A stretch of DNA of 47,671 nt from Spirochaetales bacterium (GTDB taxonomy: Bacteria; Spirochaetota; Spirochaetia; JAIPGG01). Where the stretch lies: positions 1-47,671 of the forward strand of contig JAIPGG010000011.1 in the NCBI GenBank assembly GCA_021736255.1, read 5' to 3'. The notes below the pieces were generated by a model. The model saw only the letters and a list, made by a program, of their open reading frames with translations, did no database searches and was not told the DNA's origin. How positions within the stretch are numbered: position 1 is the first letter of the stretch; each line of letters starts with the position of its first letter. Shown here piece after piece: positions 1 to 47,671 of the stretch. The position numbers were made by a program, and so were the translations under genes.

Positions 1-647
1 TCCCCGCGGGTCAGCTGGGCTTTGTTGGTCACGTCCAGGCCGACCATCGTTACCGGCACTCCCGAGAGGAAAACCGCCCGGGCCGCTTCCGGGTCCACGT
101 AGATGTTATATTCAGCCCCGGGAATTATGTTCGAGTCCCGGAACGCGCCGCCCATCAGGACGATTCGCTTTATTTTCGAAGTCAGTTCCGGGTACTGGCG
201 CAGAAGCGCCCCGATATTGGTCAGCGGTCCGGTGGGCACAAGGGTAACTGCTTCGCTGTGCTCCCGAATGGTCCGGGCAAGGAACTCTACGGCGTGAGGC
301 TGGGTACCCCGCGCCGCAGGCTCCTCGATCTCAGGCAGGTCAGCACCGTCGAGCCCCGATACCCCGTGAAACTGGGGAGCGGTAACGAGCTCACGAAACA
401 GAGGCCGGTCGAACCCCCGGACTACCGGCACATCTTCGGCCCCGATCAATTTCAGAACCCGCCTGGCGTTTTGGAAGGTCTTGGTGCCGGTCTGATTTCC
501 CGCAACCGTCGTCACTCCCAAAAGTTCGATACGATCGCTCATTGAGGCCAGGATAATGGCCATCATGTCGTCGTGACCGGGATCACAGTCCATCAACACC
601 GGAATCCTGCGGCCCTTGTTTTGCGGATCTCCAGCAGCACTGCTCAC
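1..647 (-). CDS. Nucleoside hydrolase (IunH family), 3' end cut by window edge
   Basis: This gene is not in the ORF track because it runs off the left edge. Translating the minus strand from a GTG at 647 gives an N-terminus with the nucleoside hydrolase Asp cluster (VLMDCDPGHDDMMAI), which binds Ca2+ and the ribose hydroxyls in this family. Further on come a VLMGGAF-type motif and a NIYVDPEAARAVF segment, both typical of IU-nucleoside hydrolases that split ribonucleosides into base and ribose in the cytoplasm. The GTG shares a GTGA overlap with the TGA of the upstream permease and has a purine-rich GGGGGGAAG before it, so it is translationally coupled. It is the last visible gene of the nucleoside uptake operon and the second hydrolase in it. 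The C-terminus lies outside the window. Family assignment is firm; substrate preference is not visible. Confidence 0.9.
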   Translation of the reverse strand, partial: MSSAAGDPQNKGRRIPVLMDCDPGHDDMMAIILASMSDRIELLGVTTVAGNQTGTKTFQNARRVLKLIGAEDVPVVRGFDRPLFRELVTAPQFHGVSGLDGADLPEIEEPAARGTQPHAVEFLARTIREHSEAVTLVPTGPLTNIGALLRQYPELTSKIKRIVLMGGAFRDSNIIPGAEYNIYVDPEAARAVFLSGVPVTMVGLDVTNKAQLTRG

Positions 648-1648
648 GAGCTTCCCCCCCTCTGCTTTGCGGCGGCAGGGGGAGGATTATCAGGCGGACC
701 CGAGTCGTATTCCTCCTCCAAAGCCTCTTCCTTTATCTTCTGCCGGCGCTTCTGTACCCGGATGGCATAGAGAGCCAGGGCCAGTACCGTTGCCACATAG
801 GGGATCATCTGGATGAGCTCGGAGGGGATATTCACCGAGGCAATATAGATTGCCAAAGCGTTCACCGAACCGAACAGGAGGGCGGCGAGAAAGGTCCCCA
901 GCGGCATGTTTCCGCCGAGGGTTGCCGCTGCAATAGCAATCCACCCTCGCCCGGCCGTCATATCCCGGGCAAACCAGGAGACATAGCCCATAGAGAGGTA
1001 CAGCCCGCCGAGTGCCCCGAAAAGTCCCGAAAGCATCAGGGCATAGAGCTGGACCCGGTCCACATTGATCCCGACGGACCGGGCGGCATCAGGATTCTGC
1101 CCGACAGCGCGTATCCGAAGCCCGAGAGGGGTCTTGAAGATCAAGAAGAAAAAGACAATCGCCGACAAGAGAGCGGCATAGGTAAGCACATTGTGTCCGC
1201 TCAGAATATCCCCTAGTACCGGTATCGACCGTAAAAGCGGGATATGCACCTCCGGAAAAACGAGGCTCTTGAGAGAACTGGTGCTGCCCTTGTCGCCGGT
1301 GAGCACATAGAGCAAAAAGATGGTAAATCCGCTGGCGAACATATTCATGGCGATGGCGCCGAGAATGATGTCGGTCTTGAGCTTCAGATGGAAATAGCCT
1401 AGGGCCGCCCCCATGGCAATACCGATCAGAATTCCTGCCAAAAGCGCCAATAAGAGACTCCCGGTAAAGGCCCCGACAATGACCCCGAAAAAGGCGGACA
1501 TAAGCATCATTCCCTCGAGGGAGATGTTGACTACCCCCGCCAGATCAGTAATAGCGAAACCGAGAGCCGGAAAGATCAGGGGTGTCATGACACGCAAAAC
1601 AGCAAAGCCGAAGTCGCTGGAAAAAATACTATCAAGCAAGGGACTCAT
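644..1648 (-). CDS. Nucleoside ABC transporter permease (second subunit)
   Basis: Polytopic membrane protein of the BPD_transp_2 (RbsC/BmpC-like) family, about 334 residues. It has alternating hydrophobic segments, a family-typical GFAITDLAGVVNISLEGMM stretch near the N-terminus and GLRIRAVGQNPDAARSVGI in the middle, the cytoplasmic loop that contacts the ATPase. It would form the transmembrane channel with the neighbouring permease. The ORF track starts at 1675, but ATG 1648 has a full AGGAGG 6 bases upstream and begins the protein at MSPLLDSIF, so I chose that start; it still overlaps the upstream permease by 17 bases. The last 30 residues are charged and proline-rich. Context (hydrolases, Bmp-type binding protein) makes nucleosides the likely substrate; a sugar substrate is the alternative. 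Confidence 0.88.
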   Translation of the reverse strand: MSPLLDSIFSSDFGFAVLRVMTPLIFPALGFAITDLAGVVNISLEGMMLMSAFFGVIVGAFTGSLLLALLAGILIGIAMGAALGYFHLKLKTDIILGAIAMNMFASGFTIFLLYVLTGDKGSTSSLKSLVFPEVHIPLLRSIPVLGDILSGHNVLTYAALLSAIVFFFLIFKTPLGLRIRAVGQNPDAARSVGINVDRVQLYALMLSGLFGALGGLYLSMGYVSWFARDMTAGRGWIAIAAATLGGNMPLGTFLAALLFGSVNALAIYIASVNIPSELIQMIPYVATVLALALYAIRVQKRRQKIKEEALEEEYDSGPPDNPPPAAAKQRGGSS

Positions 1649-2708
1649 CACCAGCCTCCTCGCGTTTTGCTTCATTTACCGTCAGTTTGTATTTGAATCG
1701 TCCCAGGAAGGCCTCGGCGGTAATCAGGATGATTATGACCGCCTGAATAACCGTTACCAGTTCGAAGGGAACATCAGCCAACAGGTTCAAGCTCTGCCCG
1801 CCGACCCGGATATACGCCAGGAAGAACGAGGCAAAGATAATCAGGATCGGATGTTCACGGCCGATAATAGCCACGATAATCCCCTCCCATCCGTAACCCG
1901 GACTCATCTGCCAGTTGAAGCGGCCGTGGATTCCCATAATCTCGGTCATGCCGCCCATACCGGCAAGCGCTCCCTCGATCACCTGAACGAGAATGATGAT
2001 CTTGAAAATCTTGATTCCGCCGAAACGGGAAAACCCCTGGTTATGACCGGTCATGCGGATCTCGTATCCGAGGGTGGTATGGAACATAAGATAATAGATC
2101 AGCAGGGCCGCTCCAAGAGCGAGAAACACCCCGTAGTGCATCCTCGTCCCTTCGAGAAACTGAGCGAGCCGCGCCGATTCGGGGAGGCGGTATGAAACGA
2201 GAAAACCTGCTTCCTTATCCCGGAAAAAGTTGTTTATCAGGTAGAGGCCGAGAAAATACGCTACGTAGTTCATCATCAGCGAGGCAACGAGCTCGCTGGC
2301 TCCCCATTTGGCCTTCATAAACCCGGGAATGAAGCCCCAGGCTGCGCCCGCCCCGGCTGCTACCAGGAGCACGAGGGGAATATGGATGAAAATAGGCATA
2401 GAGGTAGAAACGGCAAAGGCCGTTCCTACTGCCGCACTGATAAAAAGAGCTCCCTCGGCCCCGATATTGAACTGCTTTGCCCGGAAAGCTACGGCAATCG
2501 CAATACCACAGAAAAGGATGGGAGTAGCATTTTCCACGATGTTCGACAGCCGGGATTTCGAAAGCAATGGGGCTATCAAAAAGGATTTCAGGGAAAAGCC
2601 GGGCGTTTCGCTGATAACGTAGATCAGAAAAATACTGATCACGATGCCGAGGGCTATGGCAATCAGTGTTCTGATCAGGGTGAAGTTTCTAAGAATGAAT
2701 TTCTGCAC
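1632..2708 (-). CDS. Nucleoside ABC transporter permease (first subunit)
   Basis: Membrane protein of 358 residues, BPD_transp_2 family, with an N-terminal hydrophobic anchor and about eight to ten predicted membrane spans. The stretch FNIGAEGALFISAAVG and the loop LGYEIRMTGHNQGFSRFGGI are characteristic of the YufP/BmpB type of nucleoside permease. The start codon is GTG at 2708, preceded by AGGAGG with a 7-base spacer; it lies inside the 3' end of the ATPase gene (20-base overlap), so the two are probably coupled. The C-terminus is acidic and overlaps the next permease. It should pair with that permease in the inner membrane. No sign of damage. Confidence 0.9.
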   Translation of the reverse strand: MQKFILRNFTLIRTLIAIALGIVISIFLIYVISETPGFSLKSFLIAPLLSKSRLSNIVENATPILFCGIAIAVAFRAKQFNIGAEGALFISAAVGTAFAVSTSMPIFIHIPLVLLVAAGAGAAWGFIPGFMKAKWGASELVASLMMNYVAYFLGLYLINNFFRDKEAGFLVSYRLPESARLAQFLEGTRMHYGVFLALGAALLIYYLMFHTTLGYEIRMTGHNQGFSRFGGIKIFKIIILVQVIEGALAGMGGMTEIMGIHGRFNWQMSPGYGWEGIIVAIIGREHPILIIFASFFLAYIRVGGQSLNLLADVPFELVTVIQAVIIILITAEAFLGRFKYKLTVNEAKREEAGDESLA

Positions 2709-4236
2709 CGAGATCCTCCTGACGTTTTACTCCGAGCATATATGGGCCGAGATCCTCAGCGCTCACCATGCTCGGGTCGGGTATATGGGCTACGATCTCT
2801 CCGTTGTAGATCACCAGAATACGGCTCGAAAGCTTGAGCACCTCGTCGAGGTCGGCCGACACCATAAAGACGGCCTTTCCTTCGTCCCGCACCTGCCGCA
2901 GCAGGCTGTGAATATGCTCCTCCGAACCGACATCCACACCGCGGGTAGGCTGGGAGGCGATCAGCACATCCGGATCGGCAGAGAGTTCCCGCGCCACGAC
3001 CACCTTCTGGATATTCCCCCCTGATAGAGAATTGACCGGGGTATCAACATTCCGGGTCAGGATATGAAAACGCTTTACCAAATCCAGTGTGTGATCGGTA
3101 ATTGTCTTCCACAACAGACGAGAACGGCGTGAATAAGGAGCTTTGTAATATCGGTCGACGATCAGGTTTTCCTTGACCGAGGCCTGATCGGCTACCCCGT
3201 TTTCCATCCGGTCTTCGGGAATGTGGGCAAGCCCGATTTCTCTGACCTTCCTCGGGGAAAGCCCTGATATCGCTTTGGACCGGACAAAGATTTCTCCGTC
3301 CGTCGGCTGGAGAAGGCCGGTAAGAAGCTTGACCAGTTCCGTCTGTCCATTGCCCTCTACCCCGGCGAGGCCGAGGATCTCTCCGGCCCGAACGGAAAAA
3401 CTCACATCCTTGAGCACAAATATTTCGTCCTCGTTTACAAAAGAAAGGCCCTTGGTCTCGAGCACCACTTCACCGGTTGTTTCACTCTGAGGAATCCGTT
3501 CGGTACGAATGTCCCGTCCCACCATGAGATGGGAAATATCCTCTTCGCTCAGCTTTGCCGCATCTTCGGTAGTGATTACCTGGGAATCCCGCATCACCGT
3601 TACCCGGTCGGCAATCTCCTTTACCTCCCGAAGCTTGTGAGAGATAAAAAGGATTGTCTTTCCATTGGCTTTGAGCTGCTTCAGGGTCCGGAAGAGCACC
3701 TCCGTTTCCTGAGGAGTAAGCACGGCGGTTGGTTCATCGAGGATAAGCAGTTCGGCTTTCCGGTAGAGGGCCTTGAGAATTTCCACCCGCTGACGGATCC
3801 CGATGGGCAGATCCTTGATCTTTTTATCCGGAGGAACCTCGAGACTAAAACGCTGGGCCACCTCTCTGGTCAGTCTGATCATCTCGTGATCATCCAGAAA
3901 GATCCCCCGCCGTTTCGGTTCAATCCCAAGAACAAGGTTCTCGGCCACCGTCAGGTCGGATGCCAGCATGAGATGCTGATGAACCATCCCGATACCTTGC
4001 TGAATAGCATCGTCGGGACTCTTGAAATTCACCTCTTGGCCCTGGAAACTGATCGTGCCGTTCTGAGGACGGGTAATACCGAAGATCACCTTCATCAAGG
4101 TCGACTTGCCCGCGCCGTTCTCGCCGACAATCGCGTGGATGGTCCCCTCTTCCACCGAAACGCTGACATCCTTGTTGGCAATCACCCCGTCAGGATAAAT
4201 CTTCTCGATATTCTTTACTTCAAGAATTGCAGCCAT
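2689..4236 (-). CDS. Nucleoside ABC transporter ATP-binding protein, two fused ABC domains
   Basis: Cytoplasmic ATPase of 515 residues with two ABC domains in tandem, the layout of RbsA and YufO/NupO. Domain 1 has a full Walker A (GENGAGKST, near residue 38), a weak signature region (PIGIRQRVEILKAL) and Walker B (LLILDEPTAVLTP). Domain 2 has a degenerate Walker A (GVEGNGQTE) but an intact signature (LSGGNIQKVV), followed by IASQPTRGVDVGSEE. One good and one poor nucleotide site is normal for this subfamily. ATG 4236 is preceded by GGGAG. It drives the two permeases encoded downstream. A terminator-like hairpin separates it from the binding-protein gene, so its level is likely lower than that of the binding protein. 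Confidence 0.92.
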   Translation of the reverse strand: MAAILEVKNIEKIYPDGVIANKDVSVSVEEGTIHAIVGENGAGKSTLMKVIFGITRPQNGTISFQGQEVNFKSPDDAIQQGIGMVHQHLMLASDLTVAENLVLGIEPKRRGIFLDDHEMIRLTREVAQRFSLEVPPDKKIKDLPIGIRQRVEILKALYRKAELLILDEPTAVLTPQETEVLFRTLKQLKANGKTILFISHKLREVKEIADRVTVMRDSQVITTEDAAKLSEEDISHLMVGRDIRTERIPQSETTGEVVLETKGLSFVNEDEIFVLKDVSFSVRAGEILGLAGVEGNGQTELVKLLTGLLQPTDGEIFVRSKAISGLSPRKVREIGLAHIPEDRMENGVADQASVKENLIVDRYYKAPYSRRSRLLWKTITDHTLDLVKRFHILTRNVDTPVNSLSGGNIQKVVVARELSADPDVLIASQPTRGVDVGSEEHIHSLLRQVRDEGKAVFMVSADLDEVLKLSSRILVIYNGEIVAHIPDPSMVSAEDLGPYMLGVKRQEDLGAEIHS

Positions 4237-4247
4237 AGATGCTCCCG

Positions 4248-4285
4248 AAAAAAACGCGGGAGAAGTTTTTCCGTCCTTCTCCCGC
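4248..4285 (-). terminator. Intrinsic (probably leaky) terminator inside the nucleoside operon
   Basis: On the minus strand a perfect 10-base stem GCGGGAGAAG / CTTCTCCCGC with a 10-base loop is followed by one G and then seven T residues. It lies between the binding-protein gene and the ATPase gene. Since the genes downstream share the pathway and have no clear promoter of their own, partial termination that keeps the binding protein in excess is the likely role; 3'-end protection of the binding-protein mRNA would have the same effect. Confidence 0.8.
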
Positions 4286-4309
4286 TGGATTCAATAATTC
4301 ATTCTCGTA

Positions 4310-5392
4310 TCATTTACCGATAGCAGTACCGACGCTGATCTCGCCGGCTTCGATCATATCGGCGATCTCCTGGACACGATCGCGGTATTCCTTCGGCACC
4401 AGGCGCTTGTAATTTTCGTTGTCGGCAACACCGACACCGTTTTCCGCCAAACCGAGTACTTCAGCCTCTCCGTAGGCAAGGGTGCCTTCGATGTGTTTTC
4501 TGATTCCACGATAAATGGAAAGATCGACATTCTTCATCATCGAAGTGACGATCCATTCAGCCTTTTCCGGGTCGGTCTCTTTGAAAATCTTGTACTGATC
4601 CGAATCCACTCCGAGAGTATACTGTTCCCGTTCCTTGGCCGCATCGATACCGCCGAGCCCTGTCTCGCCGCCTACATTAAAGGTGATGTCGGCGCCCTGA
4701 TCAAACATGGCAAGAGTCAGCTCTTTTCCCTTGGCAGGATCGTTGAAGGCCCCGGCATAGGAAACCAGTACATCGACATCGGGATCTACATACTCAACAC
4801 CCTCTACATATCCGACTTTGAAGTCGTTTATGACGGGAATGTCCATTCCTCCGAGAAATCCGACGACCTTCTCGCTGTTGGCCTTGTCCATGTCACTGTT
4901 GGTGATCATTGCAGAGAGCGCGCCGACGAGGAAGGAACCCTCGTTCTGGCTGTAGAGAATAGAATAGACATTGTCCAGCCCCTCTTTCGAGTAATCCACG
5001 CTGGTGTCGTAGGTAAAAAAGCGCTTTTCTGGATGCATGGGAGCAAGCTTTTCCAGGTATTCCTGAAGCTGCCAGGTACCTGCAATGATAATGTCCCAAT
5101 CACCTTCGGCCAACTGCGTGAGGTCCGGCTCCCAGCGGGAAGAATCGTAGGAACCCTCTACGGTCTTGGCAAACACGTTGTAATCCTCTTCGGCCATCTC
5201 GAGTCCGTTATGAGCTGAATCGAAGAAGGACTTGTCACCGAGAGTTCCGTTCACATACAGTACAACCCGCAGCGGCTCTTCCTTTTGAACCTGCTCACCT
5301 TCAGCTTCTCCGGCTCCTTCCTGCTCGCCGCCTGCAAACGCGAGAGCCGAAGCCATCAAAAGCACAACTAGTACAATCAGAATTTTTTTCAT
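4310..5392 (-). CDS. Bmp/PnrA-like nucleoside-binding periplasmic protein
   Basis: Secreted substrate-binding protein of 360 residues. The N-terminus is a classical signal peptide (MKKILIVLVVLLMASALAFA) cleaved at AFA-GG; there is no lipobox cysteine, unlike many Bmp/PnrA family members, which are lipoproteins. A Glu/Gly-rich linker follows, then the Bmp domain with GTLGDKSFFDSAHNGLE near the start and GFLGGMDIPVINDFKVGY in the middle, family motifs around the nucleoside pocket. It would deliver purine nucleosides to the permease/ATPase encoded next to it. A strong AGGAGGTAACG precedes ATG 5392, 27 bases after the upstream hydrolase. The hairpin behind the gene fits the usual excess of binding protein over membrane parts. 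Confidence 0.9.
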   Translation of the reverse strand: MKKILIVLVVLLMASALAFAGGEQEGAGEAEGEQVQKEEPLRVVLYVNGTLGDKSFFDSAHNGLEMAEEDYNVFAKTVEGSYDSSRWEPDLTQLAEGDWDIIIAGTWQLQEYLEKLAPMHPEKRFFTYDTSVDYSKEGLDNVYSILYSQNEGSFLVGALSAMITNSDMDKANSEKVVGFLGGMDIPVINDFKVGYVEGVEYVDPDVDVLVSYAGAFNDPAKGKELTLAMFDQGADITFNVGGETGLGGIDAAKEREQYTLGVDSDQYKIFKETDPEKAEWIVTSMMKNVDLSIYRGIRKHIEGTLAYGEAEVLGLAENGVGVADNENYKRLVPKEYRDRVQEIADMIEAGEISVGTAIGK

Positions 5393-5419
5393 CGTTACCT
5401 CCTAAGAAAACGGTGACAC

Positions 5420-6328
5420 TTATTGTAGATCAGTTATTCTGAAAAGTAAATCAAGAAATCGCACCTGATCGTACTCCAGAATAATATCCATACTCTCCCC
5501 GTCCCAGAGAACCGAGGCTCCACGCATAGTGGTATTCCCGAGTTCCATCCGGAGCAGCCCCCGGATTTTCCGGCTGACCCCTTCCGGGGAAAGAAGAACG
5601 GCCATGGCTATCGGATCGGGAAAGGAAAGCCGTGCGGCGCCGAAACGGCTCTCGATGAAGCTGAGAACATTTTTCTGCATATCGAACATCAGATCGCCGG
5701 CCTTCGTCCCCTTGAATCCTCGTTCAGCGAGCTTCTCGGGGTCGATCATCATTGCAGCTGCCGGATCCCAGGGTACCACCGTGAGGGGCACACCGCTGTC
5801 GAAAACGAACTGGGCCGCCTCAGGATCGGCGTAGTAGTTGAACTCGGCAAAGCCCGTCACGTTCCCCGGGCCGACGGAACCGCCCATAGTCACGACCTGT
5901 CCGATAGCGTTTTTGGCCTCGGGATAGAGATTGAGGGCCATGGCAAGATTGGTAAGGGGGCCGAGGGCTAAGACAGCCAAACCAGGATGAGCCAGAGCGG
6001 TTTCGGCCAGAGCCTGGGGGGCGGACAAACCCTTGAGTTCGAAAATCGGTGCAGGTAGTTCTACGCCGCCGAGTCCATTCTCTCCATGCACCCCTGCAGC
6101 TCGGCGCTCCTCCCCCAGCAGCGCCCGTTCGGCGCCCCGGTAGACGGGTATATCCGGACGATCGAAATAGGAGAGGAGCCGGAGGACGTTATCGCTCACC
6201 TGCTGGACTCCTACGTTTCCGGAAAGGGTTGTGACCGCTTTCAACTCCACTTCTTTGCTTGCCAGCGCCATCATAATGGCAACAGCATCATCCACACCAC
6301 AGTCGGTATCAATCAGTAATGGCTTCAT
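5420..6328 (-). CDS. Nucleoside hydrolase (IunH family)
   Basis: Complete 302-residue nucleoside hydrolase. The catalytic and Ca2+-binding cluster LLIDTDCGVDDAVAIMMAL is at the very start, and VVTMGGSVGPGNVTGFAEFN and YYADPEAAQFVF follow as in other family members. The length is typical (about 300-320). It hydrolyses the N-glycosidic bond of ribonucleosides in the cytoplasm, giving free base plus ribose. It is the first gene of the operon, directly ahead of the Bmp-type binding protein, so import and cleavage are co-expressed. There is no Shine-Dalgarno before ATG 6328 and a promoter ends 6 bases upstream, so it may be read from a leaderless mRNA. The second hydrolase at the end of the operon may differ in base preference. 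Confidence 0.93.
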   Translation of the reverse strand: MKPLLIDTDCGVDDAVAIMMALASKEVELKAVTTLSGNVGVQQVSDNVLRLLSYFDRPDIPVYRGAERALLGEERRAAGVHGENGLGGVELPAPIFELKGLSAPQALAETALAHPGLAVLALGPLTNLAMALNLYPEAKNAIGQVVTMGGSVGPGNVTGFAEFNYYADPEAAQFVFDSGVPLTVVPWDPAAAMMIDPEKLAERGFKGTKAGDLMFDMQKNVLSFIESRFGAARLSFPDPIAMAVLLSPEGVSRKIRGLLRMELGNTTMRGASVLWDGESMDIILEYDQVRFLDLLFRITDLQ

Positions 6329-6334
6329 AGTCCC

Positions 6335-6363
6335 ATTGTTTCCGGCCGTTTTCTGAAAGTCAA
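6335..6363 (-). promoter_or_regulatory. Promoter of the nucleoside operon
   Basis: Minus strand: TTGACT, 17-base spacer, AACAAT. The -10 hexamer ends 6 bases before ATG 6328, so transcription would start at or next to the A of the start codon. No Shine-Dalgarno is present. Assignment is by consensus match and spacing only. Confidence 0.6.
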
Positions 6364-6479
6364 GGACAATTCACTCTAAAAGGCAGGTTGAAACAAACCG
6401 GCACGCGCTCATCATCCGCCGGCAGACAAGCTTCGCCTGAAAACTTGCTCTTCCGGGGAAATATATAGATCTTTTTCGT

Positions 6480-7310
6480 ATGAGAGGAACTACTCGGAGA
6501 CATGGACTTATTCCATTCGTCCTCTTCCTTCTGCTCACCCTCGTTCCGGCCTCTTTCGGCGAACCTGCACAAACCCTCGACCTGGAAACGGCAAAATTCG
6601 GGGTCAGCGTGGAGGGGCGTCCCCTCGAATCCGTCCGGATGGGCAGCGGTCCGCAGAAGCTCGTACTGATCGGCGGAATACACGGCGGCTACGAATGGAA
6701 TACGATCGATTTGGTACGCCGGTTTATTACCTATTTCAAGGAAAATCCGGAGGCAGTACCGTCAAAACTGAGTCTCTACCTGGTTCCCAACGCCAATCCG
6801 GACGGACTGGCGCGGATAAGCGGCAGCCGGGAACTCCCTGAACCCGGATTGCCGGTGTCGGAGATCAGACCCGGCCGTTTCAATGCCAACTGGGTGGATC
6901 TGAACCGGAACTGGGACAAAAACTGGCAACAGGAGGCCTGGTGGGGCACTACCCGGGTAAGCGGCGGGACCGCACCCTTCAGCGAGCCGGAAACCCGTGC
7001 CCTGCGGGACCTGCTTCTCGAACTGAAACCGGAGCTGGTAATCTGGTACCACAGCGCTGCCAACGGGATATTCTATGGAGGCAGCCGTTTTCCCGACAGC
7101 CCCTCCCGCGAACCTGCCGAGCGGTACGCCGAGGCATCTAACTACCGGATTCCGGAAGGCGGTCTTGTCTCCTACCCGGTTACCGGCGCTGCCGGCGGCT
7201 GGCTCTTCGAACAGGGCATCCCGTCCATGGTGGTGGAACTGGCAGGCAGGCAAAGCCCCGAATTCGAACGGAACCTGCAGGGCCTCGAGGCCGTACTCTC
7301 CTGGTTTTAG
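6480..7310 (+). CDS. Secreted M14-like zinc carboxypeptidase/amidase
   Basis: Protein of 276 residues with a signal peptide (basic MRGTTRRHG, then a hydrophobic run ending VPASFG). The mature part looks like the metallocarboxypeptidase M14 fold: GGIHGGYEWN supplies the zinc-binding His and Glu, VDLNRNWD is the conserved loop containing Asn-Arg, ELVIWYHS supplies the third zinc ligand His, and MVVELAG near the C-terminus carries the likely catalytic Glu. It is shorter than eukaryotic carboxypeptidases but similar to bacterial peptidoglycan-peptide-processing members (MpaA/DacA-like). It probably acts on peptides in the periplasm. It is divergent from the nucleoside operon and convergent with the MFS gene, overlapping it by 4 bases. 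There is no clear Shine-Dalgarno. Substrate unknown. Confidence 0.82.
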   Translation: MRGTTRRHGLIPFVLFLLLTLVPASFGEPAQTLDLETAKFGVSVEGRPLESVRMGSGPQKLVLIGGIHGGYEWNTIDLVRRFITYFKENPEAVPSKLSLYLVPNANPDGLARISGSRELPEPGLPVSEIRPGRFNANWVDLNRNWDKNWQQEAWWGTTRVSGGTAPFSEPETRALRDLLLELKPELVIWYHSAANGIFYGGSRFPDSPSREPAERYAEASNYRIPEGGLVSYPVTGAAGGWLFEQGIPSMVVELAGRQSPEFERNLQGLEAVLSWF

Positions 7311-8518
7311 GTCGAACCGGACACCGTTCCCCGGTCCCGTGCCTCTCTGCGGTGCAGGGAAACAAGAAAAAAGCTTAGAGCGGCTGTTCCTGCAAGCAGT
7401 CCCAAAGGAAAGGCTGCCGCCGGTACCCGGTCGGTAAAAAAACCGACAACCCCCGGCGCTATCGTCCCCCCCGCACTTGCTGCAAGCTCGATAGCAGGAA
7501 AAACCCTTCCCTTCGAACGGCGGGCCAGGGGACCGATCCGTGCCACCATCATGGTGTAAAGGCCTGCTGTAGCGAATCCGAGAAGAGCCGCCGCCCACGG
7601 CCGAAAGAGAGGAACAAAGAGCATTACCAACGACAGACCCGCTATGGAAACTACCGCCGTCGTATGGATCCGCGGCGGCCCAAGCTTTTCACTCAGCGGT
7701 GCAAGGAACTGCCTTCCCAGAAAGACTCCCACCGCCACGAAGAGCGCCGCCAGCTCGGGCGGATAGACATCCACCGAGAGAATGGCAAGGTAAGCGGGAG
7801 TCCAGCCGACAATCAGCGCCTCGGTCCCTACCGTAAAAAAGGCCAGAGCCAGGATGAACAGCCACAGAGCCGGACTAAGCCCGGACCAGCTGCGCTGAGC
7901 GCCCTTTTCGCCTGCCTGCGGAAGAACCGGCTCTTCCTCTTGTGCAACGATTCCCCGGGGGCTGCGGCCGGCGGGAACCTTCAGTGAACTCAGCCAGAGC
8001 ATCCCGGCAAGTACCGCCGGTACCGCCCATACCCAGCGCCATCCGAGCAGACCGAGGTTCACTGCAAGAAAACCGAGAACCGGGGCAAGAATGAGTCCCA
8101 CCCCGAAGAAGGAATGTACCCGCGTTGTCCACTTTCCGGGCTTTCGATGAAACCATGTCGCGAGCGCACCGTTGGTAGTCGCTATCAGAAGCGTCAGGGT
8201 CGGGCCGCGAACAGCGGATATTATCATTACCATGGTGTAGCCGGAGGCAAAGGGCAGCAGCAGAGCGGAGAGAAAAATGATCACTGCCGTTCCCTGGAGA
8301 AGTCTGCGGAAGGGGATCCGGTCACCGAGGAGAAACAGAAAACTTCCTGCGAGTATACCACCGACAAAACGTACCGACACGAGGTACCCTGCCTGTGTTC
8401 CATCGAGAGAAAATTCCTGTATCAACGAGGGAAGAACAACAGAGGCCTCGCTGGCAAGGTAGCCCGCGGCCATCATGGCGGAAACGAGAAAAAGGAATGA
8501 TCTTCGGCTGGTCTGCAT
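7307..8518 (-). CDS. Major facilitator superfamily transporter
   Basis: Inner-membrane protein of 403 residues with about twelve hydrophobic segments, typical MFS size. After an N-terminal basic patch (MQTSRRSF) the first helices follow, and a loop with FRRLLQG sits where the MFS loop 2-3 motif is expected. Another basic loop (HRKPGKWTTRVHSF) follows helix 4, and a central cytoplasmic loop of roughly 30 charged residues (EEEPVLPQAGEKGAQ) separates the two six-helix halves. I cannot name the substrate. It stands alone between M14-like and exonuclease genes. A GATAAT lies 8 bases before the ATG, but I see no good -35. The C-terminus overlaps the convergent peptidase gene by 4 bases. Confidence 0.85.
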   Translation of the reverse strand: MQTSRRSFLFLVSAMMAAGYLASEASVVLPSLIQEFSLDGTQAGYLVSVRFVGGILAGSFLFLLGDRIPFRRLLQGTAVIIFLSALLLPFASGYTMVMIISAVRGPTLTLLIATTNGALATWFHRKPGKWTTRVHSFFGVGLILAPVLGFLAVNLGLLGWRWVWAVPAVLAGMLWLSSLKVPAGRSPRGIVAQEEEPVLPQAGEKGAQRSWSGLSPALWLFILALAFFTVGTEALIVGWTPAYLAILSVDVYPPELAALFVAVGVFLGRQFLAPLSEKLGPPRIHTTAVVSIAGLSLVMLFVPLFRPWAAALLGFATAGLYTMMVARIGPLARRSKGRVFPAIELAASAGGTIAPGVVGFFTDRVPAAAFPLGLLAGTAALSFFLVSLHRREARDRGTVSGST

Positions 8519-8544
8519 CTGCTTTTATTATCCTTTCAATTATT

Positions 8545-9993
8545 CTACAGAATATTCTCTTTCAGCCAGTCGGCATAGTCCAACAGATCTTTCAGAATGA
8601 GTTTGTCCCTGGCCCCGATATTGCTGTCATACAGCATGGACATTACCTTCTTGCGAAACTTGCCGAATTCATAGGCCTGTTCGAATTCCGGGGCCAAGAG
8701 CCGGGCTGCGCAGATATTGTGCCATCGCTGCTGTTCTTGTTCAGAAAGAAAATCGTAGTAGTTTCTCCCCAGATACCGCTGCAGGAGGCGGGGCCCCCTG
8801 GGGTCGCGCAGATGGGGAGGATGATCGATCAGTTCCTGCGGACTCTTTCTTCGGATATCTGCAAAGGCCGCTTTGTCCTCGTCCCCGAAAAAGCTCCCCT
8901 GATAGATCTGAAGATCCGGATCCTGATACTGGGGCATTCTGGACAGGTCCTTTCGGAACACCTCCCGCACCTTCCGGGCCAGCCCCTCAGATTCGATGAT
9001 CCTTTTGTGATTTTCCAGGGCCTGATGTGTGTCGAGTCCCAGGCTCTTTTGCCGGGCATCATCGAGAACCGAAAGGGGGGAAAGGGCCGGACTGCGGTTC
9101 AGCGCGATACTAACGAGGGGAATGCGTTCCTGCTCGGGAGCGAGCCTGTCACTGCGGGTGAAGACCAGACGGCGAATCGTATCGACGTCGTATTCAAGAA
9201 GCGGAGCAGGATCCGACCGCAGATCGAAGGCGTACACCGCGTTGAAGTTTTCCGGATCGGTGGTGATGGGTGCGACAATGCTGCTGGCCGCTCCAGGCCG
9301 GGTAAACAACCGGGAAGTATAAACCACCGGATCAAAGCTTTCGAGGTTGATCATCCGCCGTGCCGCCTCTTTTTTCCGCAGCTTATAATAGTAGTCAAAA
9401 AGATCGGGCTGCTTCTCCCGGATCAGTTTCGCGAGCTCCATGGTCGCCCGGGTATCAGAGAGGGCATCATGGGCCGATTCGTGTTCGATCCCATTGGCCT
9501 CGCTCAAACGCTCGAGTTTAAAAACAGGCTTCCCCTCATCGTCGCTGAGCCACTGTATCCCCTCCGGCCTGAGGTCATGGGCCATCCTGACTAAACCGAG
9601 AACATCCCACCGCGAATTCCCGGCGGCATACTCTCTCCGGTACGGATCAAAAAAATTCCTGTAGAAAAGGTTTCTTACAAACTCATCGTCGAACTGGAGA
9701 TTGTTGTACCCCACCACACAGGTATCCGGTACCGTCATTTCCCGGTAGAGTTCTGCAGCAAAGTCGGCCTCTCTCATCCCCGCCTCGCCCGTCTTCTTCG
9801 GAGTGATCCCGGTTATTAAACAGGCATGGGGATCCGGCAGATAATCGGGGCTGATTCTGCAGTAGAGGACCACCGGTTCACCCACCGGCTCGAAGTCGGT
9901 GGTTGTGCGTATCGCAGCAAATTGTGCAATCCTGTCCCAGCGGGGATTTTTTCCGAATGTTTCCAGGTCGTACCAGAGAAATGTTGCGGCCAT
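8545..9993 (-). CDS. sbcB: Exodeoxyribonuclease I
   Basis: Protein of 482 residues, close to the 475 of E. coli ExoI. The N-terminus has the DEDD exonuclease motif I (FLWYDLETFGKNP), with TGITPKK shortly after and motif II around VGYNNLQFDDEFVRNLFYR; motif III is at ESAHDALSDTRATM. The helical C-terminal part has the ExoI-type ending. It digests single-stranded DNA 3' to 5' in the cytoplasm and takes part in recombination and mismatch repair. It is monocistronic, 26 bases downstream of the MFS gene start and divergent from the URO-D gene. A promoter TTGTCA-17-TACACT ends 8 bases before the ATG and there is no Shine-Dalgarno, so a leaderless transcript is likely. Confidence 0.93.
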   Translation of the reverse strand: MAATFLWYDLETFGKNPRWDRIAQFAAIRTTTDFEPVGEPVVLYCRISPDYLPDPHACLITGITPKKTGEAGMREADFAAELYREMTVPDTCVVGYNNLQFDDEFVRNLFYRNFFDPYRREYAAGNSRWDVLGLVRMAHDLRPEGIQWLSDDEGKPVFKLERLSEANGIEHESAHDALSDTRATMELAKLIREKQPDLFDYYYKLRKKEAARRMINLESFDPVVYTSRLFTRPGAASSIVAPITTDPENFNAVYAFDLRSDPAPLLEYDVDTIRRLVFTRSDRLAPEQERIPLVSIALNRSPALSPLSVLDDARQKSLGLDTHQALENHKRIIESEGLARKVREVFRKDLSRMPQYQDPDLQIYQGSFFGDEDKAAFADIRRKSPQELIDHPPHLRDPRGPRLLQRYLGRNYYDFLSEQEQQRWHNICAARLLAPEFEQAYEFGKFRKKVMSMLYDSNIGARDKLILKDLLDYADWLKENIL

Positions 9994-10001
9994 GAAACAC
10001 C

Positions 10002-10030
10002 AGTGTAGCCGATGCGGTGTTCACTGACAA
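10002..10030 (-). promoter_or_regulatory. Promoter of sbcB
   Basis: Minus strand: TTGTCA, 17-base spacer, TACACT. The -10 ends 8 bases before ATG 9993, predicting a leader of zero to two bases. Confidence 0.6.
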
Positions 10031-10042
10031 CGTTCATTTCCT

Positions 10043-10071
10043 TTGCGGATTCATGTTTTCCATGAGATAAT
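10043..10071 (+). promoter_or_regulatory. Promoter of the URO-D family gene
   Basis: Plus strand: TTGCGG, 17-base spacer, GATAAT. It is divergent from and close to the sbcB promoter. Here a normal leader with GGCAGGAGA before ATG 10108 exists, a useful contrast to the leaderless genes. Confidence 0.5.
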
Positions 10072-10107
10072 CTTCTCATCATCCAAACATAGAGGCAGGA
10101 GACATTC

Positions 10108-11250
10108 ATGACCCCACGAGAACGCTTGCATGCGGCCCTCAACCACAAAGAACCCGACCGGGTTCCCATCGACTTAGGCGGAATCGTCACCGGCATCAGC
10201 GAGGTAGCCCACCGGCGGACCCGAGAGTATCTCGAAATTCCCGGCCGGGAAATCATTATCGACCTCATCCAGCAGCTCGTCCGGCCCGAAGAAGAGCTGC
10301 TGCGACGGTTCGGAGTAGACACCCGCTATGTCTATTTGACCGGCTCCCGCGATCATTCGGTTACCGACCAATTCGAGAACGAGAACCCCGAGGAATACAC
10401 TGACGAATGGGGAGTACGCCGGCGCAGGGCCTACCTGAATACCGGGGGGGCATATTACGACATTGTCCACTCGCCCTTTGCCGGGATGAGTTTGGGTGAA
10501 CTCAAGACCCTCGAACTCCCGGACCCCTACGAGGCCGGACGCCTGCCCGAACTCTCCGAAGAAGCCCGCCGGCTCCATGAAAGCAGCGAATATGGAGTTA
10601 TCGTCAATGCAATCGGCTCGGTCTTCGAGTTTACCTGGTATACCCGGGGGTTCGAACAGTTCCTGATGGACCTGGTGCTCGACCCGGAAGCTGCTTGCTA
10701 CCTGATGGACCGCATGTTGGATTTTCAGCTCGGACTTTTCGATCAGATTTTGGAACAGACGGGCTCCTATGTGGATGTAGTGATGGTCGGAGATGATCTC
10801 GGCGGACAAAACGGGCCCACCTTCTCTCCGGATCAGTATCGGAAGTATGTCAAACCGCGTCAGAAAAGGCTCTTCGATTTTATCCGTTCAAAGACCGATG
10901 CGAAGCTCTTCTACCATTCCTGCGGGAGTGCCCGGGCTTTTCTCCCTGATTTGATCGATATCGGGGTGGACATCATCAATCCGGTCCAGGTAGCCGCCCA
11001 TGGAATGGACACTGCAGAACTAAAACGAGAGTTCGGAAATGAATTAACCTTCTGGGGCGGCGTGGATACCCAATCGGTTCTTCCCTTCGGGAACCCCGAC
11101 CAGGTGCGGGAGGAGGTCAAACGCCGCATCGATGACCTGGCCCCCGGCGGAGGTTACGTTCTGAACGCGGTTCACAATATTCAATCCGACGTTCCCCCGG
11201 AAAACGTGGTGGCACTCTTTGATGCCGCCCTCGAGTACGGGGGTTACTGA
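10108..11250 (+). CDS. URO-D/MtaA family protein (methyltransferase-like)
   Basis: Cytoplasmic protein of 380 residues of the uroporphyrinogen decarboxylase superfamily. It starts MTPRERLHAALNHKEPDRVP, the signature opening of the MtaA/CmuA-like branch rather than of true HemE. It keeps the zinc-type motif FYHSCGSARAF (His-x-Cys) and a downstream GGYVLNAVHNIQSDVPPENV block. Members of this branch move methyl groups between corrinoid proteins and thiols, or are uncharacterised; true heme biosynthesis is unlikely because the HemE N-terminal Arg motif is not seen. A good Shine-Dalgarno (CAGGAG) precedes the ATG. It is convergent with a nitrilase-family gene and has no operon partner here. Exact reaction unknown. 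Confidence 0.8.
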   Translation: MTPRERLHAALNHKEPDRVPIDLGGIVTGISEVAHRRTREYLEIPGREIIIDLIQQLVRPEEELLRRFGVDTRYVYLTGSRDHSVTDQFENENPEEYTDEWGVRRRRAYLNTGGAYYDIVHSPFAGMSLGELKTLELPDPYEAGRLPELSEEARRLHESSEYGVIVNAIGSVFEFTWYTRGFEQFLMDLVLDPEAACYLMDRMLDFQLGLFDQILEQTGSYVDVVMVGDDLGGQNGPTFSPDQYRKYVKPRQKRLFDFIRSKTDAKLFYHSCGSARAFLPDLIDIGVDIINPVQVAAHGMDTAELKREFGNELTFWGGVDTQSVLPFGNPDQVREEVKRRIDDLAPGGGYVLNAVHNIQSDVPPENVVALFDAALEYGGY

Positions 11251-11309
11251 TTTCCCTCTTGTATCGATCCGCCCCGGCAGAACCACAGCAGCCGCCCGCC
11301 ATCGCTGTT

Positions 11310-12197
11310 TTACTCGGGAAGCTCTCTGCTCACCTCGGGAATGCCGATTCGCCGGCTCAGCCGCTGGAGTTCCCGGAGCACCATATCCAGGTTGCTGTCC
11401 CGAATCGTAGGCAGACGGTAGCGGGCCCGTTTTACATCTTCATACAATATGTCCGCCGCAACCAGCTCCTCTTTTTCTCCTGCTTCGGCAACAACGGTGC
11501 CGTAGGGGTTGAGAATACGGCTGCCTCCCCAAAAATCCAAACCCGAAACCCCGGAGGCGTGATTTGCCATACATACCGGGAAACCATAGATCATGGCATA
11601 GAATTCTGAGGTAACAGCCCAGCCGTGGGGATTGAAGAAATCACCATCCACGGCGCTGTTTGTAGAGGCAATCGGGAGCAGAAGCAACGTAGTGCCGTGA
11701 ACAGCAGCTAAATGAACCAGGGCGGGATTCCATGCATCCGAACAGATAAGAGTCCCCGCATTCCAGCGGGGATCATCGAGCTGGAAACTCTCGTAATAGC
11801 GCCCTTCGGCAAAGTGTTTTCCCTCCTCCAGCCGTCCGTAGGTGGCAAGGTTCAGTTTCCGATGAATAAAGGCGACATTCCCCGATCGGAGAGCGACCTG
11901 GGAATTGTGAAACTGTGCGGCAACCCCCTCTTCCATAAACCCAACCAGCGTCCACATGGGGCCGGCCGCCCGGGCCAACTCCAACAGATGCGGATCATTT
12001 CGGTCGAGGGACATATCCACCGTTTGCGGACCTATAGCATACCCGGTAAGCGAGAGTTCGGGGAAAAGAAGAACATCGACCCCTTCTTTCCGGGCCTGTT
12101 GAATATAGTCCAGGTGCTTTTGAAAGTTTGTTTCCAGGTTTCCCAGCTCACAATCGATCTGCGCAATAGCAACACGAAGCGTATCCTTTCTGCTCAT
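11310..12197 (-). CDS. Carbon-nitrogen hydrolase (nitrilase superfamily)
   Basis: Cytoplasmic hydrolase of 295 residues with the whole catalytic triad visible: Glu in VLLFPELSLTGY, Lys in FIHRKLNLATYG, and Cys in GTLICSDAWNP. The opening RVAIAQIDCELGNLETN is the standard first strand of the fold. The family hydrolyses nitriles, amides or carbamoyl groups. The sequence resembles the amidase/NAD-synthetase-like branches, but substrate cannot be read from sequence. GGGAGG precedes ATG 12197. It is divergent from the histidine kinase gene, sharing a 100-base promoter region with an A+T-rich TATATTTATATAG stretch. Confidence 0.88.
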   Translation of the reverse strand: MSRKDTLRVAIAQIDCELGNLETNFQKHLDYIQQARKEGVDVLLFPELSLTGYAIGPQTVDMSLDRNDPHLLELARAAGPMWTLVGFMEEGVAAQFHNSQVALRSGNVAFIHRKLNLATYGRLEEGKHFAEGRYYESFQLDDPRWNAGTLICSDAWNPALVHLAAVHGTTLLLLPIASTNSAVDGDFFNPHGWAVTSEFYAMIYGFPVCMANHASGVSGLDFWGGSRILNPYGTVVAEAGEKEELVAADILYEDVKRARYRLPTIRDSNLDMVLRELQRLSRRIGIPEVSRELPE

Positions 12198-12259
12198 GCT
12201 TCAATCCTCCCAACGGCCGTCAGCGAATAGATAGTACTCATAGAACACTATTCCAGAGC

Positions 12260-12289
12260 TTGATTCAAGACAGATATTAACCATATATT
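12260..12289 (+). promoter_or_regulatory. Promoter of the histidine kinase gene
   Basis: Plus strand: TTGATT, 18-base spacer, TATATT. The -10 ends 8 bases before ATG 12298 with no Shine-Dalgarno. Overlapping -10-like hexamers in TATATTTATATAG make the exact start uncertain by a few bases. Confidence 0.5.
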
Positions 12290-12297
12290 TATATAGC

Positions 12298-14157
12298 ATG
12301 CAAAACCCCGATGGCCGCTTACGGCACAACTACACGCAGGTTTTCGTACCACTTATCTTATTGGCACTCCTCATTGCTTTGAGCTTTTGGGGTTATCTTC
12401 TTTTTCACAGCGTAGCCGAGATTTTCAGCATTGTTATTGCCTTCGGGATCTATTTTGTATCGTGGAACACCAGAGAATACACTGATGGGGACCACTTCAG
12501 CTTCCTCGGTATCGGCCTTGCGGTAGTAGGAGCTGTGGATATGCTCCATATCCTCGCTTACGAAGGAATGGGGGTATTCCCTGCTTACACGTCCAATCTT
12601 CCAACACAACTGTGGATAATCGCGCGGAGTTATGAAGCGGCGAGTCTGCTGATCTTTCCCCTCCTTGTCGCTCGTCGAATCAATTTTCGAATTGTCATCC
12701 CCTTGCTCCTTGCGGCCGGAGTTGTGCCGGTTTCCCTCACCTTTTTTCGGCAGTTTCCCGACTGTTTTGTGCCGGGGCAGGGACTCACCCTTTTCAAGAT
12801 TATTTCCGAGTATATTATTATTGCCGTCCTCGCATCGGCTATTACCTTCCTTTTGAAAAAGAAAAGCACCTTTGACGGAGAGACACTCCGGCTGATGATC
12901 CTGGCCTTGTCAGCGACAATTCTCGGAGAGCTGGCATTTACCCTCTACATCAATGTCTATGGTATTTCCAATATGGCAGGCCATTTTCTGAAAGTACTCT
13001 CGTTTTATTTCATCTACCGTGCCACCATAGAACGAAACCTCCGGCGGCCCTTCTCCTTTTTCTTTACCGAACTGAAAAGGCAGCAGGAGGTACTATCTAA
13101 AAGCGAGAAACGCTACCGGCTGCTTTATGAAAATTCTCCGGCAAGCATCTATACCTGGCGCTATCATGAGGGGGACCTTTTTCTCGACGGCTGCAACAGC
13201 ACCGCTTCAACTGAAACCGGCGGCAGGGCCAATGGGCTGATCGGCGAAAGAGCACAAACCCTTTATCATCATTATCCCGACGTAAGGGCCTCACTCGAGG
13301 AAGCACAAAAAACAGGCTCCGTGGTCAGCAAAGAAATAGAGCATCCTGATTTTCGACTGGATACCCCGGCAAAAGAAGGCTTCCCTGCAGAACTCCTCAT
13401 CTCTCCGATAACCGACAAGCTGGTCCTCATGCACATCCGGGACATCACCGCCCGGGTGGAAGCCGAACAACTCCGTTCGGACATTGAAAGCATTACCCGC
13501 CACGACCTGAAGTCACCCCTCAACGGGATAGTCATGACGATTCAGCTGCTCCAGCAGGACCCGGACATACAGGAAAGGTATGGAAGGGAACTCGAGCTGA
13601 TGGCCGATGCCGGAGACAAGATGCAGGAAATGATCAACCGGTCACTTGCCCTGTATCAAATCGAAAAGGGCACCTACAACCTGAAACCCAGACCCCTTTC
13701 CATCCGGCCGATGCTCGAGCACATAAGACACCACCTCTCTTATATCAGCGAACAGCAAGACATAGACCTGCTCTTCGAATCCTCGGAAGAACAGGAAAGC
13801 AGCCAAAACATCCGTATTTTCGGAGAAGAAACCCTCTGTTTCTTCCTTCTAATGAACCTGATCAAGAATGCCGTCGAGGCCTCCCCTCCGGGTGAAAGAG
13901 TGCGGATCTCGTACGGGATTAGCCGGGAGCCCGGTTGTGCCGGCAGGGTAGAGATTTCCGTTCAAAATAGCGGGGTCATCCCTGAATCAATACAACCGGT
14001 TTTCGGGAAGAAACCCGCCCCCAGCCAAAAGGAAAGGGGAAACGGCCTCGGGGTCTACAGCGCCCGATTGATGACGGAAGTCCAGGGGGGAAGCTTCAGC
14101 TGGACCAGCGGCGAACCGGAAGGAACCAGAATAACCATCTGTTTACCGGCACCCTGA
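12298..14157 (+). CDS. Membrane sensor histidine kinase with MASE3-like sensor and PAS domain
   Basis: Protein of 619 residues. Residues 1-240 hold about seven hydrophobic spans with EYTDGDHFSFLGIGLAVVGA and LLHFxA-like DMLHILAYEGMG, which look like a MASE3 membrane sensor. A short linker (LSKSEKRYRLLYENSPASIY) opens a PAS domain running to about 385. The kinase core follows: H-box ITRHDLKSPLNGIV with the phospho-acceptor His near residue 402, N-box LIKNAVEAS near 520, and G-box GNGLGVYSARLM near 580. All elements needed for autophosphorylation look intact. No response regulator gene is next to it, so it is an orphan kinase. The gene starts with a likely leaderless ATG. Ligand of the membrane sensor unknown. 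Confidence 0.88.
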   Translation: MQNPDGRLRHNYTQVFVPLILLALLIALSFWGYLLFHSVAEIFSIVIAFGIYFVSWNTREYTDGDHFSFLGIGLAVVGAVDMLHILAYEGMGVFPAYTSNLPTQLWIIARSYEAASLLIFPLLVARRINFRIVIPLLLAAGVVPVSLTFFRQFPDCFVPGQGLTLFKIISEYIIIAVLASAITFLLKKKSTFDGETLRLMILALSATILGELAFTLYINVYGISNMAGHFLKVLSFYFIYRATIERNLRRPFSFFFTELKRQQEVLSKSEKRYRLLYENSPASIYTWRYHEGDLFLDGCNSTASTETGGRANGLIGERAQTLYHHYPDVRASLEEAQKTGSVVSKEIEHPDFRLDTPAKEGFPAELLISPITDKLVLMHIRDITARVEAEQLRSDIESITRHDLKSPLNGIVMTIQLLQQDPDIQERYGRELELMADAGDKMQEMINRSLALYQIEKGTYNLKPRPLSIRPMLEHIRHHLSYISEQQDIDLLFESSEEQESSQNIRIFGEETLCFFLLMNLIKNAVEASPPGERVRISYGISREPGCAGRVEISVQNSGVIPESIQPVFGKKPAPSQKERGNGLGVYSARLMTEVQGGSFSWTSGEPEGTRITICLPAP

Positions 14158-14176
14158 CGGCGGACCGGCCAATTCC

Positions 14177-15262
14177 CTATCGATCGAAAACCATATACTT
14201 GCTGTATATCAGTTCATACCGGTTCTCGTGGTGCCTGATTTTCCAGATAGCCGAACCCTCCGCCGTGAGTTTCATAGGAGGGAAAAAGGTACGCCCCTCT
14301 TCCGACGCCTCGCTGCAGAGAATGGAACACACCCCTTCGCTCCCCCGCCGGGCGTCCGCATGACTGCCGCCGAGCCAGCAATCCGCCGGTGCAACAGCCG
14401 CCGACCAGGAATAGGGATCGGAAAAGAGAAGACGGGCCCCTTCTTTCGCAAGCACCCTGCCGGCCTCCATCAAATGTGAACGCGGAGAGGGAACCTTGTC
14501 TACGATATTCAGCGATGCTGCAGCAGAGAAGACCGAAGAAGGAAAGGGGAGTCGCAGGGCATCGGCCAGTAAAAAATCCGTGCGTTCGACCCGAATCGGT
14601 GCCGCATTCTCCTTGTGCTTCCCAATTTCATTGCCCTTACCTTCAGTGCGGAGAAGAAAACGCCGGGTACGGCGGATGTGCCCTTCAACAACGAGTTCGG
14701 CATCGATCACTCCCCGCCTGCGCAGGGTTCGCGCCGCTTCAACAAGACCCGCTGAGAGATCGACTCCGACAGAAAGCTCTGCTGTCCGGCTCATCTCAAA
14801 GTTCAAACGGCCCACTGCTGCACCGATGTCGATTATCTGTCCTGCCGGGTTCCCCATAGCTTCACACCAGCACGGGTAGGCATCGCCGGCCTCTTCATCG
14901 CCTGCCAGGTCTCCGTAATGAGACCAAAGATAGGAGGCGATTAAATCGGGATCTTCATAATCGGTACGAGCGCTCCGTTGGTTCGCGCCCCCGGAAGGCT
15001 CCATACCGCCGGCCGAATCCACAGGGTCGGCGGGGACCGCAGGGTCGGCGGGGACCAGCCGGCCGAGCCCGCCGGTTACCGGGTACACCGCCCCGCACCG
15101 GCTGCAGGCAAGAGTCCCTTCGGCTATTTCAGAACTCCCGTCGGGACCCACCTCTTCCGCGCTTACCGAGAGGGCAAGCGGTGTTTCTTCCGGCAGACAG
15201 TGCGGACATATAAGCAGGTCAGCAGTTTGGTACTTCAATATACCCCAGCATAGCGGGAGCAT
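14177..15262 (-). CDS. SAM-dependent methyltransferase with N-terminal zinc-ribbon-like domain
   Basis: Protein of 361 residues. Near the start two Cys pairs (CPHC near residue 20 and CSRCGAVYPV near residue 53) form a Trm112-like zinc ribbon often fused to class I methyltransferases. The Rossmann part begins at IIDIGAAVGRLNFEM (SAM-binding motif I) with VGVDLSAGLVEAAR as the acidic strand, then FLLADALRLPFPSSVFSAA and an extra charged insertion in between. Target unknown. The start is uncertain: ATG 15262 is the ORF start, but an internal TTG giving a KYQTADLLICPHC beginning has a GGGG upstream. The region around residues 85-100 is Pro/Ala/Gly-rich with GGC-type repeats (ADPAVPADP). Convergent with the kinase gene. 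Confidence 0.78.
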   Translation of the reverse strand: MLPLCWGILKYQTADLLICPHCLPEETPLALSVSAEEVGPDGSSEIAEGTLACSRCGAVYPVTGGLGRLVPADPAVPADPVDSAGGMEPSGGANQRSARTDYEDPDLIASYLWSHYGDLAGDEEAGDAYPCWCEAMGNPAGQIIDIGAAVGRLNFEMSRTAELSVGVDLSAGLVEAARTLRRRGVIDAELVVEGHIRRTRRFLLRTEGKGNEIGKHKENAAPIRVERTDFLLADALRLPFPSSVFSAAASLNIVDKVPSPRSHLMEAGRVLAKEGARLLFSDPYSWSAAVAPADCWLGGSHADARRGSEGVCSILCSEASEEGRTFFPPMKLTAEGSAIWKIRHHENRYELIYSKYMVFDR

Positions 15263-15291
15263 CGGTTCCCAGCAAGACTGCAGATCCCCGC

Positions 15292-16644
15292 TCAGTTTCG
15301 AACAGCTTCGATCTCCTTGTTCAGGGCCTCGCGGCTGGGAATGATCGAGGAAAACTTCAGTTCACCGTTGATGTAGATACTCGGCAGCTGCTTCACACCC
15401 ATCTTGTTCGCCCGGACAATATTCTCGAGGGACTTGGTTGTTTTGTATTCGACCACATCCAACCCATCTCCGTACTGTCGTTTAGCATCCAGGGCCGACT
15501 GGAACATATAGGTACAGGCTGCGCAGGTATCCGAATCTATCGTAAAGACTTCGACGAGCGGACGGGGCAGGTTTTCGTAATCGGGAATGTCGATCTCCAC
15601 ATCCGGGACCTCCGCCGAATAATTGGCAACCAGCTCCCGGGTTTGATCGGTCTGGTGAACAGCCTGTTCACAACCGACCGTGTTTTCCACCGGGATATCG
15701 TACGGCATATCGCAGCCGGGAGAGACAATAAGATTTGTATTGTCCACTGCATCGAGCTCTTCGATCACAATTTTCATATTGTCCTGTTGGGTTCCGAAGA
15801 GCATAACCGTTGCCAGTGGGATGTTTCCCGCCATCACGATGTTGTAGCGGTCGGTGACCTTCTTGGCCTCGGCAATATTGATGTTCTCGTCAATCGAGAT
15901 CCCGTCGGGCTTGGTTTTGCACATCTCCTCGATATTCTTGGTTGCATCTCCACAGACAAAAAAGGAGGAATAGCGTTTCATCGACCTGATCGTGTCGAAA
16001 AGGCGGGTATACGGCGCATTGAGAAACTGCTCGAAATGATCGGGTGATATCTGCGAAACCAGAGGATCCACCGACGCAAGGATATCAGCCCCAGCTTCCG
16101 CATAGTAGCCGGCCATAGCCTCTCCTATACGGGTCGTATAATCGATGAGCTGCATTACATAATCAGGATCATCGAAAAAATCCATAAAGATGTTAGTGCC
16201 CCGCAGATGAGAAGCCAGAGTGAAAGGACCGCAAAACAGGCCGTAGAGTGCCGTATCCGAACCCACTTCTTTGCTCAGGCGGCGGGCAGCCTCGAGGGCC
16301 ATCGGGATCCGGCCGTCTTCGGGGCCGGGAATAGTATCAGGTATTGTCTTGTCCGATTCGAGCGGGTGACTGGTAACCGTCGGGGGGGAATCCTCCGACC
16401 AGAGCAGATCACAGCCCAGGGCCTCCGCCTCGATTTGAAGATCAAACATAACCGGTTGCCCGTCCGGAATATAGAGCCGGTGTGCCTCGAGAAGCGACTT
16501 CGTGAGCTTATCAAGATCGGTGTAGACCTCTTTTGCCGAAACCCCGATCAGCTTTCCTGCATGGACCCCTGCAAAGGGGACCCAGGGCACATTGTCCGCT
16601 TTCTCATGTTGAAAAACCTTAAGAACCCGTTCTTTTCCCGTCAT
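15292..16644 (-). CDS. URO-D/MtaA-like protein fused to a C-terminal thioredoxin-like domain
   Basis: Protein of 450 residues. Residues 1 to about 345 are a URO-D/MtaA fold opening with TGKERVLKVFQHEKADNVPW. The C-terminal 95 residues are a thioredoxin/glutaredoxin-like unit with a CAAC motif (DTCAACTYMF), a central strand VVEYKTT and the cis-proline loop VKQLPSIYINGE. In the first domain the metal-type motif reads SFFVCGDATK, with Phe where MtaA/MtbA enzymes have the zinc-ligand His; the Cys of that motif and a second Cys (SPGCDMPYDIP) are kept. A redox-linked methyl or thiol transfer is a fair guess but not shown. It overlaps the CobW-type gene upstream by 4 bases and is therefore coupled to it. 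Confidence 0.8.
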   Translation of the reverse strand: MTGKERVLKVFQHEKADNVPWVPFAGVHAGKLIGVSAKEVYTDLDKLTKSLLEAHRLYIPDGQPVMFDLQIEAEALGCDLLWSEDSPPTVTSHPLESDKTIPDTIPGPEDGRIPMALEAARRLSKEVGSDTALYGLFCGPFTLASHLRGTNIFMDFFDDPDYVMQLIDYTTRIGEAMAGYYAEAGADILASVDPLVSQISPDHFEQFLNAPYTRLFDTIRSMKRYSSFFVCGDATKNIEEMCKTKPDGISIDENINIAEAKKVTDRYNIVMAGNIPLATVMLFGTQQDNMKIVIEELDAVDNTNLIVSPGCDMPYDIPVENTVGCEQAVHQTDQTRELVANYSAEVPDVEIDIPDYENLPRPLVEVFTIDSDTCAACTYMFQSALDAKRQYGDGLDVVEYKTTKSLENIVRANKMGVKQLPSIYINGELKFSSIIPSREALNKEIEAVRN

Positions 16645-17594
16645 CTTGTCTTCTCCTGTAAAGAAAAAATTGTATCCACATCTGTTCCGTTCGGAAGGAT
16701 TACACTCAGTCCCTCCTTCGGCTTTTTATCATGCGTTTTTCCTGCCGCATTCTCTTGTGCCGGCTCTTTTGCCGGAGTAATCGAGAACTGAGCTCCGGTA
16801 ACACTCACTGAACGAAGTCCCTCTCTCGTTTTGAGGAAGCCCTTGATCCGCAGAGCTTTCTCCGAAGCCTTTTCGAGGATACTGCGGAGCTCCGACTCAT
16901 CGAGAAGGCGGTCCGGTCTCCACTCCGCCGTTACCGGCCTTCCACCACCGTCCCAGCCTGCAAAAAGCTGAAACGTATCGCTGCTCCTGTCGAGCGGTTC
17001 GGGGGGTAATTCAGCCGGATCAATAGCACCCTGCACCGTTTCTATCACCGGCGGTTTGTCGTTAATCGAACGGATGCTGTCGCGGACAGCCTGCAGGTCT
17101 TTCCCGTTTACCAGGTCCGTCTTGTTGACTACCACCAAGTCGGCATAAACGATCTGTTCTTCCACCGCATTCACGCTGCCGAGAAGTTTCGGAAACCGCT
17201 GTGCATCCACAATCGATACAAAACCGCGGTAACGGATTTTGCCGCCAGACAGTTTCACCGTCTCGTCAATAATATCACCAAGGGCATTGGGCTTTGCCAG
17301 ACCCGAACTCTCCACGAGAATTGCATCGAGATCATGATCACTCAAGGCCTTCATCGATTTAACAAAGGAGCCGGAAATACAGGCGCAGAAGATCTGCCCG
17401 CCGTTGAGTTCCACAATCTCCTCATCTCCAGAGCCGTGGACCAGGTTCACATCAACCCCGAGCGTTCCGAAATCATTGACCAGAACTCCAAGGCGGCGTT
17501 CGGACATCCCGGATAGGAGGGCATTGAGAGCAGTGGTTTTTCCCGAACCGAGAAATCCCCCGATAATCCAGAGATCGGTTTGTTTTTCAGCCAT
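16641..17594 (-). CDS. CobW/COG0523 family GTPase
   Basis: Protein of 317 residues. The P-loop GGFLGSGKTTALNALL starts at residue 12; a Mg2+/switch region follows, and VVVNKTDLVNG is the guanine-specificity NKxD motif. The family metal motif, usually CxCC, appears as QIFCACISGSF (Cys-Ala-Cys), one Cys short. A small C-terminal CobW domain (KASEKALRIKGFLKT) is followed by a tail not seen in short members. COG0523 GTPases insert or deliver metals (zinc, cobalt) to client proteins. Overlap with the URO-D/thioredoxin gene suggests that protein, or a corrinoid partner, is the client; this is inference. AAGGGGAG precedes the ATG. Confidence 0.88.
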   Translation of the reverse strand: MAEKQTDLWIIGGFLGSGKTTALNALLSGMSERRLGVLVNDFGTLGVDVNLVHGSGDEEIVELNGGQIFCACISGSFVKSMKALSDHDLDAILVESSGLAKPNALGDIIDETVKLSGGKIRYRGFVSIVDAQRFPKLLGSVNAVEEQIVYADLVVVNKTDLVNGKDLQAVRDSIRSINDKPPVIETVQGAIDPAELPPEPLDRSSDTFQLFAGWDGGGRPVTAEWRPDRLLDESELRSILEKASEKALRIKGFLKTREGLRSVSVTGAQFSITPAKEPAQENAAGKTHDKKPKEGLSVILPNGTDVDTIFSLQEKTR

Positions 17595-17743
17595 TCTTCT
17601 CCCCTTGATCGGTATGTTGCCCCTCTCTGTACGGCTGGAGCTTGTACCTTACTTATATAATAATAATATAGGCCCACAGCGTTGCCGATTCTATAAACTA
17701 TTTTTTTATTTTGGCACCTTTCGGATATATACTGGAAATTGAA

Positions 17744-18199
17744 ATGGAAAGCCTAACTTTTACCTTGATTCATAGTTCCTCCCTGCTCCAAACAGCTGAT
17801 ATTTTTTTTGTCTGTCTCCATACCGGGTTGATCCTTTTTAATACGTTCGGCTGGATTTGGCGCCCCGTACGCCGAGCCAATTTATTCACCCTCGGATTGA
17901 CCGGCGTTTCCTGGTTTCTGTTAGGGATTTTCTATGGAATCGGCTTCTGCCCCCTTACCGAATGGCACTGGCAGGTGCTCGAAAAGCTCGGGAGAAGCGG
18001 TTTACCCCGTTCTTATACCGAATATCTTGTAGAACGACTAACCGGCATGGATTTCCAAACCGCATTGGTAAACACCGTCACGGTGACGGTGTTTTTTGCA
18101 TCTCTCGCTGTTTCCCTGTGGATGAATATCCGAATGCACAAGCGCTGGCGCGAATATTCAACCGCCTATAACCAAATTCCACAAGCTTTGAACCACTAA
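17744..18199 (+). CDS. Small membrane protein, DUF2784-like
   Basis: About 151 residues with four hydrophobic spans. The pattern ADIFFVCLHTGLILFN, a basic loop (RPVRRANLFTLG), GFCPLTEWHW and a final hydrophobic helix followed by a basic tail matches DUF2784, a family of four-helix membrane proteins of unknown role. The ORF track starts at TTG 17711, which adds MAPFGYILEIE; ATG 17744 matches the usual family start better and has a weak GGAA upstream. It is divergent from the CobW gene across an A+T-rich spacer (TTATATAATAATAATATAG) and abuts the convergent beta-propeller gene with no spare base. Function unknown. Confidence 0.7.
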   Translation: MESLTFTLIHSSSLLQTADIFFVCLHTGLILFNTFGWIWRPVRRANLFTLGLTGVSWFLLGIFYGIGFCPLTEWHWQVLEKLGRSGLPRSYTEYLVERLTGMDFQTALVNTVTVTVFFASLAVSLWMNIRMHKRWREYSTAYNQIPQALNH

Positions 18200-19648
18200 T
18201 TATTGATTAAACAGCGCCGATGTGTCGTAGATTTCCAGATTGTCATCCAGAAAATCCGTAAATGCAAGCAGCCGGTCGTCCGGAGAGAGATCGAGACCGG
18301 TCGGCTGATTTCTGCCCCATATCCAGTCTACGAGCTCGAGCGTTTCTGTATCCATAACGAATACCCGGCCGAATTCCGGCCCCTTGAGCAGGTAGGAATC
18401 ATGATTGTTTTTTCCCCGGGAAGAAACAAAGAGATACTGCCCGTCCGAAGAGATCTCGATGGTATTCAGATTCCAACCGATCCACCGGGAGCGCAGAACA
18501 GAATCATCCGAAAGATCGATCCGGAATATGCGCCCGCTGTGCATGTCCGAGGCATAGGCAAAACGCCCGCCAGGATCGAGAACAATGTGCCGCTTTGCAC
18601 CCGGCCCGAGTTCGAGGGTGAGTTCCCGTCGAAATACAGGCCGGTACAAGGGGTAGCGTTCAAACCCTTTACCGGCGGACGGCGCTGTTTTGGCACCCCT
18701 CCTCCGTTCCGGACGGGCGCCTGAATCTATTGCAATCTTTTCAATCTTTCCCGATTCGTACAGACACACATAGAGATACGTTCCTTTCGGGGCTACGGCT
18801 ATTCCCCGGGGAACATCTTCGAGGCCGATGGTCCGCACAAGCCTTCTTTGTTCAGGATCGATTACCGAAATGTCTTTTGTTACCCAGTTGGACACGTAGA
18901 CAAGCCTTTCCTGCGGACCAGGGCAGATCACCTTGCTCCAATGACCGCCGGTATCCACAGAGCCTCGATAGTCAAGATCTTCCAGCCCGAGTATGTGAAC
19001 CCGGTCGGTGGTCATCTGGGAAACCCAGAGCTCTCCCCGTTTCGCAAGCACAGCCGTCTCCACAAATCCGAAATGCCGGCGGTTCCCGGGCGGCAAGCGA
19101 AGGGGTTTTCCTTTCCGGATACTGATCCGCCTTCCATCTTGGCCCGATCCGGCCTCCCCTCTGTCATAATAATAGACATCAAGACCCGGCCCCTTGAGCT
19201 GGGCTACGACAATCCGCCGGCCGCCGGGCAAGAAACGGACGCTCTTCGGCTGACCGCCGGTAGGATATTCACCGATCGGAGCAAGGCGGCTCTGATCTTC
19301 GAACCGTTCAAGTTTTATTTCGTAGTTTTTCTTTCCGCCGGATTCAGCATGATAGAGCAACCGGGCAGGATAGTAACCGGGGGCCTTGAACACGAACGTG
19401 AGCGGATCATCACCCGGCCTGCTTTCGGCTTGAAGGGAGTATACCCTGCTCCCGTTTTCCCCGGCCCGAAAAGCAAGCTTTTCTCCCTGATAGTATAATT
19501 CTGCAGAAGGAGGAAACACCCGGACTTCCAGCTCTTCCGCTGCCGCCGTGCCGGTTAAAAACAGAAAGACCACCGTCCACCCGAGAAGGGCGGCCGGTAC
19601 AGAAAAGAAACGCCGGATCAAAGGAGCCGTGAAATTTTTACCGTCCAT
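18200..19648 (-). CDS. Exported protein with PEGA-like and YVTN-type beta-propeller domains
   Basis: Protein of 482 residues with an N-terminal hydrophobic signal (LGWTVVFLFLTGTAAAEE, probable cleavage after AAA). Residues 38-115 look like a PEGA-type beta-sandwich (VRVFPPSAELYYQGEKL ... VFKAPGYYPARLLYH). The rest is a beta-propeller of YVTN/surface-layer type: repeated units such as QPKSVRFLPGGRRIVVAQL, ERLVYVSNWVTKDISVIDP and PRGIAVAPKGTYLYVCLYE. Such proteins sit in the periplasm or on the cell surface; no enzymatic residues are apparent. Its start lies inside the 3' end of the ADP-ribosylglycohydrolase-like gene (31-base overlap) and lacks a good Shine-Dalgarno, so coupling is likely. Function unknown. 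Confidence 0.75.
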   Translation of the reverse strand: MDGKNFTAPLIRRFFSVPAALLGWTVVFLFLTGTAAAEELEVRVFPPSAELYYQGEKLAFRAGENGSRVYSLQAESRPGDDPLTFVFKAPGYYPARLLYHAESGGKKNYEIKLERFEDQSRLAPIGEYPTGGQPKSVRFLPGGRRIVVAQLKGPGLDVYYYDRGEAGSGQDGRRISIRKGKPLRLPPGNRRHFGFVETAVLAKRGELWVSQMTTDRVHILGLEDLDYRGSVDTGGHWSKVICPGPQERLVYVSNWVTKDISVIDPEQRRLVRTIGLEDVPRGIAVAPKGTYLYVCLYESGKIEKIAIDSGARPERRRGAKTAPSAGKGFERYPLYRPVFRRELTLELGPGAKRHIVLDPGGRFAYASDMHSGRIFRIDLSDDSVLRSRWIGWNLNTIEISSDGQYLFVSSRGKNNHDSYLLKGPEFGRVFVMDTETLELVDWIWGRNQPTGLDLSPDDRLLAFTDFLDDNLEIYDTSALFNQ

Positions 19649-21240
19649 TCTGAAAGCTCATGGATACCGATCTCTTTCATCCCCCGGACATAGGTCTCGA
19701 GCCTGTCTCCGATCGGTTCGCGCCAAGGGGGAGGGATCACATTCTCTCCGCCGAGCACACCGATAACCGTCATGATCTGTGCAGCATTGCAATCCACATC
19801 CTGGCCCTCCATAGAGATTATCTCGAGGGTCTTGCCGAAATCGCCCCCGCCGAACCAGAGGGCTACCACCTCCGCCGCAGCATTCGGGTAGGCATGCACC
19901 CAATTGTAACGGCGGTACTCGTACTCGCAGGCGCGCCAGGCCGTTTCCCAGTCGTTTGCATTCCGGCACTGCCGGAGGGCAAATTCCAGGACCGAACGAT
20001 ATTCGCTTTTTTCGGGGATCATGGCTATCGATGTCCGGACGATCTGTCGAACAGTCTCCTCATCCGCCGTGCTCCCGCCAAAAGCCAGGGAGACTATCAG
20101 GGCATTAAAGACCTCGCCGAGGACGCCGTTGTCCGCGTGAGAGACCCGCCCGTCTACCCAGGCCAGCCATGCGGCAGTTTCAGGCTCCGCCGGAGCCACA
20201 AGACCGCAAACCGCACCTCGCATCTGGGCTCCGATCCAGTCGGTAAAGGGATTGCCCGCCTGCGCACTTTCGGGCGGGGTCAAACCCGCTTTCAAATTCT
20301 CCAGGGCAATCAGCTCCGCCGACCAGCCGAAGGGAATCCGGGCGGCCCACTGTTCACCGATGGCACGGGAGGTCAGGCCTTTTGCCGTACCGGCCTCGGC
20401 AGACTGCCCGGTTTCACCGCCACCGCCGGCCTCTTCGACCGCCAGAAGAAAAGCCAACTCGAAGGTGATATCGTCATTGAGCGTACTGGGAGGATAGACA
20501 TAGGAATGGACCTCGCCGAATGCCTCGTGCAGCCGGTCGGTTGTGTAGCCTTCCAAGGCGGTTCCGTGAGCGCCGCCGATGATTTGGGCCAGCCATCCGG
20601 CGTAGACCCGCTCCAGATACTCATCTTCAGGCAGCGCCTCTTTCCGGGGTCCCGCCGGGGAGAGTGGCCCGCCTGATGCGGGTGTTCCCTCTGCCGAAGC
20701 TTTTGCTCCGTTGGAACTTGCAGCCGCAGCAAAGTCCGCTGCAGCAGAAAAATCCATATCCCGCCGAACCTCTTCCCAGCTCGTGTAATGGCGGAACCGC
20801 CAATACCCCGAATCGGGATCCTTCTCCGCCCTGCGCCACAATGCCCGCATTCTCAGGGCCTGACGCTGCAGCTCGATCGAGTCGTCTGACTCCAGCGCCT
20901 TGAATCCCTCCTCGGCAATCTTCCTCCATTCGGGATCCACTCGGTAGCCCCGGTTCTCCAGGGCCTGCACACCGGCCACCAAAAGGTGTTCGGGAGCTCC
21001 CGAACCGGGAACCTTCGACCTCCACAGCATCGAGGCAAGCCCGTCCTGAAACGACTCGAGCCGGCCCATGAGCTCCCAGGACCGGTCTTCGGCCTGCCCC
21101 TCAGGGGGACGGGAGGCCTGGAGGGTCTCGAGCTCTATTTCCCAGGCAGCCTTTTTTGGACTGAGGGAGACCCCGTCGATCTTCAGCTTTCGCGAGCTGC
21201 CTCCGGCGTCTTTCTTAGCATCCATGCCTCGTTCGTTCAC
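19618..21240 (-). CDS. ADP-ribosylglycohydrolase-like protein
   Basis: Protein of 540 residues. From about 215 the sequence follows the ADP-ribosyl-glycohydrolase fold: RVYAGWLAQIIGGAHGTALEG, then STLNDDITFELAFLLA in the place of the first metal site, GRVSHADNGVLGEVFNALIVSLAFG in the middle, and GQDVDCNAAQIMTVIGVLGG in the place of the DxDT-type second metal site. The metal Asp residues are kept although the motifs are not canonical. The first 200 residues are extra and include an Ala/Ser/Gly-rich linker (AADFAAAASSNGAKASAEG). Likely removes ADP-ribose or acts on a related glycoside; substrate unknown. It lies 12 bases behind the amidohydrolase gene and overlaps the propeller gene, so the three form one operon. 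Confidence 0.78.
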   Translation of the reverse strand: MNERGMDAKKDAGGSSRKLKIDGVSLSPKKAAWEIELETLQASRPPEGQAEDRSWELMGRLESFQDGLASMLWRSKVPGSGAPEHLLVAGVQALENRGYRVDPEWRKIAEEGFKALESDDSIELQRQALRMRALWRRAEKDPDSGYWRFRHYTSWEEVRRDMDFSAAADFAAAASSNGAKASAEGTPASGGPLSPAGPRKEALPEDEYLERVYAGWLAQIIGGAHGTALEGYTTDRLHEAFGEVHSYVYPPSTLNDDITFELAFLLAVEEAGGGGETGQSAEAGTAKGLTSRAIGEQWAARIPFGWSAELIALENLKAGLTPPESAQAGNPFTDWIGAQMRGAVCGLVAPAEPETAAWLAWVDGRVSHADNGVLGEVFNALIVSLAFGGSTADEETVRQIVRTSIAMIPEKSEYRSVLEFALRQCRNANDWETAWRACEYEYRRYNWVHAYPNAAAEVVALWFGGGDFGKTLEIISMEGQDVDCNAAQIMTVIGVLGGENVIPPPWREPIGDRLETYVRGMKEIGIHELSEWTVKISRLL

Positions 21241-21252
21241 TTCCTCACCCCT

Positions 21253-22611
21253 TCACTTATTGTCATAGGTCTGCATCGGTCCTCCCCCTCTGTCCTTCAA
21301 AAGCGAGGAACCGTGCTCGGCGATTTCGTGAAAGAGGTCGTCGATATCAACAGTTAGCAGCCTTCCCTCGTGGACCACGACCCTCCCGTCTACAATTACT
21401 TTTTCGATATTCCGCTCACAGAGGGAGTAAAGAATATTTGCCCAGATATTGTGAACAGGCTGCATATTCGCCGTCTCCGGATTGATCAAGAGCAGATCAG
21501 CGGGAGCACCCGGAACGATGTCTCCATACTGCTTTGTCCCGAGGACCCGGCCGCCGCCGCACAGAAGCGGTATCATCTCTTCAATCTTCCCTGATTCCGC
21601 ACTGCCGCTCGAGGCTTTGGCAAGCAAAGCGGCATCCCGGCCCACCTCGAATATATTCATTGTATTATTCGATGCCGCCCCGTCACTGCCCAGACCGATT
21701 CGGATGCCGTTTTTCAGAGCCCTGGGGGCCAGGTCTTTCACGTCCCCGAACTTTAGATACGTTTTGGCACAGTGGGCAATCCCGCTTTGCCGGTCTGCAA
21801 TCAGGTCCAGGTCCTCGTCGGTGGCATGGTAGGCATGGGCAAGGATCGTACCCGGGCGCAGTACCCCCGTATCGGCAAGAACCTGAACCGGTGTTTTTCC
21901 CCGGTCAGCAAGGCTGCGGCGCACCTGGTCCGGCTCTTCAGAAACATGGATATGCATCGGCAGTTTCAACTTCTCTGAGGCTTCCGCCACCCGCTTCAGA
22001 AAATCATCCGGACACAGGTAGGGAGAGTGAGGGCCGAGCGATATAGATATTCGACTGTTGCGACCCGAGTAATCGGCGCTGAAAGCAAGAGCCCGTTCGA
22101 GCTGGGCATCGGCCTGTTCCCCGACCCCGAAAACCGCCCAAGCCAGATTCGCCCGGATACCCGATTCCTCGAAGGCCTGAAACACCCGTTCCATGGAGAA
22201 ATAATGATCGGCAACCGTGGTCACTCCCGCCCGCAGCATCTCGGCAGCGCCCAAAAGGCTTCCCAGGTAGACACCGTCCGGGGTGAGGTTGCGTTCGTAC
22301 ATCCAAATATATTTATTAAACCAGTCTTCAGGCACTGCGTCTTCCGCGGATCCACGCAGGAGGGTCATCGCCGTGTGTGCGTGGGTGTTTACCAGCCCCG
22401 GCATCAGATAGCGGCCGGTACCGTCGATCACCTGCTCATCGGTTTCCGGCCGCACCGGCTTGCCTCCACCGGGCACAGAACCCTTTCCGGTTTTTCCACC
22501 CTCGAGGTCCTTGCCCACGGCGGCGATTTTGCCGTTGCGTATCAGAACATCCACTTCGGTGCGGACATCCACACTGGCACAAGAGAGAGCTGTAACATTT
22601 CGAATCAACAT
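21253..22611 (-). CDS. Amidohydrolase, MTA/SAH deaminase-like
   Basis: Metal-dependent hydrolase of 452 residues of the cytosine deaminase/TRZ-ATZ group. The metal motif MPGLVNTHAHTAM is at about residue 75, LRAGVTTVADHYFS follows, then MHIHVSEEPDQ, ILAHAYHATDEDLDL with the metal His, and RIGLGSDGAASNN with the catalytic Asp. This set matches 5-methylthioadenosine/S-adenosylhomocysteine deaminases, though 8-oxoguanine deaminases and other adenine-like deaminases look similar. A glycine/lysine-rich insert (GGKTGKGSVPGGGK) sits near residue 40. TTGACA-16-TACAAT ends 7 bases before the ATG with no Shine-Dalgarno. First gene of the operon with the ADP-ribosylglycohydrolase-like gene; a nucleoside-salvage theme is possible. 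Confidence 0.85.
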   Translation of the reverse strand: MLIRNVTALSCASVDVRTEVDVLIRNGKIAAVGKDLEGGKTGKGSVPGGGKPVRPETDEQVIDGTGRYLMPGLVNTHAHTAMTLLRGSAEDAVPEDWFNKYIWMYERNLTPDGVYLGSLLGAAEMLRAGVTTVADHYFSMERVFQAFEESGIRANLAWAVFGVGEQADAQLERALAFSADYSGRNSRISISLGPHSPYLCPDDFLKRVAEASEKLKLPMHIHVSEEPDQVRRSLADRGKTPVQVLADTGVLRPGTILAHAYHATDEDLDLIADRQSGIAHCAKTYLKFGDVKDLAPRALKNGIRIGLGSDGAASNNTMNIFEVGRDAALLAKASSGSAESGKIEEMIPLLCGGGRVLGTKQYGDIVPGAPADLLLINPETANMQPVHNIWANILYSLCERNIEKVIVDGRVVVHEGRLLTVDIDDLFHEIAEHGSSLLKDRGGGPMQTYDNK

Positions 22612-22618
22612 AGCTTCG

Positions 22619-22646
22619 ATTGTAACGGTTCACGGCAGACTGTCAA
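22619..22646 (-). promoter_or_regulatory. Promoter of the amidohydrolase operon
   Basis: Minus strand: perfect TTGACA, 16-base spacer, TACAAT. The -10 ends 7 bases before ATG 22611. This is the clearest example of the leaderless layout in the window. Confidence 0.72.
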
Positions 22647-22733
22647 ATCTTCTCTTCCTGAGATGCCGCCTGCGTTGTCGGAAAGCATAAACCTAGCTCG
22701 CTGCCTCAGCCCTCAAAAAGAAAGAGAGCCTCC

Positions 22734-23804
22734 TCAAGGAAGCGACTCGTGTGCGGCAAGCATGCCGGTCGGGACAAGCCCCGCCTTCCCAGGCAACAGT
22801 GCCTGTACGGCAGCAGCAGCTTCCTCGGATATTTCGCTTCCTCCCAGAGGGTCGGCAATGGAACGGCGGACTGAGAGCATGTTTCCCCATGCAATCTCGT
22901 AATCTTCCGCCTCGACTCTGGCATCCTTCAGACTACGGTAATGCTCTACCAAAGGGCGGAGGTTTCTGCTCTGCTTTTCATCCTGCTTCTTATCCAAAAA
23001 GACATCGAGTTCGATCAGGGAAAGGATAGGCTGCGCTTCATTTAAGCCGGCAAACCAGTTATTCTTGATTGTAAAACTTCTTTCGTGCACATACTTCTGT
23101 TCTTGCGGGTAGAGGTAAGGGATATGCACCGGTATCCCGGCAGTTTCATCTTCGCCGACCTCCACCATTTGTGAATAGAGCTGAAATCCCGAGTCGACCT
23201 CTTCGACGATCACCTCGTAATTGTCTGCCGGGATCCTCTCGAGAGCGGTGATGTTTTCTCCCATATCGTTCCCGTCAACGGTCACCCGGTAATCCCGGTT
23301 CTCTCCGCTCGTGGTAAACGCCAGGGATCCGAAGGCTACAACCTGTTCGGTAAATCCTTCGAGCAAACGCACAACAAGGAAATCGGTGAGATCAAAAATT
23401 CCGAGATACCCCCCAGCTTCTCCGTCCACAACAACCATTTCCCGTTCTTCTGCCGCGTTGTACACCGAAAGCGAAACCTTGATCGAATCCCCGGTCTCGG
23501 TAATGGTTCCGGAAAGCAGGTTGTCCACGGAAAACCGATCTACCGCAGCTTCGGCGGTTTCGATCCCCGGCCAGGAATCTTTCGGTACCGGTTTGAACTC
23601 ATAACCTTTCATCAGCGTGAACGTAGTCGACAGAATATCTTCGACTACCGAAGCGAGCTGCTCGGCCTGCACCGAACCGCCATGTCCGATGGGGCGAAGG
23701 GTTACACTCGCCTTCTGCTGGGCAAAGGCCGGCAGGCCGAACAGAAAGAAGAGCACAATACTAAAAAGGAGGAATCGTCGAAACAGAACCGCCTTCTTTA
23801 TCAT
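22734..23804 (-). CDS. Exported protein with PEGA-like domain, function unknown
   Basis: About 356 residues from ATG 23804, which I prefer to the ORF-track start at 23885: it has GGAGGAAG upstream, shares ATGA with the stop of the preceding lipoprotein gene and starts a normal signal peptide (MIKKAVLFRRFLLFSIVLFF ... FAQQ). The mature part has a TolB-N-like section (VEDILSTTFTLMKGYEFKPV, VDNLLSGTITETGDSIKVSL) that would sense or bind at the periplasmic side, then a PEGA-like repeat (YRVTVDGNDMGENITALERI). The C-terminal 90 residues are helical and charged. I do not recognise a catalytic site. It is coupled to the lipoprotein gene, so both probably act together in the envelope. Confidence 0.72.
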   Translation of the reverse strand: MIKKAVLFRRFLLFSIVLFFLFGLPAFAQQKASVTLRPIGHGGSVQAEQLASVVEDILSTTFTLMKGYEFKPVPKDSWPGIETAEAAVDRFSVDNLLSGTITETGDSIKVSLSVYNAAEEREMVVVDGEAGGYLGIFDLTDFLVVRLLEGFTEQVVAFGSLAFTTSGENRDYRVTVDGNDMGENITALERIPADNYEVIVEEVDSGFQLYSQMVEVGEDETAGIPVHIPYLYPQEQKYVHERSFTIKNNWFAGLNEAQPILSLIELDVFLDKKQDEKQSRNLRPLVEHYRSLKDARVEAEDYEIAWGNMLSVRRSIADPLGGSEISEEAAAAVQALLPGKAGLVPTGMLAAHESLP

Positions 23805-24865
23805 GGCGAATCTTCCTCCAGACGCAGAGACACGGTACGCTCCACTCCGCCTTGAGGTTTTTCTTCCCCGCCGAAGTGCATACACCCCCCGAAGAGCCGA
23901 TCATAGGAGGGAGAATAGAAAAGTCCCTCCAGAGACTCCCGATCCATTTCGCCTGCAGCAGGAAGCACGATGAGGGCATAATGGTCGATTCTGTCGGTGA
24001 ATATCTTCAGAGCAATTACCGCCTGCTTCCCGCCGGTAGTCAGGCGATAATCGATCGTCGCCATATCGTTATCCACTAGACGTCTGAGTCTGCCGGATAT
24101 TGCCTCTTCTGCCGGCAGACTGGCCCCAGTTGAACTGTTGCTGGTTGAACCGTTGTTGGTTGAGTCGAAAAACCGTTCCCACTCACTCGGCATCTCCCGG
24201 CCGGAAAGCATGAAGACCGCTCCACTTTCACTGTTGTGAAGGGCAAAGCCCTTCCCGGTATCCGAATACCAGGCCCACGAGGTATCGAGTGAATGAAAGG
24301 TATACAAATCACGAATACGTACGTCTTGTCCGAAATACCCGAAATCCATATAGGGTATCAGCGCTCTTCCCCCTGCCGTTCCGAGAGCAACTAAATAACT
24401 GCCGAGCAGGTCCACCGTTACCAATATCCTTTCCAGCTCCTGCCGGAACACCGCTGCCTCATGTTCACCGAACGAGCCTGCAGCCTCCTGTAATATCTCG
24501 GAATTCATAGAGCGCGAAAGGGCCCTCCCCAGCCCGCTCAGACTCTGCTCCTTCTCGCCGTCCTCCGGCTCCATAGCCAAGAGCTCGAGCACCACCTCAC
24601 CCTCAGCATTAAAAACCGAGAGCTTATTCTGTTTCACCTCCCGCAGTACCCGCCAGGAATCCGGCAACGGGAAAACCATATGTCTTGTCTGTAACACACC
24701 CCGCATACCGGGGGCATCCCCGAACAGATCCGAATCAGCAGTCTGTTCTTTTACGGCCGGCCCTTCTGCAGCATCAGGCCCGCGCCCCACGGTTGCACAG
24801 GAAACAAACAGGAGAAAAATCAAGACAGCAGATCCAAAAATAAAAACGGAAAAGCGGCGATACAT
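23801..24865 (-). CDS. Lipoprotein of unknown function
   Basis: Protein of 354 residues with a type II signal peptide: a hydrophobic run ending LLFVSCATVG, with lipobox Cys at about residue 23. An acidic linker follows. The mature region contains short strands such as MVFPLPDSWRVLREVKQNKL and a Ser/Asn-rich stretch (DSTNNGSTSNSSTGASLP) that looks like a flexible loop. No family recognised. AAGGA lies 8 bases before ATG 24865; a possible TTGCAA-17-TAAGCT promoter is weak. Its stop overlaps the start of the PEGA-like exported protein, forming a two-gene operon, divergent from the UPF0261 gene. Confidence 0.7.
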   Translation of the reverse strand: MYRRFSVFIFGSAVLIFLLFVSCATVGRGPDAAEGPAVKEQTADSDLFGDAPGMRGVLQTRHMVFPLPDSWRVLREVKQNKLSVFNAEGEVVLELLAMEPEDGEKEQSLSGLGRALSRSMNSEILQEAAGSFGEHEAAVFRQELERILVTVDLLGSYLVALGTAGGRALIPYMDFGYFGQDVRIRDLYTFHSLDTSWAWYSDTGKGFALHNSESGAVFMLSGREMPSEWERFFDSTNNGSTSNSSTGASLPAEEAISGRLRRLVDNDMATIDYRLTTGGKQAVIALKIFTDRIDHYALIVLPAAGEMDRESLEGLFYSPSYDRLFGGCMHFGGEEKPQGGVERTVSLRLEEDSP

Positions 24866-24935
24866 GCTAATGATCCTTTTTCGAAAAGCTTAACCGATCT
24901 CCCACCCCGTTGCAAATTATGGTAGTATAGGATCT

Positions 24936-26597
24936 ATGGGAAAAGACGGCCGGATCGGGTCAAACCAGATCAACGAAGTCCTCCTCATCGGAACTCGGGA
25001 CACCAAGGATGAGGACCTCCAGTTTCTCCGCCGCCGCCTGGAAGAACAGGGATACCCGGTCACCCTAATCGACATCGGTGTTCTGGGTTCAGAAAATGAG
25101 GGCCGGGGCGGCACCCCGGCACAGGTCGACACCCCAGCACAGGTCGATGCCCCAGCACAGGTCGGCACCTCAGCACAGGACGACACCCCAGCACAGGCCG
25201 ACGCCTCAAAAACCGGCCGGGCCCAACCCAGTGCCCAAACACAGGTCTCCCCAGACAAACCCCGGTCCCGGGTAATTCCCGCCTCTCAAGTGGCCGAGGC
25301 CGGCGGATCGGAATTGAGCACACTGCAGCACAAGCAGGACAAAACCCTGGCCATGGAGGTCATGCAGCGGGGACTGGTCCAGGTCGTCGGGGAGCTTCGA
25401 AAAAGCGGAGACCCGGCCGGGGTAATGGCCGTCGGCGGGGGAGCCGGCACATCCATCTGCACCGCTGCCATGCGGACCCTTCCCCTCGGTATACCCAAAA
25501 TCATGATCACCACCCTCGCCTCCGGCGACACCCGACAGTACCTCGAAGAGAGCGACATCATTTTGTTTCCCTCTATCGTGGACATTGCCGGGGTCAACAG
25601 CATCAGCGCCGGGGTGTATTCCCGGGCGGCAGGAGCGCTGGCCGGCATGATCGAGGCGAACAGTACCGAAACAGCCGTTCAGCCCGGGGCCGTTGCCGAA
25701 AAAACCGGCAAACACACGAACGGGCGTAATCCTGCGAATCTGCCGGTCATCGCCGCCACCATGTTCGGCAACACCACCACCGCCGTCGAGCAGTGCCGCA
25801 GCCGCATTGAAGAGCACGGAGGCTACCAGTTCCTGATCTTCCACGCCACCGGCACCGGCGGAAAGACCATGGAGGCCCTGATCAGTCAGGGGGCAATCCA
25901 GGGACTCCTGGACATAACCACCACCGAACTCGCCGACGAGCTCGCGGGGGGAGTCCTGTCGGCAGGTTCCGAACGGCTCAAGGCCGCAGCCGGGCAGGGA
26001 ATCCCCCAGATCGTGGCCCCCGGCTGCCTGGACATGGTCAATTTCTGGAAACCCGAAACCGTCCCCGAGATTTATAAGGATCGCCTGTTCTACCGGTGGA
26101 ACCCCGGGGTCACCCTCATGCGGACAAACCCTGAGGAAAACGAACGCCTCGGGCGAACCATTGCTGAACGCCTGAACCGTGCAGATCGGCAGCAGGAACC
26201 CGCCGGGCCGGCGGCCCAAGCAAACAGCCTTTCCGGCACACCATCCGGGGCAGCACCACCGCCCCCGATACAGATCTTGCTTCCCCTCCGGGGGCTCTCC
26301 CAGCTCGACTGCCCGGCAGACCGGGGAGAGGCGGCAGGTCCCTTCTGGTGGCCCGAGGCCGACCGGGCCCTCTTCGACAGCATCAAGAAACACATCGATC
26401 CGCAAATCCAGGTGATCGAGATCGATGCAAATATCAACGACCCGGCCTTCGCCGAAGCGGCCGGCAGGGCGCTGCCGGCGATGATGCAGGCCGGCATGAC
26501 GATACCTGCCACCCACCAACAGGACGATGCAGCCCAACAAAACGGCGGTCGGCCCGGTACCACAAACAATACAACCAACACAATCAACAAGGAGTAA
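24936..26597 (+). CDS. UPF0261 (Tm-1 N-terminal-like) protein
   Basis: Protein of 553 residues matching the UPF0261 family, known from the ATP-binding N-terminal half of tomato Tm-1. Recognisable parts are VLLIGTRDTKDEDLQFLRR, GVMAVGGGAGTSICTAAMR, FPSIVDIAGVNSISAGVYSR, AATMFGNTTTAVEQCR and FHATGTGGKTMEALI, followed by VAPGCLDMVNFWKP. It is longer than typical members (about 400) because of a low-complexity insert near residues 55-105, made by five 18-base repeats, and a second Ala/Gly/Pro-rich insert near 420. The last 25 residues are Gln/Asn/Thr-rich. Function in bacteria unknown. It is followed 4 bases later by its usual partner, the TIM-barrel protein. Confidence 0.87.
   Translation: MGKDGRIGSNQINEVLLIGTRDTKDEDLQFLRRRLEEQGYPVTLIDIGVLGSENEGRGGTPAQVDTPAQVDAPAQVGTSAQDDTPAQADASKTGRAQPSAQTQVSPDKPRSRVIPASQVAEAGGSELSTLQHKQDKTLAMEVMQRGLVQVVGELRKSGDPAGVMAVGGGAGTSICTAAMRTLPLGIPKIMITTLASGDTRQYLEESDIILFPSIVDIAGVNSISAGVYSRAAGALAGMIEANSTETAVQPGAVAEKTGKHTNGRNPANLPVIAATMFGNTTTAVEQCRSRIEEHGGYQFLIFHATGTGGKTMEALISQGAIQGLLDITTTELADELAGGVLSAGSERLKAAAGQGIPQIVAPGCLDMVNFWKPETVPEIYKDRLFYRWNPGVTLMRTNPEENERLGRTIAERLNRADRQQEPAGPAAQANSLSGTPSGAAPPPPIQILLPLRGLSQLDCPADRGEAAGPFWWPEADRALFDSIKKHIDPQIQVIEIDANINDPAFAEAAGRALPAMMQAGMTIPATHQQDDAAQQNGGRPGTTNNTTNTINKE
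25112..25201 (+). repeat. 18-bp tandem repeat, five copies, in frame
   Basis: Five consecutive 18-base units of the form CACCCCAGCACAGGTCGA with one to five changes each, encoding the repeated peptide (T/A)PAQV(D/G) within the UPF0261 gene. Units begin at 25112, 25130, 25148, 25166 and 25184. The number of units could vary between strains without shifting the frame. Confidence 0.92.
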
Positions 26598-26601
26598 CTA
26601 C

Positions 26602-27432
26602 ATGCCCTTTATCGAACGACAAACAGCCCTCGAACGATTCCGCGCCTCCGTAGAAGAAGGCAGACCCCTGCTCGGATGCGGAGCCGGCACCGGCATCTCC
26701 GCCAAATTCGCCGAGCGCGGCGGTACCGACATGATCATCATCTACAACTCCGGTCGTTTCCGGATGGCAGGCCGCGGCTCTATGTCCGGCCTTATGCCCT
26801 ACGGGGATGCCAACGCCATCGTCGTCGATATGGCCGCCGAGGTCCTGCCGGTGGTCGACCACACCCCCGTCCTCGCCGGGGTCTGCGGAACCGACCCCTT
26901 CCGGATCATGCCCGTCTTTCTGCGCAGACTCAAGGAAATGGGCTTCGACGGGGTCCAGAACTTTCCCACCGTCGGTCTGTACGACGGGATGTTCCGGCAG
27001 AACCTAGAAGAGACCGGTATTAGTTTCGATCTGGAAGTAGAGATGATCCGGGAGGCTCATCATCTGGATATGCTCACCTGCCCCTATGTCTTCAACGAAA
27101 GCGAAGCGCAGAAAATGGCCGGTGCCGGCGCGGACATCATCGTCGCCCACATGGGCACCACCAACAAGGGCTCCATCGGCGCACAGACCACCATCAGCCT
27201 CGACCAAGCAGCCGAGCGCATCCAGTCGATACGCAACACCGCCGCCGCCGAAAACCCCGACGTCCTGGTCATCTGCCACGGCGGTCCGATAGCCGAACCC
27301 GAAGATGCCCAGCACATCTTCCGGAACACCAGCGGCATTGCCGGTTTTTTCGGCGCATCGAGTATCGAACGTCTTGCAACCGAACGGGCCATCGAGGGCC
27401 AGACCAGAAAGTTCAAGGACCTCGATTTGTAG
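26602..27432 (+). CDS. PEP-hydrolase-like TIM-barrel protein (Tm-1 C-terminal-like)
   Basis: Protein of 276 residues from ATG 26602, which has AAGGAG 7 bases upstream; the ORF-track start at 26527 lies inside the previous gene. The sequence is the phosphoenolpyruvate-hydrolase-like TIM barrel: LLGCGAGTGISAKFAERGGTD, IIIYNSGRFRMAGRGS, PVLAGVCGTDPFRIM, GVQNFPTVGLYDGMFR, IIVAHMGTTNKGSIG and VICHGGPIAEPEDAQ. In plants and fungi this domain is fused to UPF0261 in one chain; here the two are separate, adjacent genes. Reaction not known with certainty for bacterial members. It is the last gene of the operon. Confidence 0.85.
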   Translation: MPFIERQTALERFRASVEEGRPLLGCGAGTGISAKFAERGGTDMIIIYNSGRFRMAGRGSMSGLMPYGDANAIVVDMAAEVLPVVDHTPVLAGVCGTDPFRIMPVFLRRLKEMGFDGVQNFPTVGLYDGMFRQNLEETGISFDLEVEMIREAHHLDMLTCPYVFNESEAQKMAGAGADIIVAHMGTTNKGSIGAQTTISLDQAAERIQSIRNTAAAENPDVLVICHGGPIAEPEDAQHIFRNTSGIAGFFGASSIERLATERAIEGQTRKFKDLDL

Positions 27433-27451
27433 GTGTCTCCGACGGCCGGAT

Positions 27452-27573
27452 CCGGAATGCAGCCAAAACGGGCTCAGACCGAAGGCCGGCCGCTACCGGA
27501 ATGCAGCCCGCCCGACCACAGCCTCATGATCACCCGGGATCAGGCCGCAGTCCGGCCTCCCCGGAATACAGGC
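27452..27573 (+). repeat. Short scattered repeat CCGGAATGCAGCC
   Basis: In the gap behind the TIM-barrel gene the 13-mer CCGGAATGCAGCC occurs exactly at 27452 and 27496 and in degenerate form (CCGGAATACAGGC) at 27561. The gap contains no gene. The repeats may be decayed palindromic or duplicated intergenic elements; nothing more can be said. Confidence 0.55.
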
Positions 27574-27584
27574 CCACTTAATGG

Positions 27585-27613
27585 TTCAAAGCTTGTGTAA
27601 ATACGCCGATACT
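27585..27613 (+). promoter_or_regulatory. Putative promoter of the 174-residue hypothetical gene
   Basis: TTCAAA, 17-base spacer, GATACT, with the -10 ending 7 bases before ATG 27621 and no Shine-Dalgarno. Each hexamer matches four of six consensus bases, so this rests partly on the recurring layout. Confidence 0.4.
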
Positions 27614-27620
27614 AAGACTG

Positions 27621-28145
27621 ATGAATGAATCAGCCGTTTCCCCCCAATCACAACAGCAGACATCCCGCAGCCATTCGGCTTCATCAACCCCCTCAGCGGG
27701 ACTTGAGACCAGCGAGTACATTCCCGGACTCGAAGCCCATCTTACCCGGGTACGCGAGCTATTCCGGATCTATTTCGACAACAGCTGGTTCGTCGGCATT
27801 CTCGAACGGATGTCCTTCAACTCCCTCACTCTGCACGAAATCCGCCGGATGCTGGAAATGCGAAGCTCCTACGTCACCGATTCCTATCGCCTGCTTACCG
27901 GAGTCAGGGCCCTCGAGGAACTCGTAGCCTTTACCCGCCGCTACGTTCTCCCGGTTATTCGCGACGAACTGGGGGTCTCGGGCTTTACTCGTCACAAGAA
28001 CCGCAGCCAGGACCCAATCACCCAGGTAGTCAAAGGCCTCTTTTCCGCCACCTTTCCGGCAAACCTCATGCACCTCGAAGAGCTCACCACAGAGCTTACC
28101 GAAATGACCCGTCCCCTCTCGAGCCCCAAACACCGCAGCGCCTGA
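27621..28145 (+). CDS. Hypothetical protein, helical
   Basis: Protein of 174 residues that I do not recognise. The first 35 residues are Ser/Gln-rich and probably disordered; from about 38 the sequence is helical, with repeated hydrophobic and charged residues (LTRVRELFRIYFDNSWFVGIL, LHEIRRMLEMRSSYVTDSY) and a closing segment with Phe/Leu (VVKGLFSATFPANLMHLEEL). No membrane span, signal or metal motif is apparent. Codon use looks like that of the neighbours. It stands alone with its own possible leaderless promoter, downstream of the Tm-1-like operon. The antisense ORF in the same place is judged a shadow. Confidence 0.6.
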   Translation: MNESAVSPQSQQQTSRSHSASSTPSAGLETSEYIPGLEAHLTRVRELFRIYFDNSWFVGILERMSFNSLTLHEIRRMLEMRSSYVTDSYRLLTGVRALEELVAFTRRYVLPVIRDELGVSGFTRHKNRSQDPITQVVKGLFSATFPANLMHLEELTTELTEMTRPLSSPKHRSA

Positions 28146-28310
28146 GGCACGTGCAAAATCCGGGCGTGTCCCCGGCCGTTCCTGCCCTTTTCCGCCTCCG
28201 TGTTTGCAGACGACTGAGCATCCGGAACGGCCGAGGCCGGTGCAGCGCTGCCCGTTTCGCGCTGCATGCTCCAATTCCTCGGCGGCGCTGCTCCCGCCGG
28301 GCTCTCCCGC

Positions 28311-28487
28311 TCACTCCCGATCGCCGGCCCGGCGGGATCCGCCTGCGGGATTTCCTCTGCGGTCCCTCATTCGTTCTTCCCACCCTTCCTTCGCAGTCGG
28401 TTTCCGGACTATCGAATACGCCTGGAGCTGCTTATTGAAATCGTAGAGTTCACTCAGTTTTTGTAAAACAAAGTCAATTCGATTCAT
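28311..28487 (-). CDS. Small hypothetical protein, 58 residues, too short for the ORF track
   Basis: Reading the minus strand from ATG 28487 gives a plausible 58-residue protein starting MNRIDFVLQKLSELYDFN and containing QAYSIVRKPTAKEGWEERM, with a helical, charged character for about 45 residues; the last dozen are Gly/Arg-rich and look like read-through into noncoding sequence. Its ATG sits inside the last codons of the nucleotidyltransferase-like remnant, overlapping its stop, which is a typical coupled arrangement. It may be the companion of that remnant, but no family is recognised with confidence. It is included because the N-terminal part reads as genuine protein. Confidence 0.45.
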   Translation of the reverse strand: MNRIDFVLQKLSELYDFNKQLQAYSIVRKPTAKEGWEERMRDRRGNPAGGSRRAGDRE

Positions 28488-28677
28488 CTTGGAGCTTCTC
28501 TATATCCACAATATCCTGCTTCGAACTCCGCGCACGCTTAAGCAGGATCAAGTCTTCTTTCTGCACAACCCGGATCGAACCGGCTTCCGACTGCGCCTCA
28601 TATGCTCGATCGACCATTCCGATAATCTGCTGGTCCCCCGATACGAGGAGGTCGATAATCATGTGTTCATTTTTCAC
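28474..28677 (-). pseudogene. Remnant of a nucleotidyltransferase-like (DUF6036/AbiEii-type) gene
   Basis: The 67-residue ORF ends with VVQKEDLILLKRARSSKQDIVDIEKL, which strongly resembles the C-terminal signature (LExLIxxKxxxxRxxDxxDIexL) of small nucleotidyltransferase-like proteins, some of which are toxin or defence components. The N-terminal catalytic domain is missing. Directly upstream an in-frame TGA interrupts the reading frame (CIR-stop-VFKNVKNEH), and no convincing catalytic motif is found before it, so the gene looks truncated by a stop and further decay. Because the start is GTG without a clear Shine-Dalgarno, expression is doubtful. A small ORF overlaps its end. Confidence 0.5.
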
Positions 28678-28785
28678 GTTCTTGAATACTCATCGAATAC
28701 ATTCACCGGGAACCACCCATGGAATTATACCGTTGAACAAAGAAGAAATCAAAAACTATCCCCGCAAAGCCGTATCCCGGCTCTC

Positions 28786-28814
28786 TTGACCCTCCGGCCG
28801 GCTCACCGTAGAGT
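28786..28814 (+). promoter_or_regulatory. Promoter of the HAD phosphatase gene
   Basis: TTGACC, 17-base spacer, TAGAGT, with the -10 ending 9 bases before ATG 28824 and no Shine-Dalgarno; another likely leaderless start. Confidence 0.55.
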
Positions 28815-28823
28815 GGTCTCGTC

Positions 28824-29528
28824 ATGCCCATCCCCGAAACGAGCAATACAGCAACCCCCAGTACCGACAGGAAGCACCCCATAGAGAGCGTAGTATTCGA
28901 TTTCAACGGAACCCTCTTCTGGGACACCCGCCTGCACAATCAGGCCTGGGACCGCTTTTTGGAGCAGCACCACATCAGCCTTACCGACAGCGAGAAGCAC
29001 CGGATACTCCACGGCCGTTACAACGCCGATATCATGCAGATGCTCTTCGACCGGCCGCTCAGCGACCGGGAGATTGCCGGTTTCATCGAGGAGAAGGAGG
29101 GAATCTACCGCAGACTCTGCCTGGAACAGCACATGGAACTCGCCCCCGGCGCCGCCTGCTTCCTCGATTTTCTACAGGATCGGGGGTCCGCCTTTACCAT
29201 CGCCACCGCCTCGGGGTTGGGGAACCTGAATTTCTACTTCGAACACCTCGGCCTCGAACGCTGGTTCGATATGGGAAAGATCACCTACGACAACGGCACC
29301 CATCCCGGCAAACCCGATCCCGAGATATTCCTGGCCGCCATGGAGCTGATCGGCGCCGCCCCCCGCTCCACCATCATCTTCGAGGACTCGGAGAACGGCA
29401 TCCGCGCCGCCGAACGCACAGGCGCCGCCGAGGTTTACATCGTAAACTCGAACAACGAAGACTACTCTCGCTGGCCCCACCCGGTGATCACCGATTTCGA
29501 CCAGGTGGACCGCTCGTTTTTTTACTGA
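28824..29528 (+). CDS. HAD-superfamily phosphatase, beta-phosphoglucomutase-like
   Basis: Protein of 234 residues. After a 20-residue polar tail (MPIPETSNTATPSTDRKHPI) comes motif I SVVFDFNGTLFWDT; note Asn in place of the second Asp of DxD, which occurs in some phosphatases or mutases and affects general acid/base action. A helical cap follows (HHISLTDSEKHRILHGRYNADI), then motif II TIATASGLGNL, motif III Lys in THPGKPDPEIF and motif IV IIFEDSENGIRAA. It probably acts on a phosphorylated sugar or similar small molecule in the cytoplasm. Substitution at motif I makes the exact mechanism uncertain. It is convergent with the small methyltransferase. Confidence 0.85.
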   Translation: MPIPETSNTATPSTDRKHPIESVVFDFNGTLFWDTRLHNQAWDRFLEQHHISLTDSEKHRILHGRYNADIMQMLFDRPLSDREIAGFIEEKEGIYRRLCLEQHMELAPGAACFLDFLQDRGSAFTIATASGLGNLNFYFEHLGLERWFDMGKITYDNGTHPGKPDPEIFLAAMELIGAAPRSTIIFEDSENGIRAAERTGAAEVYIVNSNNEDYSRWPHPVITDFDQVDRSFFY

Positions 29529-29546
29529 CTCTTATCAGAACGAGTC

Positions 29547-30029
29547 TTAGCCTTTTCGGCCAACAACATAGAGGTGGGAATCAGTACTCCCTTTTTCGAG
29601 TAACCGGTAACCGTCCTTGGCAATCATCTGAAAAAGCATGTTTGGTTCGAAATACCGTTCATCCACTCCGGTCCGGACTCCTTCCCGCCAATCCACGAAG
29701 ATGAATACCCCGGCTGGTTTCAACACCGCTTTCATGCTTGCCAAAAACTGTTCAACATCATGAAAATGATGGAGGGCATAAACGCTGTAAATAATGTCAA
29801 AGGATTTATTGAGAGTATTGATCTCTTCGGCGGGTATATCTACAAAGGTAATGCCCGGATAATCCCTCCGGGGGATGAAGGGGTCGATCCCCCAGGCCTC
29901 TCCTCCGTAGCGGGCGTGGAGTTCTTCAATCAAATCTCCGCGGCCTGCTCCTACCTCGAGGCAAGAGACCCCGGGAGAAAAATAATCTGCAAAGTATTTT
30001 TTCAATAGATCCCTGCCGGCCTGTTCCAT
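29547..30029 (-). CDS. Small class I SAM-dependent methyltransferase
   Basis: Protein of 160 residues, short for the family but with the core complete: SCLEVGAGRGDLIEEL is SAM motif I, AWGIDPFIPR the acidic second strand, and FDIIYSVYALHHFHDVEQFL motif IV as in UbiE-type enzymes, followed by LKPAGVFIFVDW. It starts with an N-terminal helix MEQAGRDLLKKYFADYF. Substrate unknown. It sits between the HAD gene (convergent) and the LuxR remnant (divergent). TGGACG-17-TAGACT ends 6 bases before ATG 30029, and there is no Shine-Dalgarno. Confidence 0.85.
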   Translation of the reverse strand: MEQAGRDLLKKYFADYFSPGVSCLEVGAGRGDLIEELHARYGGEAWGIDPFIPRRDYPGITFVDIPAEEINTLNKSFDIIYSVYALHHFHDVEQFLASMKAVLKPAGVFIFVDWREGVRTGVDERYFEPNMLFQMIAKDGYRLLEKGSTDSHLYVVGRKG

Positions 30030-30035
30030 AGCTGT

Positions 30036-30064
30036 AGTCTACCAACGCCGAGAAAACACGTCCA
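30036..30064 (-). promoter_or_regulatory. Putative promoter of the small methyltransferase
   Basis: TGGACG, 17-base spacer, TAGACT on the minus strand; the -10 ends 6 bases before ATG 30029. It lies inside the open frame of the LuxR remnant, which supports the view that the remnant is no longer a gene. Confidence 0.42.
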
Positions 30065-30340
30065 CCGACCCTGCCGGCCGCGGCAAAGCAGATCATTTCT
30101 CCAGCCGGATCTCCGGCGGCGCCGGAAATCACTCCCGAGTTCAAACTTGAGTTCGATATCAGCAAGCGGGAAGCCGAGGTCGTTCCCCTGATGTGTTCGG
30201 GAAAGAGCAGCAAGACCATTGCGGAAAAGCTTTTTATATCCCCCCGTACCGTTGAAAATCACATCCAGAATATCTACCGAAAATACGGGGTGCGCAGACG
30301 GCTCGAACTCGTGCACCTGCTCCTCCGCTATTCGAGCTGA
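30038..30340 (+). pseudogene. C-terminal remnant of a LuxR-family regulator (HTH only)
   Basis: The plus-strand frame is open from just after a TAG (30035) to TGA 30338-30340, but has no usable start codon before the DNA-binding part, so it is missing from the ORF track. The translation contains a complete GerE/LuxR helix-turn-helix: FDISKREAEVVPLMCSGKS, KTIAEKLFISPRTVENHIQ and NIYRKYGVRRRLELVHLLL. The 37 residues before it are a Pro/Ala-rich linker. The N-terminal sensor or membrane part has been lost, apparently replaced by the start of the methyltransferase gene on the other strand. The HTH itself has no stop or frameshift, so the loss may be recent. Confidence 0.75.
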
Positions 30341-30415
30341 TCCGATTCTGATGGTCCGTCCAGAGTATTCACATCTCCGCTTTTTTTCTTCACCCCGATT
30401 TAGTATCCTTTAGGT

Positions 30416-30985
30416 ATGGATCAAATACGAATGCTCGAGGACATGCTCAATTCCAGAACGAAGGAAGGCAAAGAGGGAATCGTCGCCTTTGCCCGGTACC
30501 TGCGGGGGACTACCCTTGACGAGCGGACTCTCCCGGTTTACTTAAAGTTTCTGCACACCGGTGTCCCGGAGGCTATGGACGAACTCTTCCAGGACCGGGA
30601 TCCCGCCTCTTTCTTTTCCCGCTTTGTCCCCAACCGGGACCTGATCACGGAGGTCATCGAGCTGCTCTCCGAAAACGTCCCGAAGCAGGCTGATCGGCGG
30701 GTCGTCCTGGCATGCCTGGGGGTTCTGGCCAACGCATACGCGAGTGCGGAGGACGGGATGACGATCTATCCGCTGACGGTGCAGGACCTCTTTCACACGG
30801 CAAAGCACCTTACGGCAGGGGACAATCAGGTTTCCGAGATATTGGAAGACCTCCTCGATTCGCTTTCGGCTCTTTCGGCAGGCCGGCACGGAGAACTCCA
30901 CAAAACGGTCCTGCAACTGCGGGACGCCCACCTGGATGCAACAAAGAAGATTGGCGATGTGATTCCCCACAACATGCTCGTCTGA
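30416..30985 (+). CDS. Paralogue family protein 1 (helical, unrecognised)
   Basis: Protein of 189 residues belonging to a five-member family found only in this part of the window. Shared landmarks: FARYLRGTTL, LPVYLKFL, a DELFQDRDPASFF block, the YPLTVQDLFHTAKHL block corresponding to the LGKHL motif in the others, and the end THKIGDVIPHNMLV-like ending (TKKIGDVIPHNMLV). It is the most divergent and shortest member, and ends exactly after the shared motif without a tail. No catalytic residues recognised; soluble and helical. It is convergent with the membrane protein gene (32-base gap). A TAGTAT lies 9 bases before the ATG but the -35 is weak. Confidence 0.75.
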   Translation: MDQIRMLEDMLNSRTKEGKEGIVAFARYLRGTTLDERTLPVYLKFLHTGVPEAMDELFQDRDPASFFSRFVPNRDLITEVIELLSENVPKQADRRVVLACLGVLANAYASAEDGMTIYPLTVQDLFHTAKHLTAGDNQVSEILEDLLDSLSALSAGRHGELHKTVLQLRDAHLDATKKIGDVIPHNMLV

Positions 30986-31017
30986 ACCGGCCGTCCGCTG
31001 TACGCATGCGGAAGGCC

Positions 31018-32988
31018 TCAATACACAGGCAGCCGGATGTCTTGTCCCGGGAATACGAGGTTGAACTGATCGAGCCCGGGATTCGCTGCAAAAACGTCCA
31101 TAACAAACTCCATCCAGGAAACTTCGGCAGGAACGGAGTAGGTCCCCCCGCCGGAAACAGAAACGCCTCCGGCTTTGGCCGTCTGAAACAATTGCCACGT
31201 AGTTTCGCCCTCGTTCACCGACCAGAGAGGTCCACTGTCGCTCGAAGATATTTGAAAATCCGATGCGGCGGGTGTTTGCCCGGCGGCTGCTTCGCCGCTT
31301 TCGCCGGCAGCAGTCTCTGCGCCGCCCACAGCACCGGCGGACTCTGTCCCCGGCGCCTGGGCCTCGTCGATAGTTCCGCCCCCAGCGGATCCGGTCTCGC
31401 CACCCCCATCTTTCGCCGGTATTCCGGTAAAAAGAACGACCCCTAAGACCACGGCAGCCGCCGCTCCACCGGCAGTAAAAAGCATGCTCCGTTTTCTACG
31501 GGCAGGGCGGCCCCCTCCTTCATCTCGGCCCCGTTCAGCCGTTCGCTCCCTTCCGGTGTCGGTGGAGGGCGACTCCGGAGCCGGTTCCGGTTCCGGTTGG
31601 GTTCCGGGCTTTCGTTCCGGTTCTTCCGCCTGTTCGGAACCGGGAGCTCCGGCCGGCTGGTCTTCGGTTTCCAGGTCATCGATAATCTTCAACAATTCTT
31701 CGGTGTTGCGGCTAAAATGGATGGTATATTGGGAGTCTTTCGCTTCCTTTGCATTTGTACCGGAGGGAGTTCGCTCGCCTTCCATCGCCTCGTAATCTGA
31801 GCTTAGTTTTTTTTGGGAAGCGCTTTCTTCTCCAGCTTCCCGGACATCTCCATCGGTCCGGCTGCCACTTTTACCCTCGGTTTCGGCCGCTTGAATAGCT
31901 GCTTCTTTCGCTTCATTTCGATCAAAAGGGGATTGCCGCTCAGATTCCCGTTCACTGCCGATGTAAGCATTATCTCCTCGGTCAGTCCTTTGCTCTTGAT
32001 CGGTGTCTCCCTCTGTTTGTTCCGCAGAATCAGCAAGATCGGAGCGTTCGGTCTGTTCCTTGTCGGCACTTGGAGATTCTCCGGAATATCGGCCGACCCG
32101 TTCGGACTGCTCTTCACTTTCAGCCTGCTCTGGAGAAAACCTATCTCTCTCTGTTACGGTTGCACCCTCCTCTATCGAAGCAGCATCCATCTCGTTATCC
32201 CTTTTTGTCGCGCTTCCAACTGGTTTTTGTCGCCGAGAGATCGAATCCCCATCCGATCCGGTTTTCTCCTCGGATTCACGTGCTGAACGGGCGGCATAAT
32301 CACTCGGCTTTCGCATATCAGGCTCGTCCGCATAATGGAATTCTTCAGTTAGTGCCTTATCGCCTTTCCCCTCGATCTCTCGGATGATGTTTTTTAAATT
32401 CCTGAGGTACACAAAAATTCCCTGAATCACATTTTCCGGAAGATCAGATTCTATCCTGGAAAGGAGGAAACTCAGCATCGCCCGATTTTGTTCATTCAAA
32501 TCAACTCGACAAAAAATCATCGTAAGATAGAAAGCGGTAGCATTCGGACTGAACCGGGATGTGACCTTTTCAATTTTTATGCCCTGACTGATAGCGCGCT
32601 TGAAAGACAAGTAGGGCCGATTAATAATATCGTAGGTAATGTCGTCGGGAAGGGGGCGTTTATCATCAAAGAGCTGGTAACGAAGAAAACTTTGATCACT
32701 GTTGTCCAGCCGTCCCTTGAGCAATTCATAGAGCAATTCCGCAGTTCTCAGGTTCCCTTGGCCTAATTTATTGAGTAAAACCATCGATAAAACCAGTTGT
32801 TCTTTCGACGCGCTGCTCTCAAGAAACGAATTGCTGATTATTGAACACGTTGTTTTTACGTCTTCCGGGCCGAGTTCGCCGAGAAAATCGTCTATCTGTT
32901 TATTGAGTTGGGCACTCCACCTATGCACTTCGGCTGAGGAGTAAATAGATTTCAAATCGTCCTTGATTGTTTCCTCGGCCGGCGGCAA
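31018..32988 (-). CDS. Single-pass membrane protein with cytoplasmic helical domain and LysM-like exported tail
   Basis: Protein of 656 residues starting at TTG 32988, supported by AAGGTGAT six bases upstream. Residues 1-215 are a soluble helical domain (TTCSIISNSFLESSASKEQL, FLRYQLFDDKRPLPDD). Residues 215-495 are very rich in Glu, Ser, Arg and Lys and look disordered, ending in a Pro/Glu run and a basic cluster (RPARRKRSML). One membrane helix follows (FTAGGAAAAVVLGVVLFTG), then an Ala/Gly/Glu linker and a final block YSVPAEVSWMEFVMDVFAANP with LVFPGQDIRLPVY, which resembles a LysM peptidoglycan-binding motif. Positive charges before the helix place the C-terminus outside. It is divergent from the phosphatase/kinase operon and probably anchors that system to the cell wall. 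Confidence 0.7.
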   Translation of the reverse strand: MPPAEETIKDDLKSIYSSAEVHRWSAQLNKQIDDFLGELGPEDVKTTCSIISNSFLESSASKEQLVLSMVLLNKLGQGNLRTAELLYELLKGRLDNSDQSFLRYQLFDDKRPLPDDITYDIINRPYLSFKRAISQGIKIEKVTSRFSPNATAFYLTMIFCRVDLNEQNRAMLSFLLSRIESDLPENVIQGIFVYLRNLKNIIREIEGKGDKALTEEFHYADEPDMRKPSDYAARSARESEEKTGSDGDSISRRQKPVGSATKRDNEMDAASIEEGATVTERDRFSPEQAESEEQSERVGRYSGESPSADKEQTERSDLADSAEQTEGDTDQEQRTDRGDNAYIGSERESERQSPFDRNEAKEAAIQAAETEGKSGSRTDGDVREAGEESASQKKLSSDYEAMEGERTPSGTNAKEAKDSQYTIHFSRNTEELLKIIDDLETEDQPAGAPGSEQAEEPERKPGTQPEPEPAPESPSTDTGRERTAERGRDEGGGRPARRKRSMLFTAGGAAAAVVLGVVLFTGIPAKDGGGETGSAGGGTIDEAQAPGTESAGAVGGAETAAGESGEAAAGQTPAASDFQISSSDSGPLWSVNEGETTWQLFQTAKAGGVSVSGGGTYSVPAEVSWMEFVMDVFAANPGLDQFNLVFPGQDIRLPVY

Positions 32989-33165
32989 TCAGATCACCTT
33001 CCCTGCTGGATCAGCCTTCATACTTAAATCATCGGCGAAAAGGCCTAGAGAATACATTTCCGCTTGATATCCACTCGACCTATAATAATTATCAGGAGTC
33101 AACTTTTCCTAATAGCTTCTTGTGCCGACAATTGGATAAGAACAACCTCGGTAGGATAACATGAT

Positions 33166-33882
33166 ATGAACGAATGGGATTCTGGTAAAGAAGACAAAGA
33201 CTTCTTTCAACAAAACCGCCAAATTATACTCGACGGTATATTAGGAACCGGAAATCCAATTCAGGTCGGTTCAAGTATGGCTTTCGCAAAATACCTGAGC
33301 CACGTAGGCCTAACCTCAAAAAATCACTCCCTTTTTTTAAAAACAATTGAGACCAACAACAAATGGGTAGTGGATGAACTGGTTGCAGACCGGGATCCCC
33401 GGCTCATGTTTGCGGTTATACGCCCCTATTACGAGTTGATTCATCGGGCTTTTGAATTGCTTTCGTCATGGCACCCAGGGCAAATCTATTCCAAGGTTCT
33501 TTTGACTGTCCTCGGGACCATAGAATACAGCTTTTACAAGCCGGATGACGGCTTTGAGATTTACCCATTAGGCATTACCGACCTCCACAACCTAGGTAAG
33601 TTTCTCGACCAGGAGGAAGGTCAGCACAACAGCATAAACGAAACAATTCTCGAAATTCTCGATCGTTTGACCAGGCTCGGTGAATATCAAAGCACCATCC
33701 AAAAGAACATACTCGCAAAACATGCCTACAACATCAGAGATTCGTTTTTTGACAATACGAAAAGACTCGAAGACATCATCCCCAAGGTGCTGCTGGTCCG
33801 AATAAAACGAGAGGACAGAGAAGTACCTCCTTCCCGAGAATTCATTGATTTTGCCCAAAAAATCGACAATAATGATGAGTAG
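33166..33882 (+). CDS. Paralogue family protein 2 (helical, unrecognised)
   Basis: Protein of 238 residues. It shares with the other family members AFAKYLSHVGL, HSLFLKTIETNNKWVVDEL, DRDPRLMF, the block DGFEIYPLGITDLHNLGKFL, NETILEILDRL, YNIRDSFFDNTKRLEDIIP and KVLLV. The tail of 30 residues is charged. It is the first gene of an operon continuing with the PPP phosphatase (26-base gap), the kinase and the pseudokinase. The ATG five bases upstream (33161) opens only ATG-ATA-TGA, so 33166 is the start; AGGA lies 9 bases before it. Base composition here is clearly more A+T-rich than in the flanks. Function unknown; helical and soluble. Confidence 0.78.
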   Translation: MNEWDSGKEDKDFFQQNRQIILDGILGTGNPIQVGSSMAFAKYLSHVGLTSKNHSLFLKTIETNNKWVVDELVADRDPRLMFAVIRPYYELIHRAFELLSSWHPGQIYSKVLLTVLGTIEYSFYKPDDGFEIYPLGITDLHNLGKFLDQEEGQHNSINETILEILDRLTRLGEYQSTIQKNILAKHAYNIRDSFFDNTKRLEDIIPKVLLVRIKREDREVPPSREFIDFAQKIDNNDE

Positions 33883-33908
33883 TCATTAATCAAGAAAGGA
33901 ACGTCCCT

Positions 33909-34814
33909 ATGAGTATCAGCCCCTCCGACATCCAAAAGGCGACAAAAATAGTCGAAAACAATTCAAACCGACCGACAAGCAATTGTGGAATACCGGGAGG
34001 ACTATTGGATTTTTCCGAAGACACCAAACCCGCAATTGTTATCGGGGATCTGCACGGCGCCGTCGATAATCTCAAAGCGATTATCAATCACGAAGACAAC
34101 CTGGACCGGCTCAAAAACCACGAGCTTCGAGTTATTATCGTGGGCGATGGTCCACACAACGACCAAACCGGCCAGATGAAGGAAATGGAGTCCTCCCTCC
34201 AGGTGATGGATGAAATCATTCAACTGATAACCACATACGGGGAGGATGTGATCTATATCCGAGGAAATCACGACACCTTCGATGAAAATGTGGCCAAAAG
34301 CGCCATTCAACAGGGTCTGGAATTTCGCCTCCACATGACCGAACAATGGGGAGAAGAATACGTAGATGCTTTCGACGAATTCTTCGAGGCTCTGCCGATG
34401 TTTGTTATCGGAAAGGGTTTTGTCATTACCCATGCCGGACCGGTTCGTCATGGATGCACCCGCCAGGAGCTGATCGATGTAAAGGACAACCCGGATTATT
34501 ATCGACAGCTCATGTGGAACCGCCTTCACGAGTTTCGGGGTAATCCAAGCTTGAAGGAATACGGAGAAGAGGATATCCGAAAAACACTCAAGAAACTGAA
34601 CCTACCGCTCGACACTCCCTTCATTGTCGGTCACAATCCGATGTGGCATACCGGAAATGACACCGGCATTTGGCGGGATATTATCGGAATAAAAAATCAC
34701 ATAATCATTTATACGAATCTCCAAACTCGGGGACCATATCTCTACATAGAAAATAGTCGGATCACGGAAATGTTTGCAAGACCCAAAGCACCAGAGAGGT
34801 TTTATGTCAGATAA
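33909..34814 (+). CDS. PPP-type metallophosphoesterase (protein phosphatase-like)
   Basis: Protein of 301 residues with all main metal motifs of the calcineurin-like PPP group: AIVIGDLHGAVDN (residues 46-50 GDLHG), VIIVGDGPHNDQ at 79-83 in place of the usual GDxVDRG, IYIRGNHDTFDE at 119-122, VITHAGPVRHG near 182 and FIVGHNPMWHTG. The second motif lacks the Arg found in classical PPP protein phosphatases, so a broader or different substrate is possible. About 40 N-terminal residues precede the core. It is in an operon between a paralogue gene and a kinase-like gene (the kinase start overlaps its stop by 11 bases), which points to removal of phosphate from a protein target of that kinase. Confidence 0.87.
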   Translation: MSISPSDIQKATKIVENNSNRPTSNCGIPGGLLDFSEDTKPAIVIGDLHGAVDNLKAIINHEDNLDRLKNHELRVIIVGDGPHNDQTGQMKEMESSLQVMDEIIQLITTYGEDVIYIRGNHDTFDENVAKSAIQQGLEFRLHMTEQWGEEYVDAFDEFFEALPMFVIGKGFVITHAGPVRHGCTRQELIDVKDNPDYYRQLMWNRLHEFRGNPSLKEYGEEDIRKTLKKLNLPLDTPFIVGHNPMWHTGNDTGIWRDIIGIKNHIIIYTNLQTRGPYLYIENSRITEMFARPKAPERFYVR

Positions 34815-35733
34815 GAATGACAACATGCTAATAGCCGATACGATCAAGGATCAAACCGTCCGCGATTATTTTTACCTCGATCTGTCGCTGAATGAACTCA
34901 TCGACAAGATGTGCAACCTGCAGCTTCAAAATATCGGGGATGATAAGTTGGCTCCTTTCTGGGCGAAGGTTCGCGGATACACAGCCGGTATGGACAATGA
35001 AGGCAACTCATGGCTCATTAAGGAAATTCCACCTGAAGAAGGCCCTGCTCATAAGACTCAGGAAATCGCCTTTTACATGGATTTCTTGTTAAAGACACCG
35101 GCCGCCCCCACTGTCTTGCTCCAACATGGCGATACAATTTACCGGGCGACCAAACAGATTACCAATGCCATGCAGATCGGCAGCTACAACTATCTACAGG
35201 AACCGTTCATTAAGATGCTGGCAAATGATCTGATAAATCGCTGGCTTTTCTTCGATGAGGACAGAAATCCGAATAATTACCTGGTCAAACACGACACCGA
35301 CGGGGAACCCTTCATTATCGTGATTGATTACAACAAAGCGGATTTGGAAACGGAAGATATGAAGATCTTCGGACTCGAAGATCGGTTCGGCTGGCACCGT
35401 GAAGAAAAAACTCGATTCCTCACGTTACTGAAACCGGAAAATTTCGAGGGTTTGAGCATCGAAGACTTCGAACAACGCCTATCGTTAATGACCAGTATCG
35501 AAGAATCGACCATTCTCGAAATGTGCCGATCGGTGTTTTCCTGTGGCATTATCGAAGATACCGATGGAACGGCACAGAAAATCACTCGCAACCTGCTCAA
35601 TCGCATCGACTACCTCGATACATATTTTCGGAAATGGTTCAAAAAGCGAAACACCCAAAAAGAAAAGGAAGTAGATGACCGATATTCCGGACTGGGTCAG
35701 TCGTTTCTCGATTACTACAAACGGAAGACATGA
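34804..35733 (+). CDS. HipA/PI3K-like atypical kinase
   Basis: About 309 residues from ATG 34804, preceded by GAGAGG; the ORF-track TTG start at 34774 lies inside the phosphatase gene. The sequence has the scaffold of atypical kinases: SWLIKEIPPEE with a likely ATP Lys (K73), an acidic helix KTQEIAFYMDFLL (E87), the catalytic-type loop FFDEDRNPNNYLV (D153, N157/158) and IIVIDYNKADLE (D175) in the place of the metal Asp. The DRxxxN...IDY order is that of PI3/4-kinases and HipA-like enzymes. A substrate protein rather than a lipid is likely in bacteria, but this is inference. It ends with a Lys/Arg-rich tail. The context puts it with the phosphatase and pseudokinase. Confidence 0.68.
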   Translation: MSDKNDNMLIADTIKDQTVRDYFYLDLSLNELIDKMCNLQLQNIGDDKLAPFWAKVRGYTAGMDNEGNSWLIKEIPPEEGPAHKTQEIAFYMDFLLKTPAAPTVLLQHGDTIYRATKQITNAMQIGSYNYLQEPFIKMLANDLINRWLFFDEDRNPNNYLVKHDTDGEPFIIVIDYNKADLETEDMKIFGLEDRFGWHREEKTRFLTLLKPENFEGLSIEDFEQRLSLMTSIEESTILEMCRSVFSCGIIEDTDGTAQKITRNLLNRIDYLDTYFRKWFKKRNTQKEKEVDDRYSGLGQSFLDYYKRKT

Positions 35734-35753
35734 CAATACACTAGTAGTAAGGA

Positions 35754-37829
35754 ATGTTTCAGGCAGGAGATACAATCAATAATTGCTACGTCCTCCACGA
35801 GAAACTCGGAGAAAACGATGTTTTCTCCACATGGCGGGCAAAGGCTCTCTATTCGCCCAACGACTTTTCATTGACCTTTTTCACCTTTTCCGAAGAAGAG
35901 ATCGCAGATAACACGTTTGAACAGTTTCAGCAGGTTTTTTTTACCCTAAACACCTTCCAGAGTCCCTATATTCACACGCCGTTCGAATTCGACGAGTCCC
36001 AAGGGATAAAATATCTCTCATTCCCCTGGATATCAGGTTATTCCCTTCGAGAGGCTCTGTCGGAACAACTAATCAACGATTATAGTCAAATTGTAAATAT
36101 ATCGATCAACCTCCTTCGCGCACTCTCAGAACTCGAACGTATCGGTCTGCGTCACAATTGCCTCTCGCCACGGTCGGTTGTACTCGAGACATCATATTTC
36201 GAATACGGCTTAGTTCGTCTTCGAAATGTTGGATTTTCGCCGATCCTCGCATCCCTACCCAACTGCGACTATTGGAAAAGGCTCGAGCCATACCGCCGAA
36301 AACCGCAGGCAGGTGATCGTGGTCATGAACAAGATCTCTATGCAGCCGGGATTCTCATAGAAGAGATGCTTACATCCATCAACACCGAAGAAAATCTATC
36401 AGAGTCGGGTTCCCTCCGGCAATTGAGCCGGAACATGCAGGAACAACCGGAAGCCTTCGATTCGGTTGTTCACGTTCTCAATCAACTTCTTCAGTCCTAT
36501 CCGGGAAAGCAGGTTGTCGATTTAATTCAGGAACATATTGCTTCTACCGGCTTGGCGGAAAAATCGAACAAAAAACTGCTCCAGACGATCGAGAATCGCT
36601 ATACGGAGTACAAGAATGCCGCCTACGAGAAACGGAGAACTCGGATCCGGGAATTGGAAAGCAAAAATCGCATGTTAGAAGAACTGCCCGAACAAGAGAT
36701 TATTCCGGAAACCTCTCTGAATATCAGGGAGGAAGTAGAAGAGCTGGAACCGGCAGGACCGAACCCCGAAATCGAAGAAACACCGTCACAGGCATCACGA
36801 ACAACAGAAAACGCAAGATTGCTTACGAAAACATTGAACGCTGTGCGTCGATTTTTCCGTCGAGGAGGAAAAAAGAGATTTAGGCTCTCGAAAAAACCTG
36901 AAAGCTTTGAAAAACCACCACAAAGCGACAGGAGCGAAGCAAATCTACCGACAGTCGACGGCGACCTGAAGCATACGGGCGAACCTGATGAGAAAAACAG
37001 AGTGGCAACAGTCGTTCAGCAACTCACGGCCCATTTTACCGGCTTATTCAAATTCCGCTCCCGCTCTGAGGTTTCCACCGCCTCTTCCACTACAGCTCCA
37101 TCGCCGGATTTCGAAGAAAACGACACAGCCCCGCAAACCACCGAGATACCCGAAGTCAACACCGAACGGCCATACACGTCCGGTACCACTGAAGAAGAAT
37201 ACTACCGCAGGCAGCGGAAAACCCCGGGGTCGGGAACCGAATTGGGCAGCTACATGAATCAACAGGCTCAAGCAAAAAACTTTTCAGCCCGTTCCAGGGA
37301 ACAATCAAACAGCGATTACGCCCTCGGAGAGGGCCCAGACTATTCAACCCTCGAACGCAGGGATTCCGAGGACGCAAGTGGGCCCTCTCAAAATATAGAC
37401 TGGAACGAAAGCCGGATTCGAAAGGATCGGGAAACACCTCAATGGTTGCACTCACATACAGACGAGGAAGGAGAAACCAGGGACCGCGGACAATCGGAAC
37501 GCAAACCGGAAGACTACACCGTACCCCAATCGCTTCCTCCGAAACTCGAGCAACAGGGGCCGAAACGGGCTGCAAGCGACCTGCATCAGGAGCCGTCAAG
37601 CACAGAGGACACGAAAAATCCGGCAACCCCACCAAGACCTGTGGTCCCTCAACCGGAACCCGATACAATTCAGCCGGTTGAAAAACCTCCAGAAACCGAC
37701 GACACGGGGCAAGGTCCGGAACAACCGATGAGGCCGGCGAAGAAAGGGTTTTTTGCCCGTCTCTTGAGCTTTTTGCAACGTATATACGGTTTTTTTACCG
37801 GTAATGCCGGGAAAAATCGAGACAACTAA
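35754..37829 (+). CDS. Serine/threonine kinase-like pseudokinase with long disordered tail
   Basis: Protein of 691 residues. Residues 1-270 follow an eukaryotic-like kinase: NCYVLHEKLGENDVFSTWRA is the glycine-loop region but lacks the glycines, the strand-3 Lys is missing (DFSLTFFTF), the HRD region reads LRHNCLSPRSVVLE (Cys for the catalytic Asp, Ser for Asn) and the DFG region reads RLRNVGFSP. The APE/helix-F part (EQDLYAAGILIEEML) is kept. It is therefore a probable pseudokinase. Residues 285-330 look like a coiled coil; the rest is Glu/Pro/Arg/Ser-rich and disordered, closed by a basic and hydrophobic helix (GFFARLLSFLQRIYGFFTG) that may bind membrane. It is the last gene of the operon; a stem-loop follows. 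Confidence 0.78.
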   Translation: MFQAGDTINNCYVLHEKLGENDVFSTWRAKALYSPNDFSLTFFTFSEEEIADNTFEQFQQVFFTLNTFQSPYIHTPFEFDESQGIKYLSFPWISGYSLREALSEQLINDYSQIVNISINLLRALSELERIGLRHNCLSPRSVVLETSYFEYGLVRLRNVGFSPILASLPNCDYWKRLEPYRRKPQAGDRGHEQDLYAAGILIEEMLTSINTEENLSESGSLRQLSRNMQEQPEAFDSVVHVLNQLLQSYPGKQVVDLIQEHIASTGLAEKSNKKLLQTIENRYTEYKNAAYEKRRTRIRELESKNRMLEELPEQEIIPETSLNIREEVEELEPAGPNPEIEETPSQASRTTENARLLTKTLNAVRRFFRRGGKKRFRLSKKPESFEKPPQSDRSEANLPTVDGDLKHTGEPDEKNRVATVVQQLTAHFTGLFKFRSRSEVSTASSTTAPSPDFEENDTAPQTTEIPEVNTERPYTSGTTEEEYYRRQRKTPGSGTELGSYMNQQAQAKNFSARSREQSNSDYALGEGPDYSTLERRDSEDASGPSQNIDWNESRIRKDRETPQWLHSHTDEEGETRDRGQSERKPEDYTVPQSLPPKLEQQGPKRAASDLHQEPSSTEDTKNPATPPRPVVPQPEPDTIQPVEKPPETDDTGQGPEQPMRPAKKGFFARLLSFLQRIYGFFTGNAGKNRDN

Positions 37830-37866
37830 TACTACTCTACTACTCTATGAAGAGCCGGCATAAAAC

Positions 37867-37893
37867 AACCCGCAACTTGTAAGGCCGCGGGTT
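37867..37893. terminator. Bidirectional terminator between the two convergent operons
   Basis: A 7-base perfect stem AACCCGC / GCGGGTT with a 13-base loop lies 38 bases behind the pseudokinase and 14 bases behind paralogue 3. T-rich sequence is present on both sides (TTTATTGGC on plus, GTTTTATG on minus), without a long T-run. Serves both strands, moderate strength. Confidence 0.6.
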
Positions 37894-37906
37894 TATTGGC
37901 TTTCTC

Positions 37907-38593
37907 TTATTGTTTACTCGGGGGCGTTTCTAACTGAGTATAATCTTCAGTCTTCAACAACAGATCAGGTATGGCTTCATCCAACGATTTATTCATGTCG
38001 AGGAATTTGCCTCGTATGTTGTTCGCCTGAGTAGCAACAGACATGAGTTCCTGATCTTCCGAGGGTCGACCTGGATCTACAAGTGATGCGATCGTATCGA
38101 GAATACTGAGTATACTCGAGTTCAAATCATATTTTTGGTCCTGAGCTTCATCCAGATGCTTTCCAAGGTTATTCACATCCTCCGGGTTCAAAGGATACAC
38201 TCGGTACCCCTCGAGCGGACTTTGGTATGTTACCTTCAAGAGCCCTAGGTATACTTGCAGAGCCTTTGGATATAGCCCTCCACGCTTTGCTTGAGTCAAC
38301 GCCCTGAAGCATTCCTTGAGGATATAATAATTCGGTTGAACCTTGATAAAGAAGGTTTCCGGCTCCGCATTACCCAGCAGAGCATCCGCAACCCAATGGT
38401 TTCTCAAAGCGAGGATTTTGAGGAAGATCGGATAATTATCGGGATTCACTCCTACCATGCTCAGATAGCGGGCATATGCTATCGTCGCATCCACACCTTC
38501 AGTTTCTTGCAGCTCAAGGATATTGGTAAGGAAAGATAATTCGAGCTTATCCAGATCCTCTTGGGTCCAACCGCTCTCTTCCCATCTCTTCAT
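37907..38593 (-). CDS. Paralogue family protein 3 (helical, unrecognised)
   Basis: About 228 residues from ATG 38593, chosen over the ORF-track start at 38635 because AAGGAG lies 7 bases upstream and because the longer start would run across the hairpin at 38619. Family motifs: AYARYLSMVGVNPDNYPIFLK, RNHWVADALL, PNYYILKECFRAL, EGYRVYPLNPEDVNNLGKHL and ANNIRGKFLDMNKSLDEAIPDLLLK. The DRDP motif is altered (GNAEPETFF). Acidic N-terminus and short charged tail. Third and last gene of the three-paralogue operon. Function unknown. Confidence 0.78.
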   Translation of the reverse strand: MKRWEESGWTQEDLDKLELSFLTNILELQETEGVDATIAYARYLSMVGVNPDNYPIFLKILALRNHWVADALLGNAEPETFFIKVQPNYYILKECFRALTQAKRGGLYPKALQVYLGLLKVTYQSPLEGYRVYPLNPEDVNNLGKHLDEAQDQKYDLNSSILSILDTIASLVDPGRPSEDQELMSVATQANNIRGKFLDMNKSLDEAIPDLLLKTEDYTQLETPPSKQ

Positions 38594-38618
38594 GGATACA
38601 CTCCTTCGTATGAACAAA

Positions 38619-38643
38619 GGTGCAGGATTCGGCATCCTGCACC
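38619..38643 (-). ncRNA. Intergenic RNA hairpin in the paralogue operon
   Basis: Perfect 10-base stem GGTGCAGGAT / ATCCTGCACC with a 5-base loop, between paralogue 4 and paralogue 3. On the transcribed strand it is followed by only a short T stretch (CTTTGTTC), so it is more likely an mRNA stability or processing element, or a weak attenuator, than a full terminator. Confidence 0.6.
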
Positions 38644-38662
38644 CGATAGTACAATGTTGTAG

Positions 38663-39472
38663 CTATTCTTCCTTGCTGCTATCTTGCTTCTGAGATCCGG
38701 AACCCTGCGAAGATGATGAGGACGTTGATTTTTGACCACTCGACTTTTTCGAAGAAGCAGCTGGTTTTCCTTCAGCTTCCTTCAGTGGAACCTGCTTTCT
38801 CGGGTCAACTTCGGGGTCCAACTTATCTTCGGTGCGAAGTAGCACATTCGGAATAACCTGTACGAGATTCTTCGTGGAATCGAAGAAGTTATTGCGGATG
38901 TTGTGCGCGTGAACCGCCAAATCTTCCATTTCTTCGTCCTTTCCAAGACCTTCCAGCTCGGAGACCTTGTCGAGAATGTCGAGAATGCTCCGGTTCAGAA
39001 GGTCATCCTGGCCTTTGTCCTCGATCAAATGCTTGCCGAGACTGTTTATGTCCGCAACGGTCGGAGCATAGATATTATAGCCATCCAGCGGATTATTATA
39101 GGTAGCCTGGAATACACCGAGAATGATTCCGAGAGTCTTCGAATAGATCTCCGCAGGGTGGTATTTGGCTAAAAAACTGAAACAGGTAGCCACAATAAAG
39201 TAGTTCGGTTGAATCGAACTCATGAACAGGAAGGGATCCCGGGTTCCCAATAGAGAATCGATTACGTTGTGATTTCGAACTCCCAGGACCTTCAGGAAAA
39301 TGGGATAATTACTGCTGGTAATACCTATGCTGTTAAGGTAATTTGCATAGGTCATGGCTGCTTCTACAGCTTCCTGTGTTCGTACACCCATTACTCCCTG
39401 TAAGAGACTGTACTCGATGCTCGCTATATCTGATTGTGACCACTGTTCTTTCTTTTCAAAAAGCTCTTTCAT
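38663..39472 (-). CDS. Paralogue family protein 4 with Ser/Lys-rich tail
   Basis: Protein of 269 residues. Family motifs: TYANYLNSIGITSSNYPIFLK, RNHNVIDSLLGTRDPFLFM, PNYFIVATCFSFL, DGYNIYAPTVADINSLGKHL, SILDILDKVSEL and HNIRNNFFDSTKNLVQVIPNVLL. It is set apart by a C-terminal tail of about 55 residues rich in Ser, Lys, Gln and Gly (KSTSSSSSQGSGSQKQDSS), surely disordered and a good candidate phospho-acceptor region for the kinase encoded in the facing operon. Middle gene of the tricistronic operon, with AGGAGGAATC before the ATG. Function unknown. Confidence 0.8.
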   Translation of the reverse strand: MKELFEKKEQWSQSDIASIEYSLLQGVMGVRTQEAVEAAMTYANYLNSIGITSSNYPIFLKVLGVRNHNVIDSLLGTRDPFLFMSSIQPNYFIVATCFSFLAKYHPAEIYSKTLGIILGVFQATYNNPLDGYNIYAPTVADINSLGKHLIEDKGQDDLLNRSILDILDKVSELEGLGKDEEMEDLAVHAHNIRNNFFDSTKNLVQVIPNVLLRTEDKLDPEVDPRKQVPLKEAEGKPAASSKKSSGQKSTSSSSSQGSGSQKQDSSKEE

Positions 39473-39499
39473 ATTGATTCCTCCTGTAGTTTTGTAATC

Positions 39500-40195
39500 C
39501 TAAACAAACAGCTTTTCGGGCGCCACTTCCTTGGCGATGTAATCCGATTTTACCAGCAGTACCTGTGGAATAATCTCTTCCATCTTCTTCCTCTTGTCGA
39601 AGAAGTAGGTTCTGATGCTGTTTGCCTGACGTGCCATTTGTTCGATACTTGTGTTGTCTGTTGTACCGGCAAGAGAACCAAGTCGATCAAGGATATCCAG
39701 GATCACGCGATTGTTCGGATCATCTTGTCCGAGCTCCTTGTTGAGATGCTTTCCGAGGTTATTCGCGTCGTTAATGCTCACATTGTAGATTCTGTACCCG
39801 TCTTTCGGGGAACTGAAAGCAGCCTGAAGGACTCCGAGAATAATTGCCAGCGTCTTCGGATAAATACCGCCCGGGTGCCAATTGGTCAATAACTTGAACG
39901 CGCTCAACAGGAGATAATTATTCGGGTGGATCGAGCTAAGTAACAGAAAGGGATCCTTGTCGCTGATCAGAGAGTCGATCACCCAGTGATTTTCTACCTC
40001 CAACAACCGTAAGAAAAGCGGGTAATTATCGTTGGAGAGTCCCGACATGCGGAGAAAGCGAGCGTAGCTAATTGATGCCTCAACAGCCTCTACAGTCCGG
40101 CATCCTATCATTCGCTCAATGATGTTTATTTCCACATCCATTATGGCTTCTTTTGTCCATGCATCCTCGATTACTTTTTCTTGTTGTTCATCCAT
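39500..40195 (-). CDS. Paralogue family protein 5 (helical, unrecognised)
   Basis: Protein of 231 residues and closest to the family consensus: SYARFLRMSGLSNDNYPLFLR, NHWVIDSLISDKDPFLLL, HPNNYLLLSAFKLL, WHPGGIYPKTLAIILGVLQ, DGYRIYNVSINDANNLGKHL, VILDILDRLGSL and NSIRTYFFDKRKKMEEIIPQVLLV. Acidic N-terminus, no signal, no membrane span. First gene of the three-paralogue operon, with AGGAGG before ATG 40195 and a near-consensus promoter about 60 bases upstream, so this operon is probably expressed well. Function unknown. Confidence 0.8.
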   Translation of the reverse strand: MDEQQEKVIEDAWTKEAIMDVEINIIERMIGCRTVEAVEASISYARFLRMSGLSNDNYPLFLRLLEVENHWVIDSLISDKDPFLLLSSIHPNNYLLLSAFKLLTNWHPGGIYPKTLAIILGVLQAAFSSPKDGYRIYNVSINDANNLGKHLNKELGQDDPNNRVILDILDRLGSLAGTTDNTSIEQMARQANSIRTYFFDKRKKMEEIIPQVLLVKSDYIAKEVAPEKLFV

Positions 40196-40256
40196 GCAAA
40201 TCCTCCTACCTTCTGGTCTATGAATTGGTTTATGGAATTTTTGGCTTCACGAAAAA

Positions 40257-40285
40257 ATTATCGGGGGCGGGTGCTTTTTTGTCAA
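40257..40285 (-). promoter_or_regulatory. Strong promoter of the three-paralogue operon
   Basis: Minus strand: perfect TTGACA, 17-base spacer, GATAAT, with an A+T-rich block upstream (AAAAACTACCCCTTTTTCTTGCAAAAAATT). The predicted leader is about 55 bases with AGGAGG at its end. It lies in the 251-base gap between FtsH and paralogue 5, which holds no gene. Confidence 0.8.
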
Positions 40286-40446
40286 ATTTTTTGCAAGAAA
40301 AAGGGGTAGTTTTTAAAAAAAATCCATTCTCACAGTTTTTTTCACGTTATCAATAAGGCATACACCGCATCATGAACGGTTCGACACGCCGCCTTTCCGG
40401 TACTCTCGGTCTACCGCCGCATCAATTATTCGTTCCGGTTCGCGTC

Positions 40447-42501
<2,055 letters not shown>

Positions 42502-42526
42502 ATTCTACCCTAATATAATAATATCT

Positions 42527-43111
42527 CTAGTCAGAATCCAACTGATTGGGACGGCTTTTCTGCAGCGGGAACTCCTTTTCCTTCCAGTCACGCACATACT
42601 GCCTTTGTTCGCTGCTTTCCGGACTGGAGATATAACTGGATTTCGGACAGTTCTTCCACAGCTTCTCCAGCCGGTCCAGGGCCGCCTGTCCCCGGAGACC
42701 ATGACGCGCCAGCCAACAGCCGACTACAAGACCCGTTCTGCCTACACCACCCCAGCAATGGAGATAGAGCATACGCCCCGACCCGAGGTGTTCATCAACA
42801 GCATCGAGTATATCTTTCATTTTCTCCGGGGAGTCGGGCACCGACTGATCGGTAATGGGAAATCGCTGATACGCGATCGGCCCATCAGGCGGAACGTTAA
42901 GAAGATGTGCATAGGTTTCGAGTCCATCCTGCGGCGTCGTTAAATCAATAAACGCGCGCACGCCGGCACGGGTAAGAGCCCCGAGTTTACTGTGCGCCTG
43001 TTCCAAGAGAGAATCGCCGGGATACTCTCCTGCCAGGAAGGACTCCGGTTCAACCCAGTAGCTGTTGGTAATTGGTGTTGCTATGTTCATTCCTTTACTC
43101 TGAACTATCAT
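42527..43111 (-). CDS. Dual-specificity/tyrosine phosphatase-like protein
   Basis: Protein of 194 residues from ATG 43111; an internal ATG at 43090 (MNIATPITNSYW) is equally possible, and neither has a well-spaced Shine-Dalgarno. The phosphatase P-loop is LYLHCWGGVGRTGLVVG, the HCx5R signature with catalytic Cys and Arg. An upstream Asp in PITDQSVPD is a good general-acid candidate, and VRAFIDLTTPQDGL is the usual preceding strand. Size and layout fit small cytoplasmic dual-specificity phosphatases. It lies just upstream of ftsH in the same direction and near the kinase-like cluster, so it may belong to the same signalling setting; that is inference. Confidence 0.86.
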   Translation of the reverse strand: MIVQSKGMNIATPITNSYWVEPESFLAGEYPGDSLLEQAHSKLGALTRAGVRAFIDLTTPQDGLETYAHLLNVPPDGPIAYQRFPITDQSVPDSPEKMKDILDAVDEHLGSGRMLYLHCWGGVGRTGLVVGCWLARHGLRGQAALDRLEKLWKNCPKSSYISSPESSEQRQYVRDWKEKEFPLQKSRPNQLDSD

Positions 43112-43201
43112 CTAATCAGAAATGTCCACACCTGTCGAGTAGAGGGAAAGTTCAGGTGGTTGAGTATCCGTGTTGCCTCACCCAAAATTCTAACCGAAAT
43201 C

Positions 43202-43229
43202 TTGACGAATGCGGTCAGCCTGTGATACC
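43202..43229 (+). promoter_or_regulatory. Promoter of the amidohydrolase/radical SAM operon
   Basis: TTGACG, 16-base spacer, GATACC with an extended -10 TG (TGTGATACC). It predicts a transcript starting near 43236 with a leader of roughly 165 bases, unusually long here. Confidence 0.55.
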
Positions 43230-43365
43230 TTCCCGCAAACACCGGAAACACTATGGATATGCATCGATTCATGCACAAAAAACGATTGCGCCACACAGCG
43301 GGAAAAAGGCGCCCCGCCTATTGGGAAAGGCTCCCTGTTCTTTATGAACAGGGAGCTTTTTTTTT
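43230..43365 (+). promoter_or_regulatory. Probable attenuator/riboswitch leader
   Basis: A structured 5' leader. TTCCCGC (43230-43236) can pair with GCGGGAA (43298-43304), enclosing a domain with GCATCGATTCATGC as an inner hairpin; the 43230 arm could also pair with GGGAAAGG just before the terminator, an alternative fold. The leader ends in a perfect intrinsic terminator ahead of the coding region. I could not match it to TPP, SAM, cobalamin, purine, preQ1, glycine, THF or ZTP classes by eye. The predicted transcription start is close to 43236, so the outer stem may not be complete. Confidence 0.5.
43330..43365 (+). terminator. Intrinsic terminator inside the leader
   Basis: Perfect 11-base stem GCTCCCTGTTC / GAACAGGGAGC with loop TTTAT, followed by nine T residues, 38 bases before ATG 43404. 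It only works on the plus strand, where no complete gene precedes it, so it must act on the leader of the amidohydrolase operon. Confidence 0.9.
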
Positions 43366-43403
43366 GTCCAGAGATTTTTTATCTCAAACAAACAGGAGGA
43401 AAA

Positions 43404-44471
43404 ATGAGTTTCGAAAACGAGCTGCGCAAGGCAGCGAAAGCCGGTGGAGGCTGGTTCAATGCCCATGCCCACATCGACCGGTCATTCGTCATGGAATCGA
43501 GGTACGTCGAGCACGCAGACATGGACCCCTGGGAGATTGCCACCTATCCCCTCGAGGTAAAGCAGCACATTACCGGAGTGCTGCACGAAGGGCTTGCCTA
43601 CAGCCGTGATTCTCTGAAAGAGAGAATAAGCCGCGGACTCGATGAAGCAATTGCCGCAGGAACTCGAAGACTCGACAGCTTCATCGATGTAACAGCCGAC
43701 TGTGTCGGCCTGCGGGCTCTGGAAGCTGCAAAGGAGGTAAAGGAAGAATATGCCGGGGAGATCGACTTTCGAATCGGGGCCTATCCGATCTTCGGCTTTC
43801 AGGATACCGAACCGGAACGCTGGGAGATTTTCGAGGCCGGCTCAGCAATAGCGGACTTCATCGGCACCCTACCCGAACGGGATGCCAGGCAGGGACATAT
43901 TGGATTCGACGAACATTTCCGCCGGGTGCTGAGCCTGGCCAATGAACGGAACTCCATGGAAACCCATTTTCACGTAGACCAGTCGAACCTGCCGGATGAA
44001 AAGGGCACAGAGCGGCTGATCGAAGCGGTGCGCTGGCTTCGCCCCGACAGAAGGGGAAGAGAAGAAGAGCGCGAGCCGAGTGTCTGGGCCGTCCATTCAC
44101 TTTCGATAGCCTCCTACAGCGAAGCACGATTCCGGCAAATCGTCGCAGGACTCAAAGAAACGAACATCGGCGTTATTGTGTGTCCTACCGCTTCATTATC
44201 CAACAAACAGCATCGGAATGTCCTGGTACCTATGCACAACAGCATCACCCGAGTACTCGACCTATTAACCGAAAATATCCCCGTCAGAATCGGAACCGAC
44301 AATGTCCAGGATTTCTTCCTGCCGGCCGGCAGCTTCGATCTGTACAACGAAGTCTATGTAGCAGCCAATGCCCTCAGGTTTTACAACTTCTCTACCTGGG
44401 CGCGGGTAGCTGCCGGCAACAAACCGAACCAGGTAGACAAGATGAGGATGAAAAATGCCGTCGCGAATTGA
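43404..44471 (+). CDS. Amidohydrolase, cytosine-deaminase-like
   Basis: About 355 residues from ATG 43404, preceded by AGGAGG; the ORF-track start at 43209 lies in the leader and would run through the terminator. Metal motifs of the cytosine deaminase-like amidohydrolases: GWFNAHAHIDRSFV (HxH), METHFHVDQSNLPDE, AVHSLSIASYSEARF and the catalytic-Asp motif IGTDNVQDFFLPAG, close to the GxDNxxDPFxPxG of CodA-type enzymes. It should hydrolyse or deaminate a cyclic nitrogen compound, but the substrate is unknown. It overlaps the radical SAM gene by 17 bases, so the two work in one pathway and share the leader control. Confidence 0.85.
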   Translation: MSFENELRKAAKAGGGWFNAHAHIDRSFVMESRYVEHADMDPWEIATYPLEVKQHITGVLHEGLAYSRDSLKERISRGLDEAIAAGTRRLDSFIDVTADCVGLRALEAAKEVKEEYAGEIDFRIGAYPIFGFQDTEPERWEIFEAGSAIADFIGTLPERDARQGHIGFDEHFRRVLSLANERNSMETHFHVDQSNLPDEKGTERLIEAVRWLRPDRRGREEEREPSVWAVHSLSIASYSEARFRQIVAGLKETNIGVIVCPTASLSNKQHRNVLVPMHNSITRVLDLLTENIPVRIGTDNVQDFFLPAGSFDLYNEVYVAANALRFYNFSTWARVAAGNKPNQVDKMRMKNAVAN

Positions 44472-45489
44472 ATCAGCAACCGGAACCACAGCCGGTTCCG
44501 GCACACCCCGCTCCAACAGGGAAACATCCATCACGGAAGCGCAAATCTTTCTGACCAGGCAGTGCAACCTCTCCTGCGGATATTGCAATCTGGTGGGAAA
44601 AGCCATGGATGAACTGGGCCTCGAGGAATGGAAAAAGGGGTTCGCCCGGCTTGCAGCTCTCGGGATAAAGACCGTAAAAATACTCGGCGGCGAACCCACG
44701 ATAAAACCTTGGCTTCCTGAAATCATTCGCTCCAGCAGCGAAATGGGGCTGAAAACCGCGCTCCTTTCCAACTCGCTTTTCGATGATCAGATGCTCTCCC
44801 GGCTCGTTGATGCCGGCCTGTGGGGCTACTACGCCAGTGTAGACAGCCTTCAGGATATCAATCAATGGGACAGCCAGACCGCAGGGAAGGCAAAAAACGG
44901 CTTCGCCATGCTCAAACGTCTTCAGAAAACAAGCATACCGCTCCTTGCCGCCAATATCGTAATTCACCGGAAAAACTATCGGGAAGTACCCCGGCTCGTA
45001 CAACGGCTTTCTGATGAAGGCTTTTCCTGCAACCTCTGCAGCGTCCAGCACCACAGCGGAGAAGAGCGGGAATTCTCCCGATCGGATGTAGGGGATTCAT
45101 TACGCTTTTTCCACGAAGACCGGAATGAACTGAAAAACCTTTCAACTACACTCATGTCCATGCAGCAAGGGGGAGTGAAGATCTCCGTTCCTGCAGAGTA
45201 TCTGCGGAAGATGCCGGAGTATGCCGTCGAGTGCAATTGGAAATGCTCCGAGCTCGTACAATTACGAGTGGACGCCGACGGGGGTATCATGCTCTGTAAC
45301 GAATACCGGACCGAGCTGGCCGACCGCTGGAATATTCAAGATCTGAGCCCGGCTGCCTACGCAGACTTTCTAAAAGACTGGAAAGAACACCGCCGGCGGC
45401 TCGAGTGTTCAGGGTGCTACTGGAGCTGCTTTCTGCAGGCAGAAGAAAACCTCAGAGCCGGCCGGCTGGAGTTCGATTTTATGAATTGA
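44455..45489 (+). CDS. Radical SAM protein with SPASM-like C-terminus
   Basis: Protein of 344 residues. After a 25-residue Ser/Thr-rich N-terminus comes IFLTRQCNLSCGYCNLVGK, the CxxxCxxC [4Fe-4S] motif, then VKILGGEPTIKP (the GGEP SAM contact) and LLSNSLFDDQM. The C-terminal 90 residues carry a Cys set (VECNWKCSELVQLRVD, IMLCNEYRT, LECSGCYWSC) like a SPASM or twitch auxiliary cluster domain. It starts inside the amidohydrolase gene with GAGG upstream. SPASM proteins often modify peptides, but no precursor peptide gene is seen here, and the amidohydrolase partner suggests a small-molecule or cofactor pathway instead. Reaction unknown. Confidence 0.85.
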   Translation: MPSRIESATGTTAGSGTPRSNRETSITEAQIFLTRQCNLSCGYCNLVGKAMDELGLEEWKKGFARLAALGIKTVKILGGEPTIKPWLPEIIRSSSEMGLKTALLSNSLFDDQMLSRLVDAGLWGYYASVDSLQDINQWDSQTAGKAKNGFAMLKRLQKTSIPLLAANIVIHRKNYREVPRLVQRLSDEGFSCNLCSVQHHSGEEREFSRSDVGDSLRFFHEDRNELKNLSTTLMSMQQGGVKISVPAEYLRKMPEYAVECNWKCSELVQLRVDADGGIMLCNEYRTELADRWNIQDLSPAAYADFLKDWKEHRRRLECSGCYWSCFLQAEENLRAGRLEFDFMN

Positions 45490-45497
45490 CTGATTGG

Positions 45498-46616
45498 TCA
45501 GCCCTCCAGCGAGACAAACTGTTCGGGCCGCATACGGATGCTCGGGGAGCTCACTGCATCAACATCCGGCTCCGGCGTAGAATCGAGCCGGTACCCGATG
45601 CGGGCAATGTACTGGACCGTGCCTGCAACACCGAGTTCGGCGGCAACCCGGTTCTTCCACGGTTCTTCTTCGAGAACCTGGGAAATCGGATGAATCACGA
45701 TGTTCCGCTTGAAGGCGGCAATCTTCATCCGCTGGTACCGGCGACCGGTTTCAATAAGGTCCCTCGGCTCTCCGGAGTCGGAAGAGATAACCAGGATACC
45801 CGCTGAATGATCGAGTTGCTTCTCCGTAATGGAGCCGATTGCTTTCCGGTTCGAGTCTTTGAGCATTGTTTCAGGTTTAAAGAAGGCATACCAGAAAAAT
45901 CGGGCGATTTTCGGCAGACCCATCATTTGCGGGGTCATACCGATTCCCCGTTCACGTTCGGTCTTCTTTGAAAAATGAAAAAGCCCTACCAACTCTTTTT
46001 GGACATTGTCTCTTTCTGCCTGGGCTAGGGCTGCGCGGGGAGCTTCGCTCCGGAACCAGTGCGCCTCCCTGCTGCCGGCAGGAAAGAAGGTCACCAGGGG
46101 GCTTTCCCCCTCTCCCGGGGTTCTCTTACCAAGGACAGCATCGAGATCCTCCCGTGCAGGAATTCGGACGGCAAGATTCTTTTTATCGGTAACCACCATC
46201 TTGAGTAGATTGAGTCTCTTCCGATCAATTGTTTTCCCGTTCTTTCTCAGGTGAAGGCGGGCAACCTCCCGGCCGGTTCGTTCGGAAAGCAGGAATTCCA
46301 CCTGTGCATCATAACCGCAGGCATCCGCCGCTTGTACCAGCTGCTCGATAAAACCACCGATACTCAGCATAATTTCCCGGTTCTCCGGATCCACCTCGGG
46401 CAGCCTCCGGTCTTCGGATACTTCTACGGTAATCTGCGCCCCGTCGACCCGTACCTCCCAGGGCTGCACGTTGTGAGAACTGTCCGCATATTTTGCTGCC
46501 TCGAGAATTTCCGGGACATCCGTATTTCCGGTTGCTTTTGAATCGCCTGCTACCGTGGCGCAAGAGATGAGCATTGCAATCAAACCAAGCTGTCCGAATA
46601 CATATTTCGAATTCAT
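45498..46616 (-). CDS. Acg-like nitroreductase-family lipoprotein
   Basis: Protein of 372 residues. A lipobox (IAMLISCATVAGD) with Cys near residue 19 makes it an exported lipoprotein. The mature part resembles Acg/TAT-type nitroreductase-like flavoproteins: EILEAAKYADSSHNVQPWEV is the FMN-contacting opening, and SAGILVISSDSGEPRDLIETGRRYQRMKIAA is the second FMN region. Acg-like proteins bind FMN tightly and often lack reductase activity. It has a strong AAGGAGG before ATG 46616 and is controlled by TTGACA-17-TATTTT flanked by two operators for the TetR protein encoded upstream. The gene is convergent with the radical SAM gene. Ligand unknown. Confidence 0.8.
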   Translation of the reverse strand: MNSKYVFGQLGLIAMLISCATVAGDSKATGNTDVPEILEAAKYADSSHNVQPWEVRVDGAQITVEVSEDRRLPEVDPENREIMLSIGGFIEQLVQAADACGYDAQVEFLLSERTGREVARLHLRKNGKTIDRKRLNLLKMVVTDKKNLAVRIPAREDLDAVLGKRTPGEGESPLVTFFPAGSREAHWFRSEAPRAALAQAERDNVQKELVGLFHFSKKTERERGIGMTPQMMGLPKIARFFWYAFFKPETMLKDSNRKAIGSITEKQLDHSAGILVISSDSGEPRDLIETGRRYQRMKIAAFKRNIVIHPISQVLEEEPWKNRVAAELGVAGTVQYIARIGYRLDSTPEPDVDAVSSPSIRMRPEQFVSLEG

Positions 46617-46631
46617 TCAAAACCTCCTTAA

Positions 46632-46647
46632 GTAACTTACTGGTTAC
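46632..46647. promoter_or_regulatory. TetR operator copy 1
   Basis: Sequence GTAACTTACTGGTTAC: inverted arms GTAAC and GTTAC with a 6-base spacer. It lies directly behind the -10 of the lipoprotein promoter, over the predicted transcription start, where binding would block transcription. Confidence 0.75.
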
Positions 46648-46676
46648 AAAATATCAACGAACAAGCCTTCTGTCAA
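46648..46676 (-). promoter_or_regulatory. Promoter of the nitroreductase-like lipoprotein gene
   Basis: Minus strand: perfect TTGACA, 17-base spacer, TATTTT, with AAGGAGG at the end of a short leader. It is flanked by operator copies 1 and 2. Confidence 0.78.
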
Positions 46677-46684
46677 TGGTTTTT

Positions 46685-46700
46685 GTAACTATACGGTTAC
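46685..46700. promoter_or_regulatory. TetR operator copy 2
   Basis: Sequence GTAACTATACGGTTAC: same arms and spacer length as copy 1, starting 8 bases upstream of the lipoprotein -35. Confidence 0.75.
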
Positions 46701-46756
46701 TTTTTTCCAGGAAATTCGGCTCCAGCACCCCAACCGTAAACGCATTCGTCTTTTTT

Positions 46757-47374
46757 TTATTCTGAACGGTCGGAGAAAACGGTACGGACAATATCGGTTG
46801 CAGCTTCGAGCAGCCGTTTTCTCCCGGAGGGTTTGCCCAGCGGAACTCCGTTGAATTCATTGATCGTATCACCGCGCAGCCAGAGATAGAAAAGACCCCC
46901 GGTAAGGATTGCCAACACCGCTTCGATATCTTTCGATTCCTGCCGCGGAAAATGTTCCTTCAGGTACCTCGTTAGCCGCCTGCCGTTCTGTTCGCGGGAT
47001 TCAGCGATTTTTCTGGTAAGCGGATTCGAAGAGACAATCTCCCATTTCAGCAGCTCGGCAAGAGCCCGGTTGTCCCTGATCATCTTTTCGAGCCGGGAAA
47101 AGATGATCCTGCTCACCTCGTCTACCGTTAACCGGCTCTTTTTTTCCAGCTCTTTCTCGATCCGGTCGATCAAGTCAGGAAAGGGATCCATTCTGTTCAC
47201 GTATTCCTGGAGGAGTTCCTCGAGCCCCCCGAAGTACCGGTAGATGAGCACCTTGTTCGCCCCGGCCTTCTCGGCTATCGCATTCACCCCGAGGGTTTCA
47301 TATCCCCCGTCCATCAGAAGATCGTGGACGGCATCGATAAATTTTTCAGCAGTTCGTTCCCGGTTTCGTTCCAT
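46757..47374 (-). CDS. TetR/AcrR family transcriptional regulator
   Basis: Protein of 205 residues, usual TetR size. The N-terminal DNA-binding domain is clear: RTAEKFIDAVHDLLMDGGYETLGV, then the HTH VNAIAEKAGANKVLIYRYFGG. The C-terminal ligand domain is helical with no recognisable ligand signature (MIRDNRALAELLKWEIVSS, LAILTGGLFYLWLRGDT). It should repress the lipoprotein gene and itself: operator copies of the same type lie at both promoters. The gene has no Shine-Dalgarno and its -10 ends 7 bases before ATG 47374, so it is probably leaderless, and autorepression would act on the -35. Confidence 0.9.
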   Translation of the reverse strand: MERNRERTAEKFIDAVHDLLMDGGYETLGVNAIAEKAGANKVLIYRYFGGLEELLQEYVNRMDPFPDLIDRIEKELEKKSRLTVDEVSRIIFSRLEKMIRDNRALAELLKWEIVSSNPLTRKIAESREQNGRRLTRYLKEHFPRQESKDIEAVLAILTGGLFYLWLRGDTINEFNGVPLGKPSGRKRLLEAATDIVRTVFSDRSE

Positions 47375-47381
47375 AGCAGAG

Positions 47382-47410
47382 ATTGTACAGGGTTATGAGC
47401 TTTTTGTCAC
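47382..47410 (-). promoter_or_regulatory. Promoter of the TetR gene
   Basis: Minus strand: GTGACA, 17-base spacer, TACAAT, with the -10 ending 7 bases before ATG 47374. The -35 is inside operator copy 3. Confidence 0.65.
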
Positions 47411-47421
47411 CATCTGGTTAC
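47406..47421. promoter_or_regulatory. TetR operator copy 3
   Basis: Sequence GTCACCATCTGGTTAC, one base off the arms of copies 1 and 2, with the same 6-base spacer. It covers the -35 of the TetR gene promoter, which fits autorepression. Confidence 0.7.
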
Positions 47422-47460
47422 GAAATAACGTTCAATCTACACCTCGGATTTCAGCCCTTT

Positions 47461-47486
47461 GTGCCGGTCAAACAAGCGACCGGCAC
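47461..47486. repeat. Perfect inverted repeat, 9-base arms
   Basis: GTGCCGGTC and GACCGGCAC separated by 8 bases. No T-run follows on either strand, so it is not a standard terminator. It may be a second operator or an mRNA hairpin. The gap around it holds no gene. Confidence 0.55.
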
Positions 47487-47560
47487 CGTACAATGCAAAC
47501 ACCACGGCAGGGCCAGATTTATAAAGAATACTTACTCAGGCTGTCGATTTGAAGCAGGAA

Positions 47561-47589
47561 TTTACAGGATAACCGGGGCGTGGTAATAT
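47561..47589 (+). promoter_or_regulatory. Promoter of the gene at the right edge
   Basis: TTTACA, 17-base spacer, TAATAT on the plus strand, followed by GGGAGGGGAG and ATG 47616. Confidence 0.62.
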
Positions 47590-47615
47590 CTGCTATCTTT
47601 CTGGGAGGGGAGAAG

Positions 47616-47671
47616 ATGCGCAGATTTATTGAGCCGGAACGGAAACAGCTTTTATTATTGGCACATGTGAG
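47616..47671 (+). CDS. Partial CDS at the right edge
   Basis: Only the first 18 codons are present (MRRFIEPERKQLLLLAHV). A strong GGGAGGGGAG and a good promoter precede it, so it is a real start. The opening is faintly like those of some IS1182-type transposases, but 18 residues are not enough to name it. The rest lies outside the window. Confidence 0.5.
   Translation, partial: MRRFIEPERKQLLLLAHV

Follow-up and report, generated by a model that had tools for sequence, protein, structure and literature searches.

A putative translation-coupled transcription attenuator in the leader of an amidohydrolase–radical SAM operon of a spirochaete

We propose that the leader of the amidohydrolase–radical SAM operon in the 47,671-nt stretch of Spirochaetales DNA analysed here (the window) is a translation-coupled, nucleotide-responsive transcription attenuator, a reading to which we give a probability of about one half. 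That the operon is preceded by a terminator and attenuator is well supported. The computed observations are the terminator, its recurrence before homologous genes, the leader open reading frames (ORFs) taken as a set, and a design that is common to pyrE(F) genes.

Results

The terminator hairpin reads GCTCCCTGTTC-TTTAT-GAACAGGGAGC and is followed by T9 (Table 1). Its arms lie at 43330-43340 and 43346-43356, and the stem reaches 15 bp if the flanking AAAG/TTTT are counted, one of these pairs being G-U. The distance from the end of the T-run at 43365 to the amidohydrolase ATG at 43404 is 38 nt. An earlier note on this DNA had reported an 11-bp stem and nine T residues 38 bases before the start codon, which matches 43330-43365 exactly. 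Together with its flanks, the hairpin has a predicted folding energy of -24.7 kcal/mol compared with -7.5 +/- 2.1 for shuffled sequences (z = -8.0), and it is the strongest among about 40 candidates in the 47.7-kb window, the runner-up having -20.0. Because the gene upstream of the leader (42527-43111) is divergent from the amidohydrolase operon, the terminator is not that of the upstream gene and is part of the operon's leader. Read on the minus strand, the hairpin lacks a long T-run.

Table 1 Features of the amidohydrolase operon and its leader (window positions unless a locus is named)
Feature	Position	Strand	Basis
Remnant of a mobile-element end, 36 nt, repeat unit TGCCTCA..AAAA.TCTAACCG	43168..43203	+	copies on other contigs
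Mobile-element end sites elsewhere	L002 1501-1536; L003 103-138; L004 119-154		
Related mobile-element end	L039 44-63		
Weak promoter candidate: TTGACG 43202-43207, 16-nt spacer, TG-extended GATACC 43224-43229	43202..43229	+	sequence
Leader RNA from predicted start site to terminator, structure at chance level	43237..43325	+	z = +0.81
Leader ORF, in-frame ATGs at 43253, 43259 and 43271; crosses the terminator and, out of frame with the amidohydrolase gene, ends 203 nt inside it	43253..43609	+	ORF list, pooled test
Terminator hairpin, 11-bp stem, loop TTTAT	43330..43356	+	sequence, folding
T9 tract of the terminator	43357..43365	+	sequence
Shine-Dalgarno AGGAGG of the amidohydrolase gene	43394..43399	+	sequence
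Amidohydrolase gene, 355 aa, distant cytosine deaminase likeness	43404..44471	+	family matches
Radical SAM protein gene, 344 aa, 17-nt overlap with the amidohydrolase gene	44455..45489	+	family matches

An intrinsic terminator was also found just upstream of all seven amidohydrolase homologues that come first in their transcript (L006-L010, G330 and G425), and the leaders of L006 and L009 carry tandem terminators. The eighth homologue (G423) sits within a pyrFE operon, directly after pyrFE, and for this reason has no terminator of its own. The same layout of promoter, leader and terminator is present on pyrEF of G330 and G425 and on pyrFE of G396 and G423, and in these pyr leaders T-rich tracts lie ahead of the hairpin, the clearest being the U9 tract of the G423 pyrFE leader. 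Over the 60 nt that precede the hairpin, T makes up 35-45% in the pyrE(F) leaders and L006, and 12% in the window, whose leader has no U-rich pause tract upstream of the terminator. The gene upstream of the leader is divergent in L007, L009 and the window, and co-directional in L006, L008 and probably G330; the terminators of L006, L008 and probably G330 could also serve this upstream gene.

The leader ORF of the window is preceded by a weak Shine-Dalgarno only. A pooled test, which replaced a weak test of the single leaders, took the start site predicted from a TTGAC(A/G/T) box and the ATG that comes first after it; the frame opened by this ATG had to cross the terminator and reach the gene start. 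The shuffles preserved dinucleotides and the terminator; as a caveat, the promoters were picked by eye. Such a frame is present in seven of nine independent leaders where 0.51 are expected from shuffles (P about 2e-9), and the result is robust to the offset of the start site. The shuffles understate the background, as an empirical control revealed: about 17% of real intergenic regions from the same loci have the property (about 6% of shuffles), giving P about 1e-4, with the qualification that this sample is small and that some of its gene starts are probably misplaced. The significance holds for the pooled set, whereas the window ORF by itself, with a null of 0.21, is not significant. The test failed for L006 and L008, the ORF of the latter stopping within the hairpin loop.

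Coding constraint on the leader peptides in sister pairs was mixed, without consistent conservation. This would follow if the act of translation counts rather than the peptide, but a chance ORF would show the same. A Pfam search of the leader peptides yielded no relevant family. The peptides of the window, L007, L010 and G396 open with unusually basic stretches (e.g. MHIRKRLKYKKDKK and MDMHRFMHKKRLRH), and E. coli PyrL is likewise basic at its start (MVQCVRHFVLPRLKK). The pyrFE leader of G396 (L041, minus strand, about 3200-2860), in which a 97-codon stopless ORF spans two tandem terminators and ends at the pyrFE Shine-Dalgarno, is the clearest case of an ORF-through-terminator design.

The promoter that the earlier note had placed ahead of the terminator has a counterpart in our analysis, but a weak one: the candidate -35 box agrees with the consensus in 5/6 positions, the best -10 box in only 3/6 with a TG extension, and a consensus promoter scan did not report the candidate at 43202-43229. 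The homologous leaders carry TTGACA/T in the equivalent relative position. In the window, the TT of the -35 box is formed by the final two bases of the 36-nt mobile-element remnant, which by its look may be the end of an IS21-like element. Contigs C78 and C47 have copies of 100% identity close to their ends, and C43 has one of 94%. This multi-copy end with tandem TGCCTCA..AAAAATCTAACCG units is found at contig ends of the window's genome as well as beside the amidohydrolase promoter, and the related end in L039 lies directly upstream of a pyrEF promoter in another spirochaete.

Without the terminator, the leader folds as shuffled sequences do (43237-43325, z = +0.81; 43202-43325, z = +0.39). 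In the RNA up to the terminator loop no strong antiterminator was found (z = +0.60), and strong pairing of the 5' arm of the terminator with the leader was not found either. A 7-nt pairing seen by eye joins TTCCCGC (43230-43236) and GCGGGAA (43298-43304); its 5' arm lies just past the -10 box and probably outside the transcript. Thus, the folding and the competing pairings that had been described for about 90 bases of the leader are not borne out.

At the gathering threshold, Rfam matched no family in the window, the homologous amidohydrolase leaders or the pyr leaders, except for a cobalamin riboswitch in L009 (10107-10314, minus strand; RF00174, 100.7 bits), which has no relation to the attenuator finding. 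The earlier note had likewise assigned the window leader to no known class. At a permissive threshold this leader gave only a sub-threshold PyrG terminator arm and chance-level matches. The homologous leaders are too dissimilar for mutual alignment, and no shared sequence, aptamer or fold was seen among them. What recurs among the leaders instead is a reading frame that traverses the terminator. Of the conserved structure upstream of orthologues on which the earlier note had made its reading depend, one half is thus present: the terminator is conserved but the RNA structure upstream of it is not; and of its two suggestions, riboswitch or attenuator, the recurrence of the terminator favors the attenuator, while the searches of Rfam, fold and aptamer returned nothing for the riboswitch.

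The top NCBIfam matches of the amidohydrolase protein are PRK06886 and cytosine deaminase models, and no pyrC model is among its NCBIfam matches at E 0.001. Homologues with 66-71% identity occur in Spirochaetota and KSB3 genomes. The family is rare (6/394 genomes of the class); searches at the level of order, family and class gave few further homologues, and a plasmid search gave one with 42% identity in another gene context, the remaining matches being below 30%. Downstream of the amidohydrolase gene, L006 has pyrE, a pyrD-like gene and pyrF (pyrD and pyrF named from reading the translations) and L008 has pyrE. The radical SAM partner is kept in L007 (7094-8071) and L010 (1330-2310), and it was seen only beside amidohydrolase copies from genomes without pyrE over cut-off.

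A PyrC-type dihydroorotase over cut-off was found in none of the nine genomes with the amidohydrolase gene. TIGR00857 had no match over cut-off in G000, G330 and G393-G397 (loci L015-L024), and TIGR00856 had none in all nine genomes, including G423 and G425, for which the PyrC search comprised the TIGR00856 class only. When the five best TIGR00857 hits were examined, each had its highest score as dihydropyrimidinase, and four exceeded the dihydropyrimidinase cut-off. pyrB is over cut-off in 5/9 genomes and pyrE in 6/9. Among the genomes with the radical SAM partner (G000, G394 and G397) none has pyrE over cut-off and two have no pyrB over cut-off; G000, which is 82% complete, shows neither. 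Due to the strict cut-offs for the pyr genes and the incomplete genomes, the dihydroorotase gap is a lead only.

Discussion

In the mechanism that we propose, RNA polymerase would start near 43237 and would usually stop at the T-run 43357-43365. Under nucleotide shortage, the polymerase would be slowed upstream of the terminator, and a ribosome translating the leader ORF from 43253 would catch up and cover the 5' arm of the hairpin, so that transcription would read through into the operon. The transcription start, termination, leader translation and nucleotide sensing in this scheme, and a window copy that still acts in this way, are what we infer from the computed features. Since pyrE(F) genes of related genomes share the arrangement, a pyrimidine nucleotide is the most likely signal.

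The terminator hairpin of pyrBI is kept from forming by tightly coupled translation across the pyrL leader, while at normal UTP the terminator is not repressed (PMC4824070; PMC5021804). A mechanism of this kind best explains the leaders of our set. Taken as a control, E. coli pyrBI has the same architecture as our set of leaders: a promoter, a short ORF running through a GC-rich hairpin with a T-run, and pyrimidine genes, and in most leaders of the set the ORF stops where the gene begins. In contrast to E. coli, the gene controlled here would code for an amidohydrolase, joined in the window by a radical SAM gene; the sequences are unrelated and some leaders have tandem terminators. The window copy is atypical in that it lacks a U-rich pause tract, its ORF continues past the gene start and it is not significant alone. 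Further points against the reading are the failure of L006 and L008 in the pooled test, the mixed coding constraint of the leader peptides and the lack of pyrE and pyrB over cut-off in G000. The missing U-rich tract implies either another limiting nucleotide or a different signal, and we speculate that the C-rich stretch 43310-43318 could be a CTP-dependent slow point. Our best reading is that the window copy acts like a translation-coupled attenuator; we refrain from classing it with the UTP-sensitive pyrBI attenuators.

A leader of about 90 nt with a strong terminator adjoining a metabolic operon would also suit an undescribed riboswitch, or another ligand- or protein-binding RNA that governs the terminator, and G330 and G425 do share a hairpin upstream of the terminator with compensatory changes (TGCGCC/GGGTGCG vs TGCACC/GGTGCA). 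Considering that the structure of the window leader is at the level of shuffles, that Rfam was null for the window and homologous leaders, and that no common sequence or fold was seen across the leaders, we regard this as unlikely. It is quite unlikely, too, that the hairpin is a non-regulatory terminator which stops read-through from the mobile-element remnant or stray transcripts, with the operon starting downstream of it. The adjoining mobile-element end and the weak promoter before the hairpin agree with such a function, yet the T-run and the ATG are only 38 nt apart, Shine-Dalgarno included, homologues that lack this element have the hairpin in the same place, and the genes upstream of the leaders of the window, L007 and L009 are divergent.

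Attenuators of the trp/his type, in which a leader peptide senses charged tRNA, likewise combine a leader ORF with a terminator, and the window ORF, as well as several other leader ORFs, is rich in Arg, Lys and His (MDMHRFMHKKRLRHTAGKRR). However, the leaders have no single-amino-acid codon run in common, no strong antiterminator hairpin was found and the ORF enters and passes through the terminator itself, whereas in amino-acid attenuators the terminators are >20 bp from the leader ORF (PMC4824070); sensing of tRNA is therefore improbable. Hardly credible is attenuation of the PyrG type, in which low CTP leads to reiterative G addition at the start site. Among the permissive Rfam matches, the terminator arm of PyrG_leader (28.6 bits) is indeed the best, and the arm GCUCCCU...AGGGAGC resembles that of the B. 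subtilis-type pyrG leader (RF02371), but the match is limited to the hairpin and leaves the rest of the family unmatched, the score is far under the gathering score of 65, and the window has neither a GGGC-like start nor a G-run (GGG) near the predicted start 43237.

If translation-coupled attenuation is the right reading, ribosome-coupled pyrimidine attenuation would extend beyond enterobacteria and would recur, on leaders of unrelated sequence, in Spirochaetota and KSB3. A simple rule would identify it, namely an ORF that traverses the terminator and stops at the start of the gene. The presence of a terminator does not in itself make a leader a riboswitch. Within the open-access literature, we found no report of pyr attenuators in spirochaetes or of such a substitute dihydroorotase.

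As to the function of the operon, the amidohydrolase may replace dihydroorotase, or dihydropyrimidinases may do so. Tentatively, and with more doubt than confidence, we consider that the amidohydrolase, with an origin among cytosine deaminases, could be a non-orthologous dihydroorotase or serve another step of the pyrimidine pathway. It would fill the PyrC gap in spirochaetes and KSB3 with pyrB and pyrE and would share with pyrE a control by attenuators of the pyrBI type whose sequences are unrelated; the radical SAM variant of the window, in a genome in which no pyrE is recognizable, would be a further branch. The amidohydrolase would then be a candidate for a missing pyrimidine-pathway enzyme.

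Elsewhere in the window, GTAACTTACTGGTTAC and GTAACTATACGGTTAC stand before a nitroreductase-like gene (45498-46616, minus strand), and a similar TGGTTAC stands before a TetR-family gene (46757-47374, minus strand); the regions concerned are 46630-46705 and about 47405-47420. Judged by their sequence, these sites are likely operators of the TetR-family regulator.
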